The notes under the pieces: generated by a model
Databases searched by the model: none
Told to the model about the DNA's origin: nothing
What the model saw: the letters and a program-made list of their open reading frames with translations, nothing else
Assembly (NCBI GenBank): GCA_019689975.1
Contig: JADGGK010000026.1
Location: 1 to 37,812, forward strand
Direction: 5' to 3'
Source: Pseudolabrys sp.
Lineage (GTDB): Bacteria > Pseudomonadota > Alphaproteobacteria > Rhizobiales > Xanthobacteraceae
DNA: 37,812 bases
Part shown: positions 1-37,812 of the stretch, one piece after another
Layout: each line of letters begins with the position of its first letter
Position numbering within the stretch: position 1 is the first letter of the stretch
Made by a program: the position numbers and the translations under genes

Positions 1-168
1 GCAAGGGGCGACGCGACCCGCGCCGTCATGGCGAGGCGATGGCTCCGCCGCCATTGCGAGGCGATGCCTTCGCCGTCAGTGCGAGGAGCCCCGAAGGGGC
101 GACGAAGCAGTCCAGGCCTTGTCGTGCCACAGGCGCGACACGCGGTCCTTGTGGCGCGGCATTTCCGC

Positions 169-300
169 CGTCATTGCGAGGCGGCGCAAGCCGCCGAAGC
201 AATCCAGTCACAGCCCGTGCCACAGACCCAATGCCGGCATTTGTGGCGCTGCCGTTTTCTGGATTGCTTCGCCCTCGCTTCGCTCGGGCTCGCAATGACG
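169..300. repeat. Palindromic repeat unit, copy A
   Basis: Outer arms CGTCATTGCGAG (169-180) and CTCGCAATGACG (289-300) are perfect inverted repeats. Inner arms GAAGCAATCCAG (196-207) and CTGGATTGCTTC (259-270) are also perfect. Each side carries a small extra hairpin (GCGGCGCAAGCCGC on the left, GCCCTCGCTTCGCTCGGGC on the right). The centre contains the 12-bp palindrome AATGCCGGCATT flanked by CCACA and TGTGG. As RNA this would fold into a long branched hairpin. Confidence 0.85.
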
Positions 301-304
301 ATGC

Positions 305-436
305 CGTCATTGCGAGGCGGCGCAAGCCGCCGAAGCAATCCAGTCACAGCCCGTGCCACAGACCCAATGCCGGCATTTGTGGTACCGCCGTTTTCTGGAT
401 TGCTTCGCCCTCGCTGCGCTCGGGCTCGCAATGACG
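305..436. repeat. Palindromic repeat unit, copy B
   Basis: This is a near-exact tandem copy of the unit at 169-300, offset by 136 bp, with the same nested inverted arms and the same central AATGCCGGCATT palindrome. Only a few bases differ: GGTACCGCC replaces GGCGCTGCC after the centre, and CTGCGCTC replaces CTTCGCTC in the right arm. The divergence is low enough to suggest recent duplication or gene conversion. Confidence 0.85.
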
Positions 437-544
437 GAGAGGGGCGCGCTCGGGCTCGCAATGACGGGGAAGGGTGCGCGGGCGCGCAATGACGGGGGAG
501 GGTGGTTAGGCCGCGACGACCGGTCAGGATCACGGAGATTCACG

Positions 545-1897
545 CTATTGGTCCGCGCCGCCGCGCGCGAGGAAATCCTCCAACCAGTGGATGTGATAGT
601 TCCCGTCGATCACGTCCTTTTCGCGCACCAGTGCGCGGAACAGCGGCAGCGTGGTCTCGATGCCGTCGACCACCACTTCGTCGAGCGCGCGTTTGAGACG
701 CATGAGGCATTCGGTGCGCGTCTTGCCGTGCACGATCAGCTTGCCGACGAGCGAGTCGTAGTAAGGGGGGATGACATAGCCCTGATAGACCGCCGAATCG
801 ACGCGGACGCCGAGACCGCCGGGCGGATGATAGTGCAGGATCTTGCCCGGCGAGGGTCGGAACGACACGGGATTCTCGGCATTGATCCGGCATTCGATGG
901 CGTGGCCGTTCAACACGACCTCGCTCTGCTTGAGCGCGAGCTCCCGCCCGGCAGCCACGCGGATCTGCTCGAAAATGAGGTCGATTCCGGTAATCATCTC
1001 GGTCACCGGGTGCTCGACCTGGATGCGAGTGTTCATCTCGATGAAATAAAACCGCCCCTCCTCGTAGAGAAATTCGACGGTGCCGACGCCGAGATAGCCG
1101 ATCTCGCGCATGGCCCTGGCGACGATCTCGCCGATTTCGGCGCGCGCATCGGCGTTGAGCGCGGGCGAGGGGCCTTCCTCCCAGACCTTCTGATGGCGCC
1201 GTTGCAGCGAGCAGTCGCGTTCGCCGAGATGGATGGCCCCGCCTTTGCCGTCGCCGAGCACCTGGATCTCGATATGGCGCGGTTTCTCGAGGTATTTTTC
1301 GATATAAACCGCGTCGTTGCCGAACGCGGCTTTCGCCTCGGCGCGGGCGGTGGCAAGGGCGGCCGGAAGCTCCGCCGCGCTGCGCGCGACTTTCATGCCG
1401 CGCCCGCCGCCCCCCGCAGTCGCCTTGATCAGGACCGGATAGCCGATTTCCTCGGCGATTCTCGAAGCCTCGGCCGTGTTTCCCACCCCTCCGTCGGATC
1501 CTGGCACCACGGGAATGCCGAGCCTTTTCGCCGTTCGCTTGGCCTCGATCTTGTCGCCCATGAGACGGATGTGCTCGGCCTTGGGCCCGATGAACTGGAC
1601 GCCGTGCTCGGCGAGGATTTCGGCAAAGCGCGCATTCTCGGCCAGAAAGCCGTAACCGGGGTGCACGGCATCGGCACCGGTGATTTCGCACGCGGCGAGA
1701 ATGGCCGGAATGTTGAGATAGCTGTCCTTGGCGGGTGGCGGCCCAATGCAGACGCTCTCGTCCGCGAAGCGCACATGCATGGCTTCGGCGTCCGCGGTCG
1801 AATGCACGGCGACCGTCGCGATCCCGAGCTCCTTGCACGCCCGCAGCACGCGCAGGGCGATCTCGCCCCGATTGGCGATCAATATCTTGTCGAACAT
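545..1897 (-). CDS. accC: Acetyl-CoA carboxylase, biotin carboxylase subunit
   Basis: This cytoplasmic enzyme uses ATP to carboxylate the biotin on BCCP with bicarbonate, the first half of the acetyl-CoA carboxylase reaction that makes malonyl-CoA for fatty acids. The 450-aa length is normal. The N-terminus [14 protein letters not shown] is diagnostic. The ATP-grasp glycine loop GGGGRGM is at 162-168, HQK at 235-237, and the metal/bicarbonate site [15 protein letters not shown] at 286-300 with E287, N289 and R291. The C-terminal domain is complete. The gene lies 88 bp downstream of accB on the same strand, the usual accBC pair. No defect is visible. The commonly adjacent aat gene is not seen; a repeat block follows instead. 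Confidence 0.98.
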
Positions 1898-1985
1898 GAT
1901 CGAGGGGTCGTTGCGCAGGCCGGGAACGAAGCGCGCTGACAGGCCGGGTTTGCCTGCCGCCGCGTCGCTTTTCCGTCGTTTGCGT

Positions 1986-2450
1986 TCATTCGATGATCAC
2001 CAGCGGTTCGCCGAACTCCACCGGTTGACCATCCTCGAAGAGGATCTGAATGACGGTGCCGGCGCGCGGCGCGGGGATCTGATTCATGGTCTTCATCGCC
2101 TCGATGATCAAAAGCGTATCGCCGGTCTTGACAGCGTCGCCGACGCGGATGAAGGGCTTGGCGCCCGGCTCCGGCGCCACATACGCCGTGCCGACCATGG
2201 GGGAGGTGACGACGCCGGGATGTTTTGCCGGATCAAGCGGCGCGGTGCTCGACTCGGTTGCCAGGATCTGCGCCGGCGGCGGAGCCGCACGCGGCCCGGC
2301 CTGCCCGGGCGGAGCGGACGGTGCGTTGCGGGCGAGGCGCACCCGCAGGCCGTCCCGCTCGATTTCGATTTCGGTGAGGCCGGTTTCCTCCAGGATCCGG
2401 GTCAGTTCCTGGATCACCGCGCGATCGACGAAGGGCTTGGAGTCGGCCAT
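1986..2450 (-). CDS. accB: Acetyl-CoA carboxylase biotin carboxyl carrier protein
   Basis: BCCP carries the biotin that shuttles CO2 between biotin carboxylase and carboxyltransferase. The 154-aa protein has the usual layout: an N-terminal helical segment (about 1-40), an Ala/Pro-rich mobile linker (about 43-78), and a C-terminal biotinyl domain beginning [10 protein letters not shown]. The biotinylation motif EAMKTMNQI places the modified lysine at K120. The thumb region ([10 protein letters not shown]) is present. It starts 8 bp after aroQ ends, so the two are almost certainly cotranscribed and possibly translationally coupled; accC follows. Confidence 0.97.
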
Positions 2451-2458
2451 TGCAGTCG

Positions 2459-2914
2459 TCAGCCCTGGGCAGTTGCGCCGAGGAGGCGCGCAAGGCCGGT
2501 GATCGCCAGCGCGTAGCCGTCGATGCCGAAACCGGCGATGACCGCTTTTGCCGCTTTGGAGACATAGGAATTCTGCCGAAAGCTTTCGCGCGCATGGATG
2601 TTGGTGACGTGCACCTCGATCACCGGCATCGAGCAGGCGAGCAGCGCATCGAGAATGGCGATCGAGGTGGTGGTGTACCCGGCGGGATTGATCACGAGAC
2701 CTGTGGCGCCCCGCATCTGCGCTTCCTGGATCCAGTCGATCAGTTGCCCCTCCATGTTAGATTGACGGAAGACGACCTCGAAGCCGTAACGCTCGGCCGT
2801 CTCGCGGCAGAGCCTGTCGACGTCGGCGAGAGTCGCGCGCCCGTACTTCTCCGGCTCGCGCGTGCCGAGCAGGTTCATGTTCGGTCCGTTGAGAACGTAG
2901 ATGGTTTTGGCCAT
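2459..2914 (-). CDS. aroQ: Type II 3-dehydroquinate dehydratase
   Basis: This enzyme dehydrates 3-dehydroquinate to 3-dehydroshikimate, the third step of the shikimate pathway, in the cytoplasm as a dodecamer. The 151-aa length is typical of type II enzymes. The N-terminal signature [18 protein letters not shown] includes catalytic Y24 and loop residue R19. The substrate-binding [10 protein letters not shown] has N76, and the [14 protein letters not shown] segment carries H102 and downstream arginines. The gene is immediately upstream of accB, an arrangement (aroQ-accB-accC) widely conserved in proteobacteria. The stop is followed after 8 bp by the accB start. Confidence 0.97.
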
Positions 2915-3035
2915 GACCGATCCGCGGGCTTGCGCGTCCGTGCGACAAAGGCTGACGCTTTATAGGTGGCCGCGCGCGCCAGGGGAAGGGGACGCCCGGC
3001 GCCGGCGGAGCCCTTTCCGCAAGGCGGCTGCACGG

Positions 3036-4151
3036 CTATCCGGCCCGCGTCTCGGCCGCTGCCCAGTCGACCACTTCTTTGATCGCCGCATGGCGGCGCC
3101 GGCCGGCCGCCCGCGCGCGGGTAAATATGCTGATCTGGCGGTCCGCGCTGGTGCCGCCGTCGAGAATCCGATCAAGGTGGGCGATCTCGGCGGCGCAGCC
3201 GAGCGCCGACACGTCGTCGGCGATCAGGCCGCGAATGCTCTCGAGCCAGGATCGTGCCGTCATCGGCGTGCGGGAAAACGGATCGACGAACCGCGCCTTG
3301 ATGCCGTAGCGTTGCGCGTGCCACTTGTTTTCCTGGGTGATGGCACGACCCAGCCGGTCGAACCCGGCATTTATGCCGCGATTGCGATCGAGCGCGCGCA
3401 CGAGGCAGCGGAACAGGGTGGCGATCGCGACCGCATCGTCGAGGCGCGTGCAGCTATCGGCGACGCGCAGCTCGATGGTCGGGTAGTTGAGCGACGGCCT
3501 GAGCGCCCACCAGATGTAGCTCGCATCGGGGATAATGCCCGCTCCCACCAAGGCGGCGACGAAGTCGCGATAATCCTCGCCGGCGCGAAACAGCTCCGGC
3601 AGGCCCGTGCGGGGCAATTCGTCGTAGGCTGCAAGCCGGTAACCGACGAGCCCGGTCAGATGACCCTGCCAGAACGGCGAGGAGGTCGACAGCGCGAGCA
3701 GGAGCGGTAGATAAGGCGTCAGCCGCATGATGAGATTGACGCGCGCATCGACGTCCGGCACCGCCACATGCACGTGCATGCCGCAAAGCATGTTGCGATA
3801 ACCGATCATCTGCAAGTCATCCATGATCGCGTCGTAGCGCGCCTTCGGCGTGACGATCTGCTCGGGCCAGAAGGCAAGCGGAAATGTACCCATCGCGGCG
3901 AGGCCGAGGCCGCGCGCGGCGGCGGCATCGCCGAGCGCACGTCGATACCGGGCAAGATGGGCGCGCGCCTCGGCCGCGCAGGCACAGGGCGGCGTCGTGA
4001 CCTCGAGCTGCGACTGCAGCATTTCGGTCATCACGCGGTCGCCAAGGGCTTTGCGCGCGGCGACCAGGAAGCGCTTGTCGAATCGCCGCACCGCGCGGCG
4101 CGATGCGGCGTCGAACACGAAATATTCTTCCTCGATACCGAAGGAATACAT
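3036..4151 (-). CDS. YbdK-type carboxylate-amine ligase (GCS2 family)
   Basis: This is a member of the glutamate-cysteine ligase family 2 (COG2170/YbdK): ATP-dependent enzymes that join an amine to a carboxylate. The E. coli relative has weak gamma-glutamylcysteine synthetase activity, and physiological substrates are mostly unknown. The 371-aa length is typical. The N-terminus MYSFGIEEEYFVFD contains the family GIEEEY signature, and the MHVHVAVPD segment supplies metal-site residues. The SLNYPTIELRVADSCTR region is also characteristic. It sits between dsbA-like and aroQ genes on the same strand with gaps of about 105 and 120 bp, so it may be an insertion into the older operon. The substrate cannot be read from sequence. 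Confidence 0.88.
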   Translation of the reverse strand: MYSFGIEEEYFVFDAASRRAVRRFDKRFLVAARKALGDRVMTEMLQSQLEVTTPPCACAAEARAHLARYRRALGDAAAARGLGLAAMGTFPLAFWPEQIVTPKARYDAIMDDLQMIGYRNMLCGMHVHVAVPDVDARVNLIMRLTPYLPLLLALSTSSPFWQGHLTGLVGYRLAAYDELPRTGLPELFRAGEDYRDFVAALVGAGIIPDASYIWWALRPSLNYPTIELRVADSCTRLDDAVAIATLFRCLVRALDRNRGINAGFDRLGRAITQENKWHAQRYGIKARFVDPFSRTPMTARSWLESIRGLIADDVSALGCAAEIAHLDRILDGGTSADRQISIFTRARAAGRRRHAAIKEVVDWAAAETRAG

Positions 4152-4257
4152 GCGCGCGATAACCGCGGAGGAACCGGGCGGTTCCGCGGCCGGTCGCGAT
4201 CAAATGTGGAAAAGCCGGGCGAGGGTCATGCGCAAGGCGCAGGCCGTCGCCGCCGCC

Positions 4258-5034
4258 TCAGCAGGTGGCCTTGCCGCAGCGGGCGGTGTTGACCTTCTCG
4301 CGCAGCGCCTCAAGACCGATGGCGCCGACCACGACCTCGTCGCCGATCACGTAGCTCGGCGTGCCGTTTAACCCCAGCAGCTCGGCGAGCTTGAAATCCT
4401 GCTGCAGGGTCTTCTCGATCTCGGGGCTCTTCATGTCCTTCGCCAGGCGGTCCATGTCGACGCCCACCTCCCGCGCCACCGCGAGCGCGCGTTCGCCGTC
4501 GGCGGGATTGCGACCTCCCAGCAGTTTCTGGTGGAAGGCGAGATATTTCTGGCCGGTCTTGTCCTGCATGCGCACGGCGACCGCAACGCGCGCGGCTTCC
4601 ACCGAGCCGGGCCCGAGCACGGGAAATTCCTTGAGCACGACCTTGAGATTGGGGTCGGTCTTGAGAAGGGTGAGCATGTCGTTCAAGGCACGCTTGCAGT
4701 AGCCGCAGTTGTAATCGAAGAACTCGACGAACGTGACGTCGCCGTGTCGATTGCCGAGCGTGACCTGATCGGGCGAGGAGAACAGCGTCTCGGCATGCTG
4801 CTTGATGACGGCCTTGTGCTTTTCCGCTTCCGCCGCCGCCTGGCGCCTCTGCAGCTCCTCCATCGCCTCCTGCAATACCTCGGGATGTGCGATGAGATAA
4901 TCGTGCACGACCTTCTCGATCGCGTCGCGCTGGGCGGGGGCGAAATCCTCCGCCTGTACCGCGCTCGGCAGGACGACCGCGGCGGCCAGCAGGCAGGTGG
5001 AGGCGAAGGCGGAAAGGCACGGACGGACGGGCAT
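4258..5034 (-). CDS. ScsC/DsbA-family periplasmic thioredoxin-fold oxidoreductase
   Basis: This is an exported thiol-disulfide oxidoreductase or isomerase of 258 aa. A signal peptide ends near VQA (residues 1-28). An N-terminal helical segment rich in charged residues (about 35-85) resembles the oligomerisation stalk of ScsC/Com1-like proteins. The thioredoxin fold carries the active site CGYC at C110-C113 in FFDYNCGYCKRAL, and a cis-proline loop NGTPSYVIGD. Two further cysteines close the protein (C253 and C258, CGKATC), which could form a second disulfide. It lies 19 bp downstream of the M48 protease gene, a common pairing in Rhizobiales and consistent with joint envelope protein quality control. 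Disulfide formation versus isomerisation cannot be decided from sequence. Confidence 0.9.
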   Translation of the reverse strand: MPVRPCLSAFASTCLLAAAVVLPSAVQAEDFAPAQRDAIEKVVHDYLIAHPEVLQEAMEELQRRQAAAEAEKHKAVIKQHAETLFSSPDQVTLGNRHGDVTFVEFFDYNCGYCKRALNDMLTLLKTDPNLKVVLKEFPVLGPGSVEAARVAVAVRMQDKTGQKYLAFHQKLLGGRNPADGERALAVAREVGVDMDRLAKDMKSPEIEKTLQQDFKLAELLGLNGTPSYVIGDEVVVGAIGLEALREKVNTARCGKATC

Positions 5035-5053
5035 GGGTGCGGTCCTTGCAGGG

Positions 5054-6481
5054 TCAGGGATGGGTCGAGGCCGTGGGTGTTTTCACATTGACGATGTCAT
5101 CGGCGCGCACCCAGGCCGGCGAGCCGACGGGCAGACGGGTCTTGGCGCGCGAGGCAAGCTGGCGCGCGGTTTTGATGTCCCCGCGCGTGAAGGCGGCCTG
5201 GGCGGAGGCGAGATCTGCATGCGCGAGGTCGCCCTTGCGGCCATAGGCCATGGCGAGCTGGTCATAGGCGCCGGGTGCCTCCGGCTCAAGCCGCAGCGCG
5301 TCGTTGAGCAGCGCGATCGCCTCCTCCGAGACCTTGGCGTTGCCGGTTGCGATCAGCGCCTGCGCGAGCAGGATGGCGATCAGCGGCGCGCGGTGCGAGA
5401 GCGCGACGGCTTGACGCAGGGGCGCGACGGCTTCGGCCGGATGGCCGCCCTCGAGCAGCGCCTGGCCCTTGAGTTCCGCGAAATAGGGGTTGTTCGGCTC
5501 GCTCCTGATCAGGTCGTCGATCTGCGCCAACGCCTGGCGCAGATCGCCGTGGCGGTAGGTCGAGATCGCGCGCGCATAGCGGGCCGGCAGGCTCTGGTCG
5601 CTCGGCGGATAACGGCGCATCACCGTGTCCGGACGTTCGAGGAAGCCGGAGAGCTTGGCCCGCATGAGATCGTGCCGCAGCTGCAGTTCGGCGGGATCCT
5701 TGCGATCCCAATATGGACTCGCATGCGCGATCTGCTCGAGAGCGGCGACGCGATCGGCCGGCATCGGATGGGTCTGCAAATAGGGATCGACATAGCGCGA
5801 ACTGAATAATGTTTCGTTGCTCAGGCGCTTGAACAGTTCCACCATGCCTCGCGGCGATTGGTGGGTGGCGTTAAGAAATTTCACGGCGGCGTGATCGGCC
5901 TGATCTTCCTGCGTGCGGACATAGGCGAGCAATGAATGCTGGATCGCCGATTGCGGCGCGAGCAGCGCGGCGGCGCCGGCATCGGCGCTGCCGGAACGGG
6001 CCCCGGCGACGAGCGCGCCGACGCCGAGCAGCATGGCGATGATCGATTGGGTCTGCGCCTCGGCAAGCTTCTCGCGCAGGCGCGACATGTGCCCGCCCGC
6101 GAGATGACCGGTCTCGTGCGCGAGCACGCCGATGAGCTCGTTCGGCGTCTTGGTATCGAACAGCGCGCCGGCATTGATGAAAATGTGGCGGCCGTCCATC
6201 ACGAAGGCGTTGAACGAACGAACATTGAGTACGACGACGCGGATGTGTTGCTGCGCCAGCCCGGCCGCGCGCAGGATCGGCGATGCATAGTCGCGCAGCA
6301 GCTGCTCGATCTCCGTGTCGCGAATGATCGGCATGCCGCGCGGCACGTCCTGGCCGCGTGCCGACTGCAGGCATAGGGTAAGCGCGGAAAACACCGCAAG
6401 CGCACGCGCGGCTGGCGCCGGACGCCGCGCCCTGATAGGTGTGCCGTCTGCGGTCATACCGATCCGGTTATGCGTCCACAT
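5054..6481 (-). CDS. M48 family zinc metalloprotease with TPR repeats (BepA-like)
   Basis: This is a periplasmic M48 protease with a C-terminal TPR superhelix. E. coli BepA (YfgC), of the same design, helps assemble or degrade outer-membrane proteins such as LptD. The 475-aa protein has a hydrophobic export segment at about 27-42. The zinc motif HETGH is at 122-126 and the third ligand is E192 in the ExxxD motif (EDQAD). The catalytic part ends near HPMPADRVAALEQ, and alanine-rich TPR helices occupy roughly 290-460. The start at 6481 is supported only by frame; ATG at residue 9 is an alternative. It heads the minus-strand run and is divergent from the aminotransferase gene. Confidence 0.92.
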   Translation of the reverse strand: MWTHNRIGMTADGTPIRARRPAPAARALAVFSALTLCLQSARGQDVPRGMPIIRDTEIEQLLRDYASPILRAAGLAQQHIRVVVLNVRSFNAFVMDGRHIFINAGALFDTKTPNELIGVLAHETGHLAGGHMSRLREKLAEAQTQSIIAMLLGVGALVAGARSGSADAGAAALLAPQSAIQHSLLAYVRTQEDQADHAAVKFLNATHQSPRGMVELFKRLSNETLFSSRYVDPYLQTHPMPADRVAALEQIAHASPYWDRKDPAELQLRHDLMRAKLSGFLERPDTVMRRYPPSDQSLPARYARAISTYRHGDLRQALAQIDDLIRSEPNNPYFAELKGQALLEGGHPAEAVAPLRQAVALSHRAPLIAILLAQALIATGNAKVSEEAIALLNDALRLEPEAPGAYDQLAMAYGRKGDLAHADLASAQAAFTRGDIKTARQLASRAKTRLPVGSPAWVRADDIVNVKTPTASTHP

Positions 6482-6522
6482 GCGGTGAACCTATTGGGCC
6501 GTCCGAGGGCGGTCAACGCAGC

Positions 6523-6534
6523 CCGCGATCGCGG
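6523..6534. promoter_or_regulatory. 12-bp perfect palindrome between divergent genes
   Basis: CCGCGATCGCGG is a perfect palindrome in the short gap between the divergent M48 protease and aminotransferase genes. It could be an operator, but short GC palindromes are frequent in GC-rich DNA, so support is weak. Confidence 0.25.
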
Positions 6535-6617
6535 TCCCGCGCGATGACACGGCGCGGCGATTGACCGACGCAACCGAGGGATTACGGCAACAGCAGGGCG
6601 AATCCGACGCGGAACTC

Positions 6618-7793
6618 ATGCTCGAGAAGGCCAAGAACCTGTTGCAGACCTCCCGCCGCAGCGCGGTGCCGCCGTTTATCGTCATGGACGTGGTGGCGGC
6701 AGCGGCGCGGCTCGAAGCGGAGGGGCGGCGCGTCGTCCATCTGGAGGTGGGCCAGCCCGCGGCTTCCCCGCCCCGTGCCGCGCTTCTCGCCGCGCAGGCC
6801 GCGCTTGCGCGCGGGCGGCTCGGCTATACGGAGACGCTGGGCATTGCGAGCCTGCGTTCGCGGATCGCCCGCTATTACCGCGAGGTCTATCGGCTTGACC
6901 TCGATCCCGCCCGGGTGGCGGTGACCACGGGTTCGTCCGGCGGCTTCATCCTGGCCTTTCTTGCATTGTTCGAGCCGGGCGATCGGGTCGCGCTCGCCAA
7001 TCCCGGCTATCCGCCATATCGGCACATTCTCGCCGCGCTCGGTTGCGAACCCGTGCTGATCGACACCTCGGCTGCCACCCGCTGGGCGCTCACGCCGGAA
7101 GCCTTGATCGCCGAACACCGGCGCAAGCCGCTTGCCGGTCTCGTGGTGGCAAGCCCCGCCAACCCGACCGGCACCATGATCGCGCCGACCACGTTCGCAC
7201 ATCTCCTCGCCGCGGCGGAAAGCGAGGGGATCAAGGTGATTTCCGACGAGATCTATCACGGGCTCGACTATGCCTTCGCCGCGGACACCGCCGCCAAGCT
7301 TTCCGAACGTGTCGTCGTCATCAATTCCTTCTCGAAATATTTCTGCATGACCGGATGGCGCATCGGCTGGATGATCGTGCCCGAGGCCATGGTCCGGGTC
7401 GTCGAACGGTTGCAGGGCAATCTTGCCATCTCGGTGCCGACGCTCGCGCAGGTCGCGGCGGAGGCCGCCCTCGACGGCCGCGAGGAAATGGAAGCGGTGA
7501 AGCGCGGCTACGAGGTCAACCGGCGCATCCTGACCGAAGGCCTGCCGGCGGCCGGGCTCGATCGGTTTCTTCCGGTCGACGGAGCCTTCTATCTCTACGC
7601 GGACATTTCGCGCTTTTCGAACGACAGTCTCGACTTCGCCAGACGCATGTTGACGGAGGCGGGCGTGGCGGCGACGCCGGGTATCGATTTCGATCCGGTC
7701 AACGGACACAATTTTCTGCGTTTCTGTTATGCCGGCGCCGCCGGCGAGATGCGCGAGGCGGTGGAGCGGATCGGCGCCTGGCTGCATCGGTAG
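6618..7793 (+). CDS. Class I/II PLP-dependent aminotransferase (AspC-like fold)
   Basis: This is a cytoplasmic fold-type I aminotransferase; the amino-acid substrate is not identifiable. PLP-site motifs are complete: SPANPTGTM with N182, ISDEIYHGLDY with D210 and Y213, and the Schiff-base lysine K240 in NSFSKYFCMTGWRIGW with R247. The C-terminal substrate-binding arginine lies in GHNFLRFCYA. I chose ATG 6618 (391 aa) because the family similarity begins at SRRSAVPPFIVMDV; an in-frame TTG at 6561 would add 19 residues with no ribosome-binding site visible. It is transcribed away from the M48 protease. Confidence 0.9.
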   Translation: MLEKAKNLLQTSRRSAVPPFIVMDVVAAAARLEAEGRRVVHLEVGQPAASPPRAALLAAQAALARGRLGYTETLGIASLRSRIARYYREVYRLDLDPARVAVTTGSSGGFILAFLALFEPGDRVALANPGYPPYRHILAALGCEPVLIDTSAATRWALTPEALIAEHRRKPLAGLVVASPANPTGTMIAPTTFAHLLAAAESEGIKVISDEIYHGLDYAFAADTAAKLSERVVVINSFSKYFCMTGWRIGWMIVPEAMVRVVERLQGNLAISVPTLAQVAAEAALDGREEMEAVKRGYEVNRRILTEGLPAAGLDRFLPVDGAFYLYADISRFSNDSLDFARRMLTEAGVAATPGIDFDPVNGHNFLRFCYAGAAGEMREAVERIGAWLHR

Positions 7794-7994
7794 GGACCGC
7801 TCGCGAGGGAGGCGCGGTCGCCTGACGCGCACGGGGCGCCGCGCGGCGATCGGTGCGCCTTAAGCTCGAGCCGCGGCCAGGCGGTGCCGCGGCGATCAGC
7901 GATGCGTGGCCTGCCGCCTCGCGTCCGGCGTCTTCCATTTCCGTGGCGCCGTTCCTACATGCCATGCTCGAAAGAGGCCAAGGCCGATCACCTC

Positions 7995-9029
7995 ATGCTC
8001 GATGTCGTTTCCTCCCAACCAATCGGGAGCGGGGAGCCGTCTCGCTTGGCCGCACCCGCGCCACCCGACAGCGAGGCGCTCGACGCTTATTCGCGGGTCG
8101 TGACCGCGGTGGCGGAGCGGGTCGGCCCGGCGGTGGTGCGCGTCGACGTGCGCAAGGCGCGCGGAGGCTCCGCCGGCGTCGGCTCGGGCGTCGTCATCGC
8201 ACCCGACGGCCTCGTTCTTACCAATGCCCATGTGGTGGACGCCGCCCATGACATCCGGCTTCTCGATTCGGAGGGTCGCTCGATCGAGGCGCGCAAGCTC
8301 GGCGAGGACCCCGACACCGATCTTGCCTTGTTGCGCGCCGACTCGGCGCGCGACCTGCCGTTTGCGCCGCTCGGCGACTCCAAGGCGCTGCGGCGCGGCC
8401 AGCTCGTGGTGGCGATCGGCAATCCGCTCGGTTTCGAGTGTACCGTGACCGCCGGCGTGATCTCGGCGCTCGGCCGTTCGCTGCGCGCCAAATCCGGTCG
8501 GCTGATCGAGGACGTCATTCAGACCGACGCCGCCCTCAATCCGGGCAATTCGGGCGGGCCGCTGGTGTCCTCCAGCGGCGAAGTCGTCGGTATCAACACG
8601 GCCGTGATCCTGGGCGCTCAGGGCATCTGTTTTGCGGTCGCGTCGAACACGGCGCGCTTCGTGCTCAGCCAGTTGATAAGGCACGGCCGCGTGCGACGCG
8701 CCTATATCGGCGTGTCGGCACAGACCGTGCCGATCTCGCGCCGGCAGGCACATGCGGCGGACGTCGCGAATGCAAGCGGCGCGATGGTCACGACCCTCGA
8801 GCCGCACGGACCTGCGGCCGCCGCCGGTCTCATGAGTCTCGATGTGATCGTGCGCGCCGACGGCCTGCAGGTGACCGGCGTCGACGATCTGATCCGGCTG
8901 CTCGATGCCGAACGCATCGGCAAGACGATTCCGATCGACGTGTTGCGGCGCGGGGCGCTGCGCAGCTTCAGCGTGACGCCGTCGGAGCGGCCCGCCGCAG
9001 CGGTCGTTGCCTCGCGCAGCGGCGCCTAG
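7995..9029 (+). CDS. S1C-family (HtrA/Deg-like) serine protease with one PDZ domain
   Basis: This is a trypsin-like protease of the Deg/HtrA group. The triad is intact: H79 in LTNAHVVD, D109 in DPDTDLALLR and S186 in NPGNSGGPLV, counted from ATG 7995 (344 aa). A single PDZ domain occupies roughly 250-335 (GAMVTTLEPHGPAAAAGL...). No signal peptide is apparent from any start, unlike classical DegP/DegQ, so the protein may be cytoplasmic or exported by a route I cannot see. Alternative starts are GTG 7884 and ATG 7959; none has a good ribosome-binding site. The preceding stretch 7794-7994 holds nothing else recognisable. Confidence 0.88.
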   Translation: MLDVVSSQPIGSGEPSRLAAPAPPDSEALDAYSRVVTAVAERVGPAVVRVDVRKARGGSAGVGSGVVIAPDGLVLTNAHVVDAAHDIRLLDSEGRSIEARKLGEDPDTDLALLRADSARDLPFAPLGDSKALRRGQLVVAIGNPLGFECTVTAGVISALGRSLRAKSGRLIEDVIQTDAALNPGNSGGPLVSSSGEVVGINTAVILGAQGICFAVASNTARFVLSQLIRHGRVRRAYIGVSAQTVPISRRQAHAADVANASGAMVTTLEPHGPAAAAGLMSLDVIVRADGLQVTGVDDLIRLLDAERIGKTIPIDVLRRGALRSFSVTPSERPAAAVVASRSGA

Positions 9030-9214
9030 GTGCCGCCGCGCGTCGGCCGCCTCGACGGCGCAGGCGCATGCAGCAATGTCCCCGCTTCCCGTCTCGGCCC
9101 GTGGCGACCTGCGGCGATAACGGCATTGCCGGCGCGGGCGGGGGTCCGGGGGTCTCCCGACGGTGCACGGCTTTCGTTTATGCTTCGCGACCGCCATCCG
9201 ACAGGGAGGTCGAC

Positions 9215-9604
9215 ATGCGTTTGCCGTCGCGGTCATGGACGTTGAGCGTCGCCGCGCTCGCGATAGCCGTCGTGCCGGCGCGCGCCCAGGCATTCACCGT
9301 CCGCTTCTCCTGGGCCGGAATTCCCGCCTGCCAGGCAGTCTCGCCGGCCTTCGAGCTGCGCGACGTGCCGCCCGGCACCAAGCGGCTGAGCTTCACCATG
9401 ACCGACCTCGATGTGCCGACGTTCCATCATGGCGGCGCGACGATTCCCTATACCGGCGATGCCGTAGAGCGCGGCGCGATCCGTTATATCGGGCCGTGCC
9501 CGCCGGCCGGGCAGCGACATCGCTACCAGTGGACGGTGCGCGCGCTCGACGCAGCCGGCCGGATCTTGGGCAGCGCGACGGCGACGGCCACCTTCCCGCC
9601 GTGA
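9215..9604 (+). CDS. Small secreted PEBP-like (YbhB/YbcL) protein
   Basis: This 129-aa protein has a signal peptide (MRLPSRSWTLSVAALAIAVV, cleavage near ARAQA). The mature part has the pattern of phosphatidylethanolamine-binding-protein relatives: SPAFELRDVPPGTKRLSFTMTDLDVPTFHHGG early, and a C-terminal HRYQWTVRALD strand. It is shorter than E. coli YbhB. The start at 9215 is well supported by the ribosome-binding site AGGGAGGT ending 4-5 bp upstream; longer in-frame extensions are shadows of the upstream protease. Function of bacterial members is poorly known. Confidence 0.85.
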   Translation: MRLPSRSWTLSVAALAIAVVPARAQAFTVRFSWAGIPACQAVSPAFELRDVPPGTKRLSFTMTDLDVPTFHHGGATIPYTGDAVERGAIRYIGPCPPAGQRHRYQWTVRALDAAGRILGSATATATFPP

Positions 9605-9652
9605 ACGCGGCGGCCGCAACCGCCGACGCGCGTCGGGGTCGGTCCATCGGTC

Positions 9653-9682
9653 CTGGATTGCTTCGCGTCGCTCGCGGTGACG
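9653..9682. repeat. Half unit of the palindromic repeat family
   Basis: CTGGATTGCTTCGCGTCGCT followed by CGCGGTGACG matches the right half of the units at 169-436 (CTGGATTGCTTC...CTCGCAATGACG) with a few changes. It lies between the convergent PEBP-like and LsrF-like genes. Confidence 0.7.
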
Positions 9683-9731
9683 CGTCAATGCGGCGCGCGC
9701 AATCACGGGTCGATAGTGCCCGCAAGCCGCT

Positions 9732-10610
9732 CTAGCCCTTCGCCTTCAGCGCGCGGAACAGCTCGAAGGCGTCTTTCGGATGCATGTTCTGATGCACGAC
9801 CGCGTTGACGGCCGCGAGCATGGCGCTCGGCGCGTCCGACTGGAAGATGTTGCGGCCCATGTCCACCCCGGCGGCGCCCTGCTGCACGGCCTTGTAGGCC
9901 ATGGTGAGCGCGTCGTATTCGGGCAGCTTCTTGCCGCCCGCCATCACGATCGGCACGGGACAGGAGGCGGTCACGGTTTCGAAGCCGTGCTCGACGTAAT
10001 AGGTCTTCACATAGTGCGCGCCGAGCTCGGCGATGATGCGGCAGGCAAGCCGGAAATACTTGGCGTCGCGCGTCATGGATTTGCCCACGGCGGTGATACC
10101 CATCACCGGGATGCCGAGGCGCAGGCCGGAATCGACGAGTCGCGTCATGTTGCGGACCGATCGCGTCTCGTGTTCGCCGCCGATGAACACCTGGATGCCG
10201 ACGCCGGCGGCATTGAGTCTGACCGCATCCTCCATGTCCATCGCGATCTGCTCGTCGGACAGTTCCTCGCGCAGGATGCTCGGCCCGCCGCTCGCGCGCA
10301 GCACCATCGGTTTCGTGCAATCGGCAGGAATCACGCTGCGCAGGATCCCGCGGGTGCAGAACAGCGCATCGCATTGCGGCAGGAGCGGCACGATCGACAG
10401 ATCCACGCGCTCGAGCCCGGACGTCGGACCCTGGAAATAACCGTGGTCGATTGCCAGCATCACCGTCCGCCCGGTCTTCGGATTGAAGGTGCGAGCGAGG
10501 CGATTTTTCATGCCCCAGTCGTACTGGTGCGCGCCCTTCAGGAAGAAGCCGGGTGCGGCCTGCGGCCTATCGGCCTGATAGCGCTCGCCTTCCTTATCGA
10601 TCTCCGGCAT
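9732..10610 (-). CDS. LsrF-like class I aldolase/thiolase (DhnA family)
   Basis: The sequence reads like E. coli LsrF along its whole length. LsrF is the 3-hydroxy-5-phosphonooxypentane-2,4-dione thiolase that ends autoinducer-2 degradation. Shared blocks include [29 protein letters not shown], the Schiff-base lysine K202 in [26 protein letters not shown] and [15 protein letters not shown] 10610 gives 292 aa, matching LsrF (about 291 aa); an upstream TTG at 10631 is less likely. None of lsrK, lsrG, lsrR or the lsrACDB transporter is present here. The neighbours are a PsiF-like gene and a RhaD-type aldolase/dehydrogenase, so the true substrate may be another sugar-derived phosphate. Family is secure; substrate is inferred. 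Confidence 0.85.
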
Positions 10611-10649
10611 GGGACCGACGCATTCCTGCAAGGAGCAACGGCGCCGCGC

Positions 10650-10949
10650 TCACTTCGGCGCGGCCGGTTCTTCGTCGGGCTCGGCCTCCGGTTGCGGCGG
10701 ATTGGCATTGGCTTTCGGCTGTGCGGCCGGCTTGGCGTTCTTCTTCAGCGCGGCCTTGCGCGCGGCCGGCTCGTAATTGCCCTTGCCCATGCATTTGGCG
10801 ATGAACGTCTTGCGCTTGGCACCCTCGAGCTTCTGGTCGTCGGCGCCGATGATGCAGGTCTGCATTTTCTCTTTGGAGGTTATGGCGACGGCGGGCGCGG
10901 CCGCAAGCAGCAGGGGAATCAGGGCGAGAATGGCCGGCTTGCACGGCAT
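10650..10949 (-). CDS. PsiF-like small exported protein
   Basis: This 99-aa protein has a signal peptide (about 1-22, ending AAAPAVA). The core holds two cysteines spaced as in PsiF repeats (MQTCIIGADDQKLEGAKRK then FIAKCMGKG). The tail is rich in Ala/Lys/Pro/Glu and looks disordered. PsiF of E. coli is phosphate-starvation inducible but functionally obscure. ATG 10949 is chosen because AAGGAG lies about 7 bp upstream and the signal peptide begins there; a longer in-frame extension lacks both. It sits between the LsrF-like and RhaD-like genes on the same strand, 39 bp upstream of the former. Confidence 0.8.
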   Translation of the reverse strand: MPCKPAILALIPLLLAAAPAVAITSKEKMQTCIIGADDQKLEGAKRKTFIAKCMGKGNYEPAARKAALKKNAKPAAQPKANANPPQPEAEPDEEPAAPK

Positions 10950-11013
10950 GGATCGGTCTCCTTCGCGGTTGCTCGCTTCTGCAGGCACCATATCATGAAA
11001 TCCGCCGGCGGAG

Positions 11014-13068
11014 TCAGCGCAGCGCCGCGGCGATGTTGCCGCCGTCCACCGTGGTGACGCCGGCGGTGGTCTTGAGCGCCAAGGCCTGCGCCAAGAAGGC
11101 TTGGGCGACATCCTCGGCGGTCACCTCGCGGCGAAGCAGGTTGCCGCTCATATAGTCCTTCTCGGTGACGCCGCGCGCGGCGGCGCGCGCCTTGATGAAG
11201 GCATCGGTGAGGAGACCCGAACGGACCCGATCGGCATTGACCGCGTTGGCGCGGATCCCCTCGGCGCCGTAGTCGAGCGCATATTGCCGGGCAAGAAACA
11301 GGGTGGCGGCTTTCGGCAACCCGTAGGGGCCGAAATCGGGACCGGGATTGACCGCCTGTTTGGAGACGTTGAACAGGAGGCAGCCGCCGATGCCCTGTGC
11401 CAGCATGACCCGGACCGCCTCCTGCGCCACCTTCTGATGCGCGAAGAAATTGAGTTCAAAGCTTCGCCGCAATATCGACTCGTCGACCTCGCCGATGCGC
11501 CCCTGCCAAGCCGCCCCGGCGTTGGACACGACGATGTCCACGCCGCCGAATGTCGCGACGACCAGCGCGAATGCCGCGCGCACGGAGGCGGCGTCGGTGA
11601 CGTCGCAGGCGATGGGCAGCGCCGCGCCGCCGATCGCCGAGGCCTTCTCTCGCGCCGCCTTGGCGTCGATGTCGAGCAGCGCCACCTCCGCGCCGGCCTG
11701 CGCGAACAGGCGCGCCGTGGCCGAGCCGATTGCGCCGCCGGCGCCGGTGATGACGGCGACCTGGCCCGCGAGCGGGCGTCGTTCTTTCCGGCCGAGCTTG
11801 GCGATCTCGAGCGGCCAATATTCGCAGTCGAACATGTCGGCTTCGGCGATGCTGCAGAACGTGCCGATCGCTTCCGCATCGGCGATGACCCCGATCGCCG
11901 TGGCGGCGAGGTCGGCGGCCATGTTCGCCGCCTGCGCGTCGGATCCCAGGCCGAACAGGCCCACCCCCGGCACGAGCGCGACGCGCGGCATGGGGTCGTG
12001 CATGACGGCACCCGGCGCGCGCGGCGCGTGGCGCGCAAAATAGGCCTTGTAGTCGTCGGCAAATGCGCGCACGGATGCGTGCACGGCGGTCCTGAATTCG
12101 GCCAGTTTGCCGGTCTGCGGTGCAGGCAGCACGAGCGGCCACGGCTTCACGCGGATGACGTGATCGGGCGTGACCACGCCCGCGCGTACGCAACGCGCCA
12201 TGTCGCCGCGGTTGAGGAAATTCAGGATGGTATCGTCGGTCCGGAACGCCAGGATCGGACGCCGATGCGCGCCTTCGCCGTCGGCATCGCGCAGCGTCGC
12301 GGCCCCGCGCAGGATCGGCGCGACATCGCCGGCCGAGGCGACAGGGGCGGGAAGCGCCGCGGCCGCGAAGGTCTTGCGGTTCCGCTGCAACCGCGCTTCG
12401 GCGCGCGTGACGGCAGCGATCATGCGCTCATAGGATTCCCGCGCCGTATCCCCGAACGTGAAAAGACCGTGCTTGTCGAGAACCAGGCCCTCGACCTGCG
12501 GATTTTTCTCGTAGATGTCGGCGGCAAGGCGCGCGAGCGCAAATCCGGGCATGCAGTAGGGAACGAAGCCCATGCGGTCGCCGAACACCTCCTCGCAGAG
12601 CATGCGCGAGTGGGGCTGATCGAGCAGGCTCAGGAGTGCGGATGGATGGCTGTGGTCGATGAATTTAGCCGGCAGGAAGGCATGGAGCAGCATCTCGACC
12701 GAAGGGGAGGGTGCGAGCGGATCGAGCAGAAACGCGCGTTGCACGCGCGCCATTTCCGCATCGCTCAGCGTCTCGCGCGCACGCAGGCGTCGCAGCGGTT
12801 GCAGGCGCACGGCCGGGAAGTCCTCCGGCTCGACCGCCCCCATGTCGGCGCCGGACGCCTTGACATGGAGCACCTCGACCTCGTCGCCGGCAAGGTCGCG
12901 CGCGACCGCCTTGAGAGAGGTATTGCCTCCGCCGTGCAGCACGAGCCGCGGCTCGCGGCCGATGAGGCGCGTGGAATAAAGGCGGAGCGCGAGATCGCGC
13001 GCGACGCCGCATTGGCCATAGCGTGCTGCGGTCTCGTGCGCGTCGCGTTCGTTCCAGGCGGACTTCAT
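11014..13068 (-). CDS. Bifunctional class II aldolase / short-chain dehydrogenase (RhaD type)
   Basis: This is a natural fusion. Residues about 25-330 are a class II (zinc) aldolase domain with HGGGNTS, zinc ligands H139 and H141 in IDHSHPS, and H200 in LVLDKHGLFTFG. Residues about 432-684 are an SDR domain with TGAGGAIG (441-448), SNAG (515-518), S569, and the catalytic Y582-x-x-x-K586 in PYGLPK. This design matches rhizobial RhaD, where rhamnulose-1-phosphate cleavage and lactaldehyde oxidation are combined. No rhamnose isomerase, kinase or transporter is seen, so the sugar is uncertain. ATG 13068 is preferred over GTG 13071 because GGAGG sits 5 bp upstream. It follows rne by about 70 bp and may share its transcript. 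Confidence 0.88.
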   Translation of the reverse strand: MKSAWNERDAHETAARYGQCGVARDLALRLYSTRLIGREPRLVLHGGGNTSLKAVARDLAGDEVEVLHVKASGADMGAVEPEDFPAVRLQPLRRLRARETLSDAEMARVQRAFLLDPLAPSPSVEMLLHAFLPAKFIDHSHPSALLSLLDQPHSRMLCEEVFGDRMGFVPYCMPGFALARLAADIYEKNPQVEGLVLDKHGLFTFGDTARESYERMIAAVTRAEARLQRNRKTFAAAALPAPVASAGDVAPILRGAATLRDADGEGAHRRPILAFRTDDTILNFLNRGDMARCVRAGVVTPDHVIRVKPWPLVLPAPQTGKLAEFRTAVHASVRAFADDYKAYFARHAPRAPGAVMHDPMPRVALVPGVGLFGLGSDAQAANMAADLAATAIGVIADAEAIGTFCSIAEADMFDCEYWPLEIAKLGRKERRPLAGQVAVITGAGGAIGSATARLFAQAGAEVALLDIDAKAAREKASAIGGAALPIACDVTDAASVRAAFALVVATFGGVDIVVSNAGAAWQGRIGEVDESILRRSFELNFFAHQKVAQEAVRVMLAQGIGGCLLFNVSKQAVNPGPDFGPYGLPKAATLFLARQYALDYGAEGIRANAVNADRVRSGLLTDAFIKARAAARGVTEKDYMSGNLLRREVTAEDVAQAFLAQALALKTTAGVTTVDGGNIAAALR

Positions 13069-13138
13069 CACGGCCTCCGCGCGAATGGGCGGCGCGCGAC
13101 GGCGTTCAGCCGGCGGCGGTTCGGCATGGGCGCGACAT

Positions 13139-16000
13139 TCAGGTGCGGCGCCACCATCCGCGTTTGGGCTGCGCCGGCTCTTCGCTTGACGTGACCGAGA
13201 TGACCGGCATCGGCGGCGGGCTCACCGGAGGCGGCGAATCGATCCCGCCGGCGAAGGGCGCCGGCTCGCGGACCGTCGAACGACGGCGCGGCGGCTGGGA
13301 TTCCGCCGGCGCCGCTTCGCCCGGAGAGGCCACGTCGGACCGCGACGGCGGCGCCGCCGGGTGCGGATCGGCGTGCAGATCGGCGTGAGGGGGAGGCGGC
13401 GAAAAGACCGGCGCTTGCGCCGCGCCCGCGGCATCGAAGACGGCAGGCGCCGGCTCCACGCCCGGCTCGCTCGCGACCTGACCGTCGCTCTCGCGCTGGA
13501 AATCGCCATTGCGGCGACGATTGCGGCGGCCGCCGCGGCGGCCGCGCCGACGCCGGCGGCGCCCCTGGCGCTCCCCGCCGTTCTCCGCGGCGAGGGCCTC
13601 GCGCGGCGCCGGCGTCTCGGCCTGCTCGCCGTCGATCGCCCCCTCCACGACACCGGCTTCGTTGCCGTCACGCGCCGGCGCGACGGCATCCTCGCCCGGG
13701 CTCGTCTGCGCCGCAGGCGGCCGTGCGTCCTGGCCGCGGTCGCGCCCGCGGCGGCGACGGCGGCGGCCGTGCGGCTCTCCCTGGGCATCCTCGGCGGGCA
13801 TCGCGCGGCTTCCCGACACCCCCGGGGATGCGTCCGTCTCCTCCGCTTCCGACGGTTCGGCCGGCGCAAGCGCTACCGGCGTCGACGGCGCATGGGCGCG
13901 CGCCGTCTCGAGGGCATGCACGTGTTCGCCGCGGTCGATCACGAAAGACTGCTGCCCGCTGATGGTCGGATCGACGGAAACCGTGATCGTGACGCGGAAC
14001 CGCTCCTCCAATTGGCGCAGATGCGCGCGCTTGTGGTTGAGCATGTAAAGCGCGACCTCGGTGCGGGTCCGCACGATGAGATTGTGCGTCGCGCCCTTGA
14101 GCAGCATCTCCTCGAGCGCCCGCAGCGCCTGCAGCGCGACCGAAGAGACCGAACGCACATGACCGGAGCCGCCGCACAGGGGGCATTTTTCGGTCGAGGA
14201 TTCCAGCACCGAGCTGCGGATGCGTTGGCGCGACATTTCCAGAAGGCCGAAGTGGGAAATGCGGCCGACCTGGATGCGGGCGCGATCCTGCTTGAGCGCT
14301 TCCTTGAGCCTGCGCTCGACCATGCGGTTGTTGCGCGGCTCGTCCATGTCGATGAAATCGATGACGATGAGGCCGGCAAGGTCGCGCAGCCGCAGCTGGC
14401 GCGCGATCTCCTCGGCGGCTTCGAGATTGGTCTTGAGCGCCGTGTCCTCGATATGGTGCTCGCGTGTCGCCCGGCCGGAATTGACGTCGATCGCCACCAG
14501 CGCCTCGGCTTGGTTGATGACGATGTAGCCGCCGGATTTGAGCTGCACCACCGGCGAGAACATGGCGTCGAGCTGATTCTCGATGCCGTAGCGGCTGAAG
14601 ATCGGCTGCTGGTCCTTGTAGAGCTTCACGTTCTTCACGTGGCTCGGCATCAACATGCGCATCATTTCGCGCGCGTCGCGATATCCGGCCTCGCCGGCGA
14701 CGATCACCTCGTCGATGTCCTTGGTATAGAGATCGCGGATCGCGCGCTTGGTCAGCGACCCCTCCTCATAGACCAGCGTGGGCGCCGTCGATTTCAGTGT
14801 GAGGTCACGAATTTGCTCCCATAAGCGCAACAGATACTCGAAGTCGCGCTTGACCTCGCTCTTGGTGCGGGAGGCCCCCGCCGTGCGCAGGATGACGCCC
14901 ATGCCTTCCGGCACGTCGAGCTCCGCGGCGATCTCCTTCAGCCGCGCACGGTCCTCCGGATTGGTGATCTTGCGTGAAATACCGCCGCCGCGGGCCGTAT
15001 TGGGCATCAAAACCGAGTAGCGGCCGGCAAGCGAGAGATAGGTGGTCAGCGCCGCGCCCTTGGTGCCGCGCTCCTCCTTGACGACCTGCACCAGCATCAC
15101 CTGCCGGCGCTTGATGACCTCCTGGATCTTGTATTGCCGACGCAGGCGGGGGATGCGTTCCTGCGCTTCCTCGAGCGCGTCGGCGCCGCCGACCGACTCG
15201 ACCACATCTTCTTCCACCGTTTCCTCGCCGGCATCGTTGCCGTCGGCGGCAGCCGGTTCGGAATCCCCCTCGGCAGCGGAGGCCTGGGCCGTCGACTCCG
15301 CACTCTCGGCATCCTGGATCGGCCCGGCTTCTTCGCCCGCGCGCTCGCCCTCGGCCTGCGGGTCGAGGCCGTCCGCGGCCGCGGTGCGCTCGACTTCCGC
15401 GGGCGGGGAAGGCGGGAGCATCGCGGGCTCCTCGGCTGCGTCGGCCGCGGAAGGGGAACTCTCGCCTGCGGCCGGCGGCGCGAGGGATTCCGGCGACGGC
15501 ACGACCGCCGGCGCCGCCGCGGCGGCTTCTTCCTTTTCCTTATCCTCCTCGCGGAATTCGGAGGGTTCCTCCGAGCGCTCGCTCGTATCGGGTCCGAGCG
15601 GCTCGTCGGCGATCGGCTCGCTGCGCGCGCTTGCCTCGCCGCGGGTTGCGGCCTGCGCGCGATGCCGATGACGGCGCCCGCGGATGTCCGCATCCTCGTC
15701 GGCCTCATGCTGCGCGCGCGCTTCCTCGGCGATGAGGGCCTGCCGATCCGCGACTGGGATCTGATAATAGTCGGGGTGGATTTCCGAGAAGGCCAGGAAG
15801 CCGTGCCGGTTGCCGCCGTAGTCGACGAAGGCCGCCTGCAGCGAAGGTTCTACGCGGGTGACCTTGGCGAGATAGATGTTACCGCGCAGTTGTTTGCGGT
15901 GGGCGCTCTCGAAGTCGAATTCCTCGACACGGTTGCCGCGCAATACGACCACCCGCGTCTCTTCCGGGTGCGTCGCGTCGATCAACATCTTGTCGGCCAT
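13139..16000 (-). CDS. rne: Ribonuclease E
   Basis: RNase E is the essential endoribonuclease and scaffold of the RNA degradosome. The 953-aa protein starts MADKMLIDATHPEE. An S1 domain is split by a Glu/Ala/Pro-rich insert (about 95-285), typical of alphaproteobacteria. The catalytic metal residues are D505 (LVAIDVNSG) and D548 (VIDFIDM), equivalent to E. coli D303 and D346. The zinc link is C606-x-x-C609 (CPLCGG). The C-terminal half has Arg-rich RNA-binding blocks around the GRRRRRRG repeats, then a Pro-rich tail ending GWWRRT, like the Caulobacter RNase E tail that binds PNPase. It has a long structured leader (16001-16574). The Shine-Dalgarno sequence is weak. Confidence 0.97.
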   Translation of the reverse strand: MADKMLIDATHPEETRVVVLRGNRVEEFDFESAHRKQLRGNIYLAKVTRVEPSLQAAFVDYGGNRHGFLAFSEIHPDYYQIPVADRQALIAEEARAQHEADEDADIRGRRHRHRAQAATRGEASARSEPIADEPLGPDTSERSEEPSEFREEDKEKEEAAAAAPAVVPSPESLAPPAAGESSPSAADAAEEPAMLPPSPPAEVERTAAADGLDPQAEGERAGEEAGPIQDAESAESTAQASAAEGDSEPAAADGNDAGEETVEEDVVESVGGADALEEAQERIPRLRRQYKIQEVIKRRQVMLVQVVKEERGTKGAALTTYLSLAGRYSVLMPNTARGGGISRKITNPEDRARLKEIAAELDVPEGMGVILRTAGASRTKSEVKRDFEYLLRLWEQIRDLTLKSTAPTLVYEEGSLTKRAIRDLYTKDIDEVIVAGEAGYRDAREMMRMLMPSHVKNVKLYKDQQPIFSRYGIENQLDAMFSPVVQLKSGGYIVINQAEALVAIDVNSGRATREHHIEDTALKTNLEAAEEIARQLRLRDLAGLIVIDFIDMDEPRNNRMVERRLKEALKQDRARIQVGRISHFGLLEMSRQRIRSSVLESSTEKCPLCGGSGHVRSVSSVALQALRALEEMLLKGATHNLIVRTRTEVALYMLNHKRAHLRQLEERFRVTITVSVDPTISGQQSFVIDRGEHVHALETARAHAPSTPVALAPAEPSEAEETDASPGVSGSRAMPAEDAQGEPHGRRRRRRGRDRGQDARPPAAQTSPGEDAVAPARDGNEAGVVEGAIDGEQAETPAPREALAAENGGERQGRRRRRRGRRGGRRNRRRNGDFQRESDGQVASEPGVEPAPAVFDAAGAAQAPVFSPPPPHADLHADPHPAAPPSRSDVASPGEAAPAESQPPRRRSTVREPAPFAGGIDSPPPVSPPPMPVISVTSSEEPAQPKRGWWRRT

Positions 16001-16574
16001 GGGAGAATCTCACGCGGGCCGGCGAACTTGCGTGCGCGCACGCGCCGCGCTCAACGCGGTCGGCGCCGGCCGGATGGGGGTTGGGGACGTGGGCCGCGCG
16101 TTCCCGCTCGCTGCGGCTTGCTGAACCGGCGCGCGCCGTCACGACGTCATCGTGGCGGATCAGCGCGTCAAATGGCTCTCGCTGCGGACACGGCAGCATG
16201 AAACTTGCGACCTTACGGTACGGCGGCGCGGAAACGACACCGCGCGGCCGGGATTGGCAGTCGCCGACGGGATTTTCACAGGCGGCCGTCGTCCCGCGCT
16301 GCTCCGGTTGTCCTCTCACAAGGGCCTGAGGCCAGTTCCGCCTCATCCACACGCCGCCCCCGCCCTCGGGGGTAGCCGGAGTTTGAGGCGCGCCGCAGCC
16401 CGAACACGGCACAACCGGAAATCCTTGACCGTCGACAGATCCTACATACGGCCGGAATCCCTCAATGGCAAGCAGGGCTTGGCCGGGCCGCGCGCCCGGA
16501 ATTGCGACCTGCGTGCAACACTCCCGCGCCGGAATGAGCGGCCGGTCAAGTTCCGTTAACCGAACCGGCACCTA
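16001..16574 (-). promoter_or_regulatory. Long rne leader / divergent promoter region with strong hairpins
   Basis: This 574-bp gap between divergent rne and amiC holds no credible gene. It contains GGCCTGAGGCC (16323-16333), a tight stem CCCCCG/CGGGGG with a 4-nt loop (16357-16372), and an enclosing GCCTCA (16340-16345) / TGAGGC (16384-16389) pair, together suggesting a folded RNA on either strand. RNase E autoregulates through its 5' UTR in enterobacteria, and a different rne leader motif is known in Pseudomonas; a comparable leader here is inference. Promoters for both genes should lie here, but I cannot assign -35/-10 boxes with confidence. Confidence 0.5.
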
Positions 16575-17849
16575 ATGAGGTACAACAAGCGCCGAATAGG
16601 GGCCGGTTTCGTGACTTTCCGCTCGGTTCTGTTCGCCTGCGCCACGGGCGGTGCGCTGCTGTGCGGCTGCGCCGCGCTGGCGGCCGGGTCGACGGGAGCC
16701 GGGGAGGGCTATCCGGTCGCCAGCGACGTGCGCATCGGCGGCGACGACAAAGCCACGCGCTTCGTGCTCGACCTGTCGCAGAAGATCGACATCGCCGCCT
16801 TCACTCTGGCCGACCCCTATCGGGTGGTGATCGATCTGCCGCAGGTCACGTTCAAGCTGCCCGCCAATGCCGGCGATCACGGCCGCGGATTGATCAAGGC
16901 TTTCCGCTACGGGCTCGTCATGAAGGGCGGCTCTCGCGTCGTCATCGATACCCGCGGGCCGGTGCGCATCGACAAGGCCTTTGTTCTCGCGGCCACCGAG
17001 GATCTTCCCGCGCGGCTCGTCGTGGAGCTCGCGCCGACGGACCGCGACAGCTTCCTGCGCAACATCGCGCTCGAGGACCGCGCGGCGCGCGCCATCGCCA
17101 CCAAGCGCGTCCGGCCCGAGCCGGCCGACGACGGCGATCTGCGGCCCCTCGTGGTGCTCGATCCGGGCCACGGCGGCATCGACACCGGCAGCCGCGCCCG
17201 CAGCGGCGAGAACGAGAAGGATGTGGTGCTCGCTTTCGCGCTCGCGCTGCGCGATGCGCTCGAGCGCAGCGGCAAATATCGCGTGGCGCTCACTCGCGCC
17301 GACGACAGTTTCGTGCCGCTCGGCGAGCGCGTGCGCTTTGCGCGCGAGCGCCATGCCTCCCTCTTCATTTCGATCCACGCCGATTTTCTGCCGCCCAGCG
17401 AGGGGCAGGCCGACGGCGCCAGCATCTACACGCTGTCGGAACGCGCCTCGGATGCGGAAGCCGCCCGCCTTGCCGAATCGGAGAACAAGGCCGACGCCAT
17501 CGGGGGCGTCGATCTTTCCGCGGAGCCTGACGACGTCGCCAATATCCTGGTCGACCTCGCCCAGCGCGAGACCAAGGTCTTCTCGGTTCAATTCGCGCAT
17601 GCGGCCATGGGCGAGCTCAGGACGGTCGCGCCGCTGCATCAGCACCCCGTGAAATCCGCCGGCTTCAAGGTGTTGACCGCCCCCGACGTGCCGTCGGTGC
17701 TTCTGGAACTGGGCTACATGTCGAGCAGGAACGATCTCGCCCATCTGACATCGGCGGCATGGCGGGAGCGCGCGGCGGCGGCTTTGCTGAAGGCCGTCGA
17801 CGCCTATTTTGCCCCGCGCCTTGCCGGAGCCGGCACCGAGGCGCGCTGA
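16575..17849 (+). CDS. amiC: N-acetylmuramoyl-L-alanine amidase with AMIN domain
   Basis: This periplasmic amidase cleaves the lactyl-amide bond between MurNAc and the stem peptide, splitting septal peptidoglycan during daughter-cell separation. The 424-aa protein has a signal sequence (about 1-37), an AMIN targeting domain (about 45-155) and an Amidase_3 catalytic domain (about 190-415). Zinc ligands are H199 (VVLDPGHGG), E214 (NEKDVVL) and H268 (FISIHAD), and the catalytic glutamate is E378 (LLELGYMS). No extra C-terminal LysM or SPOR domain is seen. It is followed after 111 bp by mrcA, an order common in alphaproteobacteria. AmiA/B/C assignment by name is conventional; the domain layout is closest to AmiC. 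Confidence 0.95.
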   Translation: MRYNKRRIGAGFVTFRSVLFACATGGALLCGCAALAAGSTGAGEGYPVASDVRIGGDDKATRFVLDLSQKIDIAAFTLADPYRVVIDLPQVTFKLPANAGDHGRGLIKAFRYGLVMKGGSRVVIDTRGPVRIDKAFVLAATEDLPARLVVELAPTDRDSFLRNIALEDRAARAIATKRVRPEPADDGDLRPLVVLDPGHGGIDTGSRARSGENEKDVVLAFALALRDALERSGKYRVALTRADDSFVPLGERVRFARERHASLFISIHADFLPPSEGQADGASIYTLSERASDAEAARLAESENKADAIGGVDLSAEPDDVANILVDLAQRETKVFSVQFAHAAMGELRTVAPLHQHPVKSAGFKVLTAPDVPSVLLELGYMSSRNDLAHLTSAAWRERAAAALLKAVDAYFAPRLAGAGTEAR

Positions 17850-17960
17850 TATGGCCCGCCGGCCTCAGTTTCAACAAAAAAACAAGCGAGAAACGTCGTC
17901 CCCCGTTGCCGCGGCTGCCAGGCTCGGCGGACGATCCGGCGTGCGGCGGGACCCGTCGCC

Positions 17961-20450
17961 ATGAAGCTCATATTGCGGTTCCTTGGCCTTCTGTTTGCCG
18001 CCGGCACGATTCTGTTCGTGGTCGCGGTCGCCGCGGTCGCGGGCTTGCTCTGGCATTACTCCAAGGATCTGCCCGACTACTCGCAGCTCAAGGATTACGA
18101 GCCGCCGGTCATGACGCGCGTGCACGCGGCCGACGGCTCGCTCGTCGCCGAATTTGCGCGCGAAAGACGGCTTTACATCCCCATCCAGGCGGTCCCCAAG
18201 CTCGTGATCAACGCCTTCCTCGCCGCCGAGGACAAGAACTTCTACGAGCACGGGGGGCTCGATTTTGCCGGCATCGTGCGCGCCGCGATTGCCTATGTCG
18301 AAAACTACGGCACCGGGCGGCGGCCGCAGGGAGCATCCACCATCACCCAGCAGGTCGCCAAGAACTTCCTGCTATCGAATGAGGTATCCTTCAGCCGGAA
18401 GATCAAGGAAGCGCTGCTCGCGCTCAAGATCGAGCGGACCTATTCGAAGGACAAGATCCTCGAGCTGTACCTGAACGAGATCTATCTCGGCCTTGGTGCC
18501 TATGGCATTGCCGCCGCGGCGCTCACTTATTTCGACAAGGGTGTCAACGAGCTCACCATTCCCGAAGCGGCCTATCTCGCGGCGTTGCCCAAGGCACCCA
18601 ACAATTATCATCCGTTCCGCGCCCGCGAGCGCGCCATCGAACGGCGCAATTGGGTGATCGACCAGATGGCGCAGGATGGTTTCATTACCGCGGCCGATGC
18701 CGAAAAGGCGAAACGCAGCCCGCTCGGCGTCACCCAGAAGGCGAGCGGGGTGCGCATGTTCGCTGCCGAATATTTTGCCGAGGAGGTGCGGCGCGAGCTC
18801 TACGAGCGCTACGGCGAGAAGAAGCTCTACGACGGCGGCCTGTCGGTCCGCACCACGCTCGACACGAAGCTGCAGGCTTTGGCAACCAAGGTGCTGAGGG
18901 AAGGTCTCGTCAATTATGACGAGACGCGAGCCGGCTGGCGGGGACCGGTCGCGCATATCGATGTCACCGGCGACTGGGGCGCGAAGCTCGCCGAGGTCAA
19001 GTCGCTCAACGACATCGCCCCGTGGCGACTCGCCGTCGTCCTGGACGGCGGCGAGAAATCCGCGCGCATCGGTCTGCAGCCGGGACGCGAGCCCGGCGGA
19101 TTTGTGAGCAAGGAACGCGACACGGGCGTGCTCACCGTCGACGGGATGAAGTGGGTCAGAATCAAGGGTAGGCCGCCGGCCAAAGTGGATCAGGTGTTGC
19201 AGCCGGGCGACGTGGTCTATGTCGAACCGGCCAAGGAACCGGGCCAGTATGTCCTGAGGCAGATTCCGGAAGTCTCGGGCGCCATGGTGGTCGAGGATCC
19301 CTGGACCGGACGCGTGCTCGCCATGGTCGGCGGCTTCTCCTACGACCAGAGCCAGTTCAACCGCGCCACGCAGGCGCTGCGCCAGCCCGGCTCCTCGTTC
19401 AAGCCTTTCGTCTACGCGGCGGCGCTCGACAACGGCTACACGCCGTCGACCTTGATCCTCGATGCGCCGATCGAGATCGACCAGGGCCCGGGCCTCGGCG
19501 TGTGGACCCCGGAAAACTATGAGCGCAATTTTTACGGACCTTCGACGTTGCGGTTCGGCATCGAGCATTCACGCAACGTGATGACGGTCCGGCTGGCGCA
19601 GGACATCGGCATGCCGCTGATCGCCGAATACGCCAAACGCTTCGGCATCTATGACAACCTGCCGCCCTATCTTTCCTTCGCGCTCGGCGCCGGGGAGACC
19701 ACGCTCCTGCGCATGGTGACCGCCTACGCCATGATCGACAACGGCGGCCGTCGCATCAAGCCGACGCTGATCGATCGCATCCAGGACCGCTATGGTCACA
19801 CCGTTTACAAGCACGATGAACGAGAATGCATCGGCTGCGACGCCAAGAAATGGGAAAACCAGCCGGAGCCTTCGTTGATCGATCGCCGCGAACAGGTGCT
19901 CGATCCGATGACCGCCTATCAGATCACCTCGATCATGGAAGGCGTGGTGCTGCGCGGGACGGCGGCCGGCGCCGGCTTCCAGAAGGAGATCGGCAAGCCC
20001 ATCGCCGGCAAGACCGGCACCACCAACGATTACAAGGACGCGTGGTTCATCGGTTTCACGCCCGACATCGTCGTCGGCGTCTATGTCGGCTACGACAAGC
20101 CGAAATCGCTCGGGCGCGGCGAGACCGGCGGCCATCTTGCGGCGCCGATCGTCAAGGATTTCATGAAGGTCGCGCTCGCCGACAAGCCGGCGGTGCCGTT
20201 TCGCGTTCCGCCCGGCATCAAGCTGGTCCGCGTCAACCTGAAGACGGGCGCGCGCGCCGCGCCCGGCGACCAGAAGGTCATCCTCGAGGCATTTAAGCCC
20301 GGCACCGCGCCACCCGACAGTGCCTCGGTCATCGGCCTCGGCAGCGGCGAGGGCAGCAATGTGAGCGATGCCGCCGCGCCGCCGCCGGTCTACGGCGTGC
20401 CCCCCGATGCCGGCCGCGCGGTGCGCAGCGGCACCGGCGGGCTCTATTAG
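17961..20450 (+). CDS. mrcA: Penicillin-binding protein 1A
   Basis: This is a bifunctional class A PBP that polymerises glycan strands and cross-links them at the outer face of the inner membrane. It is 829 aa with an N-terminal membrane anchor (about 4-33). The GT51 glycosyltransferase domain has catalytic E90 in FLAAEDKNFYEHGG, plus RRPQGASTITQQVAKN and the KAPNNYHP segment. An OB-like insert lies around 330-430. The transpeptidase domain has the nucleophile S478 (SSFK), SRN at 537-539 and KTGT at 684-687. The C-terminus is a Pro/Gly-rich tail. All catalytic motifs are intact. It lies between amiC and prfB on the same strand. Confidence 0.97.
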   Translation: MKLILRFLGLLFAAGTILFVVAVAAVAGLLWHYSKDLPDYSQLKDYEPPVMTRVHAADGSLVAEFARERRLYIPIQAVPKLVINAFLAAEDKNFYEHGGLDFAGIVRAAIAYVENYGTGRRPQGASTITQQVAKNFLLSNEVSFSRKIKEALLALKIERTYSKDKILELYLNEIYLGLGAYGIAAAALTYFDKGVNELTIPEAAYLAALPKAPNNYHPFRARERAIERRNWVIDQMAQDGFITAADAEKAKRSPLGVTQKASGVRMFAAEYFAEEVRRELYERYGEKKLYDGGLSVRTTLDTKLQALATKVLREGLVNYDETRAGWRGPVAHIDVTGDWGAKLAEVKSLNDIAPWRLAVVLDGGEKSARIGLQPGREPGGFVSKERDTGVLTVDGMKWVRIKGRPPAKVDQVLQPGDVVYVEPAKEPGQYVLRQIPEVSGAMVVEDPWTGRVLAMVGGFSYDQSQFNRATQALRQPGSSFKPFVYAAALDNGYTPSTLILDAPIEIDQGPGLGVWTPENYERNFYGPSTLRFGIEHSRNVMTVRLAQDIGMPLIAEYAKRFGIYDNLPPYLSFALGAGETTLLRMVTAYAMIDNGGRRIKPTLIDRIQDRYGHTVYKHDERECIGCDAKKWENQPEPSLIDRREQVLDPMTAYQITSIMEGVVLRGTAAGAGFQKEIGKPIAGKTGTTNDYKDAWFIGFTPDIVVGVYVGYDKPKSLGRGETGGHLAAPIVKDFMKVALADKPAVPFRVPPGIKLVRVNLKTGARAAPGDQKVILEAFKPGTAPPDSASVIGLGSGEGSNVSDAAAPPPVYGVPPDAGRAVRSGTGGLY

Positions 20451-20545
20451 CGGAGAGCGGAGGTTGCGCGGCCGCCGCGGCGACGTTAAATCGGTCGCGG
20501 TGAAGCTCGGGCCGTCCTGCCCGGCCCACAGCGAACGATAGCGGC

Positions 20546-21680
20546 ATGCGCGCGGAAATCCAGAATGTCGTCGACGAGATCAAGCGGTCGCTCGGACTGC
20601 TGAGGAGGCATCTTTGACGTCGATGCCGCCACGCGGCGTCTCGCCGAACTGAACAAGGAAGCGGAAGAACCCGGGCTCTGGAACGACCAGTCGCGGGCGC
20701 AGCGGCTCATGCGCGAGCGCGACGCGCTCGAGGACCAGCTGAACGCCATCGCCCGCATCGAGCGCGAACTCGACGACAATCTCCTCCTGATCGAGCTCGG
20801 CGAAGCCGAGAAGGACGACAAGACCGTCAGCGAGGCCGAGGCGGCGCTCCGGCGGCTCAAAACCGAGGTCGCGCGGCGGGAGCTGGAAGCGCTATTGTCC
20901 GGCGAGGCCGACGCCAATGACTGCTATCTCGAGGTCCACGCCGGCGCGGGCGGCACCGAGAGCCAAGACTGGGCCAGCATGCTGATGCGCATGTATGTGC
21001 GCTGGGCGGAGCAGCACGGCTACAAGGTCGAATGGATTGAGGAGACCGAAGGCGAAGGCGCCGGCATCAAATCGGCGACCGTCATGGTGAAGGGGCACAA
21101 TGCCTATGGTTGGCTCAAGAGCGAGCACGGCGTGCATAGGCTCGTGCGCATTTCGCCGTTCGATGCCAATGCGCGGCGACATACCTCTTTTGCCAGCGTG
21201 AACGTCTATCCGGTGGTGGATGACCGCATCAAGATCGATATCAACGAGAAGGACGTCCGCGTCGACGTCATGCGGTCGGGCGGCGCCGGCGGCCAGCACG
21301 TCAACAAGACCGAGTCGGCGGTGCGGCTGACGCACATCCCCACCAATATCGTGGTGAAATGCCAGAGCGATCGCTCGCAGCACCGCAACCGCGCCATGGC
21401 GTGGGACATGCTGCGCGCGAAGCTGTTCGAGATCGAGATGAGGAAACGCGAGGAGAAGGCTGCGGCCGAACAGGCGGCCAAGACCGATATCGGATGGGGC
21501 CACCAGATTCGTTCATACGTGCTGCAGCCCTACCAGATGGTGAAGGATCTGCGGACGGGCGTGTCGACCTCCAATACCAGCGCGGTGCTGGACGGCGATC
21601 TCGACCAGTTCATGCAGGCGGCGCTCGCGCAGAAGGCCTTCGGCGGCGCGCCGGTCGCGGTCGAGGACGATGCCGAATAG
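20546..21680 (+). CDS. prfB: Peptide chain release factor 2, expressed by programmed +1 frameshift
   Basis: RF2 recognises UGA and UAA stop codons and triggers peptide release. Reading starts at ATG 20546 ([15 protein letters not shown]...) and runs 23 codons to CTT at 20612-20614, followed by in-frame TGA at 20615-20617. Skipping T20615 continues in the +1 frame from GAC 20616 to 21680, giving about 377 aa. The site AGGAGG CAT CTT TGA C has the Shine-Dalgarno-like element (20603-20608) at exactly the spacing of the E. coli prfB autoregulatory site. The shifted frame contains the anticodon tripeptide SPF ([10 protein letters not shown]) and the catalytic GGQ ([14 protein letters not shown]). 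Low RF2 favours the shift, so the gene controls its own level. Confidence 0.96.
20603..20618 (+). promoter_or_regulatory. prfB recoding site (AGGAGG...CTT TGA C)
   Basis: An internal Shine-Dalgarno-like AGGAGG (20603-20608) is followed by CAT, the slippery CTT and the RF2-read stop TGA, then C. All four elements of the classical prfB +1 frameshift signal are present, and the downstream +1 frame encodes the rest of RF2. Confidence 0.95.
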
Positions 21681-21693
21681 GTCGACCGGATGA

Positions 21694-21708
21694 CGCGGCC
21701 TTGCCGCG
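21694..21708. terminator. Possible hairpin terminator between convergent prfB and M23 gene
   Basis: CGCGGC (21694-21699), a 3-nt loop and GCCGCG (21703-21708) form a perfect 6-bp stem in the 57-bp gap between converging genes. There is no T-run on either strand, so an intrinsic terminator is only a guess. Confidence 0.3.
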
Positions 21709-21737
21709 CGAACCCCGCCGCGCCGGCCGTCCCCCGG

Positions 21738-23066
21738 CTACATCGCGCCGAGCCTGATCCCGGCGCGCAGATATTTCTGCGGGTCGACGGGTTCGTCGCG
21801 CACGCGGGTTTCATAATGGAGATGCGGTCCGGTGGAACGACCGGTCGATCCGATCTTGCCGATCACCTGGCCGATGCGGATCCTTTGACCGACCTTGACG
21901 TCGATCTCCGACAGGTGGCCGTAGCGCGTGGCAAGACCGTTGCCGTGGTCGATCTCCACCATGTTGCCGTAGCCGCCGTCCCAGCCCGCGACGGTCACGC
22001 GCCCCTCGGCGGTGGCACGCACCGGTTCGCCATAATCGCCGCGCAGGTCGATCCCGGTGTGCATCGCCGGCCGACCGAGAAAGGGGTCGGTACGAACGCC
22101 GAAAGGCGAGCTCATGTCGACCGCCCCTTCGACCGGCTTGCGGATCGGGACGGTCGCCAGCGCGCGCGTGTAGGTGTCGATCTGCGCCTGCGCGAGATTG
22201 ATGCGGTATAGCTGCCGCTCGAAGGTACCGGCATCGGCGCGCGGCGGCTTGATCGGCACGAACGGGCCGCCGATCGCCCTCTTCACCTGGCTCTTGGGAT
22301 CGACGCCGAGCTCGTCGAGCACGCTGCGCATGCGCCGCGCCTTGCTGTCGAACCGCTGTTCGAGATCGGTGACCAGCAAAGTCTGCTTACGCTCCACCTC
22401 GTCGAGCGCACGGGACACGCGCTGCAGCAGCCCGTCGAGACCCTTGCCGTCGCCGCGCGCGGCAAGCCGCGCAGGGCGAGGCGGCGCTTCGCGCGATATG
22501 AGCCGTGCCTCGCGGTCCGGCGGCGCCCGAAAGATCACCGTGTCGCTGATCGGCGAGGGACGCGCGCTCTTCGTCGTTTCGGCCTCGGAGTCGCGCGGCC
22601 GATGCAGGGAGCCGGTCGTCATGAGCGTGTTGCCGAGCGCATTGGTGCGGCTCTCGAGCATCGTCTGCCGTTGCAGCAATGCGTTGAGTTTCTGCTCGAA
22701 TTGCTCCTGGTCGAGGAGCTGTCGGCTGGTGATGCGATCGACCTGCGCGCGCAGCTCGGCGATGCGGTCCTCGTAAGCGGTCTGCATCTCGGCCTGGCGG
22801 GCGATGAGACGCGTCAGCACGTCGTCGTGGAAGGCGAAATAGGTTCCGGTCGCGATCGACCACAGCGCCATGATCACCAGCGTGCCGACCACAATCCAGA
22901 ACACGACCGGCCCGATACGCACCTGATGGCCGCGATGCACCAGCACGTAGCCCTCGTGCGTGCGCTGGATCTTGCGCGAAACGGCGGCTGCCGCGTGCGG
23001 ATGCACCGGCGCGCGGCGCGGACCGTGACCGGCAGAGGGCTGAAAGGAGGCGATGGAATGCGACAT
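21738..23066 (-). CDS. M23 (LytM-type) peptidoglycan metallopeptidase, membrane-anchored
   Basis: This 442-aa inner-membrane protein has its C-terminal peptidase in the periplasm. A cytoplasmic basic N-terminus precedes one transmembrane helix (about 50-72, GPVVFWIVVGTLVIMALW). A coiled-coil segment follows (about 85-140), then a linker. The LytM/M23 domain has zinc ligands H336 and D340 in HTGID and the HLH pair starting at H415 (PHLHYE). The ligand set looks complete, so it is probably active rather than an EnvC/NlpD-like activator. Start ATG 23066 is chosen because the longer frame upstream overlaps the peroxiredoxin gene in another frame. A CtrA-like TTAA-N7-GTAA lies about 68-82 bp upstream. 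Confidence 0.9.
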   Translation of the reverse strand: MSHSIASFQPSAGHGPRRAPVHPHAAAAVSRKIQRTHEGYVLVHRGHQVRIGPVVFWIVVGTLVIMALWSIATGTYFAFHDDVLTRLIARQAEMQTAYEDRIAELRAQVDRITSRQLLDQEQFEQKLNALLQRQTMLESRTNALGNTLMTTGSLHRPRDSEAETTKSARPSPISDTVIFRAPPDREARLISREAPPRPARLAARGDGKGLDGLLQRVSRALDEVERKQTLLVTDLEQRFDSKARRMRSVLDELGVDPKSQVKRAIGGPFVPIKPPRADAGTFERQLYRINLAQAQIDTYTRALATVPIRKPVEGAVDMSSPFGVRTDPFLGRPAMHTGIDLRGDYGEPVRATAEGRVTVAGWDGGYGNMVEIDHGNGLATRYGHLSEIDVKVGQRIRIGQVIGKIGSTGRSTGPHLHYETRVRDEPVDPQKYLRAGIRLGAM

Positions 23067-23133
23067 CGGCACGCTCCGCCGGTTCGGCAGCGCAAGCCGG
23101 AGAACCAGCCGTGCCGATATCAGCCGCACATGG

Positions 23134-23148
23134 TTAAGAAACCGGTAA
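23134..23148. promoter_or_regulatory. Possible CtrA-binding site upstream of the M23 peptidase
   Basis: TTAA-GAAACCG-GTAA matches the alphaproteobacterial CtrA consensus TTAA-N7-TTAA at 7 of 8 positions. It lies 68-82 bp before the M23 peptidase start, between it and the peroxiredoxin gene. CtrA controls cell-cycle and envelope genes in this class, so the position is sensible, but this is a single degenerate match. Confidence 0.35.
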
Positions 23149-23158
23149 TGTCGCTGCG

Positions 23159-23662
23159 TCACCTTCCTGATTCGGACGCCGGCGCGGACAGTTGCAGGGC
23201 GCGGGCCGCCGCGAGCACCTCCTCGGCGTGCCCGTCGACGCGCACCGTCGGCCATGTGCGGACGATGCGGCCCCGAGTATCGATGAGGAAAGTCTTGCGG
23301 ATGACGCCGAGCGATTTGCGGCCGTAAAGCGTCTTTTCGCCCCAGGCCCCATAGGCGGTCAGCATGGCTTTCTTCTCGTCGGAGGCGAGGGTTATGGCGA
23401 GCCGATGCTTGGCCTTGAAGCGTTCCTGCGCGGCGATCGGATCCGCGGAAACGCCGAGGATCTCCGTGCCGGTTTCGGCGAATGCGCGGCGCAGGCGCGA
23501 GAAGGCGAGCGCCTCCCTGGTGCACCCCGGCGTGTCGGCACGGGGAAAGAAATAGAGAACGAGATTGCGACCTCTGAAGTCCTTCAATGCGACCGTGCCC
23601 CCGCCGTCGCGAGGCAGCGTGAAGGCAGGCGCTTTTGATCCTGCAACCGGTTCGCGCGGCAT
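23159..23662 (-). CDS. bcp: BCP/PrxQ-type peroxiredoxin
   Basis: This is a thiol peroxidase of the bacterioferritin-comigratory-protein family that reduces H2O2 and organic hydroperoxides in the cytoplasm. The 167-aa length is normal. The peroxidatic cysteine is C47 in FPRADTPGCTREALAF. The resolving cysteine found five residues later in many PrxQ proteins is absent (alanine or phenylalanine there), so this is probably a 1-Cys or atypical member needing an external thiol. Additional blocks FKAKHRLAITLASDEKK and TFLIDTRGRIVRTW fit the fold. It lies upstream of the M23 peptidase gene on the same strand with about 92 bp between. Confidence 0.93.
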   Translation of the reverse strand: MPREPVAGSKAPAFTLPRDGGGTVALKDFRGRNLVLYFFPRADTPGCTREALAFSRLRRAFAETGTEILGVSADPIAAQERFKAKHRLAITLASDEKKAMLTAYGAWGEKTLYGRKSLGVIRKTFLIDTRGRIVRTWPTVRVDGHAEEVLAAARALQLSAPASESGR

Positions 23663-23821
23663 ATGCCTTCCTTTCGTCGCTTTCCGCCGTTCAATGGGGC
23701 TGATGCCATGCGCTTTTCACCTGCGCAACGGCCACCGCGGGCATGGGTCCGGGATCGTCGCGGCGGTCCGCCGATGCCCGCATGATACGGCACCAGTGGC
23801 ACGAGGGGATGCCCATCGGCG

Positions 23822-26800
23822 ATGACGGGTGACGCACGCCATCGGAGGAGCGTTTTTGCGCCGCTGGGCGGGGGGCACTCGCCGCGTGCGCGGCATGATT
23901 CACATCGCGGTCCGCGGCACGGTCGGCCGCATCGATGGCGGCCAGCGGTCCTTCTGCGACCTTGGCGGGCGCGCGCGCAGCGGTACCTGACGGCGGCCTG
24001 GCGCGGACTTGCGCGCCTTGCAAGGCAGCGCTGGATGCGCCGCATGCTGGTGGCCGCGGGCGCCGCGGCCGCGCTCGTCCTGATGTCGCTCGGGGCGCTC
24101 TGGTGGCGGCTGTCGCAGGGGCCGATCGAGCTTGATGTCGTCACGCCTTGGCTCGTCGCCGCCATCGAAGACAATTTCGGCGGCAAACACACCGTCACCG
24201 TCGGCGGCACCCAGATCGAACGCGACGAGAACGGCGGCACCTCGCTGCGGCTGCGCGACATTGTCGTGCGCGACGCCGACGGCACGGTGGTCGCGAGCGC
24301 GCCGAAAGCGGAGGTGGGTCTGTCCGGATTCAGCCTGCTGCGCGGGCAGATGCGGGCGCAGAGCCTCAACCTCGTCGGCGCGGAAATGTCGGTGCGGATC
24401 GAGAACGACGGGCGCGTCACGGTCTTTGCCGGCGCCGACAAGCGACCGATCGCCACGGCCTTGCCTGCCTCCACGCCGCCTGCCGCGCCGCGGGCGGAGA
24501 GCGCGAAGGCCAATGCGCCCGCGCCGCCGCTCGGCGGGGAGCTTGCCGATGTCGCCGGTCTGCTCGCCTGGATCGATGGGCTCGGCGCGACCGGGCTCGA
24601 CGGCCATGATTTGCGCGAACTCGGCCTCAAGAACGGCCATCTGGTCGTCGACGACCGGCGCAACGGCAAGCATTGGACCTTCGATCGGATCAATGCCAGC
24701 CTGCGGCGGCCGGAGCGGGGCGGCATCGTGTTCCGTCTCGAATCGGACAATCCGCGACGACCTTGGGTGCTGAGCGCTGCCCTGCGCCCGCTCGGCGACG
24801 GACTGCGCGCGGTGGGCATCGAAGCGCGTCAGGTATCGATCCGTGACCTGCTGCTCGCGCTGCGGGTGAAGGAAGGGGATGTCGACGCGGATCTTCCCTT
24901 GTCGGCGAGCATCCGCGCGGAGATCGCAGCCGACGGCACGCTGCGGCTCGTGCAGGGTCAGCTGCTCGTCGGCGCCGGCACCATCGTCGATCGCGGCGGC
25001 TCGCAGGCGGTGACCATCCCGGTCGACCATGGCGACGTGCGGTTCAGCTGGGACGCGGGTCGCCGGCTGCTCGTGGTACCGTTTCAGGTCCAGTCGGCCG
25101 GCAACCAATACACCATGCGCGCGACGGTCGAGGCGCCGGCCGACAACGGCGGGGTATGGCGGGTTGCGATCGGCCGCAACGATCCGGTCATCGATCCCGT
25201 CATTCTCGGACCGTTGGCGGACGACGAGGGCATATCGCTCAATCACGTCAATATTCGCGCGCGCCTCGACACGGTGCGTCGTCGTCTCGACATCGAACAG
25301 GGCGATGTCGGCCGGATCGACACCCGACCGCTGCACAATGTCGGATTCGCCGTGACCGGAAGTGTCGACTACTCGACCCCCGACCCGCATGTTGCCTTCG
25401 GCGTGGCCGCCACGCGCATGCCGATTGCGGTGATGCGACGCCTGTGGCCCGTTCTTGCCGCCGCGCATCTGCGCAAATGGGTCGGGGACCACGTATCTTC
25501 CGGCATCGTCGAGCGCATCGTGATTGCCGGCAACGCGCCGCTGTCGACCTTCGCGAGCGACGGACCGCCCACGCCCGACGACGGCCTGTCCATCGACTTG
25601 GAGACCAGCGCCACCACGTTGAAACCGGTCGCCGACCTTCCCGCCATCCGCGACGCGGATCTGACCGCGCATATCACCGGCCGCACCGCCACGGTCAATC
25701 TCGGCCGCGGCACCGTCGAGGTCGCCCCCGGCCGCAAGCTGAGCATTGCCAACGGCGTGTTCCGCGTCGCCGATACGCATCAAAAGCCGGCCGTCGCGCA
25801 CGTCCAGTTTCGGCTCGATGGCGGAGTTCCGGCGGCCGCCATGCTGCTGCAAAATAATATCTTGCGCGACGAAATGGGCCTTGCGCTCGATCCGGAGTCG
25901 AGTCGCGGCACCGTCGCGACGCAGGTGGCGCTCGATCTGCCGCTCTCGCGCGAGCAGGCGACGGACGCGATCCGCTACGTCATCAATGCGGAACTTGCGA
26001 GCTTTGCCGCCGACAAGATGCTGATGGGGCAGAAGCTGGAGGCTGCCTCCTTGCAGGTGACGGCGGACAATGCCGGCTTTCAGGTCAAGGGCGACGTCAA
26101 AATCAACGGCATCCCTGCCGCCATCGTTCTGAGCCGGCAGAAGAGCGAGCCCGACGCCTTGCTGCAACTCGAAGCCTCGCTCGACGAAGCGGCGCGACGC
26201 CGCCTGGGGATCAATCTGGGCACCACGGTTGCGGGCTCCATTCCGGTCAAGGTCAGCGGCCGCGTCGGCGACAGCCGCGGCGACGACCGCTTCGCCCTCG
26301 AGGCCGATCTGACACCGGTCGCGATCGACGATCTGCTGCCCGGCTGGCAGAAGCCGGCAGGCAAGGCCGCCCGGTTCACCGCGACGCTGACGCGAAGCGA
26401 AAAAACCGCCCGGTTCGACGACATCGCGATTTCCGGTTCGGGCGCCAATGTGAAGGGCAGCGCCGAGGTCGACAATGCGGGCGACCTCGTGTCGGCCAAT
26501 CTGCCCGTCTTTGCGCTCTCGAGCGGCGATAAGATGTCGCTCAAGGCCGAGCGCGGCGGCGACGGCGCGCTGCGCGTGACCATGCGCGGGGACGTCTACG
26601 ACGGGCGCAATTTCGTCAAGTCGGTCCTCGCCGGCCCGGCAGCCGATGCCAAGCGAACGCAGAAACCGACGGATCTCGATCTCGACGTCAAGATCGGCGC
26701 GGTTGCCGGCTACAACGGGGAGACCCTGCGCGGACTCGAGCTCAAGCTCACGCGTCGCAGCGGGCGGATCCGCGTCTTCACGCTGAAGGCCAAGATCGGA

Positions 26801-27451
26801 CGCGACGCGCCGCTGAACGGCGATCTGCGTCTGCGTGCACGCGACCACCATCAGGTGGTCTATCTGGAGACGTCCGATGCCGGCGCGCTGTTCCGTTTCA
26901 CGGACATGTATCCGCGGATGTTCGGCGGCCGCATGTGGCTCGCCATGGATCCGCCGACGCAGGACCACTCGCCGCAGATCGGGCATCTCTATATCGGCGA
27001 TTTCGTCGTGCGCGGCGAACAGGCACTCGAACGCGTCGTTGCCGGCGCGCCCGGCCAGCCGCATGCCGGCGTCGAATTCACCGAGCTGCGTTGCGACTTC
27101 ACCCGTACGCCCGGCTTGATGACCGTGCGCGACGGCGTGGTGCGCGGGCCGCTGGTCGGCGCCACGATCGAAGGCAGCATCGATTACCTGCGCGACGATG
27201 TGCACCTGCGCGGCACCTTCGTGCCGTTCTACGGCCTCAACAACATGTTCGGACAGATTCCGATCGTGGGCTTGTTCCTGGGTGGCGGGAGCAACGAGGG
27301 ACTCGTCGGCGTCGCCTATGAGGCGGTCGGCCCGCCGAGCGCGCCCCGGATAAGCGTCAACATCGCCACCGCCATCGCTCCCGGCCTGCTGCGCAAATTC
27401 GTGCCGAACCCGGGCGCGTTCGACCCCAATGCCTATCAGCCGGAGCGTTGA
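23822..27451 (+). CDS. Large AsmA-like / DUF3971 envelope protein (YhdP/TamB superfamily)
   Basis: This is a very long (1209 aa) membrane-anchored periplasmic protein. A basic cytoplasmic N-terminus (about 1-73) is followed by one transmembrane helix (about 74-96), then a long repetitive beta-rich region with DUF3971-like features and a C-terminal AsmA_2-type domain (FVPFYGLNNMFGQIPIVGLFLGGGSNEGLVG, about 1135-1165). The AsmA/YhdP/TamB family forms elongated grooves thought to carry phospholipids between inner and outer membranes. ATG 23822 is the earliest start; the extended Arg-rich N-terminus suggests that a later start is possible. It converges with tyrS, with only 7 bp between the stop codons. 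Confidence 0.85.
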   Translation: MTGDARHRRSVFAPLGGGHSPRARHDSHRGPRHGRPHRWRPAVLLRPWRARAQRYLTAAWRGLARLARQRWMRRMLVAAGAAAALVLMSLGALWWRLSQGPIELDVVTPWLVAAIEDNFGGKHTVTVGGTQIERDENGGTSLRLRDIVVRDADGTVVASAPKAEVGLSGFSLLRGQMRAQSLNLVGAEMSVRIENDGRVTVFAGADKRPIATALPASTPPAAPRAESAKANAPAPPLGGELADVAGLLAWIDGLGATGLDGHDLRELGLKNGHLVVDDRRNGKHWTFDRINASLRRPERGGIVFRLESDNPRRPWVLSAALRPLGDGLRAVGIEARQVSIRDLLLALRVKEGDVDADLPLSASIRAEIAADGTLRLVQGQLLVGAGTIVDRGGSQAVTIPVDHGDVRFSWDAGRRLLVVPFQVQSAGNQYTMRATVEAPADNGGVWRVAIGRNDPVIDPVILGPLADDEGISLNHVNIRARLDTVRRRLDIEQGDVGRIDTRPLHNVGFAVTGSVDYSTPDPHVAFGVAATRMPIAVMRRLWPVLAAAHLRKWVGDHVSSGIVERIVIAGNAPLSTFASDGPPTPDDGLSIDLETSATTLKPVADLPAIRDADLTAHITGRTATVNLGRGTVEVAPGRKLSIANGVFRVADTHQKPAVAHVQFRLDGGVPAAAMLLQNNILRDEMGLALDPESSRGTVATQVALDLPLSREQATDAIRYVINAELASFAADKMLMGQKLEAASLQVTADNAGFQVKGDVKINGIPAAIVLSRQKSEPDALLQLEASLDEAARRRLGINLGTTVAGSIPVKVSGRVGDSRGDDRFALEADLTPVAIDDLLPGWQKPAGKAARFTATLTRSEKTARFDDIAISGSGANVKGSAEVDNAGDLVSANLPVFALSSGDKMSLKAERGGDGALRVTMRGDVYDGRNFVKSVLAGPAADAKRTQKPTDLDLDVKIGAVAGYNGETLRGLELKLTRRSGRIRVFTLKAKIGRDAPLNGDLRLRARDHHQVVYLETSDAGALFRFTDMYPRMFGGRMWLAMDPPTQDHSPQIGHLYIGDFVVRGEQALERVVAGAPGQPHAGVEFTELRCDFTRTPGLMTVRDGVVRGPLVGATIEGSIDYLRDDVHLRGTFVPFYGLNNMFGQIPIVGLFLGGGSNEGLVGVAYEAVGPPSAPRISVNIATAIAPGLLRKFVPNPGAFDPNAYQPER

Positions 27452-27458
27452 GGCGCGT

Positions 27459-28715
27459 TCATACCGGCTTCAGCAGTACGTGGCGCTTGCGGCCCAGCGA
27501 CAGCTTGATGACGCCGGCGGCGGTAAGGTCGTGGGCCGTCAGGATCATTTTCTCGTCGGCCACCGTGCGGTCGTTGACCCTTAATCCGCCGGACCGGATC
27601 TGACGGCGGGCTTCGCTGTTGGAGGCGACGAGCCCCGCCTTCTCGGCAAAGGCGACGAGCACGCCGAGTCCCCGTTCCAGGTCGGCACGGGCGATCTCGA
27701 CCGTCGGCAAGGTCTCCGCGAGCGTGCCCTCCTCGAAGGTTCGGCGCGCGGTCTCGGCCGCGGCCTCGGCGGCGGCGCGTCCGTGCACCAGGGCGGTTGC
27801 CTCGGTCGCCAGCATCTTCTTCGCCTCGTTGATTTCCGCGCCCTTGAGCGCGGAGAGCCGCGCGATCTCCGACAGCGGGAGCACGGTGAACAGCTTGAGA
27901 AAGCGGACGACGTCGCCGTCTTCGGTGTTGCGCCAGTATTGCCAGTAGTCGTAGGGGCTCACGAGATCGGCATTGAGCCATACCGCGCCGGCGGCCGTCT
28001 TGCCCATCTTGGCGCCCGAGGACGTGGTGATGAGCGGGGAGGTAAGCGCGAAAAGCTGCGCGTTGAGCATGCGGCGGCCGAGGTCGATGCCGTTGACGAT
28101 GTTTCCCCATTGGTCCGAGCCGCCCATCTGCAGGATGCAGCCGTAGCGACGGTGCAGCTCGACGAAATCATAGGCCTGCAGCACCATGTAGTTGAATTCA
28201 AGGAAGGACAGTTCCTGCTGGCGCTCGAGGCGAAGCTTCACCGCATCGAAGGACAGCATGCGATTGACCGAGAAGTGTCGACCGATGTCCCGCAGAAAAT
28301 CGATGTAATTGAGCCGGTTGAGCCAGTCGGCGTTGTTCGCCATGACGGCATTGCCGCCTTCGCCCTCGAATTTGAGGAATCGCGAAAAGATCGCGCGGAT
28401 GCCCTTGAGGTTGCGGTCGATCGCCTCGTCGCTGAGCATGCGGCGGCTCTCGTCCTTGCCGCTCGGGTCGCCGACGCGGGTCGTGCCGCCGCCCATCAGC
28501 ACGATGGGTCGATGGCCGGTCTGCTGCAACCAATAGAGCATCATGATCGGCAGCAGCGAGCCGACGTGCAGCGAGGGCGCGGTGCAGTCGAAACCGATAT
28601 AGGCGGTTATCGTTTCGGACTTCGCCCGCGCATCGAGGGCGTCCGGCTCGGACACCTGGTGGATGAATCCGCGCTCGGCAAGGATGGCGAGGAAATCCGA
28701 TCGGTAAGTGCTCAT
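27459..28715 (-). CDS. tyrS: Tyrosyl-tRNA synthetase
   Basis: This class I synthetase charges tRNA-Tyr. The 418-aa length fits the TyrRS-S type. The HIGH-equivalent motif is HVGS starting at H50 ([12 protein letters not shown]), the tyrosine pocket includes YMVLQAYDF and [11 protein letters not shown], and the KMSKS-equivalent is KMGKT at 236-240. An S4 RNA-binding domain ends the protein ([15 protein letters not shown]). It is divergent from anmK, an association also seen in enterobacteria. A 14-bp palindrome lies 10 bp upstream of its start. All motifs are intact. Confidence 0.98.
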
Positions 28716-28724
28716 GTCAGGACT

Positions 28725-28738
28725 CGCGACCGGTCGCG
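28725..28738. promoter_or_regulatory. 14-bp perfect palindrome between tyrS and anmK
   Basis: CGCGACCGGTCGCG is perfectly self-complementary and lies 10 bp upstream of the tyrS start in the 80-bp divergent gap. It could be an operator or a leader hairpin for tyrS. No T-box features are seen. Confidence 0.35.
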
Positions 28739-28795
28739 TTCCGGCCGCCGCTGGTGTAACAGGTCCGCCGTCGGATTCAACTCAGGGGGTGGTGT

Positions 28796-29911
28796 TTGAC
28801 GGCTGGGGTGGTGGCGGCCATCGGTTTGATGAGCGGGACCTCGCTCGACGGCGTCGACGTGGCGCTGATCGAGACCGACGGCGAGCGCGTCATGGGCTTC
28901 GGCCCGACGGGCTATCGATCTTATTCGGAGGCCGAGCGCGCCCTGTTGCGGCGCGCCTTGGAGGAAGGCTCACGCCTCACCGATCGGCACGCGCGGCCGA
29001 GCGTGCTCGCCGAGGCGGAGGACTTCGTCACCCGGGCGCACGCCGCGACCGTGACGGAGTTTATCGCCCGCAACGGGATCGATCGCACGCGGGTCGCCGT
29101 GGTCGGCTTTCATGGCCAGACCGTGCTGCATCGGCCCGCCGCGGGGCTTACGGTGCAGATCGGCGACGGGAAGGCACTCGCCCGACAAATTGGGCTGCCG
29201 GTGGTCTACGACTTCCGCGCCGCCGACGTGGCCGCCGGAGGCCAGGGCGCGCCGCTGGTGCCGGTCTTTCACCAGGCGCTGGCGCGCGAGCTTGACCGAC
29301 CCCGTCCGATCGCCGTGCTCAATGTCGGCGGCGTCGCCAATCTCACCTATGTGGACGGCGGCGATCCGATTGCCTGTGATACCGGACCCGGCAACGCGCT
29401 GATCGACGATTTCATGCGCGCGCGCACCGGCGCGCCGCTCGATCGCGACGGCGATCAGGCGGCGCGCGGTCGCGTCGATACCGGATTCGTCGCCCGCGTG
29501 CTGGCCGATCCGTTCTTCGACCGCCGCTATCCGAAATCGCTCGATCGCAATTCCTTCTCCTTCGCCAGGATCGGTCTTCCGGAGCTGTCGGTGGCCGACG
29601 GCGCCGCGACCCTGTCGGCGCTGACGGCGGCCGCCGTGGCGCGCGTCGTGCGGCTGCTTCCGGCTCCGCCCAAGGTCTGGATCGTGGCGGGGGGCGGCGC
29701 GCGCAACCCGACCCTGATGCGCATGCTGGCCGAACAGCTCCGACCGGCGAGCGTCGAGACCGCCGAAGCGGCCGGCTGGTCGGCCGACGCCCTGGAAGCG
29801 CAGGCATTCGCCTTTCTCGCGGTGCGCAGCCTGCGTGGCCTGCCGCTCACCTTCCCGACCACGACCGGCGCGCCGCGGCCGCTCGAGGGCGGGCGGCTGG
29901 CGCGGCCTTGA
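28796..29911 (+). CDS. anmK: Anhydro-N-acetylmuramic acid kinase
   Basis: AnmK phosphorylates and opens 1,6-anhydro-MurNAc released during peptidoglycan turnover, giving MurNAc-6-phosphate for recycling. The 371-aa length is normal. Key blocks are GLMSGTSLDGVDVALIE (ATP and substrate loop, 10-26), VGFHGQTVLHRP, VYDFRAADVAAGGQGAPLVP and VLNVGGVANLTYV, followed by CDTGPGNALIDD. The most likely start is TTG 28796, because AGGGGGT lies 5 bp upstream and no ATG fits; GTG codons a few residues later are alternatives. It fits the peptidoglycan genes elsewhere in the window, although it is not in an operon with them. Confidence 0.95.
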   Translation: MTAGVVAAIGLMSGTSLDGVDVALIETDGERVMGFGPTGYRSYSEAERALLRRALEEGSRLTDRHARPSVLAEAEDFVTRAHAATVTEFIARNGIDRTRVAVVGFHGQTVLHRPAAGLTVQIGDGKALARQIGLPVVYDFRAADVAAGGQGAPLVPVFHQALARELDRPRPIAVLNVGGVANLTYVDGGDPIACDTGPGNALIDDFMRARTGAPLDRDGDQAARGRVDTGFVARVLADPFFDRRYPKSLDRNSFSFARIGLPELSVADGAATLSALTAAAVARVVRLLPAPPKVWIVAGGGARNPTLMRMLAEQLRPASVETAEAAGWSADALEAQAFAFLAVRSLRGLPLTFPTTTGAPRPLEGGRLARP

Positions 29912-30012
29912 GCGGCACCCATGGCGGAACTTTTACCCATCCGCGGGCGTAGAATTGACCGGGCCCCATGGCTGGTGCACGGTCTCCGGCCACTTCCAGA
30001 CCACGGCGATCC

Positions 30013-31083
30013 ATGCTGACCGGAGAAATCGCACGGGCGCTCTCGGCGCGCATCGAGGGGGACGAGTCGATCAAGATCGATCGTCTGGTGCATCCGGCCT
30101 GCGCCGAAGGGCCCTCCGATCTCGCGCTGGCAATGAGCCAAGAGGCGGCCGCGGCGCTCGCCGGGAGCAAGGCGCAGGCGGTGGTGGTTCTGGCGAAGAA
30201 CGGCGATCGCTCCTTGCTCGGCGACTTCAAGGCGGTCATTTCGATCGACGAGGCCCGGTCGGCTCTCGCCAAGCTCACGGCGCTGTTCGATCGCGGCCCC
30301 GCGATCGCGGAGGGCGTCCATCCGACGGCGGTGGTCGCGCCCGACGCCGTGATCGGCGAGGGCGTGCGCATCGGCGCTTATAGCGTGATCGGCGCGCGCA
30401 GCAGGATCGGCGCGGCCACGACCATCATGCCGCACGTCACCGTGGGCAGTGGCGTGCGCATCGGTGCCCAATGTTTGTTTCATTCCGGCGTGCGAATTGG
30501 CCACGACGTGGTCATCGGGAACCGCGTCATCGTCCATTCCAACGCCGTCATTGGATCGGACGGTTTCAGCTATGCTCCCGATCTGAACTCTCCCATCGGC
30601 TTCACCGCCGACGTGAAGGTGACGCGCATCCACTCGCTGGGAAATGTCGAGATCGGCGACGACGTCGAGATCGGCGCCGGCACGACCATCGACCGGGCCA
30701 CGGTGCAGACCACCCGGATCGGCCGCGGCACCAAAATCGACAATCTGGTTCATATCGGCCACAATGTGGTCATCGGCGAAAGCTGTATCTTGGCTGGAAT
30801 GGTGGGGATTTCGGGCAGCGTGACGATCGGCGACCGGGTGCGCATCGCCGGGCGGGCGGGAATCAGCGACCATGTGCGGGTGGGCGACGAAGCGGTGATC
30901 GGGCCCGGCTCGGGGGTTGCGACCAACGTAGAAGCCGGCGCCTTCGTCTTGGGCTATCCGGCGATCCCGCGCGAGCGCGCGCTGGAACAATTCGTGTATG
31001 GCGGCCGGCAGAAGCGGCTGCACCGACGAGTGGACGAAATGGCGTCGCGGCTCGACGCATTGGAACGAATGGTAAAGAAATGA
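30013..31083 (+). CDS. lpxD: LpxD-type UDP-3-O-acylglucosamine N-acyltransferase (second-locus form)
   Basis: LpxD transfers a 3-hydroxyacyl chain from ACP to the 2-amino group of the lipid A precursor. The protein has the LpxD uridine-binding N-domain (about 1-95), a left-handed beta-helix of hexapeptide repeats (about 100-300) and a C-terminal helix ([19 protein letters not shown]). The catalytic histidine is likely H250 in [20 protein letters not shown] matches the substrate loop. ATG 30013 (356 aa) begins where family similarity begins; ATG 29968 would add 15 residues. It is not beside bamA, fabZ or lpxA, and is followed by ACP, ketosynthase and SDR genes with overlapping or 1-bp junctions, suggesting a paralogue with a dedicated acyl donor. 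Confidence 0.88.
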
Positions 31084-31100
31084 CAGGGGCCTCAAGCTCG

Positions 31101-31358
31101 ATGAGTGACGTAGCCAACGATGTGATCGCGATCATCGCCAAGAAGGTCCGTGTTCCGAACCATCCCAAGATCGAATTGAGCGATCGGTTGGAGGATCTGG
31201 GGCTGGAGTCGCTCGATGCGGTCGAGATGATTTTCGACCTCGAGGAGAAATTCGACATTCAGATTCCCTACAACGCCAACACGACTCGTACCGAGTTCGA
31301 CACGGTCGGCGACGTGGTCGGCGCCATCCAGAAGCTGGTCGACAAGAAGAATTCCTGA
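31101..31358 (+). CDS. Specialised acyl carrier protein
   Basis: This 85-aa acyl carrier protein holds growing acyl chains on a phosphopantetheine arm. The attachment site is S37 in LGLESLDAVEM; the usual aspartate before the serine (DSL) is glutamate here, a conservative but uncommon change. Helix II (AVEMIFDLEEKFDIQIP) is typical of ACPs. It is not AcpP by length or context and does not match AcpXL well; wording near NodF is closer. ATG 31101 is chosen; ATG 31080 overlaps the lpxD stop (ATGA) and would add seven residues. The ketosynthase begins one base after its stop, so the genes form one translation unit. Confidence 0.9.
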   Translation: MSDVANDVIAIIAKKVRVPNHPKIELSDRLEDLGLESLDAVEMIFDLEEKFDIQIPYNANTTRTEFDTVGDVVGAIQKLVDKKNS

Positions 31359-31359
31359 C

Positions 31360-32574
31360 GTGAACCGCGTCGTCGTCACCGGCCTCGGGGCCGTCACGCC
31401 GCTGGGGCACAACGCCGCCGCCTATTGGGACGGCTTGCAGCGCGGCGTCTCCGGGCTCGGGCCGATCACTCTGTCGGCGACGCCCGAGGAGCTCACGCAG
31501 AAGGTCGTCGCCGAAATCAAGGGATTCGATCCGCTCAAGCATTTCGACGAGCGCGAGCTTCCCACGCTCGACCGCGTCTCGCAGATCGCGATCGTGGCCG
31601 CGCGGGAGGCGATCGCGCAGTCCGGGATCGTCTTCGACCTGTCGCTGTCGGTGCGCACGGCCTGCATCATCGGCAGCGGGGTGGGCGGCATGACGACGCT
31701 CGACGACACCTATCGTCGCGTCTACCGGGACAACAAGAAGCGCGTCTATCCGCTCAGCATCCCCAGGCTGATGGTGAACGCACCGGCAAGCCAGATCTCC
31801 ATGCACTGCGGCCTGCGCGGGCCGGCCTTCGTGGTCGCGAGCGCCTGCGCCTCCGCGACCCACGCGATCGGCCTCGCGTTCCATATGGTGCGGTCGGGGG
31901 CCGTCGAGTGTGCGGTGACCGGAGGGTCGGAGGCATGCATCACCTTCGGGACCATGCGCGGCTGGGAGGCGATGCGGGTGATGGCACCCGAGGTTTGCCG
32001 CCCCTTCTCCATTGGCCGGGAAGGCATGCTCATCGGCGAGGGCGCGGCGGTTCTGGTGCTTGAACCGCTGGAGCGCGCGAAAGCCCGCGGCGCGGACATC
32101 ATCGCCGAAATCGTGGGCTTCGGCATGAGCGCGGACGCCGGCGACCTGACCGCGCCCGACGTCGAGGGCATGTCGCGCGCCATGCAATGGGCGCTCGAAG
32201 ACGCGGGCCTGTCGCCGCAGGACGTGCAATATGTCAACGCCCACGGCACCGGCACGGCCGCCAATGACGAGACGGAGACAAGAGCCTTGCACAAGGTCTT
32301 CGGCAATCATGCAAGGAGCCTTGCAATCTCGTCCACCAAATCAATGGTCGGCCACGCGCTCGGGGCGGCCGGGGCGCTGGAGATGGTGGCGACCGTCATG
32401 GCCGTGCGCGACGGCGTGGCGCCGCCGACCATCGCCTATCTCGGTCCCGATCCGGCCTGCGATCTCGACTATGTTCCCAATGTCGCGCGCAAGATGGATA
32501 TCGACGTGGCGCTGTCGAACTCGTTTGCTTTCGGGGGCCTCAACGCCGTGCTGGTCGCGAAGAAATATTCGTGA
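31360..32574 (+). CDS. Beta-ketoacyl-ACP synthase, FabF/NodE-like
   Basis: This is a condensing enzyme that elongates acyl-ACP with malonyl-ACP. The 404-aa protein has the complete Cys-His-His triad: C163 in VASACASATHAIG, H295 in NAHGTGTAAND and H332 in SMVGHALGAAGALEM, plus K327. The wording of the C-terminal half (NAHGTGTAANDETET, STKSM, PDPACDLDYVPNVARK) resembles NodE and rhizobial FabF-like enzymes more than housekeeping FabF. It starts at GTG 31360, one base after the ACP stop, and overlaps the SDR start by 4 bp. With the ACP it probably makes a dedicated chain, for which the LpxD-type gene upstream is the natural acceptor enzyme. Confidence 0.92.
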   Translation: MNRVVVTGLGAVTPLGHNAAAYWDGLQRGVSGLGPITLSATPEELTQKVVAEIKGFDPLKHFDERELPTLDRVSQIAIVAAREAIAQSGIVFDLSLSVRTACIIGSGVGGMTTLDDTYRRVYRDNKKRVYPLSIPRLMVNAPASQISMHCGLRGPAFVVASACASATHAIGLAFHMVRSGAVECAVTGGSEACITFGTMRGWEAMRVMAPEVCRPFSIGREGMLIGEGAAVLVLEPLERAKARGADIIAEIVGFGMSADAGDLTAPDVEGMSRAMQWALEDAGLSPQDVQYVNAHGTGTAANDETETRALHKVFGNHARSLAISSTKSMVGHALGAAGALEMVATVMAVRDGVAPPTIAYLGPDPACDLDYVPNVARKMDIDVALSNSFAFGGLNAVLVAKKYS

Positions 32575-33341
32575 AACCGGTCATGTTCGACCTTACCGGA
32601 CGCGTCGCCCTGGTCACCGGAGGAAACGGCGGGATCGGTCTCGGCATGGCGAGGGGCCTTGCCGCCGCGGGCGCGAGCATCGTCATCGCCGGCCGTGACG
32701 CGGCCAAGGCGAACCAGGCTTTGGCGGAGCTGACCGCGCTTGGCGCGGCTGCCGCATTCGTTCCGTTCGACGCGTTGCACGAAGCCTCGTGCAAGCAGGC
32801 GATCGCGGCTGCGACGCAAAAATTCGGCCGCCTCGATATCCTCGTCAACAATGCCGGCACCACCGTGCGCAAGCCGCCGCAGGAGATCACCGCCGAGGAG
32901 TGGCGGACCGTGATGGATACCAATCTCTCCGCCGCCTTCTTCTGCTCGCAGGCCGCCTATCCGCACATGGTGAAGGCGGGCGGCGGCAAGATCATCAATA
33001 TCGGCTCGATGATGTCGATCTTCGCGTCGTCCTACGCGGCGCCCTATGCGGCGAGCAAGGCAGGCATCGTGCAGCTGAGCCGCGCGCTCGCCGTCGCGTG
33101 GGCGAAGGACAATATCCAGGTCAACGCCATCCTGCCCGGATGGGTCGACACCCCCCTCACCCCGGCGGCGCGCATCGAGGTGCCGGGACTCAACGAACGC
33201 GTGCTCGCGCGCACGCCCGCCGCGCGGTGGGGATCGCCCGGCGATTTCGCCGGCATTGCCGTGTTCCTGGCGAGCCGCGCCGCCGATTTCATCACCGGCG
33301 CGGCGATCCCGGTCGACGGAGGATATTCGATCCAGACCTAG
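32571..33341 (+). CDS. SDR-family NAD(P)-dependent oxidoreductase (FabG/KduD-like)
   Basis: This 256-aa classical short-chain dehydrogenase has TGGNGGIG (16-23), NNAG (93-96), S146 and Y159-x-x-x-K163 (PYAASKAG). It ends with the usual ITGAAIPVDGGYS. GTG 32571 overlaps the ketosynthase stop (GTGA), which indicates translational coupling; ATG 32583 is an alternative start. By sequence wording it resembles KduD/gluconate-5-dehydrogenase types as much as FabG. By position it is the expected 3-ketoacyl-ACP reductase of the module. Substrate is inferred from context only. Confidence 0.9.
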   Translation: MKPVMFDLTGRVALVTGGNGGIGLGMARGLAAAGASIVIAGRDAAKANQALAELTALGAAAAFVPFDALHEASCKQAIAAATQKFGRLDILVNNAGTTVRKPPQEITAEEWRTVMDTNLSAAFFCSQAAYPHMVKAGGGKIINIGSMMSIFASSYAAPYAASKAGIVQLSRALAVAWAKDNIQVNAILPGWVDTPLTPAARIEVPGLNERVLARTPAARWGSPGDFAGIAVFLASRAADFITGAAIPVDGGYSIQT

Positions 33342-33450
33342 CGGGTCGGAAAAATGGGATAAGGTTGCCGCCACGAGTGAGCTGCGTTCACGCGGTCGGA
33401 AGCGAGTTGTGCAGAAGACCGCTGGCGCGGATCGCGGGGAAGAAATTGAC

Positions 33451-33541
33451 CCGTCGCGGCGAGCGAAGCGAGCCCATCCAGTACCGATCCTGTGATTCCG
33501 GATTGCGTCCTCGCCCCCTCGGGGCTTCCCGCCATGACGGG
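33451..33541. repeat. Diverged palindromic intergenic repeat
   Basis: This lies between the convergent SDR and alpha/beta hydrolase genes. It contains CGGCGAGCGAAGCGAGCCCA, then CATCCAG, and later CCGGATTGCGTCCTCGCCCC followed by CTCGGGGC and CGCCATGACGG. The arrangement of arms matches the 169-436 family with considerable divergence. The rest of 33342-33567 shows nothing recognisable. Possible function is termination between converging transcripts. Confidence 0.55.
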
Positions 33542-33567
33542 TCGGATCAATCCGATCGCAACCTGCT

Positions 33568-34230
33568 CTAAGCCGCGCTCGGCTTGCGCTCCATCTTCAG
33601 CCGCTTGTCGAGATAGGCGCCGATCTGCGCCAGCAGCGTGTCGATCTTGCCGTCGAAGAAGTGATTGGCGCCTGGCACGATCTTCTGCTCGATCACGATG
33701 CCCTTCTGCGTCTTGAGCTTCTCGACCAAGCTCGTGATGTCCTTGTGCGGCACGACGGCGTCCTTGTCGCCATGGATGATCAGACCGGAGGAGGGGCAGG
33801 GTGCAAGGAAGGAAAAGTCGTAGAGATTGGCCGGCGGGCAAATCGAGATGAAACCCTCGATCTCGGGACGGCGCATCAAAAGCTGCATGCCGATCCAGGC
33901 GCCGAAGGAGAAGCCCGCGATCCAACAGCTCTTCGCCTCGGGATTGATGCTCTGCGCCCAGTCGAGCGCCGCGGCCGCGTCCGACAATTCGCCCTGGCCG
34001 TGGTCGAACGAACCCTGGCTCCTGCCCACGCCGCGGAAATTGAAGCGCAGCGCGGAGAAGCCGCGGTGAACGAACGCATAATAGAGTTGATAGATGATCG
34101 GATGGTTCATCGTGCCCCCGAACTGCGGATGGGGGTGCAGGATGATGGCGATAGGCGCATTCTTCTGCCGTGCCGGGTGGTAACGGCCTTCGATGCGTCC
34201 CGCCGGACCGGTAAAGATGACCTCAGGCAT
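33568..34230 (-). CDS. Alpha/beta hydrolase
   Basis: This 220-aa cytoplasmic alpha/beta-fold hydrolase has the oxyanion region LHPHPQFGGTMNHP, the nucleophile elbow GFSFGA (serine near residue 118), an acid in HGDKDAVVPH, and the histidine in GANHFFDG. The protein is in the dienelactone-hydrolase-like/COG2945 group, often annotated simply as alpha/beta hydrolase and frequently found near the suf/isc locus in Rhizobiales. It is divergent from the cysteine desulfurase, sharing a 244-bp intergenic region with an Irr-like box. Substrate is unknown. Confidence 0.9.
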   Translation of the reverse strand: MPEVIFTGPAGRIEGRYHPARQKNAPIAIILHPHPQFGGTMNHPIIYQLYYAFVHRGFSALRFNFRGVGRSQGSFDHGQGELSDAAAALDWAQSINPEAKSCWIAGFSFGAWIGMQLLMRRPEIEGFISICPPANLYDFSFLAPCPSSGLIIHGDKDAVVPHKDITSLVEKLKTQKGIVIEQKIVPGANHFFDGKIDTLLAQIGAYLDKRLKMERKPSAA

Positions 34231-34318
34231 TACCGCTCACCTCGATCGCGACGACCACTTCATCCGCTGGGCGTTTCCGCTCTCGGACCGCCCGGGAACT
34301 CGCCATGTCGCACTCCAG

Positions 34319-34335
34319 TTTAGAGTTATTCCAAT
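34319..34335. promoter_or_regulatory. Irr/ICE-like box upstream of the suf operon
   Basis: TTTAGAGTTATTCCAAT matches 11 of 14 defined positions of the iron-control element TTTAGAA-N3-TTCTAAA bound by Irr in Bradyrhizobium and relatives. It stands out as AT-rich in GC-rich DNA and lies in the gap between the hydrolase and the cysteine desulfurase. Irr control of suf genes is established in Rhizobiales; the site itself is a prediction. TATAAT on the minus strand overlaps its end (34334-34339). Confidence 0.6.
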
Positions 34336-34474
34336 TATATAGATTCCGCTGGTCTGCGGAGCCATTCCGGCTATAAGGTCGCCGGCGGAAACCGGCTTCT
34401 AGCACGATCCGCGCGGCACCACGCAAGTTTTTGCCCGAGCCGGATGCGGAACATGAGTTAGTGACTGCAAGCTC

Positions 34475-35632
34475 ATGATGCAACGGGTTTATTTTGATTG
34501 GAATGCGACGGCGCCGCTGCTTCCCGAGGCGCGGGCGGCGATGATTGCGGCGCTGGAGACGACGGGAAATGCCTCCTCCGTGCATGCCGAAGGCCGGGCG
34601 GCGCGGGCGATCGTCGAACGCGCGCGCGCGCAGGTCGCGGCGCTGGTCGGGGTCGAGCCCAAGCAGGTCACGTTCACGTCCGGCGCCACCGAGGCCAATA
34701 TGCTCGCGCTGACGCCGCATCTCGAGACCGGCGAGGAGCGCGCCCCGCGCGATCGGTTGTTCGTCTCCGCGGTCGAACATCCTTCCGTGATTTGCGGCGG
34801 CCGCTTTGCGCCCGGCGCAAGCGAGACCCTTGCCGTGGATGCCGATGGAATCGTCGACCTTGCCGCCCTCGGCGCCGCTTTGAGTCGGGCCCAACGGCCG
34901 CTGGTGTCGGTGATGCTCGCCAACAACGAAACCGGGGTGATCGCGCCGATCCGGAGGGTGGCCGAGATCGTGCACGCGGCCGGAGGTCTCCTGCACGTCG
35001 ACGCGGCGCAGGCGCCCGGCCGCATCCGCTGCAGGATGGACGAGCTCCATGCCGACCTGATGAGTATTTCCGCCCACAAGCTCGGGGGACCGCAGGGAGT
35101 GGGCGCGCTGATCCGCCGCGCCGATCTCCATGTGGCGGACCCGCTGGTCAAGGGCGGCGGCCAGGAGCGCGGGCTGCGCGCCGGGACCGAAAACGTGGCG
35201 GCCATCGCCGGTTTCGGGGCGGCCGCCGGCATGGCCGCGGCCGCGGATGCGACCCGCATGGCCGCGTTGCGCGATCGGCTCGAAGCGGGAATTCTCGCCG
35301 CCACGCCGGAAGCAATCATCGTCGGCGCCGGGGCGGCGCGGCTGCCCAATACCACGCTCGTCCTGGTCCCGGGAATGAAGGCGGAGACCGCCCTAATCGC
35401 GTTCGATCTCAATGGGATAGCCCTGTCCTCCGGATCCGCCTGTTCGTCCGGCAAGGTGCGGGCCTCGCACGTGCTCGCGGCCATGGGTTTTGCGCCGCCG
35501 CTCGCGCGCGCGGCGCTGCGCATTAGCCTCGGCCGGAGCAGTCAGGAGGCGGAGGTCGATCGGTTCCTGGAAACTTGGAAGATGGTGGTGCGACCACTAC
35601 TTAGTAAGGAGGGACGCGAACTTGCCGCCTAG
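34475..35632 (+). CDS. Cysteine desulfurase, NifS/IscS type
   Basis: This PLP enzyme removes sulfur from cysteine as a persulfide and hands it to the iron-sulfur scaffold. It is 385 aa. The PLP lysine is K202 in SISAHKLGGPQG; the persulfide cysteine is C323 in SSGSACSSGKVRASHVL, the longer loop of group I (NifS/IscS) enzymes rather than SufS. SGATEAN (69-75) and the HVDAAQ segment complete the cofactor site. It is the first gene after the Irr-like box and is followed by sufB after 118 bp, the usual order in Rhizobiales suf operons, where a separate SufS comes later. Two adjacent ATGs (34475, 34478) are possible starts. Confidence 0.95.
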   Translation: MMQRVYFDWNATAPLLPEARAAMIAALETTGNASSVHAEGRAARAIVERARAQVAALVGVEPKQVTFTSGATEANMLALTPHLETGEERAPRDRLFVSAVEHPSVICGGRFAPGASETLAVDADGIVDLAALGAALSRAQRPLVSVMLANNETGVIAPIRRVAEIVHAAGGLLHVDAAQAPGRIRCRMDELHADLMSISAHKLGGPQGVGALIRRADLHVADPLVKGGGQERGLRAGTENVAAIAGFGAAAGMAAAADATRMAALRDRLEAGILAATPEAIIVGAGAARLPNTTLVLVPGMKAETALIAFDLNGIALSSGSACSSGKVRASHVLAAMGFAPPLARAALRISLGRSSQEAEVDRFLETWKMVVRPLLSKEGRELAA

Positions 35633-35750
35633 GCCGAGATTGCGTACCGATCCGTCGACATTGAAACGGGATGATGAGCAGCACCGGGCATAACGCGCCA
35701 TAACCGACAGATCCAACCCGCGGTCCTTGCCACCGTGAGCGGAGGGAAGA

Positions 35751-37231
<1,481 letters not shown>

Positions 37232-37235
<4 letters not shown>

Positions 37236-37717
37236 GCGGTCCCATCATCAATATCGACGAGGTTCCGCTGCGCGAACAGGGCGACGGCGCCAATTTCGTC
37301 GCGAAGTGGGGCAGGGTGGGACCCGAGATCGGCATGACCGGGCTCGGCTGCGCGGTGCACATTGTGCCGCCGGGCAAGAAGGCGTTCCCCTTCCATCGCC
37401 ACCACGTGATCGACGAGATCTTCTTCATCGTGTCCGGCACCGGCGAATACCGCTACGGCGAACGGCGGCTGCCGTTGCGCGCCGGCGATATCGTTGCGGC
37501 GCCGGCCGGCGGCGAGGCCCATCAGATCATCAATACCGGCAAGGAAAACCTGCGCTATCTCGGATTCTCGACCGCTGTCGGCGCCGACATCGTGGAATAT
37601 CCCGACAGCGGCAAGGTGGCGATGGCGGCGGGGATCAAGAATGCCGATTTCCGGACCGCGACATACAAGGCCATGGGTCGTGTCGCGCCGGCCGGCTATT
37701 TCGACGGCGAGAGCTAG
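37232..37717 (+). CDS. Cupin-domain protein coupled to sufB
   Basis: This 161-aa single-domain cupin has the metal-site motif [12 protein letters not shown] (H55, H57/H58, E62) and a second motif [11 protein letters not shown] with H97, a complete 3-His/1-Glu set. No function can be assigned; such cupins may bind metals or small ligands. ATG 37232 overlaps the sufB stop by 4 bp, so it is translated as part of the suf operon, in the place where sufC usually sits. Its stop TAG (37715-37717) falls inside CTAG, where a transposase reading frame on the other strand also ends. The native C-terminus may therefore have been changed by an insertion; length alone cannot show this. Confidence 0.85.
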
Positions 37718-37812
37718 TGGATCGACTCTAACTTTTGGAGCCCACGTTGGACAGCGGCGATGATGCGTTGCGGTTCAGCGGTCCAGATGAAGGGGCGAGG
37801 GTCATCGTTGGT
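37714..37812 (-). CDS. Transposase C-terminus, IS630-like (partial, runs off window)
   Basis: The minus strand is open from the window edge to TAG at 37714-37716. The last residues read TNDDPRPFIWTAEPQ, then RIIAAVQRG, ending in LESIH. The pattern PxPFxWTA...I..AVxRG...L(D/E)SIH is what I know from C-termini of IS630-family transposases. Only 32 residues are visible, so the assignment rests on that pattern. The stop is only a few bases from the presumed element end. Confidence 0.6.
   Translation of the reverse strand, partial: TNDDPRPFIWTAEPQRIIAAVQRGLQKLESIH
37715..37812. mobile_element. End of a probable IS630-type insertion sequence
   Basis: IS630 elements insert at TA, often within CTAG, and duplicate it. 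CTAG is at 37714-37717, exactly where the cupin and transposase frames both stop, so the element end is probably there. The matching end and target duplicate lie outside the window. Confidence 0.5.

Follow-up and report, generated by a model that had tools for sequence, protein, structure and literature searches.

A conserved LpxD-acyl carrier protein-ketosynthase trio as a probable lipid A N-acylation unit in Alphaproteobacteria

We found that the window, that is, the whole 37,812-nucleotide stretch of Pseudolabrys DNA analysed here, carries a conserved unit of three genes, not four: an LpxD-type N-acyltransferase (LpxD2), a dedicated acyl carrier protein (ACP) and a NodE-related ketosynthase (KS). 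Very probably the trio serves lipid A N-acylation and draws on an acyl supply of its own. The whole statement, in which the KS product is also used before it is reduced, we consider reasonably likely. The unit is a testable candidate for how some alphaproteobacteria build an unusual, incompletely reduced lipid A.

The LpxD2 gene (30013-31083, + strand) encodes a predicted lipid A-type UDP-3-O-acylglucosamine N-acyltransferase with a predicted catalytic His250 (codon 30760-30762). A longer alternative start lies at 29968; homologues start at 30013. The protein scores 285.6 bits against TIGR01853, above the curated cut-off of 242.5. Pfam showed no match for the N-terminal uridine-binding domain (PF04613), although solved LpxDs (PDB) can be aligned over residues 3-353. 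The ACP gene (31101-31358, +; PF00550, 37 bits) follows after 17 bp when started at 31101, which homologues favour over 31080, and its phosphopantetheine Ser37 (31209-31211) is unchanged in all 25 aligned module ACPs. The KS gene (31360-32574, +; PF00109/PF02801) comes after a gap of 1 bp. Its product reaches 470.9 bits against the FabF-type model TIGR03150, slightly below the cut-off of 493.75, and we take its motif residues C163 (31846-31848), H295, K327 and H332 to have catalytic roles.

The trio is flanked on the left, in this lineage, by the anhydro-MurNAc kinase gene anmK (28796-29911, +; PF03702), which is context only, and on the right by an SDR oxidoreductase of the sugar-acid (KduD/gluconate dehydrogenase) type (32571-33341, +). 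The junction between KS and SDR is -4 bp, or +8 bp if the SDR starts at the ATG at 32583. The genes at issue are real, and a comparison with two genus-mates indicates purifying selection (dN/dS of about 0.07-0.25). A preliminary description of this DNA had reported four genes on one strand, and all four ORFs are indeed on the + strand. Its families stand for LpxD, ACP and FabF-type KS, while "FabG-like" was too specific for the SDR: it scores highest against a KduD-type model (240.7 bits, still below the cut-off of 369 for that model), and the FabG equivalog score of 198.3 bits is below its cut-off of 297.75.

The same description counted the SDR as a member of the unit, a claim contradicted by the layouts in relatives. 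One genome (G010) has the SDR at this position but no trio. Two others (G017 and G022) carry the trio and have no SDR match at E<=1e-45, and in G018 a UxaA-like dehydratase, assigned by eye, stands between KS and SDR. A search of the 59 named trio loci with the window SDR showed no locus with an SDR adjoining the KS and 3 with one kilobases off; in 3 loci the sequence stops no more than 75 bp from the KS. The overlapping or abutting of SDR and KS in the window could suggest that the SDR is the fourth gene of the module, a dedicated ketoreductase making a 3-hydroxyacyl chain. We consider this very unlikely, given these layouts and the closeness of the SDR to sugar-acid dehydrogenase models rather than to FabG.

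The trio is distinct from the housekeeping genes of the same genome, as had been proposed. A second lpxD is found on contig C133, in the order bamA-lpxD-fabZ-lpxA, which rules out a relocated housekeeping lpxD. The genome encodes two LpxDs and has four KS matches at E<=1e-20, with a fabF-like KS among its KSs; this locus is thus neither the only lpxD nor the only FabF-like gene, the case in which the preliminary description would have seen a housekeeping copy. The acpXL-lpxXL system for very-long-chain lipid A resembles the module in having a special ACP and KS that serve lipid A. AcpXL, however, is a separate gene of this genome; it lies on contig C52 and reaches 168 bits with the AcpXL model, whereas the module ACP scores 28.7 bits against a cut-off of 83, so the module is not the AcpXL system. 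The KS on contig C52 also groups elsewhere in the tree than the module KS.

Of 80 named loci, 59 preserve the order and strand of LpxD-ACP-KS, and 17 of the 27 testable LpxD2 loci in our class-level sample have the trio order. That a housekeeping lpxD moved by chance beside unrelated ACP and KS genes is a bare possibility; in view of these counts and of the second lpxD at bamA, we regard it as negligible. LpxD2 is able to work without the pair, because neither ACP nor KS adjoins it in 9 of the 27 testable class-level loci and one more (G678) has the ACP only. Pararhodobacter (L033 and L049) likewise has an LpxD2 with no ACP-KS pair adjoining. The few non-alphaproteobacterial KS loci that we saw (L294, L299, L301, L303 and L326) show no LpxD.

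LpxD2 and canonical LpxD, here LpxD1, belong to the same enzyme family and share the catalytic His (E. coli H239), which is kept in 98 of 98 LpxD2 rows. They are about 38-40% identical and form separate clades in the tree (LpxD1 100*), and the LpxD1 of bamA-lpxD-fabZ-lpxA, unlike LpxD2, has no private ACP or KS adjoining. Alphaproteobacteria have two LpxD types of long standing, which have substituted for each other; one of the two frequently comes with a ketosynthase of its own. Within the window's order, LpxD2 replaced LpxD1 in two genomes. In G128 LpxD1 is absent, with no lpxD between bamA and fabZ, which stand about 90 bp apart. In G018 it is decayed: it has lost the catalytic His and its alignment stops at residue 273 of 362. 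For 30 of the 80 named loci, chosen by us, we counted the LpxDs of the genome: 29 of these genomes have exactly one over the cut-off. Similarly, 25 of 28 class-level LpxD2 genomes, some of them incomplete assemblies, have no second LpxD over the cut-off.

Linkage points in the same direction. For example, lpxB lies immediately upstream of LpxD2-ACP-KS in two class-level genomes (G750 and G827), and in G468 LpxD2 stands at the end of a bamA-fabZ-lpxA-lpxB cluster. Based on the replacement of LpxD1 and on the trios behind lpxB, we consider the trio the most likely source of the amide-linked chain in lipid A. The preliminary description had left the amino-sugar acceptor wide (lipid A, another UDP-sugar or an unknown glycolipid). 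We can narrow it to the ordinary lipid A precursor as the most likely acceptor, because LpxD2 is the sole LpxD over the cut-off in most carriers checked. Acylation by LpxD2 of another UDP-amino sugar, for a glycolipid other than lipid A, would agree with the presence of LpxD1 in this genome and with acceptor-site residues mostly unlike those of E. coli LpxD (F41 and N44 are mostly altered in LpxD2, and H276 likewise in Rhodobacterales). It is nonetheless very unlikely against the sole-copy genomes, the replacement in G128 and G018 and the linkage to lpxB. The broader proposal of a dedicated unit that makes an acyl chain and transfers it to an amino sugar is supported.

The layout had been thought to match nothing known. 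In fact, the Rhodobacterales that we examined usually have their lpxD in an LpxD-ACP-KS locus, with the same order and strand as in the window, and 182 of 198 Rhodobacteraceae-like genomes, sampled one per genus, carry the module KS. An annotated locus of Paracoccus ferrooxidans, for example, reads DUF882, peptidoglycan-binding protein, LpxD, ACP and KS. The Rhodobacterales locus lies behind a transpeptidase-like gene and holds the sole LpxD in the genomes checked; the window locus differs in lying behind anmK and in coexisting with LpxD1. Both LpxD2 and KS of the two orders fall in shared larger clades, within which the window's order and Rhodobacterales form separate subclades. A search of openly licensed PMC papers found no report of an LpxD-ACP-KS cluster and no account of the genes or route that make the 3-oxo chain.

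The trio has a long history in the window's lineage, and most relatives lack it. We do not take a recent gain from Rhodobacterales as the simplest reading, for three reasons: all six loci from the window's order group in a single clade; G128 and G270, from another family, carry the trio at the same site; and G019 retains a KS remnant of 40 residues 55 bp behind anmK. AnmK is the same left neighbour of the trio in G018, G128 and G270, and the junction between them measures 104-105 bp in the three module-bearing loci compared.

How would the unit work? The dedicated ACP would carry malonate, with which the KS would condense an acyl group of medium chain length. In what is the normal LpxD step, LpxD2 would then transfer the product to UDP-3-O-acyl-glucosamine, at its amino group. 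The genomic replacement of LpxD1 suggests this transfer from ACP to UDP-3-O-acyl-GlcN. The KS product would be used before reduction, since no ketoreductase is a conserved member, to give an amide-linked 3-oxoacyl chain like that of Rhodobacter. The window's bacterium, which keeps both LpxDs, may thereby have amide chains of two kinds in its lipid A, or may switch between the two.

PMC5923411 reports 3-oxo fatty acids in the lipid A of Rhodobacter sphaeroides and R. capsulatus, and describes this lipid A as a TLR4 antagonist that was used as a model for Eritoran. Both species are Rhodobacterales, the order of most named carriers; the 3-oxo chemistry belongs to these species themselves, the trio to their order and to the one-per-genus sample. 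With no conserved reductase and with this 3-oxo lipid A, we tentatively suggest that LpxD2 may take the unreduced chain and that the product of the unit is an amide-linked 3-oxoacyl chain. The preliminary description had foreseen a special 3-hydroxy or modified chain on its own ACP; the ACP is there, and a 3-oxo chain is, we infer, at least as likely as a 3-hydroxy chain. The same paper documents 3-oxo lipid A also in the gammaproteobacteria Spiribacter and Ectothiorhodospira, which counts against reading 3-oxo chains from the trio; in Spiribacter, according to that paper, the 3-oxo acid escaped the typical fatty acid procedure.

A possible but less favoured reading is that the ACP-KS pair sets chain length or provides a private pool of ordinary 3-hydroxyacyl-ACP: the KS product would be reduced by housekeeping FabG while on the dedicated ACP, after which LpxD2 would transfer a 3-hydroxy chain, decoupled from phospholipid synthesis. 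It agrees with LpxD2 genes found without ACP-KS and with the high specificity of E. coli LpxD for 3-hydroxyacyl-ACP (PMC6286764). It also fits the retention of D243 (E. coli D232) in 97 of 98 LpxD2 rows. D232 is the Asp that binds the 3-hydroxyl, and its retention counts against the 3-oxo reading. On the other side, the Rhodobacter 3-oxo chains (PMC5923411) are not explained by a fully reduced supply alone. Special chain length finds no sign at the E. coli M290 position, where Gly, discarded as an LpxD2 mark, occurs in 25 of 98 LpxD2s and 21 of 42 LpxD1s. The hydroxyl is also bound by the residue at position 236, where 49 of the 98 LpxD2s have Q, 39 have H, 9 have M and 1 has T; among 42 LpxD1s from the window's order, 41 have Q. 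His here is no sign of a 3-oxo preference, because it is also found in unrelated LpxDs, and the alignment of 98 LpxD2s and 42 LpxD1s yielded no residue diagnostic for 3-oxo substrates.

Finally, the unit has a parallel in the NodF/NodE pair of rhizobial nod clusters, which likewise adjoins a gene for an amino-sugar N-acyltransferase. There the acyltransferase is NodA, in a nodB/nodA/nodD1 context unlike that of LpxD2, and none of the eight window proteins around the trio, to which the scan was limited, is nod-like. In the tree the KS groups with LpxD2-linked KSs and with other KSs that are paired with an ACP; NodE is sister to this clade (careful tree, NodE group 100/99*, module clade 98/93*) and the fabF-like KSs stand apart, which gives the nodulation pair a close non-symbiotic relative. 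Still more tentatively, LpxD2-ACP-KS might be the missing genetic source of the Rhodobacter-type 3-oxoacyl chain, channelled on a private ACP past FabG to the N-acyltransferase, with NodF/NodE a second case of an under-reduced chain on a private ACP.

A nesting of NodE within the module clade appeared in the quick tree only and is unsupported by the careful one. Related ACP-KS pairs serve other systems, and the 26 LpxD2-linked KSs as one exclusive clade were rejected (p-AU 0.021) because other ACP-KS pairs fall among them. The second KS of G483 (L172), on a long branch, also falls among the LpxD2-linked KSs in one tree.

Re-reading the ORFs of the window confirms the four genes of the preliminary description, all on the + strand. 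These encode an LpxD (LpxD2, 30013-31083) above the curated LpxD cut-off in domain search, an ACP (31101-31358) with a phosphopantetheine-binding domain, a FabF-type ketosynthase (KS, 31360-32574) slightly below the FabF equivalog cut-off, and an SDR (32571-33341) that falls under the FabG cut-off and has KduD/gluconate dehydrogenase as its closest models. Active-site residues are as expected: LpxD His250, ACP Ser37 and KS C163, H295, K327 and H332, which we take to be the catalytic residues of the KS. Compared with two same-genus genomes, G022 and G017, the first three genes of the window show far more synonymous than non-synonymous change (dN/dS around 0.20-0.25 for LpxD2, 0.07-0.09 for the ACP and 0.18-0.20 for the KS).

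The conserved unit consists of three genes, LpxD2, ACP and KS. LpxD2 was found in 3 of 35 same-genus genomes (G017, G018 and G022), each time with anmK before it and the ACP and KS behind. The SDR had been proposed as a fourth member, which does not hold: an SDR match at E ≤ 1e-45 is absent from G017 and G022, both carriers of the trio. The alpha/beta hydrolase that comes after the SDR in the window lies immediately behind the KS in G017 and 2.3 kb from it, with another ORF between, in G022. In G018, a UxaA-like dehydratase (recognized by eye from the sequence, with no database match) separates KS and SDR, and the hydrolase was not seen in the stretch read. Finally, G010 (locus L239) has the SDR (69% identity) between anmK and hydrolase, without the trio. 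Accordingly, the SDR has been gained or lost independently of the trio. Searching with the window SDR, we found no SDR adjoining the KS in the 59 named trio loci and one lying kilobases away in 3 of them; in 3 loci the sequence stops 75 bp or less past the KS. The unit has no conserved reductase member.

As had been proposed, the module is distinct from the housekeeping copy. Contig C133 of the same genome carries a bamA-lpxD-fabZ-lpxA cluster, with the second lpxD that the preliminary description suggested looking for, and the genome yields four KS matches (E ≤ 1e-20), including that of the window; the LpxD of the module is thus not the only one, nor its KS the only FabF-like gene. For acpXL/lpxXL, also named there, the acpXL part was found, with AcpXL on contig C52. 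The LpxD1 on C133 (L001) has Gly aligned at E. coli LpxD His276, a position occupied by His in 39 and Asn in 2 of 42 LpxD1s of the order.

Several observations bear on whether LpxD2 can stand in for LpxD1. Among 30 genomes that we chose from the 80 with named loci (25 with ACP-KS, 5 without), 29 have one LpxD above the cut-off and one has two (G080, the Maritimibacter sp. ih11 MAG, whose L030 copy has no adjoining ACP-KS). Across the class, 3 of 28 LpxD2 genomes (G547, G750 and G827) also have LpxD1, some of the assemblies being incomplete; G526 has a further sub-threshold LpxD match containing a stop, and the LpxD2 of G706 itself falls slightly under the cut-off (237.5 vs 242.5). Within the window's order, both types are present in G017 and G022. 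In G018 the LpxD1 (L194) lacks the catalytic His and its alignment stops at residue 273 of 362, so that this resident copy appears degenerate, and LpxD2 is intact. In G128, LpxD1 is missing and bamA and fabZ lie around 90 bp apart; G270 has a single LpxD match. Among 20 loci read, lpxB is directly followed by LpxD2-ACP-KS in G750 and G827, and the bamA-fabZ-lpxA-lpxB cluster of G468 ends with LpxD2. A quick LpxD tree places LpxD1 (100*) apart from LpxD2 (93). Taken together, LpxD2 as the sole LpxD above the cut-off in most carriers checked, the loss or decay of LpxD1 in G128 and G018, the lpxB linkage and the tree point to a working alternative to LpxD1. LpxD2, and with it the unit in its wider role, very probably performs the lipid A step.

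Rhodobacterales make up most of the best named relatives, in a list holding the best 80 of at least 535 and biased toward near matches. LpxD, ACP and KS are consecutive on one strand in 59 of these 80 loci; 16 of the other 21 have no Alphaproteobacteria label. A class draw of 385 genomes gave 28 with LpxD2 (>200 bits) in addition to the window's, G764 (200.2 bits) being excluded because it falls outside LpxD2 in the tree. For the 27 loci running past LpxD, a KS adjoins in 17, an ACP only in one (G678) and neither in 9. Family f74, sampled at one genome per genus, has the module KS (E ≤ 1e-125) in 182 of 198 genomes and in 168 of the 174 of good quality. Since f74 KSs group among named Rhodobacterales in the KS tree, this family is probably Rhodobacteraceae-like.

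The trio occupies the window's site in G128 and G270 as well, two genomes from a different family of the order. It lies there between tyrS-anmK and hydrolase-nifS-sufB (tyrS, nifS and sufB being presumptive names); in G128 the KS and the hydrolase are separated by 2.7 kb of other DNA. The six KSs of the order form one clade, and so do its six LpxD2s. In an order-wide draw of 397 genomes, only three (the window's own, G128 and G270) have an LpxD2-level match (>300 bits), the next match, below that level, being at 178.8 bits. We read the anmK site in 30 genus loci, out of 38 listed matches, and found the trio in 3, the SDR alone in 1, the hydrolase within 20 bp of anmK in 9, and other or unidentified DNA in the rest. 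A 40-residue piece from the C-terminus of the KS persists in G019, 55 bp past anmK (62.5% identity, E 3.6e-9), and has the appearance of a scar left by deletion. The trio is an old resident of the window's lineage that is absent from most relatives. The hydrolase (33568-34230, -) is much better conserved than its neighbours: in the 14 genus loci where it aligned in full its identity is around 86-93%, and the corresponding values are around 72-77% (AnmK) and 62-75% (NifS-like gene).

In nod clusters (nodB-nodA-nodD1 context; NodA), the KSs that adjoin an ACP form one clade with a Mesorhizobium plasmid copy and the ACP-KS of a genome from the window's order. The module KSs are the sister group of this clade, and the fabF-like KSs fall outside the two (100/100*). 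The presence of nodE-like KSs in its relatives fits Hyphomicrobiales as the probable order of the window, the view taken in the preliminary description. The nod-cluster ACP and KS are presumably NodF and NodE, names absent from the annotation; like the module they are an ACP-KS pair. ACP-KS pairs without LpxD in view also group among the module KSs (from a same-family genome, other proteobacterial classes and Xanthomonas sacchari), so that the pair must either predate its association with LpxD2 or be more mobile than that association, and it has been put to use more than once. Relatives of both the module and NodF/NodE occur in several proteobacterial classes as ACP-KS pairs with no LpxD in view (L306, L317, L294, L299, L301 and L326).

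The product of a KS is 3-oxoacyl-ACP, the unit has no reductase among its conserved members, and in the simplest reading LpxD2 would take the unreduced chain from its private ACP. A possible precedent for such an under-reduced chain is NodF/NodE, which yields polyunsaturated chains through escape from later reduction. The 3-oxo chain of Rhodobacter lipid A is amide-linked, and Paracoccus versutus, in which the transpeptidase-like gene, LpxD, ACP and KS stand in a row, also has a 3-oxo chain in its lipid A. Both R. sphaeroides and R. capsulatus, members of Rhodobacterales, have 3-oxo fatty acids in their lipid A, and for Spiribacter salinus an amide-linked 3-oxo-14:0 is documented in detail, with 3-hydroxy-10:0 at positions 3 and 3' (PMC5923411). 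Against this, E. coli LpxD, whose D232 and Q236 bind the 3-hydroxyl, has high specificity for 3-hydroxyacyl-ACP (PMC6286764), the Asp is kept in 97 of 98 LpxD2s, and LpxD2 also occurs without the ACP-KS pair. For these reasons, we put transfer of a 3-oxoacyl chain at somewhat under even chances, below the wider role. At position 236 the 98 LpxD2s have Q (49), H (39, including the window), M (9) or T (1); of the 42 LpxD1s from the order, 41 have Q. This loosening fits a changed substrate; His is also common there in LpxDs of other phyla, so the position does not decide on the 3-oxo step.

A peptidoglycan-transpeptidase-like gene, by its SHGCIR motif presumably an L,D-transpeptidase and annotated in one locus as 'peptidoglycan-binding protein', is present in 55 of 84 sources, usually directly upstream of LpxD. 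In most Rhodobacterales loci read (L022-L089), lpxD lies behind this gene and a divergent DUF882 gene. The window trio lies behind anmK (28796-29911, +), a wall-recycling gene. The position of lpxD beside wall genes in Rhodobacterales may reflect a link of wall and outer-membrane synthesis. In the Acidobacteria BP6.bin107 (L101, 8001-11810), an LpxD is followed by two ketosynthase-like genes, an association apparently independent of the trio.
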